From positions 62,001 to 126,000 of the forward strand of contig NZ_NHYM01000002.1 in the NCBI RefSeq assembly GCF_003288815.1: a DNA stretch of 64,000 nt, read 5' to 3'. Position 1 is the stretch's first letter, and the number at the start of each line of letters is the position of its first letter. Source of the DNA: Helicobacter sp. 16-1353. GTDB taxonomy: Bacteria; Campylobacterota; Campylobacteria; Campylobacterales; Helicobacteraceae. Positions 1 to 64,000 of this stretch are shown here, in pieces. The position numbers and the translations under genes were made by a program. Below the pieces are notes generated by a model. That model did not search any database. It saw only the letters and a list, made by a program, of their open reading frames with translations, and was not told the DNA's origin.

Positions 1-172
1 GATTATTTATAGCATCGATGTTATCCCAAGCGGCTTTATAGCTCATTCGCATAGTTTTTGCAGAGCTTGAGATAGAGCCTGTTTTGATAATACCTCTTAA
101 AAGCTCTACTCTACCTATACCAAGATAATTTTTATTGTCTTTTTTGACCCAGAATCTGCCATAAACTTCCAT
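1..172 (-). CDS. ModE-family molybdate-responsive regulator, N-terminal part (runs off window)
   Basis: The visible 57 codons start at an ATG (complement of 170-172) preceded by AAAGAG and continue past the left window edge. The peptide contains GRVELLRGIIKTGSISSSAK followed by MRMSYKAAWDNID, the winged-helix DNA-binding domain of ModE/LysR-type molybdate regulators (family pattern: RxxLLxxIxxxGSISxAAxxxGMSYxxAW). ModE normally represses molybdate uptake genes when its C-terminal domain binds molybdate; that half is outside the window. It lies 18 bases downstream of the diguanylate cyclase gene on the same strand. The family call is firm; target genes are unknown. Confidence 0.82.
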   Translation of the reverse strand, partial: MEVYGRFWVKKDNKNYLGIGRVELLRGIIKTGSISSSAKTMRMSYKAAWDNIDAINN

Positions 173-190
173 AAAATACTCTTTATAAAA

Positions 191-1672
191 TCAATCAAAA
201 AATAAATTCACCTTATGTCGTCTTTTTTCCTTATACATAAGCTCATCAGCTTGGATAATGCAACTCTCAATATCCATACCAATTTTATATTCTGTTACAC
301 CATGACTTGCTTTAATGATATATTTAAAATTACCACTATTGTTTTTATCATTAAATCGTTGTAATACATCTTTCCAATATTTATCAATATCATTAAAATC
401 TCTATTTAAAAATACAATGAGAAACTCATCTCCACCCATTCTAATGAGAATCTCGCTTCTATGTAAATCTTTCTTAATGCAATCAATGGTATTAACTATA
501 AGTTCATCACCATATTTATGTCCTAAAGTATCATTTACTTGCTTTAATCCATCTATATCAACCATACAAAAATGTATCGAATTAATAGGCTTTCTAAAAT
601 ATATAAATCTTTTAATATTATTAATATAATGTTTTATGCCTGTTTCAGAAAATTCGCTTATAAGTTTGGTTAATTTCGCATATCCACTTCGTCTATTAAA
701 TGCATCTGTCATACCATCAAGACTTTCAATCTTGCTATTTTTGATTATATTTATAATCACCACTAATAAAATAATAGATGTGCCGAAAATCCATATATAG
801 CCAATAATCCAATATGTAATATTAATCTTAAAATTTATGTATTTGAAAAAAGATGAAATACTATTTATAAAATACGGGCTGTCATTTGGATTAATCGAGA
901 TAATAGAAATAATATAATATGGATTCTGCTTTACTTTTATATCTCCAATATTATGTATTCGTTTCAAATGTGAGAATGTAAAAATGCCATTATGACTTAC
1001 AAATTGACCATCTAAATCTTTGACTATCATATCCCATTCATCTGGATATAAAAATGACAGATTCTTATAATTCATATCAATATCATTTATATAGGCTTTA
1101 TTTAGCAAATATCCATCTTTTGAAACTAAATAAATATTATTAAAATTAGATAAAAAATCAACACTTAAATAAGCTACGATATAGGAATCTATTTTATTAT
1201 TTTTCTTAATAGCATAAGTAAAAACCTTGTAGGTAGTCTCAGTTTCCCTATCGAAAGCTATAATAGTTGAAATGGCATCTTTATCAAAAACTTCTTTTAC
1301 ATTAAATTGAAATTTAAAATCATCTTTGCTTTTAAATTTATAATTACCATCTAAATCAGTTATAGCAATAAAATCATAGATTGTATTTTTAGCCAATATG
1401 GATTCTACATCTTTTGTATTTTTATTATAAAGATATTCTATCAATGTAACACAATTTACAAAATATCGTAATTGATAGATATTTGAAGAATAAGCCAGAC
1501 TTTCTACAATTTTAATCTCATTTACAATTTTTTCACGCTCATTGCCTAAGGTTTTATTTAGTAATTGCATTCTATTTATTGCAAATAAAGTAATGTAGAA
1601 TGCAGTAAATAATACTACAATCGCAAGATATATATAAAAATATTGCTTCTTAACTATAAATTTCAATATCAT
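191..1672 (-). CDS. Membrane diguanylate cyclase with periplasmic sensor domain (GGDEF)
   Basis: The 493-residue protein has a transmembrane helix at about 10-32, a periplasmic region at about 33-283 of CACHE-like length, a second helix at about 284-310, and a C-terminal GGDEF domain. The active-site motif is intact (RMGGDEFLIVF, residues 411-421) and the upstream metal/GTP segment VDIDGLKQVNDTLGHKYGD is present, so it should make cyclic di-GMP. The inhibitory I-site RxxD is replaced by HRSE just before the GGDEF motif, so product inhibition through that site is not expected. Its start overlaps the end of the EAL gene by four bases (ATGA), implying translational coupling. The signal sensed is unknown. 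Confidence 0.9.
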   Translation of the reverse strand: MILKFIVKKQYFYIYLAIVVLFTAFYITLFAINRMQLLNKTLGNEREKIVNEIKIVESLAYSSNIYQLRYFVNCVTLIEYLYNKNTKDVESILAKNTIYDFIAITDLDGNYKFKSKDDFKFQFNVKEVFDKDAISTIIAFDRETETTYKVFTYAIKKNNKIDSYIVAYLSVDFLSNFNNIYLVSKDGYLLNKAYINDIDMNYKNLSFLYPDEWDMIVKDLDGQFVSHNGIFTFSHLKRIHNIGDIKVKQNPYYIISIISINPNDSPYFINSISSFFKYINFKINITYWIIGYIWIFGTSIILLVVIINIIKNSKIESLDGMTDAFNRRSGYAKLTKLISEFSETGIKHYINNIKRFIYFRKPINSIHFCMVDIDGLKQVNDTLGHKYGDELIVNTIDCIKKDLHRSEILIRMGGDEFLIVFLNRDFNDIDKYWKDVLQRFNDKNNSGNFKYIIKASHGVTEYKIGMDIESCIIQADELMYKEKRRHKVNLFFD

Positions 1673-2916
1673 ACCTTATTGAGCAAATTAGATGAAGCCT
1701 GTCCTATGTGGTATCCTTGCGAATACTCTATTCCAAGCTTTCTTACTAACTTTTGTATAGATTTCGAATGGACAAATTCTGCGATACATTTAACATCAAT
1801 AGTTTTTGCTAGAGTTGCTATTGATTTAACGATTTTATAACTTATTGGGTCTGTATCTATATTTTTTACAAATCGTCCATCAATCTTGATATAATCAATT
1901 TGCATTTTAATTAATCGCCCAAAATTGGAATTAGCATAGCCAAAATCATCAATAGCAATCTTAAATCCCATATTTTTTAATATCAAAATATTATTTACAA
2001 CTAAATCATCATCACCAAACTCAATATCCTCTAAAAGCTCAATGATAATCCTAGAGGGATTAATACTATACTTCATACAACGATTACTTAAATAATCTAT
2101 CATTTGCGTATCACGAATATCTTCTTCGGTGATATTGATAGAAAACTCATAATCATTATTTTTAAAAACCTTAAAACTATTATTTATCACAGAATAAGTA
2201 ATGCTACGCATAAAGCCCATTTGTCTTGCTATATTAAAAAAATCATATGGATATAAAACCTTATCATCATCAATTAGCCTTGATAAACATTCATATTTTG
2301 TGATTTTATTTAATTTATTATTATAGATTGGTTGATAAAAAGGCACTATTCGTCCATCATAAATGGCATTTTTAACTAAAATATTTAGTCTAATCTCTTC
2401 TTTTTGCTGTTGTTCGAATGTCTTATCATCAATATCTAAAAAATAAACCTTTGATAAAAACTTTTTTGCGTATTTTAAAGCACTAAAGGCTTTTGGAATG
2501 ACAAAATCAACATTTCCTTTCGTTATCCCTATGCAAGGCGTTATATCAAATCCACTTAAATTATTATAAAATTTTCGCTCAACGATGAATGTTCGTAAAA
2601 TATGTGCAAACTCAATAACTTTATCTATCTTAATATCTTCAAACATAATAGAATATGTATCTCTTGATATTTGAAAAAACCTTGCATTTGGCGGAAGTAT
2701 GCCATTTATAACAGCGAGTATTTCCTCTCCTGTCTTACAAGCTATATTTGGAGCATAAATAGAAAACCACCTATCTAAATCTTCTAACTCAAATAATAAT
2801 GCGATTATCTCTATATCTTTAGAAGTGTTATTCAAATAGTGCAATAATGCCTGTCTATCAAATAAATAATCAAAAAAATCAATTTCTTTGACATTTTGCT
2901 TGTCTAAAGAAATCAT
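1669..2916 (-). CDS. EAL-domain cyclic di-GMP phosphodiesterase
   Basis: A soluble 415-residue protein. Residues about 1-170 look like a degenerate GGDEF-type domain without the GG(D/E)EF motif; residues about 180-415 are an EAL domain. The EAL signature reads ECL (209-211). The other catalytic landmarks are present: INITEED (261-267), IELLED (292-297), DDFG (323-326), KIDG (344-347), AEF (379-381) and SQGYHIG (399-405). It therefore probably hydrolyses cyclic di-GMP to pGpG. It is the upstream partner of the GGDEF membrane protein in a four-base overlapping pair, so synthesis and breakdown are encoded together but on separate polypeptides. Confidence 0.88.
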   Translation of the reverse strand: MISLDKQNVKEIDFFDYLFDRQALLHYLNNTSKDIEIIALLFELEDLDRWFSIYAPNIACKTGEEILAVINGILPPNARFFQISRDTYSIMFEDIKIDKVIEFAHILRTFIVERKFYNNLSGFDITPCIGITKGNVDFVIPKAFSALKYAKKFLSKVYFLDIDDKTFEQQQKEEIRLNILVKNAIYDGRIVPFYQPIYNNKLNKITKYECLSRLIDDDKVLYPYDFFNIARQMGFMRSITYSVINNSFKVFKNNDYEFSINITEEDIRDTQMIDYLSNRCMKYSINPSRIIIELLEDIEFGDDDLVVNNILILKNMGFKIAIDDFGYANSNFGRLIKMQIDYIKIDGRFVKNIDTDPISYKIVKSIATLAKTIDVKCIAEFVHSKSIQKLVRKLGIEYSQGYHIGQASSNLLNKV

Positions 2917-2928
2917 AATTTCCCCTCT

Positions 2929-3249
2929 CTATTCTAACACTTTATTCAAAGTGCTATTTTGTATATCTTGCAATTTATTAAGCAAGTCATCGTTCGATGG
3001 ATTAGAATTATTCTCATAATTATAGCCATTAAATTCTTTTTTATTGATATTTGAATCAAGATTTTTTGGTATCACGCCTGAGGGCATTTTAACAAATACA
3101 TCCTCATAATTTTTTCCATTTTTTCTATATCTTATATAAATATCACCATTTGTATTATTATAAATATATGTATCTTCTCCATCGCTAAACATAACCCAAG
3201 CACCAAATAAATGGCATATAATCAAACAAAAGCAAAGCAAAATCTTCAT
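2929..3249 (-). CDS. Small secreted hypothetical protein
   Basis: A 106-residue protein with a clear signal peptide (MKILLCFCLIICHLFGAW) and a short polar mature part rich in Asn, Asp, Tyr and Lys. The segment DTYIYNNTNGDIYIRYRK looks beta-rich. I recognise no family. The start codon abuts the hisG stop with no gap and the EAL gene begins 13 bases after its stop, so it is co-transcribed with both. Function unknown; export to the periplasm or surface is the only supportable inference. Confidence 0.6.
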   Translation of the reverse strand: MKILLCFCLIICHLFGAWVMFSDGEDTYIYNNTNGDIYIRYRKNGKNYEDVFVKMPSGVIPKNLDSNINKKEFNGYNYENNSNPSNDDLLNKLQDIQNSTLNKVLE

Positions 3250-3867
3250 TTATTTTTCTTTTACTAGATGTTCTATTTTATTATAGAGATTTAAAATATC
3301 GACTTTTTTAGCATAGAAGCTATTATTATTGGCGATTAGATATGCGCTAGATTCCAAGATAATCTCATCAATTTTTAGATTATTTTCTTTCATAGTATTT
3401 CCTGTTTCAACAATATCTACAATCGCATCGGCTAGATTAACTAGTGGAGCTAACTCAATCGAGCCATAAAGCTTGATAATATCGGTAGCTACGGCTCTTT
3501 TTGAAAAAAAGTCTCTAGTGATATTTGGCATTTTTGTTGCTATTTTTATCTGTGGCTTATTATAATCTAATGTCTCATCTACTTTTGAGCCAAGCACTAC
3601 TTTGCATTTTCCTATTTTTAAATCCAATAATCTTACAATATCAATCTTAGTTTCTTCTAAAACATCAAGTCCCACTACACCTAAATCAGCCGCTTGATAA
3701 GCGACATAAATAGGAACATCTTGATTTCTAACAAGTAGGAATCTAAAATTATCTTTTTGTAGGATTAATTGTCTATTGACAAATGCAAAATCGCTACCAA
3801 AAATATTTGTAAAAAGACCTAAAACTTCATCGGCAATTCTACCTTTTGGTAGGGCTACTGTAATCAT
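3250..3867 (-). CDS. hisG: ATP phosphoribosyltransferase, short form (HisG-S)
   Basis: Catalyses the first committed step of histidine synthesis, joining ATP and PRPP. The 205-residue length and the start MITVALPKGRIADEV fit the short form, which lacks the C-terminal regulatory domain. The PRPP-binding region IVDIVETGNTMKENNL is clear near residues 148-163. Short-form HisG normally works with a HisZ regulatory subunit; none is visible in this window. It sits directly after coaX (one after the other without a gap) and before the small secreted protein. Histidine biosynthesis is lacking in H. pylori, so this separates the organism from that species. Confidence 0.93.
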   Translation of the reverse strand: MITVALPKGRIADEVLGLFTNIFGSDFAFVNRQLILQKDNFRFLLVRNQDVPIYVAYQAADLGVVGLDVLEETKIDIVRLLDLKIGKCKVVLGSKVDETLDYNKPQIKIATKMPNITRDFFSKRAVATDIIKLYGSIELAPLVNLADAIVDIVETGNTMKENNLKIDEIILESSAYLIANNNSFYAKKVDILNLYNKIEHLVKEK

Positions 3868-4500
3868 TTATCTAACCTTTAAAATATGATTTTCATTAAC
3901 TATTTTTGTCATACCTTTAAAAATAAGCGTATTATCATAAATAGAATTATGAAAGAATCTCGACAAAAATTTTCCATCTCCGCCAGTAAAATAAATATAA
4001 TTATCTTTCGAAACATCTTGTATTGTTAGAATTATACTCTTTAAACAACCATAACTCACGGCATCTTTTGTATTTTGTGGTAATGAGTTTAATGATACAT
4101 CAAGATTAAATTCCATTTTAAGCGTTTCGATATTAGCAAATAATCTTCTATAACTCTCGATTCCGGGCAGTATGTAACCACCGAGATGGATTCCCTCTTG
4201 CATAATATCTATTGTAATTGCACTCCCAGAATCAACTATCACGCCATTTCTTATGGATAAACAAGCAACTTTTCTATCGATTCCCAAACCTTGATAAATC
4301 GTATCAAGTTTAACAAACTTTTCAATATTCAAACAATTGCTATGTGATTCTAATAATTTTTTTTCGTTTCTAGCATTTACGCTTATATAATATATAGTAA
4401 AATCTTTATTTTTCTTAGTCAAGCCATTAGATTCTTCACGCCAGATTCTACCTTTGTAAAAAAAATGAAAATAACTATTTCCTATATCACATAAAAGCAT
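3868..4500 (-). CDS. coaX: Type III pantothenate kinase
   Basis: Phosphorylates pantothenate, the first step of coenzyme A synthesis. The 210-residue protein shows the ASKHA-fold landmarks of CoaX: an N-terminal phosphate-1 loop (LLCDIGNS), a central catalytic DSGSAITID segment, and LGGYILPGIESY, the pantothenate site. Short CoaX proteins of about this length are typical of Helicobacter. It lies between the BamB-like lipoprotein and hisG, with only three bases to the upstream gene. This matches the neighbourhood of HP0862 in H. pylori as I recall it. Confidence 0.92.
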   Translation of the reverse strand: MLLCDIGNSYFHFFYKGRIWREESNGLTKKNKDFTIYYISVNARNEKKLLESHSNCLNIEKFVKLDTIYQGLGIDRKVACLSIRNGVIVDSGSAITIDIMQEGIHLGGYILPGIESYRRLFANIETLKMEFNLDVSLNSLPQNTKDAVSYGCLKSIILTIQDVSKDNYIYFTGGDGKFLSRFFHNSIYDNTLIFKGMTKIVNENHILKVR

Positions 4501-4503
4501 TTT

Positions 4504-5508
4504 TCACTTCGGGAATCTAATAATTTTATTATCATAATAGATTACATCATCTGTATAAAAACTATCTTTATATTCATCAATATCTATTTTATAAATAGAA
4601 TCTATAAAGTTATTCTTATCAATTTTAATCATATATCCTTGGGATTCTAGTGTGTAGATATTATCTTTTACTATGATTGAATTAAGCGTCGCAAATGGAA
4701 ATTTCTTTTTATTAAGCTCGTTTAAAAGCAAATCAAGCTCTATTACTTCACCCTCAAGACTTAATACATAGATTTTATTATTTGTATATAAAACATCACT
4801 AATATTTACATCATAAGAAAAATCTTCGCCTGATATTAGAGTCATTAATTTATTATTTGTAGCAACAATGAGATTCTCACCCTCTAATGCCAAATAAATC
4901 ACATTATTAAAAAAGATTCCACTCCCTAAAGCAATAGTTCTAATAATCTTAAAATTATCCAAACTAACTAAAATAATCTTACCATCAAAAGTTGGAAATA
5001 TAATCGTAGTATCTAAAAATAAGGGCGAAGCAGCTTTGGAATTTATCGCATATGAAGCGGGACTTTTGTGTGAAAATAGCAATTCATTTACATTAATATC
5101 CCAAATAATAGAAGTATTATCAGCTAAAACAACAGCTAGGATATTATCTCTTAAGGACGCAGAAATAGGCATATAATCAAATGGAAAAGATTTTAATTCC
5201 TTACCATCTTTATTTAAAATAAAAAGTGTATTATCATCATAATTTGCCACAAGCAATAAATCACCACTAGTATTTAAAAAAGAAAAATTATCTTTGAGTT
5301 TTATTTGATAGATTCCATCTTTTGTGATAAGTGTGCCATTTTTCAATACTGCACCATTTTTATTTGATTGATAAATATCGGAATCTAATTTACCATCAAC
5401 TTTTATCTCTCCTAAGATACTATTTTTATCTGGCGTAAAATACTTCTTTTCACTACAACCTACAAAGATAATAAATATAAAAATGCTAAATGTAAAGATT
5501 CTATTCAT
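4504..5508 (-). CDS. BamB-like beta-propeller lipoprotein
   Basis: The 334-residue protein has a lipoprotein signal (hydrophobic run ending IFVGCSEKK, lipobox cysteine near residue 18). The mature part is a series of short beta-rich repeats (for example KDGIYQIKL, NTSGDLLLVANYDDNTLFIL, SLDNFKIIRTI) as in PQQ/WD-type propellers. BamB lipoproteins of this fold assist outer membrane beta-barrel assembly. Directly upstream, four bases away, is a YfgM-like protein; yfgM-bamB is also the gene order in E. coli. The H. pylori gene at this position (HP0863) has, as I recall, been described as a plasminogen-binding protein. The propeller call is good; BamB function is inference. Confidence 0.65.
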   Translation of the reverse strand: MNRIFTFSIFIFIIFVGCSEKKYFTPDKNSILGEIKVDGKLDSDIYQSNKNGAVLKNGTLITKDGIYQIKLKDNFSFLNTSGDLLLVANYDDNTLFILNKDGKELKSFPFDYMPISASLRDNILAVVLADNTSIIWDINVNELLFSHKSPASYAINSKAASPLFLDTTIIFPTFDGKIILVSLDNFKIIRTIALGSGIFFNNVIYLALEGENLIVATNNKLMTLISGEDFSYDVNISDVLYTNNKIYVLSLEGEVIELDLLLNELNKKKFPFATLNSIIVKDNIYTLESQGYMIKIDKNNFIDSIYKIDIDEYKDSFYTDDVIYYDNKIIRFPK

Positions 5509-5512
5509 AATA

Positions 5513-6106
5513 TTATCTTTTTGTAATCATATAATGCTTTAAAAGCTGTTTTAGCTCATTTAACTGCGAATCTTGTGGAATCTTATCAAGTATAATTTGT
5601 GCTTCACTAATCTTATTTTCATCGATAAGTTCATAAGCTTGTTGTAATTTCGATAAATCCCCAAGAGCATATTTATCGACTTGCTCCAATTGCGATATAT
5701 TTCTATCGAAACTACCCAAATGATAAAGTGCAATTGAAGATATTAAGCTATTTTTATCTTTACTTAATGATTCTAGTTCGCTTAGATTTCCATTTTTTAG
5801 TGCTTGTTGTAAAATAAACATACTATATAAAGTTGGATTGCCTTTTTGAAGCTGTTCTTTTAGAGCAGTATCATTTGGATTCTCAAGCAAAGAACTATAA
5901 ACATTGCTATATTTTTTGGCATTATATTCATTATAATATGAGTGGATTCCATAAGCACAAATCCCAAATAAGATTAGGATTCCAAGTCCCCAAATTATGT
6001 GTTTATATCGCTTATATAAGATTTCTAGCTTAAAAGCACTTTCTAATATCTTTTCATCATTACTAAATTCATTTTTAATATAATTTAAGTTATTTTTGAT
6101 ACTCAA
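5513..6106 (-). CDS. YfgM-like membrane-anchored TPR protein
   Basis: A 197-residue protein with a cytoplasmic N-terminus (about 1-35), one transmembrane helix (HIIWGLGILILFGICAYGI, about 36-54) and a periplasmic helical-repeat region. This is the layout of YfgM/TPR_21 proteins, which act with periplasmic chaperones near the Sec translocon. The C-terminal part (LGDLSKLQQAYELIDENKIS, then AQIILDKIPQ) resembles the end of that family. It precedes the BamB-like lipoprotein by four bases. The family assignment rests on architecture and context more than on residue identity. Confidence 0.6.
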   Translation of the reverse strand: MSIKNNLNYIKNEFSNDEKILESAFKLEILYKRYKHIIWGLGILILFGICAYGIHSYYNEYNAKKYSNVYSSLLENPNDTALKEQLQKGNPTLYSMFILQQALKNGNLSELESLSKDKNSLISSIALYHLGSFDRNISQLEQVDKYALGDLSKLQQAYELIDENKISEAQIILDKIPQDSQLNELKQLLKHYMITKR

Positions 6107-6188
6107 TATTTAATCCTTGTTTTAGATTCTATAGTTTGACATTCTAATTAATATCACCTTAAGATTTTAAATTAATCCCTAACGCTTT

Positions 6189-6620
6189 TTAGATTCCTGT
6201 GCTACCAAAACCGCTATTTCCACGCTCTGTAGTATCTAAACTATCGCTTAAGATTAAATTTGCTTGAAAAACTTGTGAGAGAATAGCTTGGGCAATTCTA
6301 TCACCTTTTTTGATATTAAATATATTTTTTGAAAAATTAAATAATATTACCATCACTTCGCCTCTGTAATCGCTATCAATCGTGCCGGGCGTATTTAAAA
6401 CACTAATTCCATTTTTAAAAGCCAAACCACTTCTTGGTCGCACTTGAATCTCATATCCAGATGGAATCTCAAATGATAATCCTGTTTTAACCGCTATAAA
6501 TTCACTAGGCAAAATATCCAAATCCTCCACACTATGCAAGTCAAATCCACTAGCTCCGCTACTTTGATATTTTGGTAAAATAGCATCATTATTTAACTTT
6601 TTAATCTTAAGATTAATCAA
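6189..6620 (-). CDS. dut: dUTP diphosphatase
   Basis: Hydrolyses dUTP to dUMP, keeping uracil out of DNA and feeding dTMP synthesis. The 143-residue protein has the five trimeric-dUTPase motifs: SGASGFDLHS near the N-terminus, RPRSGLAFKNG, LNTPGTIDSDYRGE with the catalytic Asp, GDRIAQAIL, and the C-terminal RGNSGFGSTG lid. The start overlaps the greA stop by four bases, so the pair is translationally coupled. A gap of about 80 bases separates it from the YfgM-like gene downstream. Confidence 0.97.
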   Translation of the reverse strand: MINLKIKKLNNDAILPKYQSSGASGFDLHSVEDLDILPSEFIAVKTGLSFEIPSGYEIQVRPRSGLAFKNGISVLNTPGTIDSDYRGEVMVILFNFSKNIFNIKKGDRIAQAILSQVFQANLILSDSLDTTERGNSGFGSTGI

Positions 6621-7102
6621 AATACAATCTCCTCATAACTTATATCTAAAATCTCAAATTCACTCTCACCTTTTGGTAGCTTTATAGAGACTTCGTCCCC
6701 TATTTTCTTACCTATGATGGATTTTGCAATTGGGGAATGAAATGAGATATATCCTCTCTCAGGATTACTTTCATAAGAGCCGACAATAGTATATTTCACC
6801 TTAATGTCATTCTCAAGATTTAATAGGCTAATCGTGCTACCAAAACTAACGCTATTATGGGCATAAGTCGCTGGATTGATTATTTGTATATTTGCTAAGA
6901 TAGAGCTTAATTCTGCTATTCTAGATTCTATAAAAGATTGCTTTTCTCTTGCTGCGTGATATTCCGCATTTTCTTTTAAATCGCCGTGAGAGCGAGCAAT
7001 ATCAATTTCCTTAACGATATGCGGACGCTCGACTTCTTTTAGATTTTTTAATTCCTCACATAGCTTTTTATAGCCATATTCAGTCATTGGTTCTTTTTGC
7101 AT
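6617..7102 (-). CDS. greA: Transcription elongation factor GreA
   Basis: Rescues backtracked RNA polymerase by stimulating transcript cleavage in the secondary channel. The 161-residue protein has the family length and an N-terminal coiled coil with the acidic tip motif ARSHGDLKENAEYHAAREKQ, followed by the C-terminal FKBP-like domain (SIIGKKIGDEVSIKLPKGE). A second ATG at residue 6 (MTEYGYKKL) matches the usual GreA start as well, so the first five residues are uncertain. It lies 18 bases after the Sel1-repeat gene and overlaps dut. Confidence 0.96.
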   Translation of the reverse strand: MQKEPMTEYGYKKLCEELKNLKEVERPHIVKEIDIARSHGDLKENAEYHAAREKQSFIESRIAELSSILANIQIINPATYAHNSVSFGSTISLLNLENDIKVKYTIVGSYESNPERGYISFHSPIAKSIIGKKIGDEVSIKLPKGESEFEILDISYEEIVF

Positions 7103-7120
7103 AAAACTACCTTATAAATT

Positions 7121-7855
7121 TTAATTAGGAAAAATTTTCTTTAGATTATCACAACTTGGTTGATAGCCACTTTTACAAGCATTTTCAAATAAAGATTTAG
7201 CGAGATTAAGATTCCTTGGAATGCCATTTTTACCATTATTGTAAATCACTGCTAGATTATTACAACCCTCCAATTTACCTTTATCGCAAGTCTTTTTAAA
7301 TAAATACAATGATTTCATTACATCTTTTGGCATTAATTCACCATTTCCACGATAATATTTAACTCCCAAATCATAGCAAGAATCCATATTTCCAAAATTA
7401 CAAGCCTTGTTTGCATAACCTAAATATAAATAAATAGATTCAGCAACACCTAAGCCCTTATCATAGATATTAGCAAGCAAAGCACAGGCATCTGCATTCT
7501 CATCTTCGCAAGGTTTTATTAAGATATTTATTGCTTTTATAGGGTCTTTTGCTACGCTTGAACCCTCTAAATAGAGATTTGCCAATGCTACGCAATCCTT
7601 AATAACACCACTAGAACAAGAGTTATTTAAGATTCCCGCAGGGCTTGAGGGACTTGAAGTAATATTGAAAGATGTCGCATTGGAATCTGTATTTTTCATA
7701 GCTTGATTTTCAACAATGGGGACATCTATTGTTTCGTCAAATGTTTCTTCATTAGAAGAATGAAACCCAAGGAATCCCATAATAGTATCTTTATACAAAT
7801 AACCGCCCACACACAATGCTACTACGACAATTACAGCTAAAATCTTAGTTCTCAT
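7121..7855 (-). CDS. Membrane-anchored Sel1-like repeat, cysteine-rich protein
   Basis: A 244-residue protein with an N-terminal hydrophobic segment (ILAVIVVVALCVGGYLY), a low-complexity Ser/Thr/Asn linker to about residue 75, then about four Sel1-like repeats with paired cysteines (for example CVALANLYLEGSSVAKDPIK, CALLANIYDKGLGV, CYDLGVKYYRGNG, CNNLAVIYNNGKNG). The cysteine spacing resembles the Helicobacter cysteine-rich (Hcp) family, whose members are exported and disulfide-bonded. It stands between lpxB and greA, a place without an equivalent in H. pylori as I recall it. Role unknown; protein-protein binding is likely. Confidence 0.75.
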   Translation of the reverse strand: MRTKILAVIVVVALCVGGYLYKDTIMGFLGFHSSNEETFDETIDVPIVENQAMKNTDSNATSFNITSSPSSPAGILNNSCSSGVIKDCVALANLYLEGSSVAKDPIKAINILIKPCEDENADACALLANIYDKGLGVAESIYLYLGYANKACNFGNMDSCYDLGVKYYRGNGELMPKDVMKSLYLFKKTCDKGKLEGCNNLAVIYNNGKNGIPRNLNLAKSLFENACKSGYQPSCDNLKKIFPN

Positions 7856-7912
7856 AACATCACCTCTATCAAAAATAAATTAATCAAATTTTACCATAAT
7901 CTATAAAACTAT

Positions 7913-9031
7913 TTAATTTTTATCAAGTAGCCAACAAGCTACATTTTTCGCACTGCCATATTGTAAATATTTGCGTATTTCTAGGCTTTTGGAGATAAAA
8001 TCATCATCTTTTGATTTATTATAGGCATCAAGAAGATTTTTTGCAGTTAGTTTATCTTGCAAGATTTCATAATGAAAAAGTGAATCTGGGTGAATCTTAC
8101 GATATAAAATATTTGCCAATCCAACATACTCAATATTTAAAAAATTTTTTACAACTAAAGCATCGAATTTCTTTGCTTTATATCCTAGCACAAATGGAGT
8201 TCCTATTATGGCACATTCTAGCGTCGCTGTGCCACTACAGATAAAGGCGAATTTGCTCTCATATAAGCTTAATTGTGCATCAAAAACAATATTAAAATCA
8301 CTTATATCATTGTAAATCTCATCTATTTTTCTATGCTTAAAATGCTTAGGAACGACTAAATTAAACACTAAATTAGAATCCTCTTTTTTTAGGATATTTT
8401 TTAACTCTCTAAAAATAGGAAAGATTCTATTTATCTCACCAATCCTACTACCCGGCATAAAGGTAATGAGATTCTTAGTATTGGATTCTAGAATCCTAGA
8501 ATCTTTAGATTCTGCATTAGATTCCACACTAGAATCTCCCCTAAAATGCGTTATTTCATCAAGCAATGGATGTCCTATAAAAACAGCTTTTGCTTGATAA
8601 TAAGAAATCTCAAAAGGCAGAGTCGCTGCTAATTTATCAAAATATTTTTCAATAGTTTTTGCACGCCACGGCTTCCAAGCCCAAATCTGTGGCAAAATAT
8701 AATACATTATAACCTTATTTGGATTAGCTTTTTTTATTTTCTTAGCCAAAGGAATGTGAAAAGATGAGCTATCAAGTAGCAGTATTTTATCGCACTCTAG
8801 GGCTAATTTAGACATTTCATTAGAAGCATTTAAGAAAAATGTTATTTTTTTAAAAACATCAACAAAGCCCATAATGGAAAATTGCTCTAATTCATATAGT
8901 GGAATCCCATATTCTATATCTTTCGAAAAAACCCCATATAAATCAAAATCTATGTGTTTTTTTAGCTCTTTTAATAAATATTGTAAATGTATATTAGAAG
9001 ATGGCTCTAGGGCACTTACAAAAAGTTTCAT
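7913..9031 (-). CDS. lpxB: Lipid-A-disaccharide synthase with a GAATC-derived insert
   Basis: Condenses UDP-2,3-diacylglucosamine with lipid X to form the lipid A disaccharide at the inner membrane. The 372-residue protein carries family landmarks: FVSALEPSSNIHLQYLLKEL at the start, MGFVDVFKKI, YILPQIWAWKPWR, FIGHPLLDEI and FMPGSRIGEI. Between the last two (residues about 164-188) is a Ser/Glu/Asn-rich insert (GDSSVESNAESKDSRI) encoded by repeated GAATC/GATTC units. It falls at the junction of the two GT-B halves, where a surface loop may tolerate it. Its start overlaps the upstream coiled-coil gene by four bases. Confidence 0.94.
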   Translation of the reverse strand: MKLFVSALEPSSNIHLQYLLKELKKHIDFDLYGVFSKDIEYGIPLYELEQFSIMGFVDVFKKITFFLNASNEMSKLALECDKILLLDSSSFHIPLAKKIKKANPNKVIMYYILPQIWAWKPWRAKTIEKYFDKLAATLPFEISYYQAKAVFIGHPLLDEITHFRGDSSVESNAESKDSRILESNTKNLITFMPGSRIGEINRIFPIFRELKNILKKEDSNLVFNLVVPKHFKHRKIDEIYNDISDFNIVFDAQLSLYESKFAFICSGTATLECAIIGTPFVLGYKAKKFDALVVKNFLNIEYVGLANILYRKIHPDSLFHYEILQDKLTAKNLLDAYNKSKDDDFISKSLEIRKYLQYGSAKNVACWLLDKN

Positions 9032-9543
9032 ATAACTTTTCTTTCTGCCTTTATATCTTTTATCTCATTTTTTAATTTTGCATTTTCCAAATCACTATTC
9101 ATAAGCTTTGATTTTAATGCTCTTAGTTCTTTTAAACTTATAAGATATTTTTCAGCGATTTCCTTAGAATACACATCTCTAGCAGGATTCGCCTTTACTA
9201 CAATGCCATCTTTTAAACGAATATCAACTTTCTCAAGCGGACGAATAGGGATATTCTTACGCAGATTATCGATAGAATCCACATCATAGATATTTGTTTC
9301 TAGGTTTTTATTCTGCTCTTGTAATCGCTCTAAATCGATTTTTGCATTTTTTAACGCATCTTGAATCTCCAAATACTCCGCTCGAATAGCCTTTAGCATT
9401 TCTTGCTCTTTTGTTATATTATTTTCATAATCATTAACTTCATTTTTGAATTTTTTAAATTCCTCTTCAAAAAATTCCACAATCTGCCAAGTCTCACGAA
9501 TATTATCTGCATTTTGTATAAATTTATCAAAAATCTTATCCAT
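9028..9543 (-). CDS. Coiled-coil protein of unknown function (hypA-lpxB interval)
   Basis: A 171-residue soluble protein with two predicted coiled coils: about 25-85 (EQEMLKAIRAEYLEIQDALK and neighbours) and the C-terminal 130-171 (KELRALKSKLMNSDLENAKL). Between them lies a short conserved-looking segment with PIRPLEKVDIRLKDGIVVKA. No signal peptide or membrane span. It overlaps lpxB by four bases and lies 27 bases after hypA. An equivalent small gene stands at this place in H. pylori (HP0868 by my recollection). Function not known. Confidence 0.6.
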   Translation of the reverse strand: MDKIFDKFIQNADNIRETWQIVEFFEEEFKKFKNEVNDYENNITKEQEMLKAIRAEYLEIQDALKNAKIDLERLQEQNKNLETNIYDVDSIDNLRKNIPIRPLEKVDIRLKDGIVVKANPARDVYSKEIAEKYLISLKELRALKSKLMNSDLENAKLKNEIKDIKAERKVI

Positions 9544-9570
9544 TTGTTAATCCTAAAACTTTTTATAAAA

Positions 9571-9918
9571 TTATTCCATTTCTAGCCTTAATAAATTTAA
9601 TTCTTTTCCCTCAATAATAATTACATTATTACTATTGCATTGCGGACATATCCCGTAATTCAATCCACTAGCGGTAAATTTAAAATTACAATCATTACAA
9701 TGCAATGTAATATTTTTATGCACTATCTCGAGGATGCTATTTTTACAGAATCTACTTTCTTCTTTAAAAAACTCAAAAGCACTCTTAAGAAGCTCCACCT
9801 CTACGCCACTTCTCTCGCCAATCTCAATAGTTATTGTAATGATATTTTTTGCATTATTTTTCAATGCCTCTTCTTCACATAAAAGAATAAGCGATGAAAC
9901 TACAGAATATTCATGCAC
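9571..9918 (-). CDS. hypA: Hydrogenase/urease nickel incorporation protein HypA
   Basis: Delivers nickel during maturation of [NiFe]-hydrogenase and, in Helicobacter, of urease. The 115-residue protein begins MHEYSVV, whose His2 and Glu3 form the N-terminal nickel site, and has the structural zinc site CNDCNFKF...CPQCNSN (two CxxC pairs). Length and motifs match the family fully. Its usual neighbour hypE lies 8.4 kb away on the same strand, with transporter and glycan genes between them. Confidence 0.96.
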   Translation of the reverse strand: MHEYSVVSSLILLCEEEALKNNAKNIITITIEIGERSGVEVELLKSAFEFFKEESRFCKNSILEIVHKNITLHCNDCNFKFTASGLNYGICPQCNSNNVIIIEGKELNLLRLEME

Positions 9919-9947
9919 GATAGAATCCTAAAAATTATCATTGAAAA

Positions 9948-10985
9948 TCAGCTTTGCAAGATTTTATTAATATGCTTTAAGGACGGCGTTACGATGGCAA
10001 CAAAATAAGATTCTAGTAATAATTTTGAAGCCAAAGAATCTTGCAAATAGCCCTTTGTGCCTAAAAATAACATATTTTGATTTGCTAGTTCAAGTGCCAA
10101 ATCTATAAAATCTTTTTTTAATTCTAAGGCGGAGCGAAAATATTCTTTCGTTTTTAGATATGGCGTTTTGGCTAGATTTTGCGTCCGCTCTACTAGATTA
10201 TTCCGCCTTTCCACAAAGTCATCTAAGCTTGATAAATACGAGTTTATCCCGCCTTTTATATTAAGATTCTTCGTGCAGTTTTCAATCGCAGAATCAATTA
10301 GCCCAAGTGCAATGCCACCTTGCAAAATGACAAAAGCTGGGATAATCTCTAGCAAAGACTCCTTAAAATCTGGCACTAAAATATCTTCACTTGGCACGAT
10401 ATAATTATCCAAGCACACCGCAAGTGTCCCAGAGCCCTCTAACGCACAAAAAGACACGCTGTGTGAGAGCTTTGCATTTTCATTGCATTCGATTAAAACT
10501 AGCGAAAACTCACTAGAATATTCCATCTCTACAATAGCACCAAAATAATGCCCTTTTTCTATATTTGAGACCCACGGCAAAGTTCCACTTAGGGCGATTC
10601 CATTTGATACTTTTTTGCCTTTAATCTTGTGTTTTTCAATCCCTACAAATGCTTTCATAGGGTTTGAAAGCCCTGTGCCACCGAGAATCTCGCCATTGCT
10701 TGCTTTTTTAAATAATTCTTTTATTCGCTCATTCTTATTTTTAGCATTAAATAAATACCAAATTAGAGCATTTTGACACCACACACAAAAGCCCGTATTT
10801 CCACAGATTTGCGAGACTTTAGCGATATTTCCTATCGCTTGAAATAGCCCATTTTCGCCATTTTTTAAAAAAGGTTGATATAAACCCGCTTTCCCTAAAT
10901 CAAGCAAAATATCCTTAGGATAATGCCCCTTGTGGATTTCTACGACCTTATTACTTAAAGATTCTAAGATGTTTTCAACTCCCAT
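9948..10985 (-). CDS. Acyl-CoA dehydrogenase-fold flavoprotein, possible organosulfur monooxygenase
   Basis: A 345-residue protein of the acyl-CoA dehydrogenase superfamily: helical N-terminus, a middle beta domain around GGTGLSNPMKAFVGIEKHKIKG (split here as GGTGLSNPMKAF and VGIEKHKIKG) with ALSGTLPWVSNIEKGHYFG, and a helical C-terminus. It is shorter than typical fatty-acid enzymes (about 380 residues), and I see no clear catalytic-base Glu position. Members beside sulfonate-type ABC transporters are often flavin-dependent monooxygenases of the SfnB/DszC kind. Position after the OsmC and ABC genes suggests oxidation of an imported organosulfur or related compound; this is inference. Confidence 0.65.
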   Translation of the reverse strand: MGVENILESLSNKVVEIHKGHYPKDILLDLGKAGLYQPFLKNGENGLFQAIGNIAKVSQICGNTGFCVWCQNALIWYLFNAKNKNERIKELFKKASNGEILGGTGLSNPMKAFVGIEKHKIKGKKVSNGIALSGTLPWVSNIEKGHYFGAIVEMEYSSEFSLVLIECNENAKLSHSVSFCALEGSGTLAVCLDNYIVPSEDILVPDFKESLLEIIPAFVILQGGIALGLIDSAIENCTKNLNIKGGINSYLSSLDDFVERRNNLVERTQNLAKTPYLKTKEYFRSALELKKDFIDLALELANQNMLFLGTKGYLQDSLASKLLLESYFVAIVTPSLKHINKILQS

Positions 10986-11014
10986 ACTATTTCCTTAAAT
11001 GTTTATTTTCTACA

Positions 11015-11551
11015 TTATCCCGCTTTTACGCTAAGATTCACCGCTCTCAAAATCGTATTTGCCACAGGAGAGTATTTTGTAGCGTGGGCGATTAGATTAT
11101 CTGTAGTTTCTTTATCTGCGTTAGATTCTATATTAATTTTTACGCGAATATCAGTAAATCCAAGCGGTTTATCCTTTGATAAGTCCCCTGTCCCCCAAAC
11201 TGCAGTAATATTCAAATCACCCTCAAGTTCCAACTCCAACTTTGTAATAACGATATTATTTGCGATTGCATTTGCGTGAATCCCTACAGCTAGGCAACTT
11301 CCAAGTGCCGCTAAAAGTGCCTCGCTAGGATTTGGTGCGGTATCATCGCCTAGAAGTGTTGGTGGCTCATCTACGATATAAGCTGGGAGATTCCTAATAT
11401 AATTTGAATGGCGAAATCGCCCCTCAGCCACAGTTTTACATTTCAATGTTTTTATGGCATTTGGATTTGCCTTGCCATTTTTTATTAATTCCTCTAGTCC
11501 TTTTTTGTCGATTGGTTCTAATCTAGTGCAAGAAGTTTGTCCTACTTTCAT
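11015..11551 (-). CDS. OsmC-family protein lacking the second redox cysteine
   Basis: A 178-residue OsmC-like protein. The segment SEALLAALGSCLAVGIHANA carries the first family cysteine, on the long central helix. The second cysteine, normally in a (K/H)xCPV context, is replaced by serine (ATKYSPVANTIL). Without a Cys pair a thiol peroxidase role like that of Ohr/OsmC is unlikely; a binding or other thiol function is possible. It is placed between the ABC ATPase (70 bases) and the acyl-CoA dehydrogenase-like gene (29 bases) on the same strand, suggesting one metabolic unit. Confidence 0.78.
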   Translation of the reverse strand: MKVGQTSCTRLEPIDKKGLEELIKNGKANPNAIKTLKCKTVAEGRFRHSNYIRNLPAYIVDEPPTLLGDDTAPNPSEALLAALGSCLAVGIHANAIANNIVITKLELELEGDLNITAVWGTGDLSKDKPLGFTDIRVKINIESNADKETTDNLIAHATKYSPVANTILRAVNLSVKAG

Positions 11552-11621
11552 TATTTATCCTTTGTATTGTTAAATTTTTGTGCCATATGCAATTAAAAAT
11601 CCATATGGCACGGGATTTAGA

Positions 11622-12401
11622 CTAAATCACATATTCTAAATCAAATCGATAATCTTCCAAATATTGTGCGATTTTCCGCTTTAATCCCAAAAATTCCAAG
11701 CTATTTCTATCGCTTTTATCGATTTTTATTTCTATGTCTGCTACGATTTGCCCCGGATTTGGCTTCATTATAATTACTCTATCGCCTAGGAAAATCGCCT
11801 CTTCGATGTCGTGCGTTACGAAAATCATCGTAGTTTTTAGCTCTTTTGAAATCCTAAGCAACTCATTTTGCAAGGAAATTCTAGTGAAATTATCGAGTGC
11901 TGAAAATGGCTCATCTAATAATAGAATCTTTGGCTTAACGCATAGTCCCCTTGCAAGGGCGATTCGCTGCTTTTGTCCACCACTTAAATTTATGGGGAAT
12001 GAGTGGGAGAGCGATTCTAGATGCACTAACTTCAAATATTCCCTTGCTTTTCCCCTTGATTCTTTTAGGCTAAATCCCTTAGATTGAAGCCCAAAAGCGA
12101 TATTATCTAGTGCATTTCGCCACGGAAGCAATGCGAAATCTTGGAAAATCTTAATGCAATCTTTTGGATTTGTTTGCTTATGAAAAACCTCGCTATCTAT
12201 GGATATTTCGCCACTATCAAAGCCCTCAAATCCACCGATGATATTTAACAAGGTCGTTTTCCCACACCCACTAGAGCCAAGTAGAATGACAAATTCGCCC
12301 CTTTTTATCTCCAAATTTATATTTTTCAAAGCGTGATATTTAGCTTCGTGCTGGGATTTTTTAGTATGAAAAGATTTATTGCAATGTTTTATTTTAATCA
12401 T
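11622..12401 (-). CDS. ABC transporter ATPase, NitT/TauT (SsuB-like) type
   Basis: A 259-residue nucleotide-binding protein with Walker A (LLGSSGCGKTTLLN, about 40-53), Q-loop region (IKIFQDFALLPWRNALDNIA), signature LSGGQKQRIALARGL, Walker B ILLLDEPFSALD and the switch His in FVTHDIEEAIFLGDRV. The LLPWRNALDNI segment is typical of nitrate/sulfonate/taurine importers. It works with the permease and binding protein upstream. Substrate cannot be read from the ATPase; sulfonates or other small organic anions are the usual cargo of the family. Confidence 0.9.
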   Translation of the reverse strand: MIKIKHCNKSFHTKKSQHEAKYHALKNINLEIKRGEFVILLGSSGCGKTTLLNIIGGFEGFDSGEISIDSEVFHKQTNPKDCIKIFQDFALLPWRNALDNIAFGLQSKGFSLKESRGKAREYLKLVHLESLSHSFPINLSGGQKQRIALARGLCVKPKILLLDEPFSALDNFTRISLQNELLRISKELKTTMIFVTHDIEEAIFLGDRVIIMKPNPGQIVADIEIKIDKSDRNSLEFLGLKRKIAQYLEDYRFDLEYVI

Positions 12402-12466
12402 TTAGATTCCCTTTATTTGCGTAGATTCCGCAAGTGGATTTTTTCTAGATTCCAGCTTAGATTCTC

Positions 12467-13207
12467 TCACTTAGATTCTCCTAATTTAGAGCGGATAAAT
12501 CGCTCCAATCTCACAAATACAAGATGAATCCCATAGCCCAAAATCCCAATCCAACTCATCGCAACCACTACAATATCCATTCGTAAGGTATTTCGCCCAT
12601 CGATTATAAGATACCCAAGTCCGCTTTGAATCCCTAGCATCTCCCCTGCCACAAGGTGAATCCACGCAATTGATGCAGCAAGTTTAAGCCCACTTGCGAT
12701 ATGAGCGAATGCCCCGGGTAAAATAATGCTTTTAAAAATAAGCCATTCACTTGCCCCAAAATTCTTTGCCATTTGCAAAAGCGTGGGGTTTATCGCCCGA
12801 ACACCAGCGATTGAGAGCAATAAAACAGGGAAAAATACGGCATAGATGATTACAAAAATCGCCCCAACTTCGCCAATCCCAAATAAAAGGGCGAGTATAG
12901 GAAGCCACGCAATGGGTGAAATGGGGCGTAAAAGCTGGATATATGGCTCTAAGACTATCTCAAAGCTAGTAAATCGCCCTAAGATAAGCCCCACGAATGT
13001 CGCCACGCCTCCGCCGATAAATAGCCCGATTGCAAATCGCCTTAGGGAATCTAGTATGGATTGGATTAAGATTCCATTATTTAATAGCTCTAAGAATGCC
13101 GCCCAAACATCGCTAGGACGCGGTAAAAAGCTAGTAGAATCTAGCAAGATTTCCCATAAAAAAATAATGGCAATAAAAATGATAAAAGATAGAATTCTAA
13201 GCTTCAT
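12467..13207 (-). CDS. ABC transporter permease, NitT/TauT (SsuC-like) type
   Basis: A 246-residue inner-membrane protein with about six helices. The cytoplasmic EAA loop that docks the ATPase is clear (NFGASEWLIFKSIILPGAF). The N-terminus (IIFIAIIFLWEILLDSTSFL) and the periplasmic PSDVWAAFLELL segment match SsuC/TauC/NrtB permeases. Its start overlaps the binding-protein stop by four bases (13204-13207). A 65-base spacer, again with GATTCT repeats, lies before the ATPase gene. Confidence 0.9.
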   Translation of the reverse strand: MKLRILSFIIFIAIIFLWEILLDSTSFLPRPSDVWAAFLELLNNGILIQSILDSLRRFAIGLFIGGGVATFVGLILGRFTSFEIVLEPYIQLLRPISPIAWLPILALLFGIGEVGAIFVIIYAVFFPVLLLSIAGVRAINPTLLQMAKNFGASEWLIFKSIILPGAFAHIASGLKLAASIAWIHLVAGEMLGIQSGLGYLIIDGRNTLRMDIVVVAMSWIGILGYGIHLVFVRLERFIRSKLGESK

Positions 13208-14550
13208 AGCGGATTCTTTGTGGTGGATTCTGTGAGTTTTGCGTTAGATTCTGCGTAAAATCTTGGGGTGGATTTAGCTTTAGATTCTGGGATTCCGCTG
13301 TGGAATTTAGCTTTAGATTCTGTGTGGAATCTGGATTCTTGCGGATTGCGATTTAAGTTTAATTTCTGTGTGGAATCTTGCGTGAGATTCGTGGAATCTA
13401 GCGCTTTAAAGGCAGAATCTAGAAGCGTTGAATCCACAAAATCGCTAAAAATATCACTTTGGGAATCTGCTATTTTATCCGCTCCATTGCTCCAAATGCC
13501 AAAATCTTGCATATTTTTCACATTCCAATCTATATCGTTTTTGCTTAATTTTAGGTTTTTAAAAACCACTCTTTCATCGCAATCTAGGAGATTTTTGATA
13601 ATTTCTGGTTTATAGCCTAAAAGCTTATTCCCTAAAATTGCAGAATCTTCGTGATTATGCTCTATAAAATGTGCCGTTTTTACAAAATTATTAACGATAG
13701 TTTGGATTCCAGAATCCGCTAAAATCTTAGAATCCATTTGAGAATCTGCTAAAACTTCCTCCCTTAGGGCAAAAACGCAGCAAATATGATTATTTACAAT
13801 ATCCTTTGAGAGCCTAAAAAGCTCTGCAATATCGCGTAGCTCAGCGATAAACCCAAAAGGTTCAGCCACGATAAAGCCATCAATACTATTTGACAAAAGC
13901 CCAAAAACCATTTCTGGTGGGGACATATCTACGATTTTAATATCATTTGGGGTTAGTCCGCCCTGCTCTAAGAGATTTGCAAGCAATAAATAATGTGTTG
14001 AAAATCGGCTTGGAATAGCAATCCTAAGCCCTTTTAAAAGCGAAATATCGGGCTTAAAATTATTTTTTGCATTTTTATTTAAGCTATCGCTTTTCGCTAT
14101 ATTTGCTACATTTTCCGCATTTTTATTTTTTCCATTCGCCACATTTTTTAAATTCGCCACATTAAGATTTTTGGCATTTTGAGTTTCTAAAATCCCTTTT
14201 TTTAGCACTAGTGCAGAGCCATTTCGATGTGCTGCAAATATCGCTTTTAAGCTCACCCCTTGAGTTCTCAATCGCAAAGCAAGGGGCGTTAGTATAAATG
14301 CTCCATCTATCGCCTTTGCCCTTAAAGCCTCGCTTAAATCCGCCCATGAGCTAAATTTTATTGGCGTAAATGGGGAGTTGTATAGCTCTTTGGCGATTAT
14401 TAAAAGATGGTCGCTTATAGGCAAATAACCAATTTTTAGGCTTTTAAAATCAACATTTTTGCTAAAAAAATTCGCATTTGCTATATTTAATAATATCAAT
14501 GATGATGAAAGTAAAAAACTTCTTCGATTTATCATTGTGTTTAATCTCAT
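13204..14550 (-). CDS. ABC transporter substrate-binding protein (NrtA/SsuA-like) with repeat-rich inserts
   Basis: A 448-residue periplasmic binding protein. The N-terminus MINRRSFLLSSSLILLNIAN carries a twin-arginine-like RRSFL motif and hydrophobic core. The binding fold is seen in LKIGYLPISDHLLIIAKELY, AIDGAFILTPLALRLRTQGV and DGFIVAEPFGF. Two unusual stretches stand out: an Asn/Lys/Ala insert at about 121-166 made by repeats near 14050-14160, and a Ser/Glu/Lys tail of about 90 residues after about 358, coded by GAATC/GATTC repeats. The start has AGGA five bases before the ATG and a promoter 41-46 bases upstream. First gene of the transport operon. Confidence 0.85.
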   Translation of the reverse strand: MRLNTMINRRSFLLSSSLILLNIANANFFSKNVDFKSLKIGYLPISDHLLIIAKELYNSPFTPIKFSSWADLSEALRAKAIDGAFILTPLALRLRTQGVSLKAIFAAHRNGSALVLKKGILETQNAKNLNVANLKNVANGKNKNAENVANIAKSDSLNKNAKNNFKPDISLLKGLRIAIPSRFSTHYLLLANLLEQGGLTPNDIKIVDMSPPEMVFGLLSNSIDGFIVAEPFGFIAELRDIAELFRLSKDIVNNHICCVFALREEVLADSQMDSKILADSGIQTIVNNFVKTAHFIEHNHEDSAILGNKLLGYKPEIIKNLLDCDERVVFKNLKLSKNDIDWNVKNMQDFGIWSNGADKIADSQSDIFSDFVDSTLLDSAFKALDSTNLTQDSTQKLNLNRNPQESRFHTESKAKFHSGIPESKAKSTPRFYAESNAKLTESTTKNPL

Positions 14551-14590
14551 AAATATCCTAGATAAAAATATTAATCTATTAAAAATGGAA

Positions 14591-14596
14591 ATTATA
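14591..14596 (-). promoter_or_regulatory. -10 box of the ABC/OsmC operon
   Basis: On the minus strand the sequence reads TGTATAAT, an extended -10 element, followed by a leader of about 35 bases to the binding-protein ATG. The surrounding 14551-14714 interval is very AT-rich, as Helicobacter sigma-80 promoters are, and holds no gene. Confidence 0.55.
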
Positions 14597-14714
14597 CAAA
14601 AAAATAAGATATTTTTGCAAAAACAAATTGTATTTTTTAAAATTTTACCATTTTGTTACTTTTATCTATCCATTAAATATTTATAAAGTCGCCATTACTT
14701 CACCATAGATAAAT

Positions 14715-16454
14715 CTAATATTCAAATAAAGTATATTGATTCGTAGAGCCTATCTTGGTTTTATTACTTAAAAAGTTTTCATATCGATGTAATTCGCTAT
14801 TTGGCAATAGGATATAGAAACTTCCTTGTTCTTTTTTAAAGTTAGTTGCGTATTTTTCAAATTCACCATCTTTTATATGTTTCCCAAAATGATAAAGTTT
14901 ATAATACTTTCTATCAAAATCAGGTGTAAATGCTAGAAGTTGATTGCTTGTTAGAACTATCTTTTTCCCTTTATTTTTAAAGGTTTCAAAAACCATTTCA
15001 TTTGCATGTCTATCGCCTAAATTCATCTTTTTTCTATATTCTGCTTTTAGTATATTCTCAGCACTAAAAGATGCCACAATCAAACCAATTGCAATAAAAC
15101 ACACGAAAATAAGGGCGATTCGTTTATACAAAAATGCTAATATGGCATTATAAAATTTGGCATAATAAACAATAACAGCACTAAGAGAAATTATCATCAA
15201 AGGTAATGATGCTTGTAAATTTCGCAAATCATAGCTTAAATGCGTTCCCCAGAAAATAAAATATAGAAAGCCAAAAATAGCAAAAAAGCCAAAGATTTTA
15301 TTTGGTAATCTTAAACTAAATAGCGATAGAACGAATAATATTGTAATATTTTTATATGAAGAACAAGCATCTAATAAACGGTCTCCATATCCCTTTCCTA
15401 AAAATATTCTATCCATTACAAAACTAGCATTTGTAGAATCTATATTTAAAATCAATTTCTTATAGATTGCAATGATAATCCAAGGTGCACTAAATATTGC
15501 AATGATGGCTATACAAATCCATATTATTTTAATATCAATTTTTTGCTTTCTTTTTATATAAAATAAAGCGATGATATAAACAACACACCAAAATAATCCA
15601 GATTGTTTTATCTCTGTGCTGATTCCTGCGGCAAATGCACCTAAAATAAGATAGAAAAATAGCATATTTTTATCTATTTTATTAGTTTCCATAAGGCTGA
15701 CTTTTAGCAAACAAAGTGCTGATATTAAGATAATCATCGCAACAGGCATATCAACATAACCGATAAAAAATTCATTGGATAATCTAAAAAATACAATATA
15801 TGTAATAACACTAAGAGTAATGCCAAATATACTGCCCTTTATGGAATCTTTATTAAATAAAAAGATACTTGCTACAATCCCAACAAATGCAAAATACCAA
15901 TATATGCCAACGCCAATCCCTTGAAAACTTGATATTTTTTGACTAGCGACATAACCCAAAGATAATAATATGGGATATAGTTGGGAATATCCACCTTCAT
16001 TTAAAACAAGCTGACCAAAAGCCCATTCAGTTCCCCAGCGATTCCACGATACTACGGCATCCCAAGCATAAAAAATATCTGCCTTTAGGACATTATTAAA
16101 AACATATAATGATATTAAGATTCCAAGTAAGAATAAAAATTGCAAGAAATAATTATTGGATTTTATTACGCAAGGTAGCGGAATCCCATTTTTAATCTCA
16201 AAGAAAAATAGATATAGAAATAATATAATTTCTATGATAAAAATAACAATAACTACATTTTGTGTGTAGATTCCAAATAAAACGAGCATATAAACTAAAT
16301 ATAAATTAAAACATAGGCTAATAATAAAACTTGCCACAATCAATAAAGATATATTTATAGAAATGCCGAATCTTCTACAATATAATTTATATGCAATTGC
16401 TCCGGGTAAAAATACCGCACTAAAAAATGATAATATCGCTAAAACTAAACCCAT
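14715..16454 (-). CDS. GT-C type polytopic membrane glycosyltransferase
   Basis: A 579-residue protein with about 12 or more hydrophobic helices and a soluble C-terminal tail of about 100 residues. The loop after the third or fourth helix reads ADIFYAWDAVVSWNRWG, with acidic residues placed as in GT-C enzymes that take sugar from polyprenyl phosphate. It is the next gene after the GT2-GtrA-methyltransferase ORF (9 bases, with AAGGA before its ATG). GtrB-like synthase, GtrA flippase and a polytopic transferase together form a Gtr module that decorates surface glycans. The exact sugar and acceptor (LPS or other glycan) are unknown. Confidence 0.7.
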   Translation of the reverse strand: MGLVLAILSFFSAVFLPGAIAYKLYCRRFGISINISLLIVASFIISLCFNLYLVYMLVLFGIYTQNVVIVIFIIEIILFLYLFFFEIKNGIPLPCVIKSNNYFLQFLFLLGILISLYVFNNVLKADIFYAWDAVVSWNRWGTEWAFGQLVLNEGGYSQLYPILLSLGYVASQKISSFQGIGVGIYWYFAFVGIVASIFLFNKDSIKGSIFGITLSVITYIVFFRLSNEFFIGYVDMPVAMIILISALCLLKVSLMETNKIDKNMLFFYLILGAFAAGISTEIKQSGLFWCVVYIIALFYIKRKQKIDIKIIWICIAIIAIFSAPWIIIAIYKKLILNIDSTNASFVMDRIFLGKGYGDRLLDACSSYKNITILFVLSLFSLRLPNKIFGFFAIFGFLYFIFWGTHLSYDLRNLQASLPLMIISLSAVIVYYAKFYNAILAFLYKRIALIFVCFIAIGLIVASFSAENILKAEYRKKMNLGDRHANEMVFETFKNKGKKIVLTSNQLLAFTPDFDRKYYKLYHFGKHIKDGEFEKYATNFKKEQGSFYILLPNSELHRYENFLSNKTKIGSTNQYTLFEY

Positions 16455-16463
16455 AATATTCCT

Positions 16464-18211
16464 TTAATATTTTTTATAAACTAATATTTCCTGTGTAAGC
16501 CCAATAGCAAAATTTAATTTCCTACTAAGCAATTCTCCATATTCTTCGCAAGTAGCATTGACTTCATCAAAAAGCAATGCCCGCTCATCGTGAAATTCCC
16601 ATAAATTTAATTTTTCTAATATGCTACGAATAACCCTATAAAGCAATGTTGGCGTTGGATATGTGATTAAAACAATTCCGCCACTTTTTGCAAACTCAAA
16701 ATGTTTTATACACATAGCTCTTGTATTAGTTTTATTAAAATGCTCGATTAAACCAGCAGAAAACACCACATCAAAGCTAGAATCTATTGCTTTAGATTCC
16801 AATAAATTAAATAATATTGCTTTTTGTTTATGTGGCGATTTGGTCGCATATTTGTTATTAAAAGAATCCACACCTTTTTTAGAATTATCAAAAACGATAT
16901 AATCCGCATTGGCGTAGGATTCCCTAAAATCTTTATAAAAGCAGCTATCGCCACCGCCAAACTCGCAAATACGATGTATATTCTTATATTTTTTAAGTAG
17001 ATTCAAAATCATTGTTGCACTAATCTTTCTTGTAATATTTGATATTTTAAAATTATTATTTTTTCGTTTAGAATAATATTTTTCCCAATCTGTCGCCCTA
17101 GCACTTATCCCCCCCCCCATAGATTCTGTATTGATAGAATCTAGAATCTTAGCTTTAGAAGTGAAAATAAAAAATCTCTGCACTAAAAAACTAATAGCAA
17201 AAATCATTGATTCGCAAATTGGCTTAACTATAATCTCACTTACACCGCTATAATATGAGATAAACTTAATACCTTGCATAGAAATAAGCATTAAAACAAT
17301 GGTTAAGGAAATATAAGAAATGAGTTCAAATTTTAGATTCGCTTTTGTTTTGAAAACAATAGTTTTACCAACGATGAAATTAAAGCTTCCAGCGATGATT
17401 CTACCACTTAACATACAAGCAAAAAGTCCAAATCCTAAACTAAAAGCAATCACAAATACAACATAATCAATTAATGCAGTAAGAATGGAATTTCCAATAT
17501 GTCTAAATAGCACAAAATAAATACTTATGGAATCAAAAATAGGATTAAAATGTGAAGCGGCATTATTATTTATATAGATAGTTTTGATTGGGACTTGCAA
17601 TATTTTCATATTTTTATTACAAGCTAAAACTAGCATTTGCATTTCAAATTCATACCCATTATAGGTATTTTTCAACATCATTTTTGCAAAATCAGGACTA
17701 AATGCACGAAGCCCCGTTTGTGTATCTTGTATGGATTTACCAAACATAGTTTTAAATATTACTCTAGTTATTTTATTGCCAAATTTGCTTTTAAATGGGA
17801 TATTTTCCCCTTCAAACTTACGAACACCAATAGCTAAATCTATATCTACATTAGCAAGAAACATATCTCTTAAATGTAGTATATCTTCTACTTTATGCTG
17901 TCCATCGGAATCTGCCGTGATTATTAACTTCAAATTACTATAATTATTTAAGATAAAATTAATGCCATTTTTTAAAGCCGCACCTTTGCCAAGATTGATT
18001 GCATTGTGTAATAAAATCGCTTTTTTATTTATTTGTGAAAAAATAGCATCAAAACTCTTTGGAGAGCCGTCATTTACAATAACAACAGAGATATTTGAAT
18101 CTAATAGTGAATCAACAATATTAAGAAGTTCTGGAGTTGGTTTAAAGCTTGGAATTAAAGCGACTGCCCCCCCCCAATCAATGCCAAATTACCATCTTTG
18201 TAAATATCCAT
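16464..18211 (-). CDS. Phase-variable GT2-GtrA-methyltransferase fusion (out of frame as assembled)
   Basis: The gene starts at ATG 18211 but after 11 codons meets a G9 tract (18167-18175) and ends after 18 residues (IGGGQSL, stop). With G10 (or G7) it would read IGGGAVALIPSFKPTPE and stay open to 16464, giving 582 residues. Domains: a DPM-like GT2 domain (VIVNDGSPKSF, ADSDGQ, DTQTGLRAFS), a GtrA domain with four helices, and, after a second tract (G10, in frame at MGGGIS), a SAM methyltransferase (ICEFGGGDSCF, FSAGLIEHF). The GT2 should load a sugar on polyprenyl phosphate, GtrA flips it, and the downstream GT-C enzyme transfers it. Reading across both tracts is inferred from frame analysis. 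Confidence 0.85.
17109..17118. repeat. Homopolymer tract G10 (coding strand minus) joining GtrA and methyltransferase domains
   Basis: Ten C on the plus strand. At this length the frame runs through (ATG then three GGG codons, then ATA AGT). Nine or eleven bases would cut the protein after the GtrA domain and remove the methyltransferase. Homopolymer G/C tracts of this size slip readily in Helicobacter. Confidence 0.9.
18167..18175. repeat. Homopolymer tract G9 (coding strand minus) at the start of the GT2 gene
   Basis: Nine C on the plus strand, 36 bases after the ATG at 18211. Present length puts the gene out of frame; ten or seven would open it. The reading frame downstream of the tract is open without interruption to the end of the gene, so this is a switch and not general decay. 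Confidence 0.9.
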
Positions 18212-18288
18212 AAAAGCCTTTCTAAACCTTTGATTTTGGGTTGAAAATTATAACATAATTAATATTTGCTTTAAAAACTAAATAAATC

Positions 18289-19305
18289 TTAGCAGATTCT
18301 AGGCAGAATCTCCCCCTCTGGATATTCCAAATATCGCTTTGTTCCCCAAGTATTTTGTAGTATTACTTTATTTCCTAAATCATTCTTACAAACCCGACCA
18401 ATAATCCTAGAATCTTTCCCAAGATTCGTATTATGTAGAATCTCCAATGCCTTATTTGCCTTACTTTCTGGTAGTGCAAAAGCACAAACTCCCTCATTTG
18501 CCAAACTATATGGCTCAATTCCTAGAATCTCGCATATCCCTCTAACCTCATCTAATATTAAAATATCATTTTGGTTAATATAAATATCTTTTTTAGAAGA
18601 ATTAGCCCATTCATTCAAAAGTGCTGCAATACCTCCACGAGTCGCATCTCTAATGGCGTGAATCTCGATGTTATTTTTTAATAATACCTCAATCATTTCC
18701 CATAAACTCGCACAATCACTTTGTAGATTATTTTCTAAACTTATATTATTTCTTAAACAATAAATACAAGCCCCATGACTTCCAATCGGTGCATTTAAAA
18801 TAATAACATCATCTTCTTTTAGATTCTTAGCACTTAAGCCTTTGTATTCCACTTTACCAATAATTGTAGAGTTGATAAAAACGCCCTCCACACTACCCTT
18901 TGGGACTACCTTTGTATCAGCGGATAAAAGAGTGAGATTATTTTTATGCATTTCTTCGCTCATTGATTTTGCGATTTTTTCTAAATCCTGCACCAAAAAT
19001 CCCTCTTCAATTATAAATGATATTGTCAAATACATAGGTTTTGCACCGCTAACTGCCACATCATTACAACTTCCACAAATACTAAGTTTGCCAATATCAC
19101 CACCGGGGAAAAATATGGGCGTAATAGTGTAAGAATCTGTGCTTATTGCGAAATCATTAGAAAGTTTATTGGAGAATCCTGCGAAGAATCCTGCATCTTC
19201 AAATGCATATTTTGCAAAATCCTTAAAATATTTCATAAAAACATTATTAATTAAATTAGCATTTTCCCTACCGCCATTACCACAAGAAAGCAGAATCCTA
19301 TCCAT
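18289..19305 (-). CDS. hypE: Hydrogenase maturation protein HypE (carbamoyl dehydratase)
   Basis: Turns the HypF-made thiocarbamate on its C-terminal cysteine into thiocyanate, the source of the cyanide ligands of [NiFe]-hydrogenase. The 338-residue protein has the PurM-like fold landmarks: LLSCGNGGRENANLI at the start, FFPGGDIGKLSICGSCNDVA, IRDATRGGIAALLNEWA, and the required C-terminus PRIC with Cys338. It shares an AT-rich divergent interval with panD. In C. jejuni, as I recall, hypA directly follows hypE; here the two are far apart. Confidence 0.97.
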   Translation of the reverse strand: MDRILLSCGNGGRENANLINNVFMKYFKDFAKYAFEDAGFFAGFSNKLSNDFAISTDSYTITPIFFPGGDIGKLSICGSCNDVAVSGAKPMYLTISFIIEEGFLVQDLEKIAKSMSEEMHKNNLTLLSADTKVVPKGSVEGVFINSTIIGKVEYKGLSAKNLKEDDVIILNAPIGSHGACIYCLRNNISLENNLQSDCASLWEMIEVLLKNNIEIHAIRDATRGGIAALLNEWANSSKKDIYINQNDILILDEVRGICEILGIEPYSLANEGVCAFALPESKANKALEILHNTNLGKDSRIIGRVCKNDLGNKVILQNTWGTKRYLEYPEGEILPRIC

Positions 19306-19335
19306 TAATGAACCTTTAAAAAAAATTATCTAGCA

Positions 19336-19369
19336 AGTATAATCAAATTATGTTAAAATTTTTTATAAG
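19336..19369. promoter_or_regulatory. Divergent promoter region between hypE and panD
   Basis: The 91-base interval carries a minus-strand TATACT (19336-19341) suited to hypE and, on the plus strand, TATAAT (19338-19343, overlapping it) and TATAAG (19364-19369) suited to panD. An A-run of eight bases lies close to the hypE start. Assignments rest on -10 similarity only. Confidence 0.4.
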
Positions 19370-19396
19370 AATTTATATGTAAGAGAAGATAAGATT

Positions 19397-19762
19397 ATGA
19401 AAATAGAAATGCTTTATAGCAAGATTCACAGTGCTACGATAACCGATGCAAATCTCAATTATAAGGGCTCAATCACTATTGATAAGATGATTTTGAAAGA
19501 AGCGAAACTCTTTGTAGGGCAAAAGGTGGATATTGCCGACATTGATAATGGAGAGCGATTTTCCACTTATATCATTGAAGGAGAGGCAAATAGCGGGACT
19601 ATCTGCCTAAATGGAGCTGCAGCAAGAAAGGTGCAAATAGGCGATAAAATCATTATTATGGCGTATGCAAGTTACGATATAGATGAGTTAGAATCCTACA
19701 AACCTACCATTATTTTATTAGATAGTAATAACAACATAATCTCACATTCAAAGGAAATATGA
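19397..19762 (+). CDS. panD: Aspartate 1-decarboxylase
   Basis: Makes beta-alanine from aspartate for pantothenate synthesis. The 121-residue pro-enzyme has the self-cleavage site YKGSITID; cleavage between Gly24 and Ser25 makes the pyruvoyl cofactor. The C-terminal part ([20 protein letters not shown]) is also typical. Start is supported by AGAGAAGAT upstream. It overlaps ybaB by four bases. panC, the later step of the same pathway, is at 26.4 kb in another operon, and coaX at 3.9 kb uses the product. Confidence 0.97.
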
Positions 19763-20064
19763 TGTTTAATCCTGATGATTTGAATAAAATGCTAAATCAA
19801 TTTCAAGATAATTTTAAAAATATAGAAGAGAAACAAGCAAATACTATTTTTAGTGCTACAAGTGGTGGTGGCTTGGTGAAAGTAAGCATAAATGGCAAAG
19901 GAGAGGTTGTAGATTTAAACATTGATAAAAGTTTATTAGATGATGTAGAATCGCTACAGATTCTGCTAATTGGTGCAATCAATGAGGCTTATAAAAATGT
20001 TGAAGTAAATAAGAAAAATACTGCAATGGAGCTTTTTGGTGATATGTCGCCATTTAAAAATTAA
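19759..20064 (+). CDS. YbaB/EbfC-family nucleoid-associated protein
   Basis: A 101-residue protein of the YbaB/EbfC DNA-binding family, which forms small dimers and coats DNA. Key features are the N-terminal helix ([20 protein letters not shown]), the central strands with [20 protein letters not shown], and the C-terminal helix ([17 protein letters not shown]). It overlaps panD at its start and the PDZ gene at its end, so the three are one transcription unit. Homologues stand in the same order in H. pylori. Confidence 0.9.
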
Positions 20065-21028
20065 GGTATTTTGTGTATTTATCTTAACTTTGGGCTTTGT
20101 AAATGCACTAGATTTTAGTAAGTGTAGAGAGTTTTATATAAATAACTCCAAAGAATTCGCTAATACAATGGCAATCCACATAGGAAATGGGAATTATCTA
20201 GCGTATTCTAGTATCCCGCTTGATAGCAAATCATTAATAAAAAAAGATGATTTTTTGGGTTTATATCTATTTAAAGATATGGAGCTAAATGGTAAATTTA
20301 TATTTAATAATATACACAAATCAATCCCCGTAAAAGCGATAAATAAAGATTCTATTATAAATGGCGAGATTCTACAAAAACAACAATCTTTTAATAAACT
20401 TGCAATATTTAGTAAAAATATAGATGAAAACTCAATCATTAGTGATATTTGCTATCAAATTTATGGGATTAGTGCGGGGAATAATAAATTTATCGATAAA
20501 AAATATATTGATATATTCCTAAAAGCTAAAAATATAGCATATTCTTATATAAGTATATTTGTAGTAGATGGCAAAGATGGGGTTATAGTCAGCGATACTA
20601 ATCCACTTATAAATACTGGAATAAATATAGGAGATATAATACTTAAAGTTAATGATAAAAATATAGTAGATTCTAATGATTTTGTAGATACGATTACATT
20701 ACTAAAGCCAGATTCTAATGTAAAAATAACCATTAAAAGAGATTCTAAGATTCTAACATTAGAAGTAAAAACGATACGACGAAATGTCCGCTTTAGCGAT
20801 GATGTTTCATTTTTAGAAGCATTTGGCATTGTTTTAAATAAAGATTTAGTTGTGCTTAAAAATATCGGCAAAACCTATTTTAAAGAAGGTGATAGAATCC
20901 TAAGGGTAAATCAAATAAAAGTAGATTCTATCCAAGCATTAAATAAGGCAATAGCCACACAGAAAAAAGATGAATTGTCATTATTGATACTTAGAAATAA
21001 ATTTGAGCTTTTCATTACACTAAATTGA
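20039..21028 (+). CDS. Secreted PDZ-domain protein
   Basis: About 329 residues with a hydrophobic N-terminal segment (VFCVFILTLGFVNALDFSKC) that acts as signal peptide, and two PDZ-like segments: around GVIVSDTNPLINTGINIGD with IILKVNDKNIVDS, and around ERILRVNQIKV-like sequence DRILRVNQIKVDSIQALNKA. No serine protease triad is seen, so it is not an HtrA protease. The start is a non-ATG codon inside ybaB: GTG 20039 has GGAG seven bases upstream, while TTG 20036 is too close to it. It probably binds peptides or envelope proteins; partner unknown. Confidence 0.75.
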   Translation: MICRHLKIKVFCVFILTLGFVNALDFSKCREFYINNSKEFANTMAIHIGNGNYLAYSSIPLDSKSLIKKDDFLGLYLFKDMELNGKFIFNNIHKSIPVKAINKDSIINGEILQKQQSFNKLAIFSKNIDENSIISDICYQIYGISAGNNKFIDKKYIDIFLKAKNIAYSYISIFVVDGKDGVIVSDTNPLINTGINIGDIILKVNDKNIVDSNDFVDTITLLKPDSNVKITIKRDSKILTLEVKTIRRNVRFSDDVSFLEAFGIVLNKDLVVLKNIGKTYFKEGDRILRVNQIKVDSIQALNKAIATQKKDELSLLILRNKFELFITLN

Positions 21029-21037
21029 GGGGAATCT

Positions 21038-21892
21038 ATGAAAAAACAATATGAAAATATAATGAGCGATTTTGAGGATTTCTTAAGAAATCACAATACA
21101 AATATAATGGAAAGCTTTCATCCACATTTCAAAGAAGCATTTTGGGAAATGGTTATAAATGGTGGCAAAAGATTCCGCCCGAATCTGCTTTTCAGTGTTG
21201 TTTTAGCGAAAAAACCCAAAAAAATAAAAGATACATTTATAGTGGCACTAGCATTGGAATCCTTACATACATATTCGCTAATACACGATGATTTACCTGC
21301 TATGGATAATTCACCTTTAAGAAGAGGACATCAAACCCTACATATAAAATATAATGAGACAAGTGCGATTCTAGCAGGAGATGCACTAAATACCTATGCT
21401 TTTTATCTCATTGGAAAATCACATTTTAAAAATAAGATAAAAGTCAAATTAAACAACTCACTTTCATTTGGTGCTTTAAAAATGGTCTTAGGACAAGCTT
21501 GTGATTGTTATTTTGAAAATACCATTTTGCAAAAAGATAAACTTGATTTTATCCATATCAATAAAACGGCAAATCTCATAGCAAGTGCATTAGAAATGGG
21601 CGGGATAATCGCTGAGCTACCAAAAAAAGAGATTAGTAGTTTATATAAGTTTGGTATTACACTTGGTTTATATTTCCAAATAAGAGATGATTTGCTTGAT
21701 ACATTAGAAAATGAAAAAGATATAGGAAAGCCCACACACAATGATACAAATAAAAATAGTTATGTGAATCTTTTGGGATTAGAGAATGCAAAAAAAGCAA
21801 AAGAAGATTTGAAAAATATCATTATGGAACGATTAGCAAAGATTGATAAAAAGATAAGTAAAAATTTGGAGATTTTACTTCAAGCATATTAA
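21038..21892 (+). CDS. ispA: Polyprenyl (geranyl/farnesyl) diphosphate synthase
   Basis: Condenses isopentenyl diphosphate with allylic diphosphates to give geranyl or farnesyl diphosphate. The 284-residue protein has both aspartate-rich motifs: SLIHDDLPAMDNSPLRRG (first DDxxD and the following Arg pair) and FQIRDDLLD (second). GGKRFRPNL near residue 47 binds IPP. The short length and DDLPAMD form fit IspA. It follows the PDZ gene by 9 bases, with GAGGGGAATCT as ribosome site, and precedes surE. Confidence 0.95.
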   Translation: MKKQYENIMSDFEDFLRNHNTNIMESFHPHFKEAFWEMVINGGKRFRPNLLFSVVLAKKPKKIKDTFIVALALESLHTYSLIHDDLPAMDNSPLRRGHQTLHIKYNETSAILAGDALNTYAFYLIGKSHFKNKIKVKLNNSLSFGALKMVLGQACDCYFENTILQKDKLDFIHINKTANLIASALEMGGIIAELPKKEISSLYKFGITLGLYFQIRDDLLDTLENEKDIGKPTHNDTNKNSYVNLLGLENAKKAKEDLKNIIMERLAKIDKKISKNLEILLQAY

Positions 21893-21910
21893 AAAATAAT
21901 AAGGATATAA

Positions 21911-22684
21911 ATGAAAAATATATTAATCACAAATGATGATGGATTTGATTCTCCTGCATTAGAAGCACTAGTGGAGGCTATCAAGGATTTAGGTAGGATT
22001 CTAGTCGTCGCCCCTGCTAGTGAAAAATCCGCTTGTGGGCACGGACTTACACTAACAAAACCTCTAAGATTTGTAAAAATTAAAGATGATTATTATAAAT
22101 TAGACAATGGAACGCCGGCAGATTGCATTTATCTAGCATTAAATACACTTTATACGATAAAACCGGATTTAATCATATCTGGAATCAATATAGGTGCAAA
22201 TATGGGCGAAGATGTAACCTACTCAGGAACCGTTGCAGGTGCAATGGAGGGTGCTATAAGGGAGATTCCATCTATCGCTATATCGCAAGTATTAAGCGAT
22301 AAAAATGACGCTTTTATATATGATTTTACATTAGCAAAAGAAGTAACAAGAAATATTGCTCAAAAAATATTAGATAGTAGTTTCCCACTAAATGGAAGAA
22401 AACTGCTAAATATAAATATTCCTCAAGTAAAAAGAAAAGATTACAAGGGGATAAAAACTACTCAATTAGGATATAGATTATACGGCAATGACGCACATCT
22501 ACATCGCAATCCACGAGGGCAAGAGTATTATTGGCTGGGACTTCACCCACTAGAATGGAATGAAAGGGAGGAGAATAATTCGGATTTTCAAGCGGTATTT
22601 GATGGATATACAAGTATTACGCCAATATTGCTTGATATGACAAGCTATAAAGATATAAATATTGTGTCTAATTGGATAAAATAA
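21911..22684 (+). CDS. surE: 5'/3'-nucleotidase SurE
   Basis: A metal-dependent nucleotidase acting on nucleoside monophosphates, linked with stationary-phase survival. The 257-residue protein has the family start ILITNDDGFDSPALEALV with the metal-binding DD, then LVVAPASEKSACGHG-like sequence (ILVVAPASEKSACGHGLTLT), NGTPADCIYLAL, and SGINIGANMGEDVTYSGTVA. All landmarks are intact. It follows ispA by 18 bases with AAGGATAT as ribosome site; ispA-surE are also adjacent in H. pylori. Confidence 0.96.
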   Translation: MKNILITNDDGFDSPALEALVEAIKDLGRILVVAPASEKSACGHGLTLTKPLRFVKIKDDYYKLDNGTPADCIYLALNTLYTIKPDLIISGINIGANMGEDVTYSGTVAGAMEGAIREIPSIAISQVLSDKNDAFIYDFTLAKEVTRNIAQKILDSSFPLNGRKLLNINIPQVKRKDYKGIKTTQLGYRLYGNDAHLHRNPRGQEYYWLGLHPLEWNEREENNSDFQAVFDGYTSITPILLDMTSYKDINIVSNWIK

Positions 22685-22718
22685 ATTGTAAAATATTAGA
22701 TTTATAAAAGGGGATATT

Positions 22719-22880
22719 ATGAAAGAAGAAATATTAAAACTAGCAATGCAAGATAGCGATGATGATTATGATGATTTAGACGAGGATTGGGACGATTTTG
22801 ATGATAGTGATGAGATAGATTATGATTATGATGACGATGATTATACAATAGATGATGACGATTACGAAGATGACGAATGA
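22719..22880 (+). CDS. Tiny hyperacidic protein (53 residues)
   Basis: A short ORF starting at ATG 22719 with a strong ribosome site (AAAAGGGG, five to ten bases upstream). The product begins MKEEILKLAMQDSDDDYDDL and then consists almost only of Asp, Glu, Tyr and a few others, ending YEDDE. Its stop overlaps the start of the amidohydrolase gene by four bases (ATGA), good evidence that it is translated. The acidic character could suit metal binding, DNA mimicry or a charge-based chaperone role; none can be shown. The opposite strand reads as a His-rich ORF that is only its shadow. Confidence 0.72.
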   Translation: MKEEILKLAMQDSDDDYDDLDEDWDDFDDSDEIDYDYDDDDYTIDDDDYEDDE

Positions 22881-23872
22881 TTAGAAAAAATAATATCCAA
22901 GTGGCATTAATCCAGCATTCATTTAAACAAACAAAAGAAAAAACCATTGAATACACATTAGAAATGATTAGACAAGCTGCGATAAATGGTGCGGATTTGG
23001 TAGTATTGCAGGAGCTTCACACAAGCGAGTATTTCTGTCAAAGTGAGAATGTGGATTTTTTCAAATACGCAGAATCTTTTGAAAATGAAATTGAGATTTT
23101 CTCCCAAGTGGCGAGAAAAAATAATATCGTTTTGGTTACTTCACTATTTGAGAAACGAGCAAATGGGCTTTATCACAATACCGCTGTGGTTTTCGAAAAA
23201 GACGGGAGTATCGCTGGGAAATACCGCAAAATGCATATTCCAGATGACCCGGGATTTTATGAGAAATTTTATTTTACCATCGGCGATAATGAATTTCGCC
23301 CAATAGAAACCTCAATTGGAAAACTTGGCATTTTAATCTGCTGGGACCAGTGGTTTCCAGAGGCTGCTAGGCTTATGACTTTGGGCGGAGCTGAGATTTT
23401 GATTTACCCAACAGCGATTGGCTTTTCCCCAAATGAGCCAAAAGAAGAGCAAAATCGCCAATTAAATGCGTGGCTTGGAGTGCAGAAAGGACATGCAATT
23501 GCAAATGGCGTATTTGTAATAGCAGTAAATCGTGTGGGATTTGAGGAAAATAAACTTATAGAATCTATAGAATCCAAAACCACCACAGAATCTAAAATAG
23601 CCGAATCTAGCGAATCTAAAATCGCCCAAGATTCCACAAAATACGCAGATTCCGCCAAATCCAATCAAATAAATGGCATTGAGTTTTGGGGGCATAGCTT
23701 TATTTTTGGACCACAGGGCGAGGAAATCGCAATGGCAAAAACCCAAAATGATGAGATAATCAAAGCTATAATTAATATGGATAGAATAGCCGAAGTCCGC
23801 CATATGTGGCCATTTTTACGAGATAGAAGAATTGAGTTTTATCAAAATATTACAAAAAGATTTATAGACTAA
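22877..23872 (+). CDS. aguB: Carbon-nitrogen hydrolase, N-carbamoylputrescine amidase-like
   Basis: A nitrilase-superfamily amidase; AguB converts N-carbamoylputrescine to putrescine. The catalytic triad is visible: Glu46 in VVLQELHTSEYF, Lys118 in KYRKMHIPDDPGFYEK, Cys155 in GILICWDQWFPEAAR. The family normally has about 290 residues; this has 331 because of an insert at about 224-266 rich in Glu, Ser, Lys and Ala (ESIESKTTTESKIAESSESK), coded by GAATCT-type repeats at 23557-23660. It lies between VNRVGFE and FWGHSFIFGPQGE, in a loop of the fold. Putrescine supply is the likely role. Confidence 0.88.
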   Translation: MIRKNNIQVALIQHSFKQTKEKTIEYTLEMIRQAAINGADLVVLQELHTSEYFCQSENVDFFKYAESFENEIEIFSQVARKNNIVLVTSLFEKRANGLYHNTAVVFEKDGSIAGKYRKMHIPDDPGFYEKFYFTIGDNEFRPIETSIGKLGILICWDQWFPEAARLMTLGGAEILIYPTAIGFSPNEPKEEQNRQLNAWLGVQKGHAIANGVFVIAVNRVGFEENKLIESIESKTTTESKIAESSESKIAQDSTKYADSAKSNQINGIEFWGHSFIFGPQGEEIAMAKTQNDEIIKAIINMDRIAEVRHMWPFLRDRRIEFYQNITKRFID

Positions 23873-23887
23873 TTTGGGCTAATCACA

Positions 23888-25216
23888 TTGACAAAGCACA
23901 AAATCACATTCGCCCAACGATGTAAAAGAATCCTAAACATAGCCATTCCCTCTGGCTTAAACTCTTTGCTTGATATTGCAAATATAATGATTGGTATTTT
24001 TATGATGGGTAAATTATCAAGCTATCATATTAATGCCGTTGGGCTTGGGCTAAATTTCTTTATGCTAATTTTTGTTATCACAAATGTATTTTTTGTAGGG
24101 ACAAACGCACAAATATCGCGTCTATATGGCAAAAAAGATTTTAATGCGATTATAGATGTTTTATCAAGTATGTTTTTTGGGGCAATTGCTTTTTCACTAC
24201 CCATATATCTTATTGCTAATTTGCTATATCCAAGCTATTTTAGCTGGATTGGAGTGGATACCACATCTCAAGCTTTGGGAGGAATATTTGTAAATATTAT
24301 TTTATTTGGGATTCCTGCGTTACTTGCAAAAAGTATATTAATATCATCATTTGCCGCAATGGGTAATACAAAAACACCATTTTTTATCAAAATAGTAATA
24401 ACAACAATAAATATAGCATTAAATTATATTCTTATTTTTGGAATCTTTTTTGAGCCACTAGACATCGTGGGAATGGCTATATCAAATCTATTGACTTCAT
24501 ATTTAGAGTTAGTTATATTACTAGCATTACTAGCTAAGAAAAATGGCAGATTAAAATTAAGATTCTTCTTTTCTCCTGCTATTTTCAAAAAAGGTATAAA
24601 TATCGGGATTCCAGTCGGCGTGGAAAGAGGATTTACGATTATATCGTTAATCTTAATATCAAAATTCATTGCAACTTATGGGAGTGATTATTTAGCGGGA
24701 TTCCAAATCGGCACAAGAATTGAAGCATTTGCTGTTATGCCATCTTTTGGATTTATGGTCGCTTCTATGGCACTCACAGGACAATATCTAGGAAAAAATA
24801 GAAAAGATTTATTAAAGCAATTTATCTACACAATAATCATTCTAGGCTCGATTTTTATGGGAGTTATGGGGCTTTTTATGATGATTTTTGGGGAAGCCCT
24901 AAGCTATCCTTTTAGCAATAAAAACGATGTAGTTTATAGCTCGATGATGTATTTATTTTTTATTGGGCTTTCGCAGATTCCACTTGTTTTTATATTCGTT
25001 CTTGATGGTGCATATCGTGGAGCAGGTGCGACAAAAATATCATTGATAATAAATATTACATCAATTTGGGGGCTTAGAATCCTACCAATGTATTTATGTT
25101 TAATAGCAGGATTACCAATATTTTCGATATATATAATAATCCTAATTGAAACATTTATAAGAGGTTTTATATTCTTTTATGTGTTTAAAAAATACTTTGA
25201 TAGAATCTTTATATAA
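23888..25216 (+). CDS. MATE-family multidrug/cation efflux transporter
   Basis: A 442-residue protein with about 12 hydrophobic helices in two homologous halves, typical of MATE antiporters that export cationic drugs using Na+ or H+. The first-half segment IAIPSGLNSLLDIANIMIGI and the second-half IGIPVGVERGFTIISLILIS are the paired helix-1/helix-7 regions. The start is TTG (23888), because no in-frame ATG precedes the first helix. It follows the amidohydrolase by 15 bases and ends convergently with the outer membrane protein gene. Confidence 0.92.
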   Translation: MTKHKITFAQRCKRILNIAIPSGLNSLLDIANIMIGIFMMGKLSSYHINAVGLGLNFFMLIFVITNVFFVGTNAQISRLYGKKDFNAIIDVLSSMFFGAIAFSLPIYLIANLLYPSYFSWIGVDTTSQALGGIFVNIILFGIPALLAKSILISSFAAMGNTKTPFFIKIVITTINIALNYILIFGIFFEPLDIVGMAISNLLTSYLELVILLALLAKKNGRLKLRFFFSPAIFKKGINIGIPVGVERGFTIISLILISKFIATYGSDYLAGFQIGTRIEAFAVMPSFGFMVASMALTGQYLGKNRKDLLKQFIYTIIILGSIFMGVMGLFMMIFGEALSYPFSNKNDVVYSSMMYLFFIGLSQIPLVFIFVLDGAYRGAGATKISLIINITSIWGLRILPMYLCLIAGLPIFSIYIIILIETFIRGFIFFYVFKKYFDRIFI

Positions 25217-25231
25217 GGATTCTTAGAATCC
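25217..25231. terminator. Small shared hairpin between convergent genes
   Basis: GGATTC-TTA-GAATCC forms a perfect six-base-pair stem with a three-base loop exactly between (and partly within) the ends of the MATE gene and the outer membrane protein gene. It lacks a long T-run; a bidirectional terminator is plausible but weak. Confidence 0.35.
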
Positions 25232-26386
25232 AAGCTTTACTGCTAAACCAAGCTGATTTAGCGTAGGAATGGCATTTTTACCTCCGTGTGTATTTAGAAA
25301 ATAGAAAATAACATTAGTAACTTCACTTGTTTTCCAATCAAAATATAGATTTATTTCACCTTGAGAATATTTCTTAGAATCTACGCTTTGATTCCTATTA
25401 AAAGTATTGTAGCCATATACTAAATAAGTTTGTATTATATTTGCATCGATACCAATCTTCCCATAAAATAAATTTACATTTCGCTCATAATTTAATGCAT
25501 CGCCACTAAAATAAAAAAACGGATTAAAGCTATTTCCTGTAAGCTGTAGATTCCCCATTCCAATAGATGAACCTGTTTTAATATAGCCTAATTCCCCATA
25601 GAAAATATTAAAATTAAATCCAATATCTGCATTAAATAAAAGGCTATTTTTATCCCTAAAAACACTATTTCTATGCTCAAATCCAGCGACTATTCCCGCA
25701 CTTGCATCTATATAAGTCGTATCTAAATCTGCTTTAAATGCAAGAAAACTATAAAATTGTGGCGAGGTTAGACCATAAGCTTTTAGTTTTAAAATCTCCA
25801 AAATATCCAAAGTAAGCCCTAAATAATATGCCCCACCATATTTTGTATTAAATTTTTCAAAGCTTGAAAGCTCTCGTGGCAAAACCCTACCATATTGATT
25901 TATCCATATAGCATCAATAAGCAAAAAACCCAAAGATTTATTTCGAAACCAAATGCCATCCATTTGCTTTGCTATTAAATCACTTTCTTGCTCCAATCTA
26001 CCTGCTTGTATATTAGTATCACCATCAAAATACTCTAAATAACTCCTAGCAAGCATTACTCTACTATTAGTCCAAAAATCCCTTGCACCATCACCTTTTC
26101 CGCCACTATAGCGAGAATTCTTACTACCTTGTATCAAAGGAAGCGCCCCTCTAAATCCAATATATGCTCTAAAATATCCATAAAAAGCACTATGATAATA
26201 AAGTCCAAATGATGTCGCTAGATATGCATTATCTTGATATTTTGTGCCATTTTTATCTGGTGAAGAATTTGCATAATCAAAAATAAGATGTATATCTCCC
26301 TCTTTTGTCCCTGATGTTATGGCATCTGTAAAATTATTTGCACTCAATATCCCAATAGTAAAAATTAAATAAAAAATAACCCTCAA
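25223..26386 (-). CDS. Outer membrane porin-like beta-barrel protein (Helicobacter Hof/OprD-like)
   Basis: A 387-residue protein with a signal peptide (MRVIFYLIFTIGILSANNF) and alternating hydrophobic/polar strands ending in a terminal Phe (GLAVKLGF), as in outer membrane beta-barrels. Segments such as NIQAGRLEQESDLIAKQMDG and AYGLTSPQFYSFLAFKAD resemble OprD-like and Helicobacter outer membrane family porins. It is the last gene of a long minus-strand run headed by the MotB-like gene and stands 29 bases from panC. Substrate unknown. Confidence 0.75.
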   Translation of the reverse strand: MRVIFYLIFTIGILSANNFTDAITSGTKEGDIHLIFDYANSSPDKNGTKYQDNAYLATSFGLYYHSAFYGYFRAYIGFRGALPLIQGSKNSRYSGGKGDGARDFWTNSRVMLARSYLEYFDGDTNIQAGRLEQESDLIAKQMDGIWFRNKSLGFLLIDAIWINQYGRVLPRELSSFEKFNTKYGGAYYLGLTLDILEILKLKAYGLTSPQFYSFLAFKADLDTTYIDASAGIVAGFEHRNSVFRDKNSLLFNADIGFNFNIFYGELGYIKTGSSIGMGNLQLTGNSFNPFFYFSGDALNYERNVNLFYGKIGIDANIIQTYLVYGYNTFNRNQSVDSKKYSQGEINLYFDWKTSEVTNVIFYFLNTHGGKNAIPTLNQLGLAVKLGF

Positions 26387-26415
26387 AGCAAACTCCTATT
26401 TTTCAATATTAGATA

Positions 26416-27240
26416 TTAAAACCAACAATTATCCAACAATCTAACCCCGCCAACCCTAACTGCTATTATTAATAGAGATTCTCCATTTTTCACTTTTTCA
26501 ATGGGATTTAGATTAAAATCTACAATCTTGCAATAATCCACTTCTAAATCTCCCAAAACATCTAATGCAGCCTTTTCTAATACGCTAGATTCCAATTTAT
26601 TCGATAAAACACAATGCGAAACAATCTCTAAAGCTTTAGGAATCCTAAGTGCGAGATTATACGAAGCAGAATCTAAATAAACATTTCTTGAGCTAAGTGC
26701 CAAATTATTAGAATCCCGCACAATATCACAACCAACAATATTTATATTAAAAAACAAATCCCTAACCATTCGCCTAATTATAAGCAATTGCTGTGCGTCT
26801 TTTTTGCCAAAATACGCATTAGTAGGACGAATTAGATTAAAAAACTTCGCGATAACAAGCAAAACGCCATTAAAATGTCCGGGGCGAAATGCACCTTCAA
26901 AAACATTAGCCATTTTTATAGGTGGAATAATATTTACTTCATCTTTTATGGGATATATGTGGCAAACTTCAGGGGTAAAAACCACATCAACACCCGCAAT
27001 CCTACAAAGCTCAATATCTTTATCTTTCGCTCTGGGATATTTATCAAAGTCTTCATTTGCACCAAATTGTGCTGGATTGACAAAGATAGATACAATGGTT
27101 TTGTCATTATTTTTCTTAGAATCTCGCATTAAAGATAAATGCCCTTGATGTAAAGCTCCCATAGTAGCGACATATCCAATTGTTCCATTTTGATTATTTC
27201 TCCAAGCGATTAAACTATCTATATCCGCTATAATCTGCAT
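26416..27240 (-). CDS. panC: Pantothenate synthetase
   Basis: Joins pantoate and beta-alanine using ATP. The 274-residue protein has YVATMGALHQGHLSLMRDSK with the HxGH nucleotide motif, VSIFVNPAQFGANEDFDKYPR, AYFGKKDAQQLLIIRRMVRD, and the KMSKS-like region DSNNLALSSRNVYLD. Complete and of family length. It abuts pyrF (start right after its stop). With panD at 19.4 kb and coaX at 3.9 kb the window holds three steps of CoA synthesis. Confidence 0.97.
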   Translation of the reverse strand: MQIIADIDSLIAWRNNQNGTIGYVATMGALHQGHLSLMRDSKKNNDKTIVSIFVNPAQFGANEDFDKYPRAKDKDIELCRIAGVDVVFTPEVCHIYPIKDEVNIIPPIKMANVFEGAFRPGHFNGVLLVIAKFFNLIRPTNAYFGKKDAQQLLIIRRMVRDLFFNINIVGCDIVRDSNNLALSSRNVYLDSASYNLALRIPKALEIVSHCVLSNKLESSVLEKAALDVLGDLEVDYCKIVDFNLNPIEKVKNGESLLIIAVRVGGVRLLDNCWF

Positions 27241-27966
27241 TTAACACCCTTTATTATCTAGTATTGATAATATTTGCTTTGTTATAAAAATAGGATTCTT
27301 GTGCTTATAAATAGGTCGTCCTATAACGATAAAATCGCTAGATTCTGCCATTTTAATAGATGAAGTGCGATTTTGGTCATCGCTATTATCATATAAATCT
27401 ATTGCTGTATTAAAATCGCTCTTTATAGGTCTAATTCCCGGAGTTAGCGTTAATAAATCAAATTTATCTTTTATAGATTTAGATTCCAAAGGAGAGCACA
27501 CTATACCATCAATCCCGCATTCATTGACTATTTTTGCAAGATTTAATATAGCCTTATCTAATGGAGTATTATAGATTTCTACAAAATCATCATTTGTAAA
27601 ACTTGTCAATGCACTAACCGCAAAAATTAATGGCGGATTCTCACATTGTTTTATTAGTTTTCCAATCTCACGCATTGCTACTCTTCCACTACTTGCGTGA
27701 ATAGTAAGCATACTAACATTTAATTTCATTATCTCTCTAATGGAATCTAGCATTGTATTTGGAATGTCATAAAGCTTTAAATCTAAAAAAATCTTAAATC
27801 CAAGATTCTCTAAATCTTTTATAAAATCTACACCATCGCGTATAAAACTTCTAAGCCCAATCTTTAAATAAATATTATAAATATTATTTTTTGCAAGATT
27901 CTCGCATAAAGCAAGATTCTCATCTCTTGGCAAATCAAGGGCAATACATAGTTTTGGCATTATCAA
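27241..27966 (-). CDS. pyrF: Orotidine 5'-phosphate decarboxylase
   Basis: Last step of UMP synthesis. The 241-residue protein has the catalytic FLDLKLYDIPNTM (Asp-Lys-Asp network), LTIHASSGRVAMREI, GIVCSPLES, LTPGIRPI and the phosphate-binding FIVIGRPIYK. Start overlaps nusB by four bases. A second ATG at residue 3 (MPKLCIALDLP) could be the true start; the difference is two residues. Confidence 0.96.
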   Translation of the reverse strand: MIMPKLCIALDLPRDENLALCENLAKNNIYNIYLKIGLRSFIRDGVDFIKDLENLGFKIFLDLKLYDIPNTMLDSIREIMKLNVSMLTIHASSGRVAMREIGKLIKQCENPPLIFAVSALTSFTNDDFVEIYNTPLDKAILNLAKIVNECGIDGIVCSPLESKSIKDKFDLLTLTPGIRPIKSDFNTAIDLYDNSDDQNRTSSIKMAESSDFIVIGRPIYKHKNPIFITKQILSILDNKGC

Positions 27967-28379
27967 CCTTTATTTCTAATATTATTATTTTTGCCTATGG
28001 AATCTAGGATTCCATTTACGAAACGAGAGGTATTATCACTTCCTAATATTTTAGATATTTCCAATGCTTCATTAATGATAATAGGTATATCAAGATTAGT
28101 GAAAATCATCTCATACACGCCTAAGCGAATAATACATTTATCAATAACACCAATTCTATTAAAATCCCAGCTTTTAAGCGAATCTATAATAATCTTATCA
28201 ATATCATCAAGATGCGAAACTACACCATCAAATAGATTTAGTGCAAATTCTAATTGCATATTTTTAATTTTTTTCTGCTCTAACATCATTGGAGCAAATT
28301 TTCGTATATCTGTATTTCCGCTTGAATACGCATATAAAAGCACAACAACTGCTTCTCTTGCGTGTGTTCTAGTCGCCAT
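27963..28379 (-). CDS. nusB: Transcription antitermination factor NusB
   Basis: Binds boxA RNA with S10/NusE during rRNA antitermination. The 138-residue protein is all-helical and carries TRTHAREAVVVLLYAYSSGN at the N-terminus and YEMIFTNLDIPIIINEALEI with SKILGSDNTSRFVNGILDSI at the C-terminus, the most conserved parts of the family. It overlaps the ribH stop by one base and pyrF by four. Confidence 0.96.
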   Translation of the reverse strand: MATRTHAREAVVVLLYAYSSGNTDIRKFAPMMLEQKKIKNMQLEFALNLFDGVVSHLDDIDKIIIDSLKSWDFNRIGVIDKCIIRLGVYEMIFTNLDIPIIINEALEISKILGSDNTSRFVNGILDSIGKNNNIRNKG

Positions 28380-28843
28380 TATATTTTCTTATATAAACTC
28401 ATCAATTCTATTAATGAATTCATCGCTTCAAAACCTTTATTGCCTACTTTCGTCCCAGCTCTCTCAATGGCTTGTTCAATGGTATCTGTTGTTAAAAGAC
28501 CAAAGCTCACACAAGCACCATATTTAAGTGTGGCATTGGCGATACCTTTTGTAGCCTCAGCACTCACATAATCAAAATGTGGGGTTGAACCGCGGATAAT
28601 AGCCCCTATGCAACAGATTCCATCATAATCATCTTGACTTAAAAGCCTATTTAGTGCAAATGGAATCTCATATGCCCCCGGCACTAAAATAAGATTTAGA
28701 TTATTTTCATCTCCCCCGTGTCGCAAAAAGCTATCTTCTGCCCCTTCAACTAATCTATCTGTGATAAGATGGTTGAATCTTGATGCTATAATTGCCACTT
28801 TTTCACTGCCATTTAGTCTTAAATCACCTTCAAATCTATTCAT
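28379..28843 (-). CDS. ribH: 6,7-dimethyl-8-ribityllumazine synthase
   Basis: Penultimate step of riboflavin synthesis. The 154-residue protein shows [58 protein letters not shown] (catalytic and substrate loop, with the His of PHFDYV) and [19 protein letters not shown]. Complete. Placed 10 bases after kdsA and overlapping nusB, as at HP0001-HP0003 of H. pylori. Confidence 0.97.
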
Positions 28844-28853
28844 TTCATCTCCT

Positions 28854-29657
28854 TTAGTCTATATTTGAAATCTCTATTAATTTATTTACAATAGTGTTTA
28901 AATCCTTAGAATCTACCATATTACTTCCATCACTTAGGGCATTTTTAGGGTCATTATGTGTTTCTAAGAAGAATCCATCTACACCAACTCCAGCAGCAGC
29001 CCTTGCTAAAGGAATCACAAATGAGCTATCTCCAGAGCTTTTACCGCCACCAAGTCCGGGCATTTGCACACTATGCGTAGCATCAAAAATAGTTGGGGCA
29101 AATTTACGCATTATAACCAAACCTCGCATATCCACGACAAGATTCCCATATCCAAAGCTACTGCCTCTTTCTGTTGCCCAAATATTTAATCGATTAGAAA
29201 TATCATAATTAACGCTATCTCCGCCTCTAGTTTTAATAGCTTTAAATATCGCGTATTTCATATCTGCTGGATTTAAAAACTGCCCTTTTTTGATATTTAA
29301 GATTCTATTTGTTCTTGCAGATTCAACAATCAAATCTGTTTGCCTACAAAGAAGAGCTGGGATTTGAATTACATCGGCGACTTCTGCTACACTTTCAACT
29401 TGATAGCATTCATGCACATCAGTAATAATCTTATATCCAAATTCCTTTTTTATCTCTTGCAATATTTCCAAGCCTTCTTTCATTCCAACACCACGATAAT
29501 TTTCCAAACTAGTTCTATTTGCTTTATCAAAACTAGCTTTAAAATAAAAATCGATATTTGGATTATTTGAGACCTCTTTTAAATCATTTGCAATAATCTT
29601 AATCTTATCATAGCCCTCGATAGCACAAGGTCCAGCCATTAGAATCATCTTTTTCAT
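28854..29657 (-). CDS. kdsA: 3-deoxy-D-manno-octulosonate 8-phosphate synthase
   Basis: Makes KDO 8-phosphate from arabinose 5-phosphate and PEP, for the LPS inner core. The 267-residue protein has [51 protein letters not shown] (with LLCRQTDLI next) and [16 protein letters not shown]. The Cys before the helix (GPCA) and ligand residues of metal-dependent KdsA are present. Eleven bases after the carbonic anhydrase gene. Confidence 0.97.
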
Positions 29658-29667
29658 ATTACCTCTT

Positions 29668-30324
29668 TTAACTGCTTTTAGTTTGTGTATTTTTTATAAT
29701 CTTAAATTCTCTTTTTATCATATTATAATTTAAAATCTCGCCTGTTTCTATAATATAATACCAACCAAAGATTCGCAATTCACCAGCATCAAATTTTTCC
29801 TCAACAAATGGATAAGTCATAAGATTCTCTAATTGCTGTTCTATATTTATCTGCTCTGTTAGCCAAATACGCTTTGCTCTTGAATTTGGTTTTAATGCTT
29901 CTACTCGCTCTTTCACAGGATTCAACAAATCAAGCCATTTACAAACATAGGGCGTAGCTGATAATGTTTCTTTAGTTTCATAGATAGCCGAACAAGCACC
30001 ACAATTACTATGTCCGCAAATAATGATATTTTTTACATTTAAGATATTTAGTGCATATTCTATCGCTGAAGTCGTTGCTAAATAGCCACTTCTTATATGA
30101 TTTGGATTCTCTCTATAAGGTGGGACAATATTTCCAATATTTGTAACTACAAATAATTCGCCCGGCAAAGTATTTGTGATTAAACTAGGGACAACTCTAG
30201 AATCCACACAAGATATAAAAAGCGTATGTGGGTCTTGCTTTTTCTTAAGATTCTCATATAATTCTTGATGATTTAGATAATCTTCTTCTCTAAATTTTAT
30301 TGCACCTTCAAATAACTCTTTCAT
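29668..30324 (-). CDS. Beta-class carbonic anhydrase
   Basis: Interconverts CO2 and bicarbonate. Zinc ligands and the catalytic dyad are clear: [15 protein letters not shown] (Cys, Asp-Arg) and [16 protein letters not shown] (His, Cys). I chose ATG 30324 ([16 protein letters not shown], 218 residues), which is the usual beta-carbonic anhydrase start. The longer ORF to 30402 would add 26 basic residues and overlap the MotB-like gene by 62 bases. With the chosen start the gap is 16 bases. In Helicobacter this enzyme supports pH balance and carboxylation. Confidence 0.93.
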
Positions 30325-30340
30325 CGTTGGATTATGCCTT

Positions 30341-31123
30341 TTATTGTTGTATTTTATTGATAATATCTTTTGCTTGTTGTTTTTTATCCTTAGTGTTTCC
30401 AATAAAACTAAAGTTTATATCAACTCGCCTATTTTCTGCTCTACCTTGTAATGTTTCATTCGAAGCGATGGGATTAAATTCGCCATCTCCGCCAACTTCC
30501 ATTATATCTGCTGGAACTCCAAAGGTTAATAGCATATCAGCCACACTAAGTGCCCTTTTATTTGATAAATCCCAATTATCAATGCTACTACCACTTTTGT
30601 ATTGAACATTATCAGTATTGCCTATTATTCGTAATGTTAATATATCTTTATAAGAATCCAATTCCATAGCCAATCTTTGCAAAAATATTTTTCCATCGTT
30701 ATTTTCAATCACACTACTTCCAGTATTAAATAACAAATCATTTGGAATCCTTAAAATAAAGCCATCTTCGGATTCTTCTAGATTAATACCCGGACCATCA
30801 GCAATCTTTGTCATTTCATTATATTCGGTAATAAGACTTGAAAATACATTCATAACATTTTCTGCTGGGCTATCGTGGGTTATTGGCGTTGCTTGAATGC
30901 GATTTGGCTGTGTGATTTCAGTCTCTTTTCCATGTTCTAAAACCGATAAAGCTCCCTGTAAAGAGCCGATAGCTGAATCTACTTTTTCGTGGTCGAATGT
31001 AGCCATCGATAAAAGGAGTATAAAAAATGTTAAAAGCAAACTCATCAAATCCCCAAATGTCCCAAGCCATAGTGGGAGTCCTTTTTTCTCGGATTTTTGA
31101 TATAATTTTTTTCTTTTCATCAA
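30341..31123 (-). CDS. MotB/PomB-like stator protein with OmpA domain
   Basis: A 260-residue protein with a short basic N-terminus, one membrane helix containing an Asp (GTFGDLMSLLLTFFILLLSM; Asp25), a plug-like linker, and a C-terminal OmpA-like peptidoglycan-binding domain (LRIIGNTDNVQYKSG, LSNKRALSVADMLL, GRAENRRVDINF). The helix resembles PomB/MotB proteins of the WLxTFxDLMTLLxxFF kind and not the H. pylori MotB (WAVPYADFLSLLL, from memory). No motA lies next to it; the gene instead heads an operon with carbonic anhydrase and kdsA. It may be a second stator B subunit or another OmpA-type anchor. Confidence 0.75.
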   Translation of the reverse strand: MMKRKKLYQKSEKKGLPLWLGTFGDLMSLLLTFFILLLSMATFDHEKVDSAIGSLQGALSVLEHGKETEITQPNRIQATPITHDSPAENVMNVFSSLITEYNEMTKIADGPGINLEESEDGFILRIPNDLLFNTGSSVIENNDGKIFLQRLAMELDSYKDILTLRIIGNTDNVQYKSGSSIDNWDLSNKRALSVADMLLTFGVPADIMEVGGDGEFNPIASNETLQGRAENRRVDINFSFIGNTKDKKQQAKDIINKIQQ

Positions 31124-31158
31124 TTATAAACCTTAAAATAATGTTTTAATTTGTGGTA

Positions 31159-31164
31159 ATTATA
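31159..31164 (-). promoter_or_regulatory. -10 box of the MotB-like to panC operon
   Basis: The minus strand reads TGCTATAAT, an extended -10 element 36 bases before the MotB-like ATG. Seven or eight closely spaced genes follow (to the outer membrane protein at 25.2 kb) without another clear promoter, so this probably drives the whole series. Confidence 0.5.
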
Positions 31165-31200
31165 GCATTTATATTTTATTGATGGTTTTAAATGATGATT

Positions 31201-31206
31201 TATAAT
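31201..31206 (+). promoter_or_regulatory. -10 box of the DedA gene
   Basis: TATAAT ends 20 bases before the ATG at 31227. Transcription would begin near 31213, giving a very short leader that still contains the GTAGGTG ribosome-site-like stretch. It is divergent from the MotB-like promoter. Confidence 0.45.
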
Positions 31207-31226
31207 CTTTAAAATTGTAGGTGTAA

Positions 31227-31892
31227 ATGGCAGATATAATTAACTTTATTGTAAATACAGTCGGGCAACTTGGGTATATTGGTATTTTTTTTATGATGTT
31301 TTTAGAATCTAGCTTTTTCCCTTTTCCAAGCGAAGTGGTTATGATACCGGCTGGATACCTAGCATATAAAGGTGAAATGAATATTTATATAGCAGTAATT
31401 ATGGGAATCTTAGGCTCACTTGCTGGGGCTTTATTTAACTATTATTTAGCAATAAAATTTGGGAGAAGTTTTATTCTAAGATTTGGTAAATATTTCTTTT
31501 TTAGTGAAAAAACAATGCAAACGATGGAGATTTTCTTTCAAAAACATGGCGAGATAAGCACTTTTGTAGGGAGATTAATCCCAGCAGTTAGACAATATAT
31601 ATCACTTCCAGCAGGATTGGCAAAAATGAATCTAGCTAAATTTAGCTTTTATACAAGCTTTGGGGCTGGAATCTGGGTTATAATATTAACAATATTAGGA
31701 TACTATGTCGGTGCAATTTTCAGCGGTGGAATGGAAGTTAGTGAGGTTATAGCTACTTTTACTTCAAAAAATCTAACGAAAGAAGAATTGCAGATTAAAT
31801 CCTATGTAACACAAGCGGTGATTTTCACTCTAATAAGCGTAGTCCTTATCGTAGGCGTTTATGTGGCATATAAAGTAAAAAAGAAAAATTGA
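31227..31892 (+). CDS. DedA-family membrane protein
   Basis: A 221-residue polytopic protein of the DedA/SNARE-associated family, proposed to flip phospholipids or undecaprenyl phosphate. Landmarks: [20 protein letters not shown] near the start, [20 protein letters not shown] and [20 protein letters not shown] with the functional Arg residues. It stands alone with its own promoter and ends about 80 bases before tRNA-Ala. Complete. Confidence 0.92.
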
Positions 31893-31903
31893 TACGAAAA
31901 TTT

Positions 31904-31962
31904 AGAGAATCTTTTTATGGGATTTTAAAGTAGTTTTTATATTTAATTACTTAAGATTCTCT
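31904..31962. repeat. Inverted repeat AGAGAATCTT...AAGATTCTCT between dedA and tRNA-Ala
   Basis: Ten-base perfect inverted repeat arms (31904-31913 and 31953-31962) enclosing 39 AT-rich bases. It may act as terminator of dedA, but the loop is long and the arms are instances of the common GATTCT motif, so chance pairing is possible. Confidence 0.3.
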
Positions 31963-31972
31963 TTATATATTT

Positions 31973-32048
31973 GGGGTGTTAGCTCAGTTGGGAGAGCGCA
32001 ACGCTGGCAGCGTTGAGGTCAGGGGTTCGACCCCCCTACACTCCACCA
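31973..32048 (+). tRNA. tRNA-Ala (anticodon GGC)
   Basis: Folds as a full cloverleaf: acceptor GGGGTGT pairs with ACACTCC, D arm GCTC...GAGC, anticodon stem CAACG/CGTTG with loop CTGGCAG (anticodon GGC), T arm AGGGG-TTCGACC-CCCCT, discriminator A and an encoded CCA end. It reads GCC/GCU Ala codons. Confidence 0.97.
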
Positions 32049-32151
32049 AAATATAACTTCATATAATCACACCAATCCTTATAAAGATTAATTTTATATA
32101 GTGCTAGTGAAAATATTTTTTGAAATAATCCAAAAATAGTTTTAAAATCTA

Positions 32152-33477
32152 TTATGCAAATAATTCTCTTTCGAATTCTTGTTGTGCAAGTGTGCGGTTA
32201 TTTTCTGCTTGTTTATTGAGAGATTTTATCTTATCTTGCATTGATTTTATATGCTCTACTATTTTATTTTGTATGTCAAGAGGAGGAATAATCATTGGAC
32301 TTTCCAAATATTCTTTACTATTGATATTTGGTTGGGCGTTTGCTCTTTGATTTGAAAGAATCCAAGTCTTATATGCTTTTGATTTTGAATAGTATAAAAT
32401 ATATTCAGGTTTTACTTTTGAAGTATCTAAATTAAATTTTATTAAATAACCAGCATATATACATTTTCCTAAAATATTCTTATATAAAAAAGTCCTTCCA
32501 ACAGTTCCTGAACGAGCTATTAAAAAATCATTTTCTTTTAATAAATATTTGGTATCAACTTTTTTAGCCGAAACAATATTGTTGTTTAAAGAACCATCTT
32601 CGTTTATATCTGTAATCCTTATATAACGCACATCGGTTTTTATTTTTATCGCTTTTTCATTAGCTCCATACATAGGTTTACCAACTACTATATCCTTAAA
32701 TTTTGATATTTTATATTTTTGAGATGAAATAGAACTTGTATTATTATAAACATCCCATCTGCTTAATTGTGATAATTTATAAATACTCCATATAATATTT
32801 TTCTCAAAATAACTATCAACTATTTTTAATCCAAGTTCATTTTGTAAATACTTCTCTACATCATCTTCAAGTTGTTTTGCCTGTTGCTCTTGTTTTTCTG
32901 CAAGTTTTATTTTTTCATTATATTTATTAATAATTTCTTGTTGCTTTTCTAATGATGGTAATGGAAACATAATATTTCCCATTGAAGCAAAGGAAAGAGT
33001 TTGCCGAACTGAACCCGTTGTATTTTCACGAATTAATTTATTAAATTTATTTGTTTTAAATAAAATATATAAAAATTCCGGGATTAAATTTTTTTTGCAG
33101 CTAAATACAACATAAGCGGGACTTATATATTTATATTTTTGTTCTTTGGTTTTTAAACCAATAGAGCCAACATTTATACGATATGGATTATATGCAAGAA
33201 AACCATCTTTTACAATTTTATATGGTTGGTTGATTTTAGAACCTTTTTCAATGTATGCGTCAAATAAACCTGTTTTATTATTAACACCTAAAATCTCAAA
33301 TTTTTCATTTGGGAATTCAAAAGGTTTTATTTTTTCATTTTCTTCTGTTATGCAAGATGATAATTTTACAATATTATGATTTGAAATAATAGCATTAGAA
33401 GCATATCGCTTATAATCCCAAAGTGATAAAAATGAAAAATTTATAAAAGTTAAATATGAAAATTTTGTATTACTCAT
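32152..33477 (-). CDS. Restriction-modification specificity subunit (HsdS-like)
   Basis: About 441 residues with two target-recognition domains, each followed by a conserved helical spacer: after TRD1 MFPLPSLEKQQEIINKYNEK leading into a long coiled coil, after TRD2 IIPPLDIQNKIVEHIKSMQ with a second coiled coil to the C-terminus. It gives sequence recognition to the partner enzyme. I use ATG 33477 (MSNTKFSYL), which overlaps the partner's stop by eight bases (ATGAGTAA); the longer ORF start at 33498 would overlap more. TRD1 and TRD2 differ, so the target should be bipartite and asymmetric. The target cannot be read from sequence. Confidence 0.9.
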   Translation of the reverse strand: MSNTKFSYLTFINFSFLSLWDYKRYASNAIISNHNIVKLSSCITEENEKIKPFEFPNEKFEILGVNNKTGLFDAYIEKGSKINQPYKIVKDGFLAYNPYRINVGSIGLKTKEQKYKYISPAYVVFSCKKNLIPEFLYILFKTNKFNKLIRENTTGSVRQTLSFASMGNIMFPLPSLEKQQEIINKYNEKIKLAEKQEQQAKQLEDDVEKYLQNELGLKIVDSYFEKNIIWSIYKLSQLSRWDVYNNTSSISSQKYKISKFKDIVVGKPMYGANEKAIKIKTDVRYIRITDINEDGSLNNNIVSAKKVDTKYLLKENDFLIARSGTVGRTFLYKNILGKCIYAGYLIKFNLDTSKVKPEYILYYSKSKAYKTWILSNQRANAQPNINSKEYLESPMIIPPLDIQNKIVEHIKSMQDKIKSLNKQAENNRTLAQQEFERELFA

Positions 33478-35791
33478 TAATAACTTGTTCCTCACCATTT
33501 ATAATGCGTAGCAAATCATCATTTTGTAATTTGTATGTAACTCTCAAACTATTATCCTGCCATAATTGTTTTTCTTCTCTATATTTTTTAAATTCCTCTG
33601 CAACTTTTATAAGTTCATTTTCGCATTGACCGCCTGTTGTTGTAATTCCTGCTTTTTCAACCTGAACCATAGGTATTTCATAGTTGAATAATTTTTTTAT
33701 TTTCTCTTTGCCTATGGTTTCCATTTGCTGTGAAAACTCTTTATCAAAAAGTTTTTTGCATTTCTTTTCTAATAAATTTAATGTAGCTATTGATTTTTTT
33801 GAAGTTAAGTTTAATAAAATTATTTTGTCTTTTTCAGTTTTAAAGTATTTATCAATTTCTTTTTGAACAGATTCTTTTATTTCTTTTTCAACTTTTGCCT
33901 TAATTTGAGCATATTGATTTTCTTCTTGTTCTGTAAATTTCTTGAAAAATAATAAACTAGGTTTGATTGTAGCACCAGATGCTATAAATACATCAGATGG
34001 AATTGATGTTATTAATAGAATCTTGGCTTTAGATTCAATATAATCTCGAACTTTTTGCAAATTTGCATTATTTAAAATTCCCTCAGGAAGAACTATTCCC
34101 ATTCTTCCACCTTTTTTAAGGAGATTTAAACATCTTTCCATAAATAAAACCTCAGTAAGTCCGCTAACCTTACCTAAATCAAATCTATCAAGAACTTTTT
34201 GCCCTTTATCTATTGCATTATTTAATTCATTAATTTGTTTTATACAATCTTCCCCATAATGCTCCTTATACTCGTTTAATATTACATCATCATAAAATCT
34301 ATCAGTTTCACTAAGCTTATAATCTTTTTCAACACGAGCACCAAAAGGTGGATTTGTCAATATAACATCGAATCTACCCTCAAAAATACCATTAATATTG
34401 ATAAGTCCATCATGATGATGAACGCCGCCATGCCCATCTCCGTGCATTATCATATTCATTTTAGATGTTCTTGCCATTCTTGGATTAGCATCTGTTCCAT
34501 ATATACAACTTGATGATAACTTTGAAATTCTTCTATTTCTTTCTGATTTAGATTGTTTTGAATAGGATTTATTGGGAATATTAATATCGTAATTTATTTT
34601 TTTTAAAATTTCATTATATTTTTCATTGACTTTAGATTGTTGCTCTTCTGTCATTTTCTCATATTCACCATTAAATAATATTGCTTTTAAAACTTTTTTA
34701 TTTTCTTCCACATCTTTTTCTATTTTATCTCTTATATATTCAAAAGATTTAATTAAAAAGCCACCAGAACCGCAAGTTGGGTCGCAAACCGTTTCACCCT
34801 CTTTTGGGTCAAGCACTTCAACCATAAAATCAACAATTGTTCTTGGAGTAAAGAATTGCCCTAATTCACCCCTAAAAGTCGTGCCTAAAAAATGCTCAAA
34901 AGCTATACCTTTAATATCATCAGAAGTTGCAGACAAATTATATTTCTCTAACTCTTTAACAATTTGTTCAAAACTATATTGCTTAATCTTAATTGTTTCA
35001 AAAGAATCAAAAAGCTTATCTTCTGCAAATTCATCTTTTGTGGCTTTAAATAAATATTGCATATATGGCATTTGTGCTTCTATTGGCAAATGTTTTTTGA
35101 TATTTTTTTCGAAATGTTTTTCATCTCGTTGGAATTTATCCAATGAAAATAACACATCTTCATCGGGATTTCGTTCATATCTTATTTTCATAAAAAGAAT
35201 TTTGCTTATTTCATCAAATGCGGCTTCTGGAGATAATTTATCATTGTTTCTAATAATGTTATGACATTTTTGAAGTAGTTTTGCAAACTCATCTCTTGAG
35301 AAAGCTTTTGTTTGAGATAATAATTTATCAATTTTCTTTTGGTCGTTTATTATCGCTGCCTTAGGAATATCAATGATTTCATCTAACTCCTTAGGCAAAG
35401 AATCCTTATCAACTTTAAAAAATTTAGTTTCCCTTGCATTTGTTGTAACAAAAAAATTTGCACCCGACCAAGCCGCATAATTTGCACCTTGATAATAATC
35501 TTCTTGCTTGATTTTCACAGTTTCGGCTTTACACTCCACAACAATAAATGCTGATTTTTTATTTTTCTTATCTTCTTTAGATTTCCAAATAACAATATCT
35601 GCTCTGGCTTTTCCTTGTCCCCTATGAGAATTATTTACTTTTAACTCTTCATCCATTTGCTCAAGAGAATATCCATAAGCATTGATTAAGCGACAAATAT
35701 AATTTTGTCTAACTTCTTCTTCAGGTGTTAAAATAAGCCATTTATTTCTTAATGGCGAAAAAATCTTATTATTATCAATCTTAATTTCCAT
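33470..35791 (-). CDS. Fused restriction nuclease-adenine methyltransferase (BcgI-like RM subunit)
   Basis: About 773 residues. N-terminus (to about 150): HSDR_N-type PD-(D/E)xK nuclease with ARADIVIW and FIVVECKAE (Asp, Glu-x-Lys). Then an HsdM-like N6-adenine methyltransferase: RGELGQFFTPR, SAM motif I DPTCGSGGFL and catalytic NPPFG. There is no helicase/translocase part, so this is not a classical type I HsdR. Nuclease and methylase in one chain plus a separate S subunit is the plan of BcgI-type (IIB) enzymes. The first in-frame codon is a GTG inside the murE stop; ATG 35791, just past it, is more likely. It sits directly behind murE. Confidence 0.85.
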   Translation of the reverse strand: MEIKIDNNKIFSPLRNKWLILTPEEEVRQNYICRLINAYGYSLEQMDEELKVNNSHRGQGKARADIVIWKSKEDKKNKKSAFIVVECKAETVKIKQEDYYQGANYAAWSGANFFVTTNARETKFFKVDKDSLPKELDEIIDIPKAAIINDQKKIDKLLSQTKAFSRDEFAKLLQKCHNIIRNNDKLSPEAAFDEISKILFMKIRYERNPDEDVLFSLDKFQRDEKHFEKNIKKHLPIEAQMPYMQYLFKATKDEFAEDKLFDSFETIKIKQYSFEQIVKELEKYNLSATSDDIKGIAFEHFLGTTFRGELGQFFTPRTIVDFMVEVLDPKEGETVCDPTCGSGGFLIKSFEYIRDKIEKDVEENKKVLKAILFNGEYEKMTEEQQSKVNEKYNEILKKINYDINIPNKSYSKQSKSERNRRISKLSSSCIYGTDANPRMARTSKMNMIMHGDGHGGVHHHDGLININGIFEGRFDVILTNPPFGARVEKDYKLSETDRFYDDVILNEYKEHYGEDCIKQINELNNAIDKGQKVLDRFDLGKVSGLTEVLFMERCLNLLKKGGRMGIVLPEGILNNANLQKVRDYIESKAKILLITSIPSDVFIASGATIKPSLLFFKKFTEQEENQYAQIKAKVEKEIKESVQKEIDKYFKTEKDKIILLNLTSKKSIATLNLLEKKCKKLFDKEFSQQMETIGKEKIKKLFNYEIPMVQVEKAGITTTGGQCENELIKVAEEFKKYREEKQLWQDNSLRVTYKLQNDDLLRIINGEEQVINE

Positions 35792-35793
35792 AT

Positions 35794-37140
35794 TCACTCT
35801 CTTGCTTCATCATTTTTATAGAACTCTCTTACTTCCACTCTATCATCAAAGGGGAGAATCTTATCGCCGATTATTTGATAGGTTTCATCGCCTTTGCCAA
35901 GTATTAGCAATACCTCATCACTTCTTAATTCGCTTAATGCCTTTTGTATGGCTAGTTTGCGATTGGATTCTACAAATACCTTATTTTTATTACTGATGCC
36001 CTCTAATATCTCATTTATTATTGAGTGTGGATTCTCGCTTCGTGGATTATCGCTGGTGAGATAGATTCTAGTGGAGTAAATTTCAGCAATTTGTCCCATT
36101 ACAGGTCGTTTTAATCTATCTCTATCGCCACCTGCACCAAAAACTAATTTTATTTTTCGTCCTATAAAACTTGATAGAATATTTTTCATTCCATCTGGCG
36201 TATGAGCAAAATCCACAATCACAAGCGGATTTATATGAACTACCTCCATTCGCCCACAAACTCCGCCAAATTCATTTAATGCTTTTGAAATATCATCTAA
36301 TGCAATATCATTATTTAGAATCTTCACTGCTGCGATAGAAGCTAGGATATTGTATAGATTATATTTGCCGATTAGATTAGAGTGGATAAGGCATTCTTCC
36401 TTTTGCTTTCTTTTAAAATCATTCCAAGTTATATGCCCATCGATAGAATCCTTTATGCTATAAGCATTTAGGCTAAGATTCCCCTTGTTTTCAATGCCAT
36501 AAGTGTAGCAATTAATAATATTAAATCTAGCATTTAGCGAATCTTTATTGATTAATTTTAGCCCCTCATCGCTAAAAAATGAGTTTTTTACTCGCTCATA
36601 TTCCTCTATTGTTTTATGAAAATCTAAGTGGTCAGCTGTAATATTACTTAAAATTTTTAGTGCAAAGTCCAATCCCTCAATGCGGTTTTGTGCTATAGCG
36701 TGTGAGCTTACCTCCATCACAAAATAATCACAATTATATTTAGAGGCGATATGAATATTATTGTAAAGTTCTAATAAAGTTGGTGTTGTAAGCCCTTTGG
36801 AGGCGATTCTCTCATCGTTTATAAAAAAACCTCTTGTGCCTAAAAGTGCACATCTAAATCCCAACGATAATAATAATGAATAAATGCAAGAAGCTATTGT
36901 TGTTTTGCCATTTGTGCCTGTTATGCCTATTATTTTCGTATTATTTACAAGATATTTTTTTAATTCATTTGGGGATATTATTGTTGCGTTATTTGCTTGC
37001 ATTTCTTGTAAAAATCTCGCATTCAAATCTGTTTTTACAAAAATAGTAGAATCTAAATCATCTAAAACCTCTCTACTATCATCGCTTAAATATAGATATT
37101 TGGAATGCGAAAAGTTGGAATTGTCAATGTTTATTTTCAT
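35794..37140 (-). CDS. murE: UDP-N-acetylmuramoyl-tripeptide synthetase
   Basis: Adds the third residue (meso-diaminopimelate in this group) to UDP-MurNAc-L-Ala-D-Glu. The 448-residue protein has the Mur ligase P-loop IIGITGTNGKTTIASCIYSL, the carbamylated-lysine region, NITADHLDFHKTIEEYERVK, and the DAP-specificity motif as DNPRSENP. Complete. It overlaps the TPR gene by 17 bases at its start. The restriction gene begins right after its stop, so an insertion at the end of the ancestral murE operon is likely. Confidence 0.96.
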   Translation of the reverse strand: MKINIDNSNFSHSKYLYLSDDSREVLDDLDSTIFVKTDLNARFLQEMQANNATIISPNELKKYLVNNTKIIGITGTNGKTTIASCIYSLLLSLGFRCALLGTRGFFINDERIASKGLTTPTLLELYNNIHIASKYNCDYFVMEVSSHAIAQNRIEGLDFALKILSNITADHLDFHKTIEEYERVKNSFFSDEGLKLINKDSLNARFNIINCYTYGIENKGNLSLNAYSIKDSIDGHITWNDFKRKQKEECLIHSNLIGKYNLYNILASIAAVKILNNDIALDDISKALNEFGGVCGRMEVVHINPLVIVDFAHTPDGMKNILSSFIGRKIKLVFGAGGDRDRLKRPVMGQIAEIYSTRIYLTSDNPRSENPHSIINEILEGISNKNKVFVESNRKLAIQKALSELRSDEVLLILGKGDETYQIIGDKILPFDDRVEVREFYKNDEARE

Positions 37141-37714
37141 TAATCTTTAAGGCTCTTTTTATGATTTTTTGCACTTCATTATCATAGATTATATCTCCCC
37201 TTAAACTTTCGATATATTGCATTGAAATATCGCCTAAGCCATTATCTATTAATAGATTTAGAAACTCGTAAAAATCACTTTTTTTGGTAAAAACTATCTT
37301 GGTATTAAACATCGCATATTCAAACATTTTTTTAAAGTCATTATTTGCTTCTATTAGTTTCTTAAAATCAGAATACAAGATTCCATCAATATCATTGATT
37401 TGTGCCTCTTCATAATCATTTAAAAGTGATACAAAGTGATTTGTATTTTTATCTAAAATATTAATTAAATTTATGATATTTTCCTCTGCATTGGGAAGCT
37501 TTTGGGTTTTTGTGATTTGATAATATTCAAATAGTTTTTGGGCTTGTTCCTCATTATCAATTGCCACATCGCAAAGCAAGATTCCCATTTTGGCTTCTTT
37601 GCTATCTGGATGCAAAACTATAATATCATTAAAATAATTTATCGCAATATGATATTTTTTAGCTAAAAATGCTTTTTTTGCTTTTCGTAAAATATCCTTA
37701 GATTTTCTATCCAA
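37124..37714 (-). CDS. TPR-like cytoplasmic protein of unknown function
   Basis: A 196-residue soluble helical protein. The first 45 residues (RKAKKAFLAKKYHIAINYFN, then HPDSKEAKMGILLC) form one TPR-like unit; the rest is helical without a recognised motif. It stands between nfu and murE with 13 bases before it and a 17-base overlap after. A similar hypothetical gene stands here in H. pylori (HP1493 as I recall). Function not known. Confidence 0.65.
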   Translation of the reverse strand: MDRKSKDILRKAKKAFLAKKYHIAINYFNDIIVLHPDSKEAKMGILLCDVAIDNEEQAQKLFEYYQITKTQKLPNAEENIINLINILDKNTNHFVSLLNDYEEAQINDIDGILYSDFKKLIEANNDFKKMFEYAMFNTKIVFTKKSDFYEFLNLLIDNGLGDISMQYIESLRGDIIYDNEVQKIIKRALKINENKH

Positions 37715-37727
37715 AATGCTACCTCTA

Positions 37728-37979
37728 TTAATTAATACTTATAACTTCTAAATCAGGGTGAATATCCCTTCTTAATTGTCGTTCAATACCATCTTTAAGC
37801 GTGATATTGCTACTTGGGCAACCTTTACAAGCACCCTCTAATCTCACAAAAACCTTACCATCTTTAATCTCAACTAATGTGATATTCCCACCATCAAGCA
37901 TAATAGATGGTCTAAGCTGATTTAAGATAGATTCTACCGGACTTATTAATTCCTCGTCGCTAAAAGGTAACATAATCAA
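37728..37979 (-). CDS. nfu: NifU-like iron-sulfur scaffold (Nfu domain)
   Basis: An 83-residue stand-alone Nfu domain that carries and transfers Fe-S clusters. The CxxC motif is visible in RLEGACKGCPSSNITLKDGI, preceded by the family's LRPSIMLDGGNITLVEIKDG. Length is that of Helicobacter Nfu proteins lacking other NifU domains. First gene of the nfu-TPR-murE run. Confidence 0.94.
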   Translation of the reverse strand: MIMLPFSDEELISPVESILNQLRPSIMLDGGNITLVEIKDGKVFVRLEGACKGCPSSNITLKDGIERQLRRDIHPDLEVISIN

Positions 37980-38044
37980 TCCTTACTTAACTTTAAACTA
38001 AATATTTAATATTCTATCATAAAATATGCATTAGTTTATTAAGA

Positions 38045-38368
38045 TTAAACCTCTATATCAAGTGAGAAATCATCATCTTGTGCATAGATATTTTCTTTTT
38101 TTAGGGCAGAATCCTTGCTTTCTTCATTTATATTTTTTGGGCTTTCTTCGTTATATTCTTGTTTATTTGAATTACTAGAATCTTCGTTGATTTTTTCAAT
38201 CTCTTCAGTTGGGCGAATCTCGGCATTTTCTTGCATTTTGTCGCTAAATTCTTGTATATTTATCGTGCTTTGGACATTTAGTTGATTTTGTGCATTTGCT
38301 TGAAGCTGTGCATTTAACTGCGTATTTTGATTAATATGAGTTATGTTTCCTATTTGAGATATAGCCAT
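38045..38368 (-). CDS. Low-complexity hydrophilic protein, unknown
   Basis: A 107-residue protein with a Gln/Asn-rich first third (NTQLNAQLQANAQNQLNVQS) and a Glu/Ser/Asn/Lys-rich rest; no signal peptide, membrane span or cysteine. Probably mostly disordered. The ribosome site AAAAGGAGT precedes the ATG closely, and it lies 21 bases after the RqcH-like gene, which supports it as a real gene. No family recognised. Confidence 0.5.
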   Translation of the reverse strand: MAISQIGNITHINQNTQLNAQLQANAQNQLNVQSTINIQEFSDKMQENAEIRPTEEIEKINEDSSNSNKQEYNEESPKNINEESKDSALKKENIYAQDDDFSLDIEV

Positions 38369-38389
38369 AATAACTCCTTTTTAAAAGCT

Positions 38390-39730
38390 TTATTTTTTTA
38401 TATTTATCGTAGAATGGTTTGAATATACCACATTTGCACCTTCTTTTATTTTTACAAACTTCCTTCTAGTATAATCGACAATAAAATTTCCACTTTTAGC
38501 TTTTAAAAATCCCACTAGAATCTCACCTGCTTTTTGCAAAACATCATCTCTAATATTCATTTTAGAACAATGGATTATCAAATGCGATGAGGGAATACCC
38601 CTTATATGCATCCACATATCATTGGATTTTGCGTCCTTTAGAAGTGCGATATTTTCATTTTTATTCTTACCGATAGATATTTTTACACTATCAATAAAAA
38701 AGCTTTCATAAGGCAATTTTACCTTATCTTTAGATGGAGAATATCTAAGATTCTGCTTTGTTTTGGGATTGATTATCTTTATATCATTGATATTATTAGC
38801 TTTCATTACAAAGTTAATTTTAGCGTCTAAAAATGCAATATTATCTTTTAGATTCTCTTCTTGGATAGAGATATTTTTTGATTTAAGCTGTAATTTTTTT
38901 GATTTCATAAAAAACTCATTTACCAATATCGCATTACTCTTAAATCCAATATCATTATCCAAATTATATGTTACAAACTCGCCATTATAGTTTTTAAGCG
39001 TAATGCTATTTCCGCTTAGTTTTGCATTCATATTATTTTGTATTAAATGCCCGATTTCTGCGTAATATTTAGATTTAGCAATTAAGCTATCTTTATTTGG
39101 CAGATTCTCCAACAAGGCTATTAATTTTTGTTTTTTAGATTCTAGTAGGGTTATGGTTTGTTGCTTTAGGGAATCTAGATTTAGTTTTATTAAATTTGCG
39201 TAACTTGTATATAGAAACTGCAAAATATCACCACCAAAATCAACCTCCCTAATCTTAAAATTTACTTGTTGATTTAAAGGAGATAGAGCGATTCCGGGCT
39301 TTACAATCCTAGTATTTTGACTAATCTTACGCAGAGATTCCAAGATAATGAAATTAGAATCCAAAATAATAGCATTGGTATATTTGCCGGTAAATTCAAG
39401 CTGTAAAATACAATTTAGCTCTTTATAATCCAACTTTTTATGCAAAAATAATCGCAGGATTCTATTATTTCCATCGATATTGCAATCTAATATATTTGCT
39501 TTTAAACAATATTTTTGCAGGGCAAAATCAAAAGGGGCTTTATATTTTTTCACACTAAGAATTGCCTCATTCGTGCAGAAAATCATACTTTTAGATTTTT
39601 CTAGATTAATATAAAATGTTTGGGAATCTAGATTTAGTTTTATTAGATTATCATCAAGTCGCCCTATATAAGTTATCTTATCAAATGTTTTAAAAAGATT
39701 AGCGATTTCTTGTAGGATAAAAAGATTCAT
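38390..39730 (-). CDS. NFACT-family protein (RqcH/FbpA-like)
   Basis: A 446-residue protein: NFACT-N domain over about the first 190 residues, a coiled-coil middle (LKSKNISIQEENLKDNIAFL), and the NFACT-R domain with DMWMHIRGIPSSHLIIHC. RqcH binds stalled large ribosomal subunits and adds alanine tails; older annotations call the family fibronectin/fibrinogen-binding. It is co-linear with recN and nadK upstream (2-base and 1-base gaps), as at HP1392-HP1394. The protein is shorter than the Firmicutes form (about 570) but typical of Helicobacter. Confidence 0.85.
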   Translation of the reverse strand: MNLFILQEIANLFKTFDKITYIGRLDDNLIKLNLDSQTFYINLEKSKSMIFCTNEAILSVKKYKAPFDFALQKYCLKANILDCNIDGNNRILRLFLHKKLDYKELNCILQLEFTGKYTNAIILDSNFIILESLRKISQNTRIVKPGIALSPLNQQVNFKIREVDFGGDILQFLYTSYANLIKLNLDSLKQQTITLLESKKQKLIALLENLPNKDSLIAKSKYYAEIGHLIQNNMNAKLSGNSITLKNYNGEFVTYNLDNDIGFKSNAILVNEFFMKSKKLQLKSKNISIQEENLKDNIAFLDAKINFVMKANNINDIKIINPKTKQNLRYSPSKDKVKLPYESFFIDSVKISIGKNKNENIALLKDAKSNDMWMHIRGIPSSHLIIHCSKMNIRDDVLQKAGEILVGFLKAKSGNFIVDYTRRKFVKIKEGANVVYSNHSTINIKK

Positions 39731-39731
39731 A

Positions 39732-41267
39732 TTATTTTATATGTCGAAGTTTTTCTCTTGCAAATAAAAGTGCCTCATCTGTGATATTTTCTCCGCTTAT
39801 CATTCTTGCTATTTCGTTTATTCTGCCATCTTTATCTAGTAATTTTATCTCACTTTTATTGCTAGTTTTTTGGACTAAATAATGATTATCCGCGAAACTT
39901 GGCATATGCGATTGATGGCTTATGGCAAATATTTGATAGCTCTTTGATAATTGAGATAGAATCTTAGCAATTCCTTCGCTCTCACTTCCGCTTAGATTCG
40001 CATCAATCTCATCTAAGATTAAGATTCCACTAGCTTTTGTATATTCCATATTAATGCATAATATAGCGAGTTTTAGGCGATTAAATTCACCCGAACTTAA
40101 TGTGGAGATAGTAGAATCTTTTAATGTTAATTCCAAAGAATCTATTCCGCTAATACCTAAATCCTTATTTTTCAATCTTATATAAGCTTTATTTAGCATT
40201 AAAGATGTGCAATAAAAATCTAATCTATCCAGCAATAATCCCACATTTTCATTCCTATATTTTGAGATTTCTTTGGCTAGAGAATTGGAAGTTTGCAGTA
40301 GATTCTCAACTTCATTTTGCAAGGCTTTTTTATTAAAACTAATATTTTCATAATATTCTAAATCATTCTTTTTCTTTTTCAAATACGCCAAACTTTCCTC
40401 AATGCTGCCATATTTGTAGATTAATCTGCCCAAAGATTCAATACGATTTAAAATACTCTCAATATCATCATCATTAATATTTAAAAGTCGCTCTTCCTCG
40501 TCTTTTATGCAAGATTCAATCTCGCCTAGAATCTCCTCAAAAATTGCTTTATTCTTATCTATGGAATCTAAAAAGCTAATCAAAACAGGAAAATTATCCA
40601 ATGTATTTTTTAATGATGAGATTTTTTCTAAAATCTTTTCTTTTTTGGAGAGATTTTTCTTAAAATCCATCAACTCTTCATATTCGCCAATCTTGGGATT
40701 TACACCCTCGATTTGAGCTATCTCATAAGCTGCTAATTCTCTTAATTCAATGATGTTTTTCTCATCACCTTTTAGCTTTTCTAACTCTGCAAATTTAGCT
40801 TTAAAATCCTTATAATTTTGCTTGTAGGAGAGTAGCAAAGCACTAAAATTGGGATTATTTTTAACGATAATCAAATCGAGTAAATCTAAAAGATTTTCTT
40901 CTTCTAATTCGCTTGTGGAATGGGAGTGGATATATTTAACATAATCGCCGAAAATCTCTTTTATACGCCTTTTAGAGGTAGATTGATTATTTAGAAAATA
41001 CTTTGTTTTATCTTTTTTAATAACACTTAAAATTAGCTCATCATTAGTTAGGATTCCAGCATCTTCTAAGTAGATATTCGCAGTTTCAAAATCACCTTCG
41101 ATTAATAAGGCATTGCTATCTTTAATGCCAAAAAGTGCTAGAATGCTTTCCATTAATACAGATTTTCCACTTCCGCTAACACCGCTAAACACATTAAAAC
41201 CACTACTTGGATTTATAACAACTTCGCTAAATGCAGGAGAATCTTTAATCAAAAGCCGCCAAATCAT
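39732..41267 (-). CDS. recN: DNA repair protein RecN
   Basis: SMC-like ATPase for double-strand break repair. The 511-residue protein has an N-terminal Walker A (FSGVSGSGKSVLMESILALF), long central coiled coils, and the C-terminal signature and Walker B (LSSGEFNRLKLAILCINM, GILILDEIDANLSG), then ISHQSHMPSFADNHYLVQK. Slightly short for the family (about 550) but complete. It stands between nadK and the RqcH-like gene. Confidence 0.95.
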   Translation of the reverse strand: MIWRLLIKDSPAFSEVVINPSSGFNVFSGVSGSGKSVLMESILALFGIKDSNALLIEGDFETANIYLEDAGILTNDELILSVIKKDKTKYFLNNQSTSKRRIKEIFGDYVKYIHSHSTSELEEENLLDLLDLIIVKNNPNFSALLLSYKQNYKDFKAKFAELEKLKGDEKNIIELRELAAYEIAQIEGVNPKIGEYEELMDFKKNLSKKEKILEKISSLKNTLDNFPVLISFLDSIDKNKAIFEEILGEIESCIKDEEERLLNINDDDIESILNRIESLGRLIYKYGSIEESLAYLKKKKNDLEYYENISFNKKALQNEVENLLQTSNSLAKEISKYRNENVGLLLDRLDFYCTSLMLNKAYIRLKNKDLGISGIDSLELTLKDSTISTLSSGEFNRLKLAILCINMEYTKASGILILDEIDANLSGSESEGIAKILSQLSKSYQIFAISHQSHMPSFADNHYLVQKTSNKSEIKLLDKDGRINEIARMISGENITDEALLFAREKLRHIK

Positions 41268-42116
41268 TTACACACCCCAACTAAACTTTTGTCTTAAAAC
41301 CTCAAAATAATCCCTTTTTCTATCATAAATAAGCAAAGAATTACTTTTGGAGCTATAAATTTTTAATTTATCATTTTCGTTAAAAGGTAGTATCTCTTGT
41401 CCGTCGATTACTAGATTTGCTCTAGAATCTTGCATTTCAAACTCTAATATAAATTCATCGCTTAGAATTAAAGGTCTTTGTGTAAGTGAATGTGCACAAA
41501 TAGGAGTTAAAAGAATATTTCTAGTATATGGATAGACAACTGAGCCACCAGCACTTATATTGTATGCTGTAGAACCCGCTGGAGTGCCTATTATCAATCC
41601 ATCGCTAAAATATGTATTAAAATGTTTGCCATTGATTTTTGCTATGATTTTTATCATTCCAGAAATGTCTTGCTTTGAGATTAAAAATTCATTTACACAA
41701 TGAAGTTTTTTATTATCGCTAAGTTGGCTAAATTCGCCCTCTAATATCATTTGCGATTGCACGACATATTCATCATTTTTTAGCTTTTCCATAAAAACTG
41801 GCAATTCATCTAAGCCAATGGCTGTTAAAAATCCTAATCTTCCGGTATTAATCCCAAGTATGGGTTTATTATAAAAAAATGAGCGTCTAAGGGCAGATAT
41901 TAAAGTCCCATCACCACCTAAAGTTACTAAAATATCGCACCATTGGCATAATTTAGAAAACTCAACCCCATAAATCCCAATCATCTCGCCACTCATACTA
42001 TCAATATTAACCTCGATAGAATGTTTTTCGGCAATCTCTTTAAATCCAAAATAAACATTGCCTAAAGAGGGGGTTGATGGGCGGAGAATAACGCCTATTT
42101 TACGAATATGCATCAC
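41268..42116 (-). CDS. nadK: NAD kinase
   Basis: Phosphorylates NAD to NADP. The 282-residue protein has the GGDGTLISALRR motif (about residues 68-79), GINTGRLGFLTAI, and the second conserved part GTPAGSTAYNISAGGSVVYP with TPICAHSLTQRPLIL. All in order and complete. Its start nearly touches the stop of the upstream anchored protein gene. Confidence 0.96.
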   Translation of the reverse strand: MMHIRKIGVILRPSTPSLGNVYFGFKEIAEKHSIEVNIDSMSGEMIGIYGVEFSKLCQWCDILVTLGGDGTLISALRRSFFYNKPILGINTGRLGFLTAIGLDELPVFMEKLKNDEYVVQSQMILEGEFSQLSDNKKLHCVNEFLISKQDISGMIKIIAKINGKHFNTYFSDGLIIGTPAGSTAYNISAGGSVVYPYTRNILLTPICAHSLTQRPLILSDEFILEFEMQDSRANLVIDGQEILPFNENDKLKIYSSKSNSLLIYDRKRDYFEVLRQKFSWGV

Positions 42117-42117
42117 T

Positions 42118-42810
42118 TTATTTTTGTAAATAATATGCTTTTATCTCAAATCCTCTTTTATCCGGTGCTTGAATACTTAAGCCCTCAAATACAGCGACAT
42201 TAGAAAAATTTCTAGTAACCAAACCTATAGCCTCTCTGGCACGAAAAGATGCTAAACCTTCTTGTTTTAGCTCGGCACTAGGTCCTGCATAAGGATTATT
42301 ATCAACAATGCCACTAACTTCTAAGGCTATTAATTCTTTATTTGTATTGATTAGATTCTGCACAGATTCCACAATATCTTTTGCACAAGATTCTGGCATA
42401 ACCCATCTTCCATTTCTCATCGTGTGGCAAGTAACAATATTTTGATTAATAGGCTTAATAGTATATTGCAATTGACTTATAGTATTTATAGTAGATGTTT
42501 GCGGAGTAGCAATGGAATCCTGTGTAGGATTTTGAACGACTTGTGTAGATTCTTGTGTAGATTCTATAGTAGGATTTGAAACCTGTGTGTTTGGCGATGC
42601 AACCTCTGGAGGTGATTGTGTAGTAGCTAGATTTTGAATTGCTGGAATATCATTTGTAGTAAAATCTAAATTATCATAGTCGGTATTATCGTTATAAAAA
42701 AATATATAGGTAATAAGCCCTAAGATAAGTATGACAACTAGCACAGCCCCAAGAACAAAAGTAAGCTTTTTATTTTCATTATTGCTAAATATAGCTTGAA
42801 AAATACTCAT
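42118..42810 (-). CDS. Membrane-anchored periplasmic protein with OmpA-like C-terminus
   Basis: A 230-residue protein with one N-terminal helix (FVLGAVLVVILILGLITYIF, about 19-38), a long Pro/Thr/Gln/Ser linker (about 60-112), and a C-terminal globular part. That part (IALEVSGIVDNNPYAGPSAE, then SFRAREAIGLV) resembles the OmpA-like fold with a TDxxG-type strand and arginine-bearing helix, but is divergent. Two cysteines (CHTMRNGRWVMPESC) could form a disulfide. No firm family; it may tie the inner membrane to the wall. Confidence 0.5.
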   Translation of the reverse strand: MSIFQAIFSNNENKKLTFVLGAVLVVILILGLITYIFFYNDNTDYDNLDFTTNDIPAIQNLATTQSPPEVASPNTQVSNPTIESTQESTQVVQNPTQDSIATPQTSTINTISQLQYTIKPINQNIVTCHTMRNGRWVMPESCAKDIVESVQNLINTNKELIALEVSGIVDNNPYAGPSAELKQEGLASFRAREAIGLVTRNFSNVAVFEGLSIQAPDKRGFEIKAYYLQK

Positions 42811-42860
42811 AATATTTCCTTACACAATTTTTTTAAGAATAAGTGATTATACTAAATATA

Positions 42861-43682
42861 TTAAATATTTTCAAAACTAGCTTTTATAATATCAAATGCT
42901 TCTTTTAATTCAATAAATTTTAGATTATAAAATTTTATTATAGATTCATCTTTACCAAAAACCTTATCAGGGTGGTATTCTTTTATGAGTTCTAAATATC
43001 TTGATTTTATGCAGAAAAAACTATCATTATGATTGCAACCAAGCACAAAATAGGCTTTATGCAGTTTTTGCTCTTTTAGTGTGAGATAGGAAGATTTGAA
43101 ACCTTTTTGATTAAATTGTTGCAATTTAAAGCTATCATAATCAAATTCCAATCTAACATTATGGATAATCTTATTTCCTATGATTTTCATCAAATAATAC
43201 CAAAAATCAGGTGTGGTGGAATCCAAATAGATATGCGATAAATCACTACTTATGATAATCTGCGAAAGCATCGCATTTATATATCTTTTTGCAATATGAT
43301 TTGGTCTATCAAATATCAAAACAGCACGATTTACTCCAAGTAGCCGAAAGGAGATTCTAACGCATTCTAGTAATGAATTCGATGAGGTAATCTTAATCCT
43401 AATAGGAAGATAGCTAGATTCTAATATATGCTCTAATTTTTTCAGTGTGGAATCTTCTATAGAATGTTGTTCTTGCATAGCGGAATAATAAGCCCAATTA
43501 ATCAAATAATCTTTCTTAAATCGCTCCCCATCATCAAGTATTAAAATAGAACTTGATAGATGATATTGATTTTGAAAATATTTTGTGGCATATCTCAAGA
43601 TTTTAAAAAGCATAGGATTCTGCTCTTCTATGCTAATTTGAACAAATCTATTAAAAGTCTCGACTCTCAAATTGTTTCCCAT
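42861..43682 (-). CDS. C-terminal J-domain protein
   Basis: A 273-residue protein whose last 70 residues form a J domain: helix II with YLELIKEYHPDKVFGKD (HPD at about 237-239), a short loop, and helix III FIELKEAFDIIKASF. J domains stimulate Hsp70 (DnaK) ATPase. The first 200 residues are not a known domain to me; they have no Cys-rich zinc part and no signal peptide. The start ATG 43682 follows about 120 bases of intergenic DNA. A DjlA-like role is possible but DjlA has a membrane anchor, which is not seen. Confidence 0.75.
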   Translation of the reverse strand: MGNNLRVETFNRFVQISIEEQNPMLFKILRYATKYFQNQYHLSSSILILDDGERFKKDYLINWAYYSAMQEQHSIEDSTLKKLEHILESSYLPIRIKITSSNSLLECVRISFRLLGVNRAVLIFDRPNHIAKRYINAMLSQIIISSDLSHIYLDSTTPDFWYYLMKIIGNKIIHNVRLEFDYDSFKLQQFNQKGFKSSYLTLKEQKLHKAYFVLGCNHNDSFFCIKSRYLELIKEYHPDKVFGKDESIIKFYNLKFIELKEAFDIIKASFENI

Positions 43683-43770
43683 ACATATAAATTATTGATA
43701 ATTCAAGCAATTTTAATTCCAAAATATCTCTAAAGATTCCAAACAATAATGCTAAATTTAAGATAAAATC

Positions 43771-43776
43771 TATAAT
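43771..43776 (+). promoter_or_regulatory. -10 box of the TauE/SafE gene
   Basis: TATAAT lies 28 bases before the ATG at 43804. The leader contains AAGGTGTAAG as ribosome site. The interval 43683-43803 is divergent from the J-domain gene and otherwise empty. Confidence 0.45.
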
Positions 43777-43803
43777 CTTTTTATATTTAACACAAGGTGT
43801 AAG

Positions 43804-44550
43804 ATGGATATATTTGTTCTTGCGATATATGGGATTGTAGCGGGAATCTTAGCTGGGGTTTTTGGTATTGGCGGAGGGACTATAATCGTTCCTGCGATGA
43901 TATTTTTTGGATTCGATATAAAAAATGCAATTGGAATCTCTGTTATGCAAATGATTTTTTCATCAGTTTATGGCACTTTTTTAAATCTAAGAGCAAAGGT
44001 TTTAGATTATAAGATTGCGATATTTGTCGGTATTGGAGGATTCTGTGGTGCGGCATTTAGCGGTCTTATAGTAGATTCTCTAAAACCCATATATCTAGAA
44101 ATTGCATTTATTTTAGTTTGTGGATATTCCCTATTTAAAAGCCTAAAAAAATCAAATACAATAAAAGATGGCACTAAAAACAAATATAAAAAATTAATAT
44201 TATTTATAGTTGGATTTGTAACAGGGATTTTTGCTGTATCGCTAGGCATTGGAGGTGGGCTTATAATCGTTCCTGTGATTAGCTATTATTTAGGATTACC
44301 GACAAAAAAAATCGTTCCAATATCATTATTTTTTGTGATTTTTTCATCTATCTCAGGATTTATAAGCCTATCTTTTCATAATTATGTCAATTACAAGGAG
44401 GGCATAATCGTAGGGATTTTCTCACTAATTGGTGTTTATCTCGGGGTAAAAATCAACAAAAAAATCTCAAATAGAGCCCATAAAATTGCCGTAGTGGTTT
44501 TATATATAGTTGTTTTATTATTTATGATAAAAAATATAATCTATAAGTGA
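43804..44550 (+). CDS. TauE/SafE-family anion permease
   Basis: A 248-residue protein with about eight helices in two halves. Each half starts with the family repeat: IYGIVAGILAGVFGIGGGTI with IVPAMIFFGF in the first, VGFVTGIFAVSLGIGGGLII with VPVISYYLG in the second. The family exports sulfite, sulfoacetate or related anions. Given the sulfonate-type importer at 11.6-14.5 kb, sulfur anion traffic is a possible link, but the genes are far apart. Stands alone on the plus strand. Confidence 0.88.
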   Translation: MDIFVLAIYGIVAGILAGVFGIGGGTIIVPAMIFFGFDIKNAIGISVMQMIFSSVYGTFLNLRAKVLDYKIAIFVGIGGFCGAAFSGLIVDSLKPIYLEIAFILVCGYSLFKSLKKSNTIKDGTKNKYKKLILFIVGFVTGIFAVSLGIGGGLIIVPVISYYLGLPTKKIVPISLFFVIFSSISGFISLSFHNYVNYKEGIIVGIFSLIGVYLGVKINKKISNRAHKIAVVVLYIVVLLFMIKNIIYK

Positions 44551-44557
44551 AGTTAGA

Positions 44558-44563
44558 TATAAT
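44558..44563 (+). promoter_or_regulatory. -10 box of uvrA
   Basis: TATAAT sits 37 bases before the preferred uvrA start. No LexA-type operator is recognised, in line with the absence of a LexA SOS system in Helicobacter. Confidence 0.45.
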
Positions 44564-44600
44564 TTGCGGTTTAAGATTCTAAAGATTCTTGGAGAATATT

Positions 44601-47429
44601 TTGAAAAACGCAAATCTATTGGATACTATAAAAATTATTGGAGCTAGGGAAAATAATCTAAAAAATATTAATTTAGAGATTCCAAAAAATAAACTTGTGG
44701 TTTTCACTGGCTTAAGTGGGAGTGGCAAAAGCACATTAGCATTTGATACGCTCTATGCTGAGGGACAAAGACGATATTTAGAATCACTCTCAAGCTACGC
44801 AAGGCAGTTTTTAGATAAAGTCGGCAAACCAGATGTTGACAAAATAGAGGGTTTAACTCCAGCCATAGCCATAGACCAAAAAACCACAAGCAAAAATCCC
44901 CGCTCAACAGTTGGCACTATAACAGAAATCTATGATTATTTAAGATTATTATATGCAAGAGTTGGGAGGCAACACTGCCATTTATGCGGAAAACCAATCT
45001 CACATATGAGTAGTAGCGATATTATTGAGCAGATTCTACATCTTGATGTTGGCACAAAAATAATTATACTTTCTCCAATATTCAAGGAAAAGAAAGGGGC
45101 ATTTCACGATATATTAGAATCCTTACGACAAAAGGGATATTTAAGAGTTATGATTGATGGGGTGTTATGTAGGCTTGATGAAAAAATAGAGCTATCAAAA
45201 ACAAAAAAACATACATTAAAAATAGTGGTAGATAGGGTTATTATCAATGAAGAAAATAAATCACGAATAGCCCACGCAATTGAAAAAGCACTCAAAGAAT
45301 CCTATGGCGAGATTGAAATCCTAAAAAATGATGAAAAAACGCCATTGCATTATAGTGAGCATTTTGCGTGTTTTGATTGTAAGGTTAGCTTTGATGAATT
45401 AGAGCCATTAAGCTTTTCATTCAACTCCCCAAAAGGTGCTTGTCCTAGCTGTAATGGACTTGGCATGAATTACAGAATTGATATTAAAAAAGTTATTAAT
45501 CCGCATTTACCGCTTATAAAAGGTGGCATAAAAATAATATATGGTTTTAATAAAAGTTATTATAATGAGCTATTTAAGGGATTTGCAAAAAGTATAAAAA
45601 TAGATATAAATGATAGTTTTGAGAATCTAAATGAACAGCAACAAAAATTAATACTTTATGGAAGCCAAAAAGAATTTAAAGTGGAGTGGAAAACTAGCTC
45701 TATTACCAGAACTTGGGAAGGTGTGCTAAAACTAGCATATGATATGTTTAAAGATGATAGAGATGGTTTGAGTGATTATATGAGTGAAAAAATTTGCGAT
45801 GTATGCAAGGGAAATAGGCTAAAATTGGAATCCTTGAGCGTTAAAGTGGCAAATTATGGCATTGGCGAGATTGTGAATCTACCTATTGAAAATGTTTACA
45901 AGATATTTAATAATGAAAAAAACTTCGCATATCTAACAAAACAACAACAATTCATAGCACAAAGTATATTAAAAGAAATAAGAGAAAGGCTATATTTTTT
46001 ATATGATGTTGGGCTTGGATATTTAAGTCTTGGACGAGATAGTAGAACAATAAGTGGCGGAGAAAATCAAAGAATTAGAATCGCCTCCCAGATTGGAAGT
46101 GGATTAACAGGGGTTTTATATGTATTAGATGAGCCAAGTATTGGATTACACGAAAGAGATACATTAAAACTTATAAAAACGCTACAAAATCTACAAAACA
46201 AGGGAAATACACTTGTAGTCGTAGAACACGATAAAGAAACCATCAAAAATGCAGATTTTATCGTAGATATAGGACCTAGTGCTGGAAATTTGGGCGGAGA
46301 AGTTATATTTAGTGGCAATATAAAAGAAATGATGAAATCAAATACATTAACAGCAGAATATATAAAGGGAAGCAAAAAAATTGAATATTTTTATAGACGC
46401 AAACAGGAAAAATGGCTTACCATAAAAAATATCAATATCAATAATATCAAGAATCTTGATGTTAGGATTCCGCTACTAAACTTCGTATGTTTTACTGGTG
46501 TAAGTGGAAGTGGTAAAAGCTCCATTGTGCTTCAAACCTTATTACCAAATGCAAAAGAAATGCTAAATAACGCAAGAAAAATCAATAAAATCGATAATGT
46601 AGCAATAGAGGGCTTAGAGGAATTAGACAAGGTAATCTATCTAGACCAAAGCCCGATTGGTAGAACACCAAGAAGTAATCCTGCGACTTATACAGGGATT
46701 ATGGATAATATAAGGGATATTTTTTCGCAAACAAAAGAAGCTAAAATTCGCGGTTATAATATAGGTAGATTCAGTTTTAATGTAAAAGGTGGTAGATGTG
46801 AGAGATGCTTTGGTGAGGGTGAAATTAAGATTGAAATGCACTTTTTGCCAGATATAATGGTGAAATGTGATATTTGTAAAGGTAGAAAATATAACGAACA
46901 AACACTAGAAATACTCTATAATGGAAAAAATATAGCAGATGTATTAGATATGAGCGTAGATGAAGCAATAGAATTTTTTGCAAAAATACCAAAAATAGCA
47001 CAAAAACTAAAAACCCTACAAGATATTGGGATAGGCTATCTTAAGCTAGGACAAAATGCACTAAGTCTTAGTGGTGGGGAGGCACAAAGGATAAAAATCG
47101 CTAAAGAATTATGTAAAAATGACACAGGTAAAACACTATATGTATTAGATGAACCAACCACAGGATTGCATTTTGATGATATAAATAAATTAATGAAAGT
47201 TTTACATCACCTAACTAGTCTTGGCAATAGTATCATAGTAATAGAGCATAATTTAGATGTTATAAAAAATGCAGATTATATTATAGATATAGGACCAGAG
47301 GGCGGGGATAAAGGCGGGAAAATAGTGGATTGTGGCACTCCAGAAGAGATAGTAAAAAATGCTAAAAAATCTAAAAGCTACACAGCAAAATTTCTAGCAA
47401 ATGAATTAAAAAAACAAAAAGATTCGTAG
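44601..47429 (+). CDS. uvrA: Excinuclease ABC subunit A
   Basis: DNA-damage sensor of nucleotide excision repair. It has two ABC ATPase modules: Walker A FTGLSGSGKSTLAFDTLYAE and FTGVSGSGKSSIVLQTLLPN, signatures ISGGENQRIRIASQIGSG and LSGGEAQRIKIAKELC, plus zinc-binding CxxC pairs (CHLCGKP, CPSCNG, CDVCKG, CERCFGEG, CDICKG). Start choice: TTG 44601 has GGAG six bases upstream, giving 942 residues; the longer ORF from TTG 44589 would place that ribosome site inside the gene. Complete. Confidence 0.97.
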   Translation: MKNANLLDTIKIIGARENNLKNINLEIPKNKLVVFTGLSGSGKSTLAFDTLYAEGQRRYLESLSSYARQFLDKVGKPDVDKIEGLTPAIAIDQKTTSKNPRSTVGTITEIYDYLRLLYARVGRQHCHLCGKPISHMSSSDIIEQILHLDVGTKIIILSPIFKEKKGAFHDILESLRQKGYLRVMIDGVLCRLDEKIELSKTKKHTLKIVVDRVIINEENKSRIAHAIEKALKESYGEIEILKNDEKTPLHYSEHFACFDCKVSFDELEPLSFSFNSPKGACPSCNGLGMNYRIDIKKVINPHLPLIKGGIKIIYGFNKSYYNELFKGFAKSIKIDINDSFENLNEQQQKLILYGSQKEFKVEWKTSSITRTWEGVLKLAYDMFKDDRDGLSDYMSEKICDVCKGNRLKLESLSVKVANYGIGEIVNLPIENVYKIFNNEKNFAYLTKQQQFIAQSILKEIRERLYFLYDVGLGYLSLGRDSRTISGGENQRIRIASQIGSGLTGVLYVLDEPSIGLHERDTLKLIKTLQNLQNKGNTLVVVEHDKETIKNADFIVDIGPSAGNLGGEVIFSGNIKEMMKSNTLTAEYIKGSKKIEYFYRRKQEKWLTIKNININNIKNLDVRIPLLNFVCFTGVSGSGKSSIVLQTLLPNAKEMLNNARKINKIDNVAIEGLEELDKVIYLDQSPIGRTPRSNPATYTGIMDNIRDIFSQTKEAKIRGYNIGRFSFNVKGGRCERCFGEGEIKIEMHFLPDIMVKCDICKGRKYNEQTLEILYNGKNIADVLDMSVDEAIEFFAKIPKIAQKLKTLQDIGIGYLKLGQNALSLSGGEAQRIKIAKELCKNDTGKTLYVLDEPTTGLHFDDINKLMKVLHHLTSLGNSIIVIEHNLDVIKNADYIIDIGPEGGDKGGKIVDCGTPEEIVKNAKKSKSYTAKFLANELKKQKDS

Positions 47430-47455
47430 AATCTTAAGGCTAAATTTAGGATTCT
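47428..47455 (+). terminator. Putative terminator after uvrA
   Basis: AGAATCTTA (47428-47436) can pair with TAGGATTCT (47447-47455) through a ten-base loop, beginning in the uvrA stop codon. The following TATTGACTT is only weakly T-rich. Plausible, not certain. Confidence 0.35.
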
Positions 47456-47484
47456 TATTGACTTAGATTTATAAAATTATCACA

Positions 47485-49116
47485 TTAAAAAATATCTATA
47501 ATCTCATAAATCTTATTTCTTAGCTTCTCGCCTCTTGTTTCTATGGCTTCCTTATTCCAAGTATCCGCATTTAAAATATCTCTTGTAATTATAAATGCGG
47601 TTGTTTTGTCGTCTCTATTTGCATATACTTCCTTTTTGGTTTCAAAGGAATCATTTGAGGCTTGAATATTCTTTTTGGAATACGATAGCGTTAGATTCCC
47701 CAAAGAATGCGTAAGTTTCTTTTTATCATCATCGCTAAAATGATTAAATTGCTCCCACACTCCAGCCTTTGGATTCTGTGGTAAGATATGCTCTAAATGC
47801 AATTTATTTGATATTTCTATAAAATCCCTTTTCTCCGCATCGCTTGAAAAATATTCCGCCAATAGCAGAATCTGCTTTATCCATTTATCGCTGTCACTAC
47901 ATTCCTCAAGGCGACTTTTAAACTCTTTAGCCCTTTTCTCATCTAAATTTTTTATCATCATATTTTTTATGTCGTCTATTTGGGCTTTTTCTTTGATTTT
48001 CTTTATGATATTTACGGAAGTTTGCTTAAATTGATTTGAAGTATTTCCAGCGATTAAATGCTGATAGTAATACGCCACAAGATGTTTTAACAAGCTATCA
48101 AATTCGCCATATTTCTCAAACTTCGCACCGCACACAATGCTAATCCAATATATCTCATTTGGCAAGTATTTTAGGCAGTAAATATATGTATTATCGCTGT
48201 CTAATATGCCCTTATAGATTTTTGCAAATCCCTTAATTTCATCTATGATTTTCATAGAATCCATATCTTTAAAAACTTTTAATAATTCCTCATCATATCG
48301 CTTTCTTGGAATCTCCCCAAGTTTATAATATGTGTATGTGGTAAGCATGGAATCTAATCTGTTTTCTAGGTCGCGCTCAATTTCTTGCCATTCTGTTTTA
48401 AAACTATTTCTATCCTCTTTAGTCGTCAGTTTTTGCATCAACCTTGCTTTTAAAATATCGCTTGGTCTTAGTGGCAATCCCCTAGTGTTTATAATCTCAA
48501 AGATTCTTATTGCGCTATCTTCATTTTGACAAATAATAACTGTTAAAACAACGCTTGTATAAAGCCATTCTACAAATTCATTGATGGAATTTTCGTTTAT
48601 AGATTTACTCAAATCTTTCTTCAAAAACTCCTTTATAATTTTTGCGTTTGTCGCATATTTATTCTTGTCAGCATTTTCTTTAATGCCCCCATCTACCACT
48701 TTTTTATAATCCAAGTGATACCGCTCATCGGTTAGAAATCTAAGCCTTTCTTCCTTTTCACCATATCTATTTTTCAAAGAATCTAAGATATACTCTTTCG
48801 CCTTGCCCTCTAAATTTTTCTCATATAAATCCCTAATCACACAAGCCAAAAGGCTAAATGTAGTAAGCCTCTGCTGTCCGTCAATCACATCAAATATCTG
48901 CCTATCTTTGTATATTTTTTTGACAACTAACACCAATGAGCCACAAAAATAATCCTCATCGTAAGCATTTACATAAGCAGATTCTAAATCGCTTAATAAA
49001 CTCTCTACATGCTCCTTATCCCACGAATATGGTCGCTGATAATCTGGAACTTGATAAAATCGCTTATCATCAAATATCTCGCTTAATTGTTCGCTTTCTG
49101 CTTTGATTTTTTCCAT
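47485..49116 (-). CDS. GmrSD-like DUF262/DUF1524 protein (gene A)
   Basis: A 543-residue protein with an N-terminal DUF262 domain: QVPDYQRPYSWD (22-33) and the ParB/Srx-like nucleotide motif DVIDGQQRLTTF (76-87). The C-terminal DUF1524 domain has an HNH-type centre: HLEHILPQNPK (440-450), HSLGNLTLSYSKKNIQASN, and the closing WNKEAIETRGEKL. GmrSD and related proteins cut modified (glucosylated or hydroxymethylated) phage DNA in an NTP-dependent way, so an anti-phage role is likely. It has AAGGAG before the ATG and, about 75 bases upstream, a poly-G tract joined to TATAAC. Complete. Confidence 0.85.
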   Translation of the reverse strand: MEKIKAESEQLSEIFDDKRFYQVPDYQRPYSWDKEHVESLLSDLESAYVNAYDEDYFCGSLVLVVKKIYKDRQIFDVIDGQQRLTTFSLLACVIRDLYEKNLEGKAKEYILDSLKNRYGEKEERLRFLTDERYHLDYKKVVDGGIKENADKNKYATNAKIIKEFLKKDLSKSINENSINEFVEWLYTSVVLTVIICQNEDSAIRIFEIINTRGLPLRPSDILKARLMQKLTTKEDRNSFKTEWQEIERDLENRLDSMLTTYTYYKLGEIPRKRYDEELLKVFKDMDSMKIIDEIKGFAKIYKGILDSDNTYIYCLKYLPNEIYWISIVCGAKFEKYGEFDSLLKHLVAYYYQHLIAGNTSNQFKQTSVNIIKKIKEKAQIDDIKNMMIKNLDEKRAKEFKSRLEECSDSDKWIKQILLLAEYFSSDAEKRDFIEISNKLHLEHILPQNPKAGVWEQFNHFSDDDKKKLTHSLGNLTLSYSKKNIQASNDSFETKKEVYANRDDKTTAFIITRDILNADTWNKEAIETRGEKLRNKIYEIIDIF

Positions 49117-49183
49117 GTTTTCTCCTTATATTTAGATTCTTGGTTTTAAGCTTTAGATTTTTAAATTTTCATTTTAAGACATC

Positions 49184-49217
49184 GTTATACCCCCCCCCAT
49201 TAAGGAAATATTAGAAA
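49184..49217 (-). promoter_or_regulatory. Poly-G promoter cassette of DUF262 gene A
   Basis: On the minus strand: TAATATTTCCTTAAT, then G9 (49190-49198), then TATAACGATG. TATAAC fits a -10 box, with the G tract filling the place between -35 and -10. The upstream part is nearly the same as in the cassette at 52154-52190. Slippage would change spacer length and promoter strength. The gene starts 67 bases further on. Confidence 0.6.
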
Positions 49218-49239
49218 CTACTTAAAATAATCTTAAATT

Positions 49240-49380
49240 AAATCTTAGAAAAAGAATCTTACGAGTTTGCAAAAAAGTTTGATGGAAAAATGTATAGAAA
49301 GTTTTGCGGAATATCGCCACCAAAATATAATAAAAAAGGCTTGGTGGGGTTTTGGAAAGTTTTATGCGATTTATAAAATC
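49240..49380 (+). other. Possible coding remnant in the 49117-49641 intergenic region
   Basis: The plus strand has a start-less open stretch (49240-49380) with protein-like composition, including FDGKMYRKFCGISPPKYNKK. No start codon or ribosome site. It could be a relic of a lost gene. Apart from this, the poly-G promoter and the frameshifted minus-strand fragment, the interval holds nothing I recognise. Confidence 0.2.
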
Positions 49381-49442
49381 TATCGCTAGTTGTGGGAAAA
49401 TTAGGAGTTTATGGGATATTGCTAGAATCTCAAGCATAGAAT

Positions 49443-49630
49443 CTAATGTCGAGATTCTTGTAAAAACGCATTTTTACCATCGAACAACACTTTTGTAGCT
49501 TGGCTATTATAATCAAAATCTATGTAGTATAAAAAGCTAGAATATCCCTACTGCTTAAATAAAGCGAATCTTGTAAATTGTCTAAAACTTGGGAAGTGGT
49601 AGAATCTGCTTTGGATTGTTTAAATTGCAT
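49443..49630 (-). pseudogene. Small frameshifted gene fragment
   Basis: ATG 49630 starts MQFKQSKADSTTSQVLDNLQ and stops after 36 residues. In another frame the sequence goes on as SFLYYIDFDYNSQATKVLFD to a stop at 49443, which looks like natural protein. A one-base loss near the middle would explain it. It lies 11 bases after the YwqK-repeat gene. No family recognised; gene status is tentative. Confidence 0.3.
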
Positions 49631-49641
49631 ATACCCAATCC

Positions 49642-50127
49642 TTATCGTCCTCGTATGTCGTCCTCATCTATAACATAATACCCATCTTTATCTATCATAC
49701 ACCCATCTTCATATAGATATTCGACACTAAAACTCCCATCTTTATACCACTCTTTTACTATGCCGTGTCGTTCGCCATTTTTATATGGAGTTTCACTCTT
49801 AAGATTCCCATTTTCATACCACAACTTTTCCATACTAAGTATGCCATTTTCGTATATACACTCTCTCACGAGTTTCCCGCTTTTATGCCACTCCTTTTCC
49901 GTGCCATATGTTCTGCCATTTTTGTATGGAACCTCTTTCCAAAGATTCCCATTGTCATAATACCACTTTTCTACGCCTTGCTCTTCGTTATATTCATATG
50001 TCGTCTCTCTCCTAAGATTTCCATTTTTATAATATTCCTTTGCTATGCCGTGTATTTTGCCATTTTCATATGGAATCTCGCTCTTTAGGTTTCCATTTTC
50101 ATAATATTCCTTTTCTATGGTTGCCAT
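49642..50127 (-). CDS. YwqK/MORN-like repeat protein
   Basis: A 161-residue protein made of about six repeats of 23-25 residues, each of the form (Y/W)YxNGNLxxExPYxNGxxxGxxKE (for example YYENGNLKSEIPYENGKIHG, WYENGNLKSETPYKNGERHG). No signal peptide. Such repeats occur in proteins annotated as YwqK-family antitoxins and in many Fusobacteria and Helicobacter proteins of unknown role. It has AAGGAGG before the ATG. Position between two DUF262 genes suggests an accessory or immunity protein, but repeat proteins of this type are common and no partner is proven. Confidence 0.75.
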   Translation of the reverse strand: MATIEKEYYENGNLKSEIPYENGKIHGIAKEYYKNGNLRRETTYEYNEEQGVEKWYYDNGNLWKEVPYKNGRTYGTEKEWHKSGKLVRECIYENGILSMEKLWYENGNLKSETPYKNGERHGIVKEWYKDGSFSVEYLYEDGCMIDKDGYYVIDEDDIRGR

Positions 50128-50198
50128 ATTTCCTCCTTGTTTTAAATCTAATGCTATTATTTAAACGATTAAAAATTACTTCAAAAACTCGTGGAAAA

Positions 50199-50276
50199 TC
50201 ACACATTTTCGCTAAACCATTCATAAAGTCGATTGAAAATCTCATTTTCTCTATTCTCTATATCCTCTTTAAGTCA
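50199..50276 (-). other. In-frame TGA and lost C-terminal helix of DUF262 gene B
   Basis: TGA at 50274-50276 (complement) interrupts KYPKDD and LKEDIENREN; the frame then stays open for 24 codons to a TGA at 50199-50201. The piece matches the closing W-x-x-x-x-I-x-x-R pattern seen intact in gene A (WNKEAIETRGEKL). Confidence 0.6.
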
Positions 50277-51875
50277 GTCATCTTTTGGATATTTCGCCAA
50301 CTCATTTGCTTCAAGGAATTTAGAATTTTTATATTTCTCTTTTTTCTTGCCAAAGTAGCCATTCCCAGCTTCGATATTTATCTGTTTTTCTAGCCACATT
50401 TTATTGCCAAGCGATTCTAGCTTTTCTTTTGCACTATCTTTATCCCAGCCGTTATAATTTGTATTCTGCCATTTGCGTGGGAAAATATGCTCGACTTCCC
50501 CCGCCAATATATCTTGGTCTTGGAATTTTAGATACATATTTAGCGATATTAGAGCATTTTGCAACTTAGATGGTGAGAGCAAATTTTTCTTAAAATTTTC
50601 TTTATCTTCTAATATCTTTTTGGCACTATCGCCAAAATCTAACTTCCCATTTTTATATAAGTTCGTATAAGCCTTAAAAACTATGGGCTTTATCGTATTT
50701 ACTGCCTTGCTATCGATAAAAACCACGAATAAATTGGCGATACTTTGTTGCAAAAGTGGCAAAATCCTAGAATCGCTAAAATAATCCTTGTCCTTAAAAT
50801 AAAAGTAAATCGCACTATTTAGATAGTAGTGATATTCGTTTGGGTAGTCTGCCAAAATATCGAAAAACTGATTTGCTCTAAGGCTTAATTTGTCGTCATA
50901 TTTATCCCCCCAAAATTTCACCAAATCGCTTATGTCCTCCATTAGCTCTGCAGATTTTAACGCTTCCACATTATTTTTTAGAAAGAATGTCCTAAGTGCA
51001 ATTTCCTTAGAAGTATCATTATTTTTCGCTCTTAAAACATGCATATACTGCCTAAAATACCACTCAATATTTTCGACATTTTCCTCAATCTCCTGCCATT
51101 GTTTTATGAAGTCCTTCCTAGAATCTGCCTTTGTAAAGCCATAAACTTTACTTTTAATAATATCAGAATCTCCCAGCGGAAGCCCCCTATCATTTAGCGT
51201 TTGGAAAATCCTAAGTGCGGAATCCTCGCTCTTACATTCAATAGGCATAATGATTAGATTATTTAAAACCACCTTACAAAATTCTCCAAACGAATCCGGA
51301 TTTTGAGTCAAAAAATCATCTATTTTTCCCCTAAAAAATTGAAAGTTTTTGGCATAGAGTGAGTTTTGCTTATTATCCAAAGTGCAATCCTCGCTTAAAA
51401 TTTTTTCTAACTCCGTTAAACCCTCATCTAAAATCACCTTGCTTTTTAGGTGTGTTTTAGTAAATTCCAGCTCCTCGCTCCCCTCATCATAGCACCAAAT
51501 ACATTTGCCAAAAAGCTTGGCGTAACCTTTCGTGTTTTCATTGGTGTAATTGCCCCCTGTGGCTTTTTCATAAAGTGCACGAAAAAGCAAGTTTAAGGTG
51601 GTGATTCTCTGCTGTCCATCGATGATTTCTAGCACATTTTTATTATCCTCACTGCTAAATCCCACAATGCTCCCTAGATAATATTCGTTTTTTTCTTGGG
51701 AATTTTGTGCGTTTGTTTGTCGCACCTCTCCAAAAAAATCTAAAATATCCTCCCACAGCGTTTGACACTGCTCTTTATCCCAGCGATATTGTCGCTGATA
51801 CTCAGGGATTAGAAACTCCCTCCCAGAACTTAGAAAATCCTTAATGCTTTTAGGGTCAACATTCATGTCTGCCAT
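50274..51875 (-). CDS. GmrSD-like DUF262/DUF1524 protein (gene B), ending at an early TGA
   Basis: A 533-residue protein with DUF262 motifs FLIPEYQRQYRWDKEQ (21-36) and EIIDGQQRITTL (83-94), and the DUF1524 HNH-like part EVEHIFPRKW (about 460) with ESLGNKMWLEKQINIEAGN. Related to gene A by domain plan but clearly diverged. The frame stops at TGA 50274-50276, yet the next 24 codons in the same frame give LKEDIENRENEIFNRLYEWF, the normal last helix of the family. So a short C-terminal piece is lost or read through. It has its own TATAAT promoter. Probable role: cleavage of modified phage DNA. Confidence 0.82.
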   Translation of the reverse strand: MADMNVDPKSIKDFLSSGREFLIPEYQRQYRWDKEQCQTLWEDILDFFGEVRQTNAQNSQEKNEYYLGSIVGFSSEDNKNVLEIIDGQQRITTLNLLFRALYEKATGGNYTNENTKGYAKLFGKCIWCYDEGSEELEFTKTHLKSKVILDEGLTELEKILSEDCTLDNKQNSLYAKNFQFFRGKIDDFLTQNPDSFGEFCKVVLNNLIIMPIECKSEDSALRIFQTLNDRGLPLGDSDIIKSKVYGFTKADSRKDFIKQWQEIEENVENIEWYFRQYMHVLRAKNNDTSKEIALRTFFLKNNVEALKSAELMEDISDLVKFWGDKYDDKLSLRANQFFDILADYPNEYHYYLNSAIYFYFKDKDYFSDSRILPLLQQSIANLFVVFIDSKAVNTIKPIVFKAYTNLYKNGKLDFGDSAKKILEDKENFKKNLLSPSKLQNALISLNMYLKFQDQDILAGEVEHIFPRKWQNTNYNGWDKDSAKEKLESLGNKMWLEKQINIEAGNGYFGKKKEKYKNSKFLEANELAKYPKDD

Positions 51876-51904
51876 CTTTTCTCCTTTAAATTTTTATTTG
51901 CGAT

Positions 51905-51910
51905 ATTATA
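51905..51910 (-). promoter_or_regulatory. -10 box of DUF262 gene B
   Basis: Minus strand reads GCGTTATAATATCG, 29 bases before the ATG at 51875, which has AAAGGAG as ribosome site. No poly-G tract lies beside it, unlike the promoters for gene A and the DUF262 fragment. Confidence 0.5.
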
Positions 51911-51981
51911 ACGCTTTCCACACCACAACCTAAGATTCTTAAGCGACTTTATCTCTAAAATAAGCTAGAATCCTAGATTTT

Positions 51982-52000
51982 AAAATTGCGAAGCAATTTT
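51982..52000 (-). terminator. Hairpin after the DUF262 fragment
   Basis: A perfect eight-base-pair inverted repeat, AAAATTGC-TTC-GCAATTTT on the minus strand, three bases past the stop of the DUF262 fragment and about 72 bases before the gene B -10 box. Its AT-rich stem and T-run fit a weak intrinsic terminator. Confidence 0.4.
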
Positions 52001-52002
52001 TG

Positions 52003-52125
52003 TTAACTTCTCAAATCCTCCCATAAATCACGGAAATTTTTCTCTCCCCACGCATAATCCCGCTGATATTGTGGAATGCTAAGCCAATTTACGCCAAAAA
52101 TCTCACTAATCTTTTTTTGTGCCAT
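52003..52125 (-). pseudogene. Truncated DUF262 gene (N-terminal 40 residues)
   Basis: ATG 52125 with a strong ribosome site (TTAAGGAGAG) opens MAQKKISEIFGVNWLSIPQY and continues with QRDYAWGEKNFRDLWEDL before a TAA. This is the DUF262 N-terminus (QYQRxYxW pattern), as in genes A and B, but nothing else of the protein follows. It keeps an intact poly-G/TATAAT promoter. It is either the relic of a third gene or a short peptide still made. Confidence 0.7.
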
Positions 52126-52153
52126 TTCTCTCTCCTTAATTTTAATTTATAGT

Positions 52154-52190
52154 ATTATAACCCCCCCCCTCCCCTTAAGGAAATATTATA
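52154..52190 (-). promoter_or_regulatory. Poly-G promoter cassette of the DUF262 fragment
   Basis: Minus strand: TTATAATATTTCCTTAAGGGGA, G9 (52161-52169), T, then TATAAT (complement of 52154-52159). The last is a consensus -10 box directly after the tract, 29 bases before the fragment's ATG. The 17 bases upstream share all but two with the gene A cassette. Confidence 0.6.
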
Positions 52191-52259
52191 AAATCTAGAA
52201 TCTCTAAATCTTGGGCGATTTTAGATTCTATATTCCACATAAAAATCCAAATATAAATT

Positions 52260-52274
52260 TAATAATCATTCTTA
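52260..52274 (+). promoter_or_regulatory. Putative Fur box upstream of the TonB-dependent receptor
   Basis: TAATAATCATTCTTA differs at one position from the palindrome TAATAATNATTATTA reported for H. pylori Fur. It stands 88 bases before the receptor ATG in an AT-rich promoter region. Iron repression of the receptor follows by inference. Confidence 0.5.
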
Positions 52275-52361
52275 ATTTTATTTTAATATTAATTTTGATA
52301 TTTTCATTTTTTCAAAATACTTCAATATTTTTAATATTTACTAAATTTTTAAGGATTCTAT

Positions 52362-54516
52362 ATGCGACTAAAAAATCTCATAATTTTCGTAACGGGGGGG
52401 GGGTATAATTATATCTACAAATCTATTCTCCCAAGACATCAAGGAAATTGATTTAGGCAAAACCGTAGTTAGTGCAAGTGGCTTTGAGGAAAATATCAAG
52501 GACGCTCCAGCCACGATTTCTATTATCCCTGAAGAGGAGTTAGTAAATCGCCCTATTAGGGATTTGGGCGATGCTTTGCAAGAGATTCCGGGTGTAAATA
52601 CAACTATTTCCAAAACAGGGGCTAGTAGCATTTCTATTCGTGGTTTAAGTGCGGGTTATACGCTAATTCTAATAGATGGCAAAAGGCAGAATGTCGCCTC
52701 TGGCTTTGGCGGAAGTGGATTTGACCCAAGCAGTGGCTTTATGCCGCCGGTATCGATGATAGAGCGGATTGAGGTTATTCGCGGTCCTGCGTCTATAATC
52801 TATGGAAGCGATGCGATGGGTGGCGTTATAAACATCATCACAAAGAAAAATACTAATATCTTAAGCGGGAGTTTTGCCACAGAGTTACGACTGCAACAGC
52901 ATAATGACACTTGGGGCGATATGTATGGATTTAATGGATTTGTGAGCTCTCCACTAGTGCAAAATAGCTTATTTCTAAATGTGCGAGGGCGATACAATGC
53001 CACTGGAGCGAATAAATTCTTAAAATCGTCCATTCCGGGCTACACAGGAGATACAACTACAAATCCCTACACAAGCCACTCTCCCACAGGCTATCGCATC
53101 GCAAGTGTGGGCGGGAGATTAACTTGGGATGTAGATTCTGCAAATTCGCTCTATGTAGATAGTGAGTTCAACTACCAAAATCTAGGCTCTCTAAATACGA
53201 GTAGTAGGCAAATTACGGCGATTAGAGATTATTATAAATACAATACCGTGCTAAATCACGATGGGGATTATTCGTGGGGGATTCTCAATACCTATATCCA
53301 ATATGCCGACACAAAGCAGATTCCCCAAATTATCGCAAATGTCGGCGATACAAAAGGACCACACAATCGAGGCACTTTGCAAGACTATCAAAATGCGGTT
53401 TTAAATAGCACTTGGAGAGATAGCTATGGCGTGGGTGAAGGGGCGATTATGGTGTATGCTGGGCTAAATTATAGCTATGAGCAGCTCGAACTACGAAGCA
53501 CGGATTTTGTGCGTCATCAAAATCAAGTGGCGATTTTCGGCGAGGCGGAATATTTGCCATTTGAGCTATTGTCCGCTACTTTGGGCTTAAGGATAAATTA
53601 TAGCGACCTTTATAACGCAATGCCAAATCCTAGATTCTACCTTAATATCAATCCTAGCGATTGGCTCACCATCAAAATGGGCGTTCAAAGTGGTATGAAA
53701 GTCCCTGCAATCGCCTATCTCTACGATGGCTACACGGAATCCACCTCAAACTCTAGCAATATTTACACATACGGCAATAGCAACCTACAAGCGGAGAAAA
53801 CTTGGAATTACGAGGCGAGTTTGATATTTGACACGGATTTTGCAAATATTTCTTTGACTGGATTCTACACGGATTTCCGCGATGCAATCGATGGCGTAAG
53901 CTACACCACTGGAGCAAATATGCCACGATATGGAGTCTGCTCTGCTGGGGAATGTGTGTTATACCAAAATGTGGATAAGGCATTTTCAAGTGGGGCGGAA
54001 GTTAGCTTTAAAACAACGAGATTCTATGGAGTTGGCTTTGATGCGACCTACGCATACACCTACACAAGGCAAATGTCAGGAGTTGATAAAGGTCTCCCGC
54101 TAAATCTCGTCCCAAGACACAATGGCTCTGCGAAAATCTCCTATCAAATCGATGCCTTTGATATGTATTTGCGATGGATTGGGAAATTCACAACGCCCAC
54201 TTCAAACGCACACACCGCAAATGCTGGGATTGGGGCGTATTATAAAAATGTGCATTTGCTGGATTTAGGGCTTAGCTATCGATTTGCTGGGGATTCTGAT
54301 TCTGGCGTTGGCTTAAGTGGGGATTCTGCGGATTCTGCGTTAGATTCCACGAGGCAAAATAATGTGGCTTGGACGCTTAGCTTTGTGGTAAATAACTTGC
54401 TTGATACGAATTTCGTGGATTATGTGGCGACAAATGGCGGAGCAAACTATACAAATCTATATCAACGAATGATTCCAAGCCGAAACTTTTGGGTGAATCT
54501 CAAAGCGGATTTTTAA
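52362..54516 (+). CDS. Phase-variable TonB-dependent outer membrane receptor (out of frame as assembled)
   Basis: The gene begins at ATG 52362 (MRLKNLIIFVTGGG) and runs into a G10 tract (52394-52403). As assembled the product ends after about 29 residues. With G9 (or G12) it reads on as IIISTNLFSQ, completing a signal peptide, then a TonB-box/plug region (DALQEIPGVNTTISK, SISIRGLSAGYTLILIDGKR, ERIEVIRGPASIIYGSDAMG) and a 22-strand-type barrel ending FWVNLKADF; about 717 residues. Such receptors take up ferric siderophores, heme or cobalamin. A GATTCT-coded Ser/Asp-rich stretch (GDSDSGVGLSGDSADSALDS) lies near the end. Ligand unknown; siderophore-type by resemblance to CirA/FepA. Confidence 0.88.
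52394..52403. repeat. Homopolymer tract G10 in the TonB receptor signal peptide
   Basis: Ten G on the plus strand, coding strand of the receptor. Nine or twelve would put the signal peptide and receptor in one frame; ten does not. The tract is followed at once by TATAAT. Confidence 0.92.
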
Positions 54517-54741
54517 GATAGGATTACTAGAAGTGAAATTTTGATGAATATTTAAGTTTCTCTTTGGCAAAGCTTTCGTTTAAAGAGTTAGTTAAGAAAG
54601 TAAACTTTCTATAAAAATTGAAATATAATTTTAAAAAATTGGGAATCTTGTTGAATTTTAAATAATGTAATGCAACCCTAAAGATTTGTTTAATATTACA
54701 CATTATAATTTCTAAAGTCATTATATTTTAAAGGTTGAAAT

Positions 54742-54972
54742 ATGAAAAATAGAATAGAAAGAGCACATTTAGTAAGTGAAGGTGTAGTGGATATAGTTAC
54801 ATATGAAAATGGTAAGGCAGATGTAGTAAAACGATATAATATAAATGAATTTCTTATAAGTGAAATTCCATATAAAGATGGCAAGATGGATGGCTTGGCA
54901 AAATATTATCACATAAATGGGGCACTTATGAGTGAAACTCCATATAAAGATGGTTGCTTGGTAAATAAATAA
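54742..54972 (+). CDS. Short YwqK-like repeat protein
   Basis: A 76-residue protein with about three YwqK-like units (VTYENGKADVVKRYNINEFL, SEIPYKDGKMDGLAKYYHIN, SETPYKDGCLVN). Preceded by AAAGGTTG six bases before the ATG. It is related in plan to the 161-residue protein at 49.6 kb. The 225-base gap before it, after the TonB receptor, holds no other gene I can see. Function unknown; possibly a truncated copy of a longer repeat protein. Confidence 0.6.
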   Translation: MKNRIERAHLVSEGVVDIVTYENGKADVVKRYNINEFLISEIPYKDGKMDGLAKYYHINGALMSETPYKDGCLVNK

Positions 54973-55161
54973 TTTATCAATCTTAGTCCTATGATAGACA
55001 ATAAACTAATTTTATTTACCAATTTTTAAAGTGTTTAAAAAACTAAAAATATCAAATTAATAATAATTTTTAGAAAATAATTTATCCTTAGAGTTTACTA
55101 AAGGATTTTAAGTTGTATCTTTTTTAGGAATACATTCGCTCCTTGCGAAATCATAAAGTAA

Positions 55162-56429
55162 TTAATGAAAAATTATTGGAATCTCTGGGTAATTTTTGAT
55201 ATTTGGAGAATCTAATCCAGCTAGATAGCCAAGCCCTTTTTTAAATGGAATTTTGTTTAGATTCTCTGTATTTTTTGGATTCGCCGGATTTTTCGCACTC
55301 TTTGCGGAATCTGCGGAATCCGCTCTAAAATCTGCAAAATCCAAATACACGCAATTAGATTCCGCTAAATTATTAGAATCTAAGTCGCTAACCAACCCAG
55401 CGACTAAGTCATTCCTAACATAGCTCACCTCAATTAGATTGCTTAAAAATAGCCCCTTGCCATAAAAAATACTTCCATTATTGTTAAAATGCGTGTGGAT
55501 AGGCGTGTAATACCGCCTTAGCTTCTCTAAAGCTGGTAGTCGCTTTTTCAATTTTAGGGGATATTCGGGGTTACAGCCCTGAAACTCAAACACAATCTGC
55601 GGAAAATACTGCGCCACAAAGCCCAAATCAACCTCCCTTAAAATATCCCATTCCGCGCCCTCAATGTCAATTTGCATAATATTATGGTGACTTTTATCCA
55701 GCCCATTTTCCCGCACCACACGCTCAAAGCTAATCGTATCATCGCTTTCAACCACGCCCACGAACTTTTTAATAAATGTGATATTTGGGTGATTATACGG
55801 AGCGGAATCTATACTTGCGTCGTATTGCAAGACTTTATAGCCCATATTTGCCATTTCTAAATCCCAAGGGGAATATGGCGAAACGCCGAGTGATAGGGCT
55901 TTGGGGGCGTTGGATTCTGTGGATTTTGCTGTGTTGGATTCTGTGGATTTCGCGCTAGATTCTGTGAGTTTGGATTCCGTGCTAGATTCTGCAGATTCTG
56001 CGGAATTTGCTGTTTTAGATTCTGCGTGATTTGTGGAGTTTAAAGCGTCTTTTGTGAGCTTATAGGGGGGGGGGTAAGCATTACATATCCGCCGTCATAT
56101 TCGCCACCGATTCGCTTCAATTTAGCTGGATTCACGCACATCGGTCGCACCAAATCCAAATATCTTTTGATATTTTCCACATTGTAGCTTAGCTGGATTG
56201 CACCTCTTGGGCTTGGATACATTGATAAAAATATCGCTTCTTTCGCTACTTTGGGGATATCCAGCTCTTTTATAATATCGCGTGAAAGCGTGAAATTATT
56301 CACCGCACTCATCGCATTCACCACCTCATCTATGCCAAGCAGCCTTTGGACTTTCCGCCGAATACGGTTTTTGCCATTGCCCAACATTCTCTTTAATTTT
56401 CGCCTAACGCGGAGCATAAAATTTACCAT
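55162..56429 (-). CDS. Phase-variable FkbM-family methyltransferase (out of frame as assembled)
   Basis: Starts at ATG 56429 (MVNFMLRVRRKLKRMLGNG, AAGGAAAG upstream). The first 120 residues reach GGEYDGGYVMLTPPP and a C10 tract (56065-56074), after which the present frame ends at 56040. With C11 (or C8) it reads through YKLTKDALNS, a Ser/Glu/Ala/Thr linker coded by GAATC repeats, LGVSPYSPWDLEMANMGYKV and the FkbM core (MQIDIEGAEWDILREVD; IVFEFQGCNPEYPLKLKK) to 55162; 422 residues. FkbM enzymes O-methylate glycans or other small groups, here probably surface sugars. A second small repeat-rich stretch (DFADFRADSADSAKSAKN) lies near the end. Confidence 0.85.
56065..56074. repeat. Homopolymer tract C10 (coding strand minus) in the FkbM methyltransferase
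   Basis: Ten G on the plus strand. Eleven or eight bases would join the N-terminal segment with the methyltransferase core; the present ten leads to a stop at 56040. In coding direction the tract is followed by TATAAG. Confidence 0.92.
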
Positions 56430-56604
56430 TTGCTTTCCTTTTTTTAGATTTAAAACCCACATTATAGCGAAACTTAAAGACCTTAAATTTATATAGTATA
56501 AACGCAATAAAATGGTTATAATTCCTAGTTTTATAAATTATTTCACAAATTATTCACAAAATTGTTATTAAATACGAAATTATTTTAAGCAAAGGTTGGC
56601 GTAA

Positions 56605-57183
56605 ATGAAATTTGAAATCACCAAAAAAATGTGGATGAAAATCCATACTTATCTTAGCCTATTTTTCCTACCAGCGGCGTTTATCTATGTTCTTACGGGT
56701 GTTTTATATATCTTTGATTTTAAGCAAGATAGCGGGGCGAAAATCTATGAGTTTAAGCTAGAATCTGCCCCAAAAAAGGGTGAAGAATTAGAAGCGATAA
56801 TAAAAGTATTGAGTGAAAATAATCTAAAAATCCCAAGCAATACCGAGCTAAAATCTGGGCGAAATAGCGTAATTATGGGAAATACTAAGTATCAAATCTC
56901 ACTTACTCAAAATAATAATGGAGCGGTTGTAAAGGTAACAGATAGAAGCATTTATGGAATCCTAGTGCTTATGCATAAGGCAAAGGGCGAGAAAAATGAT
57001 GTTTTTGGATTTAAGATTAGCTTTTTTGATTTGATTGCTATTGGCTTTGGGCTTTCAATGGTTATTTTCTATCTCTCTGGGCTGATTATGACCTCATTTT
57101 GTAAGAAAAATCGAAAGTTTGCATTTAGGATTTTATTTGCGGGGTTAATAATAACTATCATTGCGATGTATTTTAGCGTTTAA
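56605..57183 (+). CDS. PepSY-associated membrane protein
   Basis: A 192-residue protein with an N-terminal helix (MKIHTYLSLFFLPAAFIYVL and on to TGVLYIF), a periplasmic PepSY-like domain (about 36-125), and two C-terminal helices (FDLIAIGFGLSMVIFYLSGL and FRILFAGLIITIIAMYFSV). The opening WMKIHTYLSLFFLP is the usual start of PepSY-TM proteins, some of which are ferric-siderophore reductases. Placed 2 kb from the TonB-dependent receptor, it could act with it in iron release. The upstream interval 56508-56604 is AT-rich with TTATTA half-sites but no convincing Fur box. Confidence 0.72.
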   Translation: MKFEITKKMWMKIHTYLSLFFLPAAFIYVLTGVLYIFDFKQDSGAKIYEFKLESAPKKGEELEAIIKVLSENNLKIPSNTELKSGRNSVIMGNTKYQISLTQNNNGAVVKVTDRSIYGILVLMHKAKGEKNDVFGFKISFFDLIAIGFGLSMVIFYLSGLIMTSFCKKNRKFAFRILFAGLIITIIAMYFSV

Positions 57184-57269
57184 TTAATATTTTTTAGGAT
57201 TCTATTAGAATCTAAACGCATTCGCCCTAATCCTATCTTTAATAATTAAAAATTCCGCTTTAAAATGGG

Positions 57270-59591
57270 CTAGTTTAAAAGCCCCAAAGCCTCACTACAA
57301 AGTTTGCCAAATGATGTTTGAGTGCCAATTTTTAGGCATTCATTAAATTCATTTTTTGATTGGGTATTGTCTCCCAACTCGTAATATGCTGAGCCTTTCA
57401 TATATCGCACTTTTTGTGTTTCATCATTATTTAATGGTAGTGAAATATTATTTAAAATATCCAACATTTGTGTATAGCGACCATCTCTAAAAAGCACATC
57501 AGCATAATTTAGCTCTACAAATGGGGAATGCTCATATGTTTTAAATCTATCTTGTAGTTTCATAATCTCTTTTGCATATCGCTCTAAGGCAATATTATCA
57601 TTGGATTCTATCGCCCAATTTAATAGCTTATAATATACTTCTATCATTTCTTTATTATTTGGAAAAACGCTCAACAACTCATCAAAAACGTTCATAGCTT
57701 CACTTTTTCTATTAAGATTAGCTAATGATAAAAATAAAATTATCCCTGAATCCTGCTTTTCTTTAAATGTTTTTGAGAGATTCCAAGCATCACGACTAGC
57801 CAAAGCAGCGTTATTAAAATCGCCCATTGCATAGGATACTTTTGCTTCATTATAAAGCCAAGTGAGTTTCTCTAATCCGCTTGGTGCGTCTTTTAGCATA
57901 GCAGATGAGAGTTGAAAAGCAGAATCATATAATGAAGATTCCATTAAACAATCAAATACTTTTTTGGCATTATTTGTTATAAGTAGCGAATTAGAAGAAA
58001 TATAATAATTCACTATACTTTTGCAATCATTGCTTGATTCAATTAGCTTAATATATGAATTTTTAACATCTATGTTATTATTATCAAGATTATTTTTTAG
58101 TGCTACAACATCGCTATATTTACCTAAATCAAACAAAGCTTTTGCCTTTTTTTCATACGCAATCTTAGAATTTTGTGTATTTGGATAGGTGGCGATTAAA
58201 TAATCATATTGCTCTATTTGCTTGAGTAAATCGCCATCATTTAAGCCAAATAGTAGATTGTCATCTCTTTCTTTTATGAGTTTTGCATTAGTGGAATCCT
58301 TAAAAATCTCCAAAAATTCTGTATTGATTTTATGAGATTCTTGTAGTTTGGAATCCAACTCATACCAAAGGCTTACATCCATCATCAATTGTTCTTTAAA
58401 ATCATCATTTCCTAAATGATTTAGCATACTCTCCCCTGCCCTTGCAGCGACATTGTATAGCTTATTATTAGCCCAAATTTGGAGTGATTTATAGCTTTCA
58501 TTTATATCTTTTAGGAAATAGCTTGGATTCGCATTAACTATTCTTGAAAATAAATCATCTGCCGCACTTAAATTATCATTTTCTAATTCATATTTTCCCC
58601 AATTATAAGCCACATACGAAGCAGTATCTAAATCTTTTGCACTTTCATATGCCTTTACAAATAAAACTTCTGGTTGTTTTTTATCTCCATTTATGGCTAA
58701 ATTATTTGCAATACCAACAAGAGCATATTGAACATATTTGGAATCTGGATATTCGTCAATTATCCTATCAAAATAATATCTTGCTTCATTGTATATCCTA
58801 AGATTTCCATAGCTATCGGCAATAATATATAGCACCTCTGGGACATTAATATCTGCAGGATATACCTTTATCCATTCTTTTGCAAGTTGCAAAGTATCAT
58901 CAGGGGGAATATTACTTTTATGCATTGCTCGAATCTTATAAAGCATAGAATCTCGAATAAAAATGCTATTGCTATAGCTTTGTAGCATTTCATCTGTGAG
59001 TTTTATAACCTCATCATAATGTTTATTATTATACGAAGAGCGAATATTTAAAAATAAACCCAAATCAGGTCCCTCATCATAAATCAACGGAGACATATCA
59101 ATATTTAGCTCACCGATATATGGAAGTGCGGTATTGGGGATATTTATGGGGAAGTTTATGCCACTATAGGTTTTATTTGAAAGAAATGGAATCTCATCGC
59201 CATAGCCCACAATCTGCCAAATCTTAGATTCACTTGGTCGCTCTTTTGGGATAGCAATATCTTTTTTTAAATCCATAAAATTTGCAAATAATTTCTGTCT
59301 TTTTAGCGGTTTTATAGATAAATAGAATCTATTATCATCGATATTCGAATATATTTCAAAAAATTCTGTTTTACTCTTAGGAAAACTAGAAACGGGCGTT
59401 TTATTAATAGTGCATTCAACTAAAATATTTTGACCATTTATATCTATATGCTCTTTGCAAGGAAATTTTTCGCTGTGTTTTAATGTAACAATAGAGAATC
59501 TCTTATTATTCTCTATTCCATAATCTACCTCTATACTAAAGGCAGATGCATAAACCATAAGAAGAATAAAGCTTAAAAATATCCTTAAAAT
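57270..59591 (-). CDS. pflA: Paralysed-flagella protein PflA (TPR-rich, periplasmic)
   Basis: Needed for flagellar rotation in Campylobacter/Helicobacter; a periplasmic scaffold around the stators. The long helical part has TPR-like units (DLGLFLNIRSSYNNKHYDEV, ARYYFDRIIDEYPDSKYVQY, KNEFNECLKIGTQTSFGKL). It follows nuoN, as HP1274 follows HP1273. Start: the first ATG (59558) leaves no signal peptide core and has no ribosome site. The frame is open up to the nuoN stop, and ATT 59589-59591 has AAGGA seven bases upstream and gives ILRIFLSFILLMVYASA, a good signal peptide. I use this ATT start tentatively; ATG 59558 gives 762 residues. Confidence 0.85.
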   Translation of the reverse strand: MLRIFLSFILLMVYASAFSIEVDYGIENNKRFSIVTLKHSEKFPCKEHIDINGQNILVECTINKTPVSSFPKSKTEFFEIYSNIDDNRFYLSIKPLKRQKLFANFMDLKKDIAIPKERPSESKIWQIVGYGDEIPFLSNKTYSGINFPINIPNTALPYIGELNIDMSPLIYDEGPDLGLFLNIRSSYNNKHYDEVIKLTDEMLQSYSNSIFIRDSMLYKIRAMHKSNIPPDDTLQLAKEWIKVYPADINVPEVLYIIADSYGNLRIYNEARYYFDRIIDEYPDSKYVQYALVGIANNLAINGDKKQPEVLFVKAYESAKDLDTASYVAYNWGKYELENDNLSAADDLFSRIVNANPSYFLKDINESYKSLQIWANNKLYNVAARAGESMLNHLGNDDFKEQLMMDVSLWYELDSKLQESHKINTEFLEIFKDSTNAKLIKERDDNLLFGLNDGDLLKQIEQYDYLIATYPNTQNSKIAYEKKAKALFDLGKYSDVVALKNNLDNNNIDVKNSYIKLIESSNDCKSIVNYYISSNSLLITNNAKKVFDCLMESSLYDSAFQLSSAMLKDAPSGLEKLTWLYNEAKVSYAMGDFNNAALASRDAWNLSKTFKEKQDSGIILFLSLANLNRKSEAMNVFDELLSVFPNNKEMIEVYYKLLNWAIESNDNIALERYAKEIMKLQDRFKTYEHSPFVELNYADVLFRDGRYTQMLDILNNISLPLNNDETQKVRYMKGSAYYELGDNTQSKNEFNECLKIGTQTSFGKLCSEALGLLN

Positions 59592-59606
59592 TGCCCAATC
59601 CTTATG

Positions 59607-61091
59607 TTAAAAATTAAAAAGATAGTTTGTAATTATACCAAGAAAACCTTCTATAAAAAATATAGCAAAAATAGATACAATAAGAGCAATAGCAATAATT
59701 CCAATCATAGGATAAGAAGCATTTTGATGGTATATACCAGAATCTTTTGTAATTGGCTCTTTTAAGAACATAAAAACAATTAATTTAATATAGTAATAAA
59801 TCGCAATAGCTGAATTTAAAAGCAAAATCAATGCTAAGATATTATGTCCAGCATTGACACTTGAGCTAATCAAATATAGCTTACCCCAAAATAATCCAAA
59901 TGGCGGAATCCCACCTAAAGATAGCATAAAAATCCCAAAACTAACAGCAATAATTGGGGATAGTTTAACTAAACCGCTAAATTTAGTATAAGGGGAAGTA
60001 AAGCGAGAATCCCAAGTTTTATTCTTATTATGCGTTAGCCAAAGCAATCCAAACGCCCCCAAATTCGTAAATAAAAATAGAATCCAATACAAAAATAATG
60101 CCACCATACTTTGCTCGGTATTTATATAAATACAAGCCAAACCAAAACCAGCTTGAGAAATAGAGCTATATGCGAGCATTCTTTGGACATCAGTTTGCAA
60201 TAATGCAATAATATTTGGTATTGTCATACTTAAAATCACAATCACAAACAAAGCCACGCTAATAAAAGGAATATCTGTATTTAAAAATACATTAAATAAT
60301 CTAATTGCCACTACAAATCCAGCAATTTTTGTAGCTATAGACATATAAAATGCAAGTGGCGGAGTTGAGCCCTCATATACATCTGGCACCCAAGTATGAA
60401 ATGGAAAAAATGAAAGTTTAAAACCAATTGCACCTAGTAAAAATATAAATCCTAGCGATAGAAAATATTCATTCCCACTTGAATCTAGCACTAATAATCC
60501 ACTAATAGGAGTAGATAAATCGAAAATATCCACACTTCCGCTACTTGCATAAATAAACATTAATCCAAACGCAAAGAATCCACTTCCCAAAGCCCCAAGT
60601 GTAAAGTATTTAATCCCAGCTTCTAGTGCTTTTTGCTTTTTTGAGAGAGCAACTAGGGCATATAAAGCCAAAGATGAACTTTCCAAACCTAAGAAAATAA
60701 GTATTAAATTATCGCTTGAAACCATAAATTGATACCCAGCAATCATAAATAGAAATAATATATAAAATTCTCCGCATTCAAATTCCGGGAATCTATCTTT
60801 TGAAATAAGAAAAAATATAAATAAAAGAGAAGCCACCAAAATGATAATCTGCGATAAAACAGCTAATCCATCTACAATCACTAAATCAAAAAAGCCAATA
60901 GCAGTAGAATTCATATATAAAAGAGATAATAAACTAAGTAGGATAAAAATCGAACTTAAGATAATATATAAAGCCTTATTAGGTTTTTTAAGGAATAAAT
61001 CTATGATTAAAATAATAATCCCACCAATGACATTAATCGCCATCGGTAATATACTAGTTACATTAAGTGCACTAAATGATAAATCAGGCAT
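59607..61091 (-). CDS. nuoN: NADH-quinone oxidoreductase subunit N
   Basis: Antiporter-like proton-pumping subunit of respiratory complex I. The 494-residue protein has about 14 helices and the proton_antipo core: LIFLGLESSSLALYALVALS (Glu), FALGLMF region with GSGFFAFGLMF, KLSFFPFHTWVPDVYEGSTPP (Lys), and MLAYSSISQAGFGLACIYI. Complete. Its start shares a base with the nuoM stop. In Campylobacterota complex I takes electrons from a source other than NuoEF; those genes are outside the window. Confidence 0.96.
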   Translation of the reverse strand: MPDLSFSALNVTSILPMAINVIGGIIILIIDLFLKKPNKALYIILSSIFILLSLLSLLYMNSTAIGFFDLVIVDGLAVLSQIIILVASLLFIFFLISKDRFPEFECGEFYILFLFMIAGYQFMVSSDNLILIFLGLESSSLALYALVALSKKQKALEAGIKYFTLGALGSGFFAFGLMFIYASSGSVDIFDLSTPISGLLVLDSSGNEYFLSLGFIFLLGAIGFKLSFFPFHTWVPDVYEGSTPPLAFYMSIATKIAGFVVAIRLFNVFLNTDIPFISVALFVIVILSMTIPNIIALLQTDVQRMLAYSSISQAGFGLACIYINTEQSMVALFLYWILFLFTNLGAFGLLWLTHNKNKTWDSRFTSPYTKFSGLVKLSPIIAVSFGIFMLSLGGIPPFGLFWGKLYLISSSVNAGHNILALILLLNSAIAIYYYIKLIVFMFLKEPITKDSGIYHQNASYPMIGIIAIALIVSIFAIFFIEGFLGIITNYLFNF

Positions 61092-62614
61092 TAATCTCTC
61101 CTATTTACTTTTATTAAAAATTCCTTGCTCTCATTTAAAATAGATTTTTCATACATAAATGAAACAAGATTCTTAACTGATAAATCAATCCTATCTAAAA
61201 TGGGCTTAGGATAGATTCCAAGCCAAATGACGATTAAAACTAGCGGGATTAATGAGATTTTCTCACGCACATCTATATCTTTTAGCTCTAGATTCCGCCC
61301 TATTTTAATCTCACCCAAAAATACATTTCTAAATAAATGTAGCATATAAACTGCCCCTAAGATTATCCCACTTCCAGCTAGAATGGTTAGAATAATGTTT
61401 ACCTTGAAAAATCCAAGTAAGCTTAAAAACTCCCCAACAAAGCCCATAGTCAAAGGCAATCCAACGCTTCCCATAAGGATTATTGCAAAGATTAGCGTAA
61501 ATTTCGGCATAACTTTCGCAATTCCGCCATATTCGGCGATTATCTTCGTGTGCGTCCTATCATAGAGCATTCCCACCATCATAAACAACGCTCCGCTAAC
61601 AATTCCGTGACTTAGCATAAAAAATATTGAGCCACTCACGCCCTCAGCACTCAATGAAAATGTCCCAAGCACGATTACGCCCATATGCGAAATAGAGCTA
61701 TAAGCGATAACCTGCTTCATATCATCTTGTGCAAAGGCAATCATCGCCGTATAAATTACCATAATCACGCATAAAATCGCAATTGGAATAATAAAATAAA
61801 TAGAGGCATCTGGGAAAAGTGGGAGGGAGAATCTAATAAATGCATATGAACCCATTTTAAGCAGAATCGCCGCTAGGATTATCGAGCCGACAGTTGGGGC
61901 TTGTCCGTGTGCATATGGAAGCCAAGTGTGGAGTGGAAACATTGGAATCTTAACTGCAATACCAATGAAAAATGCAACAAATAGCCACCTTTGAATATCA
62001 AAATCAAGCTGGAGCATATACCAATCCATCAAATTAAAGCTTAAGATTCCAGTGGCACTATAATATAAATATGCAAAATATAAGATTCCAAATAACATCA
62101 CAAGAGAGGCACTAAATGTATATAAAAAGAATTTAACCGAAGCATAGATTTTTCGTTCACTTCCCCACGCACCGATGATATAGAGCATAGGCACGAGCGA
62201 AAACTCCCAAAATAAATAAAATAAAATCATATCAAGCGATATAAACACCCCAATCATAATGCTTTCTAAAAATAATAATGCGATAAGAAAATTCTTAATA
62301 TTTTCGACATTATGGATAAAGATTACACAAATAAGTGTCATAAATGCACTTAAAATTACCAAAAATAGCGATATTCCATCTATTCCAATATAATAACTCA
62401 CACCAAAACTAGGTATTAGGCTTATTTGTGTTACAAACTGAAAACCAGCATTTCCATCATCAAATAAAAGCCAAAGACACAATGCCAAACATAGCTCAAA
62501 TATAGACACAGCTACAACAAAAGGTTTAGCAAAATTATTATCAACTCTCCTGCTAAACATAAACAATGCTGCTAATATTGGCAAAAATAAAACAATATTT
62601 AATAAAAGTTCCAT
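61091..62614 (-). CDS. nuoM: NADH-quinone oxidoreductase subunit M
   Basis: Second antiporter-like subunit of complex I. The 507-residue protein has FYLFWEFSLVPMLYIIGAWG (Glu of the proton channel), GIAVKIPMFPLHTWLPYAHG (Lys), QAPTVGSIILAAILLKMGSY and VIAYSSISHMGVIVLGTFSL. Complete, nine bases after nuoL. Order nuoL-M-N is the standard one. Confidence 0.96.
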   Translation of the reverse strand: MELLLNIVLFLPILAALFMFSRRVDNNFAKPFVVAVSIFELCLALCLWLLFDDGNAGFQFVTQISLIPSFGVSYYIGIDGISLFLVILSAFMTLICVIFIHNVENIKNFLIALLFLESIMIGVFISLDMILFYLFWEFSLVPMLYIIGAWGSERKIYASVKFFLYTFSASLVMLFGILYFAYLYYSATGILSFNLMDWYMLQLDFDIQRWLFVAFFIGIAVKIPMFPLHTWLPYAHGQAPTVGSIILAAILLKMGSYAFIRFSLPLFPDASIYFIIPIAILCVIMVIYTAMIAFAQDDMKQVIAYSSISHMGVIVLGTFSLSAEGVSGSIFFMLSHGIVSGALFMMVGMLYDRTHTKIIAEYGGIAKVMPKFTLIFAIILMGSVGLPLTMGFVGEFLSLLGFFKVNIILTILAGSGIILGAVYMLHLFRNVFLGEIKIGRNLELKDIDVREKISLIPLVLIVIWLGIYPKPILDRIDLSVKNLVSFMYEKSILNESKEFLIKVNRRD

Positions 62615-62623
62615 TTATTATCC

Positions 62624-64000
62624 CTAAAATATTAATAATAAAATAATTAATAGAGTGAATATTCCGCATATCATTAGTATTAATGATTGTGATAAATTTC
62701 CACTTTGTGTTATTCGCGATTTCTCTCCACTCCATACAAAAATTCTTGCGATAAAATCCACTACAAAATCAATAATCCGTAAATCAATCTCCCTCCAAAA
62801 GAAGCGTGAAAGCCCTTTATATGGCTTCATTATAAAATCATTATAAATTTTTGGGATATAGTATTGATTGAATAAAAGCTTATAGATTGGATTAGATTCT
62901 GCTATTAATTTAAAGCCCTTTTTATAAGCAATAATTGCCATAATAATACCAGTTAATGCGAAAACCAAAGCAAATGCAATTAGCATTGCAAGAGTAGCAG
63001 AATCTATCTCCATAGATTTCAGTGGCAAATAATAGTTTTCTAAATAATGATGAAAATTAGATTCTACAAAGCCAATGAAAATAGCCAAGATTCCAAGTGG
63101 GAGAAGCGATAAAATCATAATGCTCGACGCCTCGTGCGGGTGGAGCGAATCCTCATATCGCTTTGGCGTAAAAAATACCAGCATTAATAATCTAAAGCTA
63201 TAAAATGCCGTAAGCAACGCCCCAAGCAACAATACCGCCCACAAGAAGCAGCTCCCATCGATAAATGCGGCTTCTAAAATCTTATCTTTGGAGAAAAATC
63301 CAGCAAATGGGTAGATTCCAGCAAGTGCGATAGAAGCGATAGTCATTAGAATCGCCGTCCATTTCATGGGCTTATAAAGTCCGCCCATTTTGGTAATATC
63401 CAAATTATCATTCATCGCGTGCATTACATTCCCAGCCCCAAGGAAAAGGAGGGATTTAAAAAATGCGTGGGTCATCAAATGAAATAACGCAATCCAATAA
63501 TACCCAAGCCCCGCAGCCACGAACATATAGCCCAATTGCGAGAGCGTGGAATATGCAATAATTCGTTTTAAATCGCGATTTACCAACGCCATAGTCGCAG
63601 CGAAAATCGCTACAAACGCCCCAAGATAGGTGATAAAAGTGCTTACATTTGGTATTAAGTCATAGATTGGATTTGCACGAATTACTAAATAAACCCCAGC
63701 TGTTACCATTGTAGCAGCGTGGATTAGGGCGGAAACTGGCGTCGGTCCCTCCATCGCGTCGGCTAGCCAAGTGTGGAGTGGGAATTGCGCGGATTTCCCC
63801 ATTGCACCGATAAACAATAAGATTCCAATTAAATTTAATGTAAATTGACTTATATCTCCAACATATGGGAAAATATCAATGTATCTAAGACTTCCAAATG
63901 AATAAAATATCAAAAAGATTCCAAGAAGCATTCCTAAATCCGCAATTCTATTCATTATAAAGGCTTCATTTGCCGCAAATGAGGCAGATTCACGCTTATA
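62624..64000 (-). CDS. nuoL: NADH-quinone oxidoreductase subunit L (N-terminus beyond window)
   Basis: The open frame continues to the right edge (YKRESASFAANEAFIMNRIA at 63941-64000), so the first ATG inside the window (63955) is not the start. Visible: AMGKSAQFPLHTWLADAMEG, PTPVSALIHAATMVTAGVYL, RIIAYSTLSQLGYMFVAAGL and the long C-terminal part with the lateral helix and last transmembrane segment (SLILMICGIFTLLIILLLIF). Roughly the last 458 codons are present; family length is about 610. Confidence 0.96.
   Translation of the reverse strand, partial: YKRESASFAANEAFIMNRIADLGMLLGIFLIFYSFGSLRYIDIFPYVGDISQFTLNLIGILLFIGAMGKSAQFPLHTWLADAMEGPTPVSALIHAATMVTAGVYLVIRANPIYDLIPNVSTFITYLGAFVAIFAATMALVNRDLKRIIAYSTLSQLGYMFVAAGLGYYWIALFHLMTHAFFKSLLFLGAGNVMHAMNDNLDITKMGGLYKPMKWTAILMTIASIALAGIYPFAGFFSKDKILEAAFIDGSCFLWAVLLLGALLTAFYSFRLLMLVFFTPKRYEDSLHPHEASSIMILSLLPLGILAIFIGFVESNFHHYLENYYLPLKSMEIDSATLAMLIAFALVFALTGIIMAIIAYKKGFKLIAESNPIYKLLFNQYYIPKIYNDFIMKPYKGLSRFFWREIDLRIIDFVVDFIARIFVWSGEKSRITQSGNLSQSLILMICGIFTLLIILLLIF

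Follow-up and report, generated by a model that had tools for sequence, protein, structure and literature searches.

The two poly-G cassettes on the minus strand of the window (the whole 64-kb stretch of DNA analysed here) are, on balance, probably housekeeping-sigma promoters of a wider class, in which slippage of a nine-G tract would alter the transcription of a GmrSD-like restriction gene; tract, -10 hexamer, gene and class membership are read from the sequence. In such a promoter the slippage-prone run of nine G would sit right before the -10 hexamer, slipped-strand mispairing would add or remove one G, the -10 would shift in distance and helical phase relative to the upstream contact region, and the shifted spacing would change transcription of the restriction gene. 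In the consensus genome the active length is probably G9. Since spacers of the class already span 18-22 nt, a single G may alter promoter strength only modestly.

Both sites read as the original prediction had described them (Table 1), i.e. AATATTTCCTTAA, a G9 tract preceded by GGGGA in one case, TATAAC or TATAAT, and a DUF262 start codon. It had passed over the single T before TATAAT in cassette 2, the intact 533-aa gene between the sites and the genome-wide promoter class. The exact AATATTTCCTTAA 13-mer occurs in only two copies in the window, both at the cassettes. The original prediction had also proposed looking for the string in other Helicobacter genomes; AATATTTCCTTAA-Gn recurs nowhere else in 121 Helicobacteraceae genomes, among which the composite AATATTTCCTTAA-N0-8-G6 is confined to cassettes 1 and 2; a conserved family-wide element of this kind is thereby ruled out. 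When the region upstream of the stump was compared by BLASTN with the 8 kb downstream, the cassette pair was the top match (22/24 identical, E=5e-4). The restriction of AATATTTCCTTAA plus G-run to these two sites, together with this top local match, points to local duplication as the probable link between the cassette promoters. Each possesses a pure homopolymer of at least 8 bases, G9, in its promoter region, and runs of G>=8 yield 15 overlapping matches in the window versus 0.35 expected from shuffles. A recognisable -35 was not found at either cassette (best match 3/6 positions); an E. coli-type consensus -35 is absent, and promoter-like matches in the region remain at shuffle level.

Table 1. 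Features of the two poly-G cassettes and of the genes behind them.
Feature	Position	Strand	Basis or remark
AATATTTCCTTAA block, cassette 1	49200-49212	minus	exact 13-mer
Single T between AATATTTCCTTAA block and G9, cassette 1		minus	sequence
G9 tract, cassette 1	49190-49198	minus	sequence
TATAAC, candidate -10 of the 543-aa gene, abutting G9 directly	49184-49189	minus	sequence and class statistics
ATG of the 543-aa gene	49116	minus	73 nt past the cassette 1 tract
Intact GmrSD-like protein, 543 aa (DUF262 + DUF1524)	47485-49116	minus	Pfam, PADLOC, sequence
Second intact GmrSD-like protein (DUF262/DUF1524), 533 aa, between both cassettes	50274-51875	minus	Pfam
AATATTTCCTTAA block, cassette 2	52175-52187	minus	exact 13-mer
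GGGGA + G9 tract, cassette 2	52161-52174 (G9 = 52161-52169)	minus	sequence
TATAAT, candidate -10, cassette 2, separated from G9 by one T	52154-52159	minus	sequence
ATG of the DUF262 stump	52125	minus	35 nt past the cassette 2 tract
DUF262 stump, 40 codons	52003-52125	minus	PF03235 positions 2-35 only, 3.5e-8

In its 1.9 Mb the genome (G000) contains 142 runs of G>=8, most of which fall within ORFs; several are densely clustered on contigs C2, C5, C12 and C29. Judged from these tracts, a very large number of genes may be contingency loci. The distribution of run lengths has two modes, dipping at G7 (1 run) and reaching its maximum at G9 (70 runs); the sample was picked around G>=8 runs, which inflates long runs about five-fold relative to short ones and does not cause the trough. 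A -10-like hexamer (TANAAT-type) starts 0-3 nt after the tract in 14/51 non-coding versus 3/91 coding cases (p=4e-5), a division made by ORF length only and after the tract of the TonB receptor described below had been reassigned to coding. The string G8-TANAAT occurs 29 times in five genomes of the genus, versus 4 times for the backward control, at least one of the matches being coding (TonB receptor). TTAAGC is a described -35 signal in H. pylori. This hexamer or a one-base variant is located 19-22 nt from the -10 in 15/25 class promoters versus 2.8% of random window positions; the 25 promoters, drawn from five genomes of the genus, include some of paralogous or orthologous genes and are therefore only partly independent, which makes the p-value of this enrichment too small. 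With a TTAAGC-like -35 at this distance, the tract falls within the spacer of a genuine promoter in this genus, and a mere coincidence of G9 and TATAAT is ruled out by the -35 enrichment and the coding/non-coding contrast. The earlier claim that the tract occupies the spacer whose length sets promoter strength thus stands for the class; at the cassettes themselves, which have no recognisable -35, it is carried over from the class.

Judged by architecture, the cassettes belong to a genome-wide promoter class with as many as a dozen or so target genes in a genome of the genus. Among the products of genes behind its promoters are a McrB-like/McrC pair, a thiolase, an MFS transporter, a Helicobacter outer membrane protein, PLD-like, DUF805 and small proteins. 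Many G8-TATAAT sites of genus g5 (G058, G059, G061 and most of G067) looked like coding sequence and were rejected as class promoters, and the class was therefore drawn from the window's own genus only. Genus mates (L308, L310, L312, L314, L319, L320, L321) possess near-identical promoters of the form TTAAGC-N10/11-G9-TAGAAT, with G8 in L308; several precede outer-membrane-protein-like genes, and G9 is present in orthologues of different species. In another genus (L322, G067:C4:95937-103003), neighbouring genes are preceded by three related promoters, TTCAG(C/T)AATATTTAAGC-G12/G12/G13-TATAAT, whose tracts are longer than those of the window's genus.

Tract length is G8 or G9 in 25/25 class promoters from the five genomes of the genus, whereas coding tracts of the same genome reach G10 or more in 38/90 cases, up to G15. 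No variation of G-tract length was seen at these 25 promoters, among which the DUF262 locus is represented by a single genome. If length had no effect, promoter tracts should drift like coding ones, so this constancy suggests that length matters; it equally means that no switching was observed. It is unlikely, though worth serious consideration, that G9 is instead a stable promoter part (TTAAGC-N10-13-G9-TANAAT) of constant strength or DNA shape, slippage being repaired or selected away and no meaningful switching taking place. The absence of promoter tracts longer than G9 agrees with such a fixed spacer, as do target genes that appear housekeeping-like, e.g. the thiolase. A fixed spacer should, however, tolerate interrupted or short runs, and the genome contains 12 pure runs of G>=8 abutting TANAAT as against one interrupted (GGGGAGGGG-TAGAAT) and two short ones. 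It also fits poorly with G9 runs that vary in H. canadensis reads (PMC2823697) and with orthologues that retain a homopolymer of another base and of variable length.

Five such orthologous DUF262 genes from other genera (48-50% identity) possess a T-run of 7, 8, 9, 13 or 14 abutting GATTAT(A/C)AT, with nearly constant flanks, and the DUF262 gene of the gastric group has A11, A14, A15 or A16 upstream of TTATAAT. Few other genes of two sampled genomes are preceded by tracts of this kind (T 5/94, this gene included; A 1/73). The variation of the T and A tracts is an indirect sign of variability and, as far as sequence comparison goes, favours a phase-variable promoter. The phase-variable reading of the original prediction is accordingly supported by the pure, slippage-prone homopolymers before the -10 and by the variable T and A tracts of orthologues, but not by the G tract itself, with its G8-G9 throughout. 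The tract is absent from other DUF262 orthologues (most of L130-L140), and other DUF262 loci in the genome have no promoter tract; a homopolymer is therefore not universal at DUF262 promoters. A AATATTTC block upstream of the A tract in gastric orthologues was rejected as a shared element, and nothing is inferred from it, since the word is common in the AT-rich window (6/58 upstream regions).

The gene and the gene fragment that had been assigned to the GmrSD-type DUF262/DUF1524 family correspond to an intact 543-aa protein, confirmed by Pfam, and to the 40-codon stump. The 543-aa protein possesses an N-terminal DUF262/GmrS domain (GmrSD_N PF03235, 3.3e-39, positions 1-199 of 199) and a C-terminal DUF1524/GmrD domain (GmrSD_C PF07510, 3.6e-22), and its top PADLOC model is HEC-06 (6.5e-61, nearly full length). 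According to the GmrSD motif list of PMC11411939, it contains YQRPYSW (QR), IDGQQR (DGQQR), FEIIN (FxxxN) and LEHILP..N..GN..L..N (His-Me finger H..N..N). Its product is likely an anti-phage nuclease that would restrict modified phage DNA, and the anti-phage activity and bet-hedging that had been proposed for the DUF262 cassettes are an inference. No close relatives of the gene were found in the genome contigs searched, and among four genus mates three gave no match and one a weak match.

The second intact gene, which lies between both cassettes and encodes 533 aa, shares 30% identity over 274 columns with the 543-aa protein and possesses its own -10, TATAAT at 51905-51910, with no tract adjoining. 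Cassette 2 sits 285 nt upstream of it. Neither a terminator scan nor folding revealed a convincing terminator between the two, so isolation of cassette 2 by a terminator is unsupported and cassette 2 could also feed the 533-aa gene. Cassette 2 is either left over from a deleted paralogue or serves the intact 533-aa gene as an additional, more distal promoter. It is improbable that both cassettes are the decaying remnants of a duplicated defence locus, with no current regulatory effect: cassette 2 does head a 40-codon stump and the two promoters share a short block that occurs nowhere else, but the gene behind cassette 1 is intact and has every motif of the family, the tract of cassette 1 is pure, and chance would very rarely produce G runs this long (0.35 overlapping G8 matches expected in 64 kb). 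Least credible is an action of the tract in the mRNA leader as target of a RepG-type regulatory RNA, RepG itself being the precedent, with transcription starting upstream of the tract, because a transcript from the predicted -10 downstream of the tract would exclude it, so that, judged from this predicted position only, the G-repeat is not inside a transcribed 5' leader, and because the class -35 lies upstream of the tract.

A TonB-dependent receptor (52362-54516, plus strand) is encoded 230 nt away from cassette 2, on the other strand. Its best NCBIfam match is the CfrA enterobactin receptor model, below the cut-off of that model. It contains a G10 (52394-52403) in the signal-peptide region, and its start is one base out of frame as assembled; by its sequence, the receptor is a coding contingency locus, predicted to be in the OFF state as assembled. 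Further G9-G10 runs of the window are found at 17109-17118 (minus), inside a 489-aa ORF (16464-17933), at 18167-18175 (minus) and at 56065-56074 (plus), the last within a short 155-aa ORF (56040-56507, minus) near an FkbM-type methyltransferase ORF. UvrA, which adjoins the cassette region, is 82-86% identical to that of uncultured Helicobacteraceae from metagenomes, one of them from sheep colon, and at most 76% to named or cultured Helicobacter, and on these identities the host is probably an animal-gut relative of Helicobacter.

A second type IV restriction system of the genome, a McrB-like AAA protein plus McrC (PF10117, 9e-85), is located behind G8-TTATAAT (L100, G000:C27:56000-65000, tract at about C27:61911). 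Like both cassettes, this promoter has kept the G-run and the -10 and shows no clear -35. In C. jejuni, deletion of mcrB renders a strain sensitive to 17/43 phages (PMC8713573).

The mechanism is best read as promoter homopolymer phase variation, a type already known from H. canadensis and Neisseria, acting on an uncommon class of targets. In Neisseria promoters of the porA/opc type, promoter strength is determined by a homopolymer in the spacer from -35 to -10; the -35 is known there, whereas none is recognisable at the two cassettes. H. canadensis possesses poly-G/A tracts in the predicted promoters of five genes, with lengths that vary in reads, as candidates for transcriptional phase variation (PMC2823697). 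Common to both cases are the family and the long G-runs in predicted promoters, but in H. canadensis G10-G16 precede cytotoxin-like, protease-like or hypothetical genes, whereas here G8-G9 lie beside the -10 before type IV restriction genes. HEC-06, a GmrSD-like protein reported to act alone, and the family members TgvB, BrxU and SspE resemble the 543-aa protein in motifs and in uniting DUF262 and DUF1524 in a single chain (PMC11411939); a homopolymer promoter is reported for none of them in the papers found, and a candidate one precedes the 543-aa gene. Homopolymer-driven variation of DNA-restriction functions is known in the same phylum from phase-variable restriction-modification genes of Helicobacter and Campylobacter (modH, PMC5700931; PMC6321876). 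In phasevarions, the switching of a methyltransferase by a gene such as modH in turn alters gene regulation (PMC5700931, PMC3230613). In Campylobacter most tracts act on translation, intergenic tracts occur in homologues from 20% of phase-variable gene groups, and restriction-modification genes account for nine of the phase-variable groups (PMC6321876). The tract described here differs in lying in the promoter of predicted modification-dependent nuclease genes without a methylase.

As a more tentative and somewhat doubtful generalisation, type IV restriction genes of Helicobacteraceae may have repeatedly and independently gained slippage-prone promoter homopolymers (G in GmrSD and McrBC, T or A in orthologous DUF262 genes), the dosage of methylase-free nucleases being set by promoter contingency loci within genus-wide TTAAGC-Gn-TANAAT switch promoters. 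A search of the open-access literature, to which most subscription journals do not belong, yielded no report of phase variation at the promoter of a GmrSD or McrBC gene, and within the literature searched the mechanism appears not to have been described before at type IV restriction genes.

A nuclease against modified DNA that has no protecting methylase is a hazard to a cell that methylates its own DNA, as Helicobacter do at many sites. The genus-wide class with its near-fixed G8-G9 offers a clean natural test of homopolymer spacers as switches versus structural elements. If the cassettes are contingency switches at the promoter level, a population would keep a fraction of its cells armed, which could explain variable phage or transformation phenotypes.

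What the first reader, a model, noticed from the sequence alone, without database searches (positions are those of the whole stretch)
55162..56429. FkbM methyltransferase split by a C10 tract with a repeat-coded linker
C11 or C8 would join the N-terminal segment to the core through a roughly 50-residue Ser/Glu/Thr/Ala linker built from GAATC units. As assembled the gene is off. The linker begins directly behind the tract, so a phase switch and an expanding repeat are placed side by side between two conserved parts of the enzyme.
Basis: seen in the sequence. Interest (0 to 1): 0.6.

Follow-up and report, generated by a model that had tools for sequence, protein, structure and literature searches.

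The report
Sugar methyltransferase with slippery on/off hinge
This bacterial gene for a probable sugar-modifying enzyme carries a slippery run of one base at the joint between its two halves, which in the assembled genome turns the enzyme off; nearly all relatives have a slippery repeat at the same joint, although its letters differ, so the joint looks like a favoured place for a random on/off switch.

Summary
On the minus strand an N-terminal reading frame (56429 to 56043) and an FkbM methyltransferase core frame (to 55165) lie in different frames, separated by C10 (56065-56074). About 54 Ser/Thr/Ala/Glu-rich codons with seven GAATC words follow.

Among 41 related copies (40 Helicobacteraceae, one Campylobacter), all have a slippage-prone repeat at or beside this joint: poly-C in 25, poly-G in 15, (GA)10 in 1. 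It lies between the DGGY motif and the first Rossmann strand in 39, just before the motif in 2, within the core in none. Twelve of 41 read through as one protein, near the one third expected by chance. Near-identical Helicobacter bilis-group genes carry C14 (on), C13 and C12 (off). A 42nd copy is fused and lacks the long tract. Repeat type changed at least four times on the tree. Best reading: a phase-variable glycan O-methyltransferase whose switch position is kept while the repeat is replaced.

The GAATC linker is separate: a genome-wide, DNA-level proliferation of GAATC words tolerated in this hinge, not an expanding tandem repeat tied to the switch.

Phase-variable FkbM genes are already reported; the fixed hinge with interchangeable repeats is the new part. 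Substrate and switching are untested.

The parts
56043..56429 (-). N-terminal ORF, 129 aa, holding the conserved RIGGEYDGGYVML block before the tract; stop at 56040-56042
   Evidence: homologous N-terminal parts in 4 of 5 genus genomes, the own genome included
56065..56074 (-). C10 tract (G10 on the + strand): the frame-setting homopolymer
   Evidence: a G/C tract or (GA)10 at or beside this joint in 41 of 41 surveyed copies
55906..56064 (-). Ser/Thr/Ala/Glu-rich linker codons; GAATC words lie within about 55913-56022
   Evidence: longer than 39 of 41 hinges, only L035 being longer
55165..55905 (-). Methyltransferase core: Rossmann strand 1 (KALSLGVSPYSPWDLE) to the C-terminus
55576..55767 (-). 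Stretch that matches Pfam PF05050 Methyltransf_21 (FkbM), 23.3 bits against a cut-off of 22.7
55246..55401 (-). Second GAATC-type low-complexity insertion in a C-terminal loop; a shorter, differing stretch in the own-genome paralogue, absent from the other three genus copies
   Evidence: alignment (coordinates worked out from it); GAWTC cluster at about 55251

Best explanation
A phase-variable FkbM-type (class I SAM-dependent) O-methyltransferase, probably acting on a deoxysugar of a surface glycan. The N-terminal helices and the RxGGxxDGGY hairpin are joined to the Rossmann core by a flexible hinge that holds a hypermutable repeat. Slippage during replication changes the tract length. In one frame a single enzyme of about 310-370 aa is made; in the other two a fragment of about 130 aa without the SAM site is made. 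The window copy and its own-genome paralogue are off in this assembly. Because the hinge tolerates Pro or Gly runs and inserts, the switch has stayed at this joint in Helicobacteraceae while its sequence changed (poly-C, poly-G, GA). GAATC words that proliferate in this genome have also lengthened the hinge here. Shown: the split frames, the conserved hinge repeats, on and off alleles in close relatives, and purifying selection on the core. Inferred: slippage as the cause, glycan as the substrate, and the selective benefit.
For: Tract or dinucleotide repeat at or beside the joint in 41 of 41 copies, and in the core in 0 of 41. 12 of 41 on (binomial against 1/3, p=0.62), with at least 10 state changes on the tree. 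H. bilis-group copies at 96-99.7% DNA identity outside the tract carry C14 (on), C13, C13 and C12 (off); three of these correspond to named records. A copy without a long tract is fused (L090). Both copies in this genome are off, yet the core dN/dS between them is 0.16/0.76. The window's core frame has no start codon before the SAM-binding strand. PF05050 match. The fold of an on-state relative is a class I methyltransferase (pLDDT 81, pTM 0.81), with FkbM structure 2py6 at Z 9.3, rmsd 3.8, 177 aligned. Sugar-gene neighbours in three relatives: dTDP-sugar epimerase, GDP-mannose dehydratase type, DegT aminotransferase, GT10 fucosyltransferase. Read-level tract variation for H. canadensis methyltransferase genes HCAN_0671 ((G)11-14) and HCAN_0647 ((G)9-12) in PMC2823697 (sections 5 and 7 read); homology of those two genes to this one was not tested.
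Against: No reads were seen, so variation inside one population is not shown here. Tract lengths in assemblies can be wrong. All five copies of the window's own genus are off, which chance alone would give about 13% of the time. The window neighbours are no evident glycan cluster (gene labels there are recalled, not searched). The PF05050 score of the window core is barely over the cut-off, and the NCBIfam TIGR01444 score is under its cut-off (19.2 against 37.7). The fold confidence is low (block means 56-59) in the hinge itself.
Confidence: 0.85

Rival explanations
1. The gene is a decaying pseudogene; the tract is just where it broke.
For: Off in both copies of this genome and in all five genus copies. 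Some relatives are degraded: L071 has a second break, L072 several stops, L073 a truncated core.
Against: Core dN/dS of two off pairs is about 0.21 (window against own paralogue) and 0.13 (L032 against L033). The split is at the same joint in 29 off copies, and no core holds such a repeat. 12 of 41 are intact.
Confidence: 0.06
2. Two separately translated proteins that act together.
For: 20 of 29 off copies have some ATG, GTG or TTG in the core frame before the Rossmann strand.
Against: 9 of 29 off copies, the window among them, have none. 12 of 41 copies plus L090 are one ORF. Each half alone lacks part of the modelled methyltransferase domain: most structural matches begin at residue 90-91, before the hinge.
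Confidence: 0.03
3. Transcriptional or ribosomal slippage at the tract gives a low level of full-length enzyme whatever the genomic length, so the tract is an expression damper rather than a genetic switch.
For: Frames look unselected among assemblies (12 of 41 on), which would also follow if frame did not matter.
Against: (GA)10 replaces the homopolymer in L069 and the tract position moves in L032 and L033, which a specific slippery signal would not survive easily. Length differences among H. bilis-group copies fit genetic slippage. Untested, and compatible with a genetic switch as well.
Confidence: 0.06
4. Wrong tract length in the assembly; the gene is really on.
For: Homopolymers are error-prone in some data and no reads could be checked.
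Against: 29 of 41 copies from many assemblies are off, among them one in a single-contig genome (G044, listed with 1 contig). The long-tract hinge would still be a phase-variable locus.
Confidence: 0.1

Closest known systems
FkbM-family methyltransferase gene ntHI0694 of Haemophilus influenzae 86-028NP with (G)12 (PMC2651432, one passage read)
   Same: FkbM-family methyltransferase gene with a G tract; the authors suggest O-methylation of LPS
   Different: Tract in the 5' end of the ORF, one strain, and no conserved mid-protein hinge in the passage read
Helicobacter canadensis HCAN_0671 'methyltransferase, frame-shifted' ((G)13, reads 11-14) and HCAN_0647 ((G)11, reads 9-12) (PMC2823697, sections 5 and 7 read)
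   Same: Poly-G in Helicobacter methyltransferase genes with tract length variation in reads; may be direct relatives of the poly-G copies found here
   Different: Not named FkbM there and homology not tested here; position in the protein and relatives in other species are not given in the sections read
Campylobacter phase-variable methyltransferases such as Cj0170 and UbiE_3 (PMC6321876, passages read)
   Same: G tracts in SAM-dependent methyltransferase genes
   Different: Passages read give no tract position inside the protein; sequence not compared here
FkbM methyltransferase structure 2py6 (Methylobacillus flagellatus)
   Same: Class I methyltransferase fold, Z 9.3, rmsd 3.8 over 177 residues
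   Different: 12% identity; whether its gene has any such tract was not examined

Membership tests
FkbM methyltransferase (PF05050) | Score over Pfam's curated cut-off | tested here: met
   23.3 bits for the window core against 22.7; on-state relatives 27.7-32.8
FkbM methyltransferase (NCBIfam TIGR01444) | Score over NCBI's cut-off | tested here: not met
   19.2 against 37.7; a divergent subfamily
Methyltransf_22 (PF13383) | Score over Pfam's cut-off | tested here: not met
   15.2 against 22.4 on relative L026; not listed for the window core
Class I SAM-dependent methyltransferase fold | Rossmann-like methyltransferase fold with the SAM-binding first strand | tested here: met
   Model of relative L026, pLDDT 81; matches at Z 9-11 to methyltransferases, best row residues 91-289
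SSR-mediated phase-variable (contingency) gene | Slippage-prone repeat inside the coding region that sets the frame | tested here: met
SSR-mediated phase-variable (contingency) gene | On and off alleles among very close relatives that differ in repeat number | tested here: met
   H. bilis-group C14 on, C13 and C12 off at 96-99.7% identity; not tested for the window's own species
SSR-mediated phase-variable (contingency) gene | Reversible switching inside a population | not testable with these tools
   No reads or cultures
Expanding tandem repeat in the linker | Tandem array of near-identical units | tested here: not met
   Only a two-copy 9-mer (score 36) in the linker

The most novel reading that the evidence does not exclude
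The joint between the DGGY hairpin and Rossmann strand 1 of this methyltransferase is a conserved 'switch socket': selection keeps a hypermutable frame switch at this place through a whole bacterial family, while the repeat that does the work is repeatedly lost and replaced by a different one (poly-C, poly-G, GA dinucleotide, with a moved position in one genus). Switchability itself, not the sequence, would be the conserved trait.
Probability: 0.55. Interest if true: 0.65.

Novelty: new variant of a known kind. Interest (0 to 1): 0.5.

Why it matters
Phase-variable genes are usually listed strain by strain. Here one enzyme keeps its on/off repeat at a single structural joint in nearly every relative, across changes of repeat chemistry. 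That is comparative evidence that being switchable is itself under selection, and it shows how a protein hinge can host a mutable element without evident harm in the on state. It also predicts surface-glycan methylation as a randomly switched trait in many intestinal and gastric Helicobacter species.

Tried and rejected
Considered and set aside: (1) GAATC linker as part of the switch. Rejected as a placed pair: GAWTC (GAATC or GATTC) is 423 in the window against 128 expected from base composition, and 423 against 240 by a Markov expectation, with 8 clusters of five or more words in 150 nt. In 51 ORFs of 150 aa or more the words are raised in all three codon phases (observed 167/76/110 against about 61/22/37 after codon shuffling). 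Arrays number 98 in the own genome, reversed-pattern control 0. (2) Long hinges and GAATC arrays: over 19 genomes searched with one array pattern, the counts were G000 98, G046 46 (control 2), G073 21 (two tandem loci), G054 17, G004 and G040 2 each, G043, G044, G045 and G090 1 each, and nine others 0. The four long-hinge copies lie in G000, G046, G054 and G004. G004 is not set apart from short-hinge genomes, so the link is suggestive only. (3) Phage or plasmid origin: no match in phages and one weak plasmid match (33% over 66%). (4) PDB sequence search with relative L026 gave nothing better than E 0.39. (5) Paper searches: FkbM + phase variation + Helicobacter gave one paper, on the Geobacillus flagellin island by its title; further searches listed no paper on the conserved hinge; GAATC and GATTC searches listed nothing relevant. 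H. bizzozeronii Table 4 (PMC3234257 section 10 read) does not name an FkbM gene, though L028 of that species has C12 at the hinge.

Rows dropped before counts: of 60 rows, 43 were strong (E 3e-39 or better); L071 (core frame broken, but C12 present at the hinge), L072 and L073 (degraded or truncated, no tract found) were left out, giving 40 copies, plus L024. The 17 weak rows were not counted; three distant relatives given loci (L094-L096) were looked at. L090 came later and is told as a 42nd copy without a long tract.

Full report
What is there. The window is G000:C22:62001-126000 of a 1.9-Mb genome. On the minus strand, an N-terminal ORF (56429 to 56043, 129 aa) carries LKRIGGEYDGGYVML, then a C10 tract at 56065-56074, and the methyltransferase core is open in another frame to 55165. 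As assembled, translation from the ATG stops about 7 codons behind the tract. The core matches PF05050 (FkbM) just over its cut-off; the N-terminal half matches nothing significant.

Family survey. A profile of five cores found matches in 48 of 121 genomes of the family and ten loci with organism names, nine of which appear to repeat the same genomes. I kept 40 copies with an intact core start plus one from Campylobacter troglodytis (L024). Each carries a slippage-prone repeat close before the Rossmann strand KAISLGVS: poly-C in 25, poly-G in 15 (9-17 units), and (GA)10 in L069. In 39 the repeat lies between DGGY and the core; in L032 and L033 (same genus as the window) it is G9 just before the RVGG..DGGY motif. 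Internal controls: core 0 of 41, N-terminal part 2 of 41 (those two), flanking bins 6 and 3 of 41. Hinge length is 30-203 nt, median 43, and 179 in the window.

State. Twelve of 41 copies are one open frame through the hinge (L024, L040, L042, L044, L045, L046, L050, L054, L057, L058, L059, and L063 as far as its contig goes); 29 are split. That is near one third (p=0.62), as free slippage would give. On the core tree the state changes at least 10 times and the repeat type at least 4 times; well-supported branches force at least 3 changes for poly-C and 2 for poly-G. Four H. bilis-group copies (L059-L062; three correspond to named records) are 96-99.7% identical outside the tract and carry C14 (on), C13, C13 and C12 (off). 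A later search of 298 genomes of the order gave a 42nd copy (L090), one 313-aa ORF whose hinge is an interrupted G-rich stretch with no run of 7: it looks locked on. Distant relatives in three genomes of genus g2 (L094-L096) are split instead inside the methyltransferase domain, at (AT)9 in two of them, while L094 has only (AT)4.

Not two genes, not a dead gene. In the window no ATG, GTG or TTG precedes the SAM-binding strand in the core frame; the same holds in 9 of 29 off copies in all, while 20 of 29 have some possible start. Core dN/dS between the window copy and its own-genome paralogue (L034; C9, also off) is 0.16/0.76, and 0.13/1.04 for L032 against L033, both off. N-terminal dS was saturated for the window pair, so I make no claim there.

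Structure. AlphaFold2 of the on-state relative L026 with 16 aligned rows gives pLDDT 81 and pTM 0.81. The tract-coded proline run lies between the strand at 94-98 (DGGYVM) and the first Rossmann strand (112-116), in a stretch of low confidence (block means 56 and 59). Matches are class I methyltransferases (Z up to 11.3, rmsd 3.9, 164 aligned), among them FkbM 2py6 (Z 9.3, rmsd 3.8, 177 aligned). Most aligned ranges begin at residue 90-91, so the cut removes a part of the modelled domain from the core. The window's own linker was not modelled.

The linker. Its seven GAATC words belong to a genome-wide surplus: GAWTC is 3.3-fold over composition in the window while GA(C/G)TC is 0.13-fold. The surplus holds in all three codon phases, so it acts at the DNA level. 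Arrays with a 9-bp step occur 98 times in this genome, 0 times in G001-G003 and twice in G004. The four long hinges hold 18 GAWTC in 719 nt, the 37 shorter ones 6 in 1,701 nt. I read the linker as a tolerated by-product. Another FkbM gene of this genome (L002) has a similar ES-rich insert.

Function. In the copies L024 and L090 the gene adjoins a dTDP-4-dehydrorhamnose 3,5-epimerase, and in L090 a GDP-mannose dehydratase-type and a DegT aminotransferase gene lie close by as well; in L023 a GT10 fucosyltransferase frame lies beside it. Other neighbours scanned (TonB receptor in L025, AMP-binding enzyme in L030, nucleotidyl transferase in L022) do not point to surface sugars as clearly. The neighbourhoods of L026, L028 and L031 were listed but not scanned, and those of the remaining copies were not examined. 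O-methylation of a surface sugar is therefore inferred.

Known and new. A G tract in an FkbM gene is reported in H. influenzae, and poly-G methyltransferase genes with read-level variation in H. canadensis, one of them frame-shifted. My searches listed no paper on a family-wide switch at this hinge or on interchange of repeat types there. The kind of system is known; the fixed joint with replaceable repeats is the new variant.

Noticed in passing
whole window; clusters near 8401, 12401, 13276, 13626, 23551, 54276, 55251, 55901: GAATC/GATTC words are about 3.3-fold over composition, in all codon phases, and form 9-bp-step arrays inside coding sequence; scattered arrays are many in G000 and G046 and rare in most relatives searched. 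Cause unknown.
   Followed up: partly
52394-52403 (+): G10 at the 5' edge of a 707-codon open frame (52393-54513) that reads like a TonB-dependent receptor (label recalled, not searched), so this gene may also be phase-variable.
   Followed up: no
17109-17118 and 18167-18175: C10 and C9 on + (G tracts on the coding strand) inside one 574-codon open frame on the minus strand (16467-18188) that begins like a family-2 glycosyltransferase (label recalled, not searched).
   Followed up: no
49190-49198 and 52161-52169: C9 tracts outside any open frame of 75 codons or more; possible promoter-type repeats.
   Followed up: no
L001-L008 (own genome): All 8 PF05050 places of the genome, the window's included, have a G/C tract of 8 or more within about 1.5 kb, so several FkbM genes here may be switched.
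   Followed up: partly
L094-L096 (G009, G027, G026): Distant methyltransferase relatives are split within the domain; two of three have (AT)9 at the break, the third (AT)4.
   Followed up: partly
L010 and L012 (G002, G001): A second C9 tract lies about 0.5 kb 5' of the methyltransferase core in both genomes.
   Followed up: no
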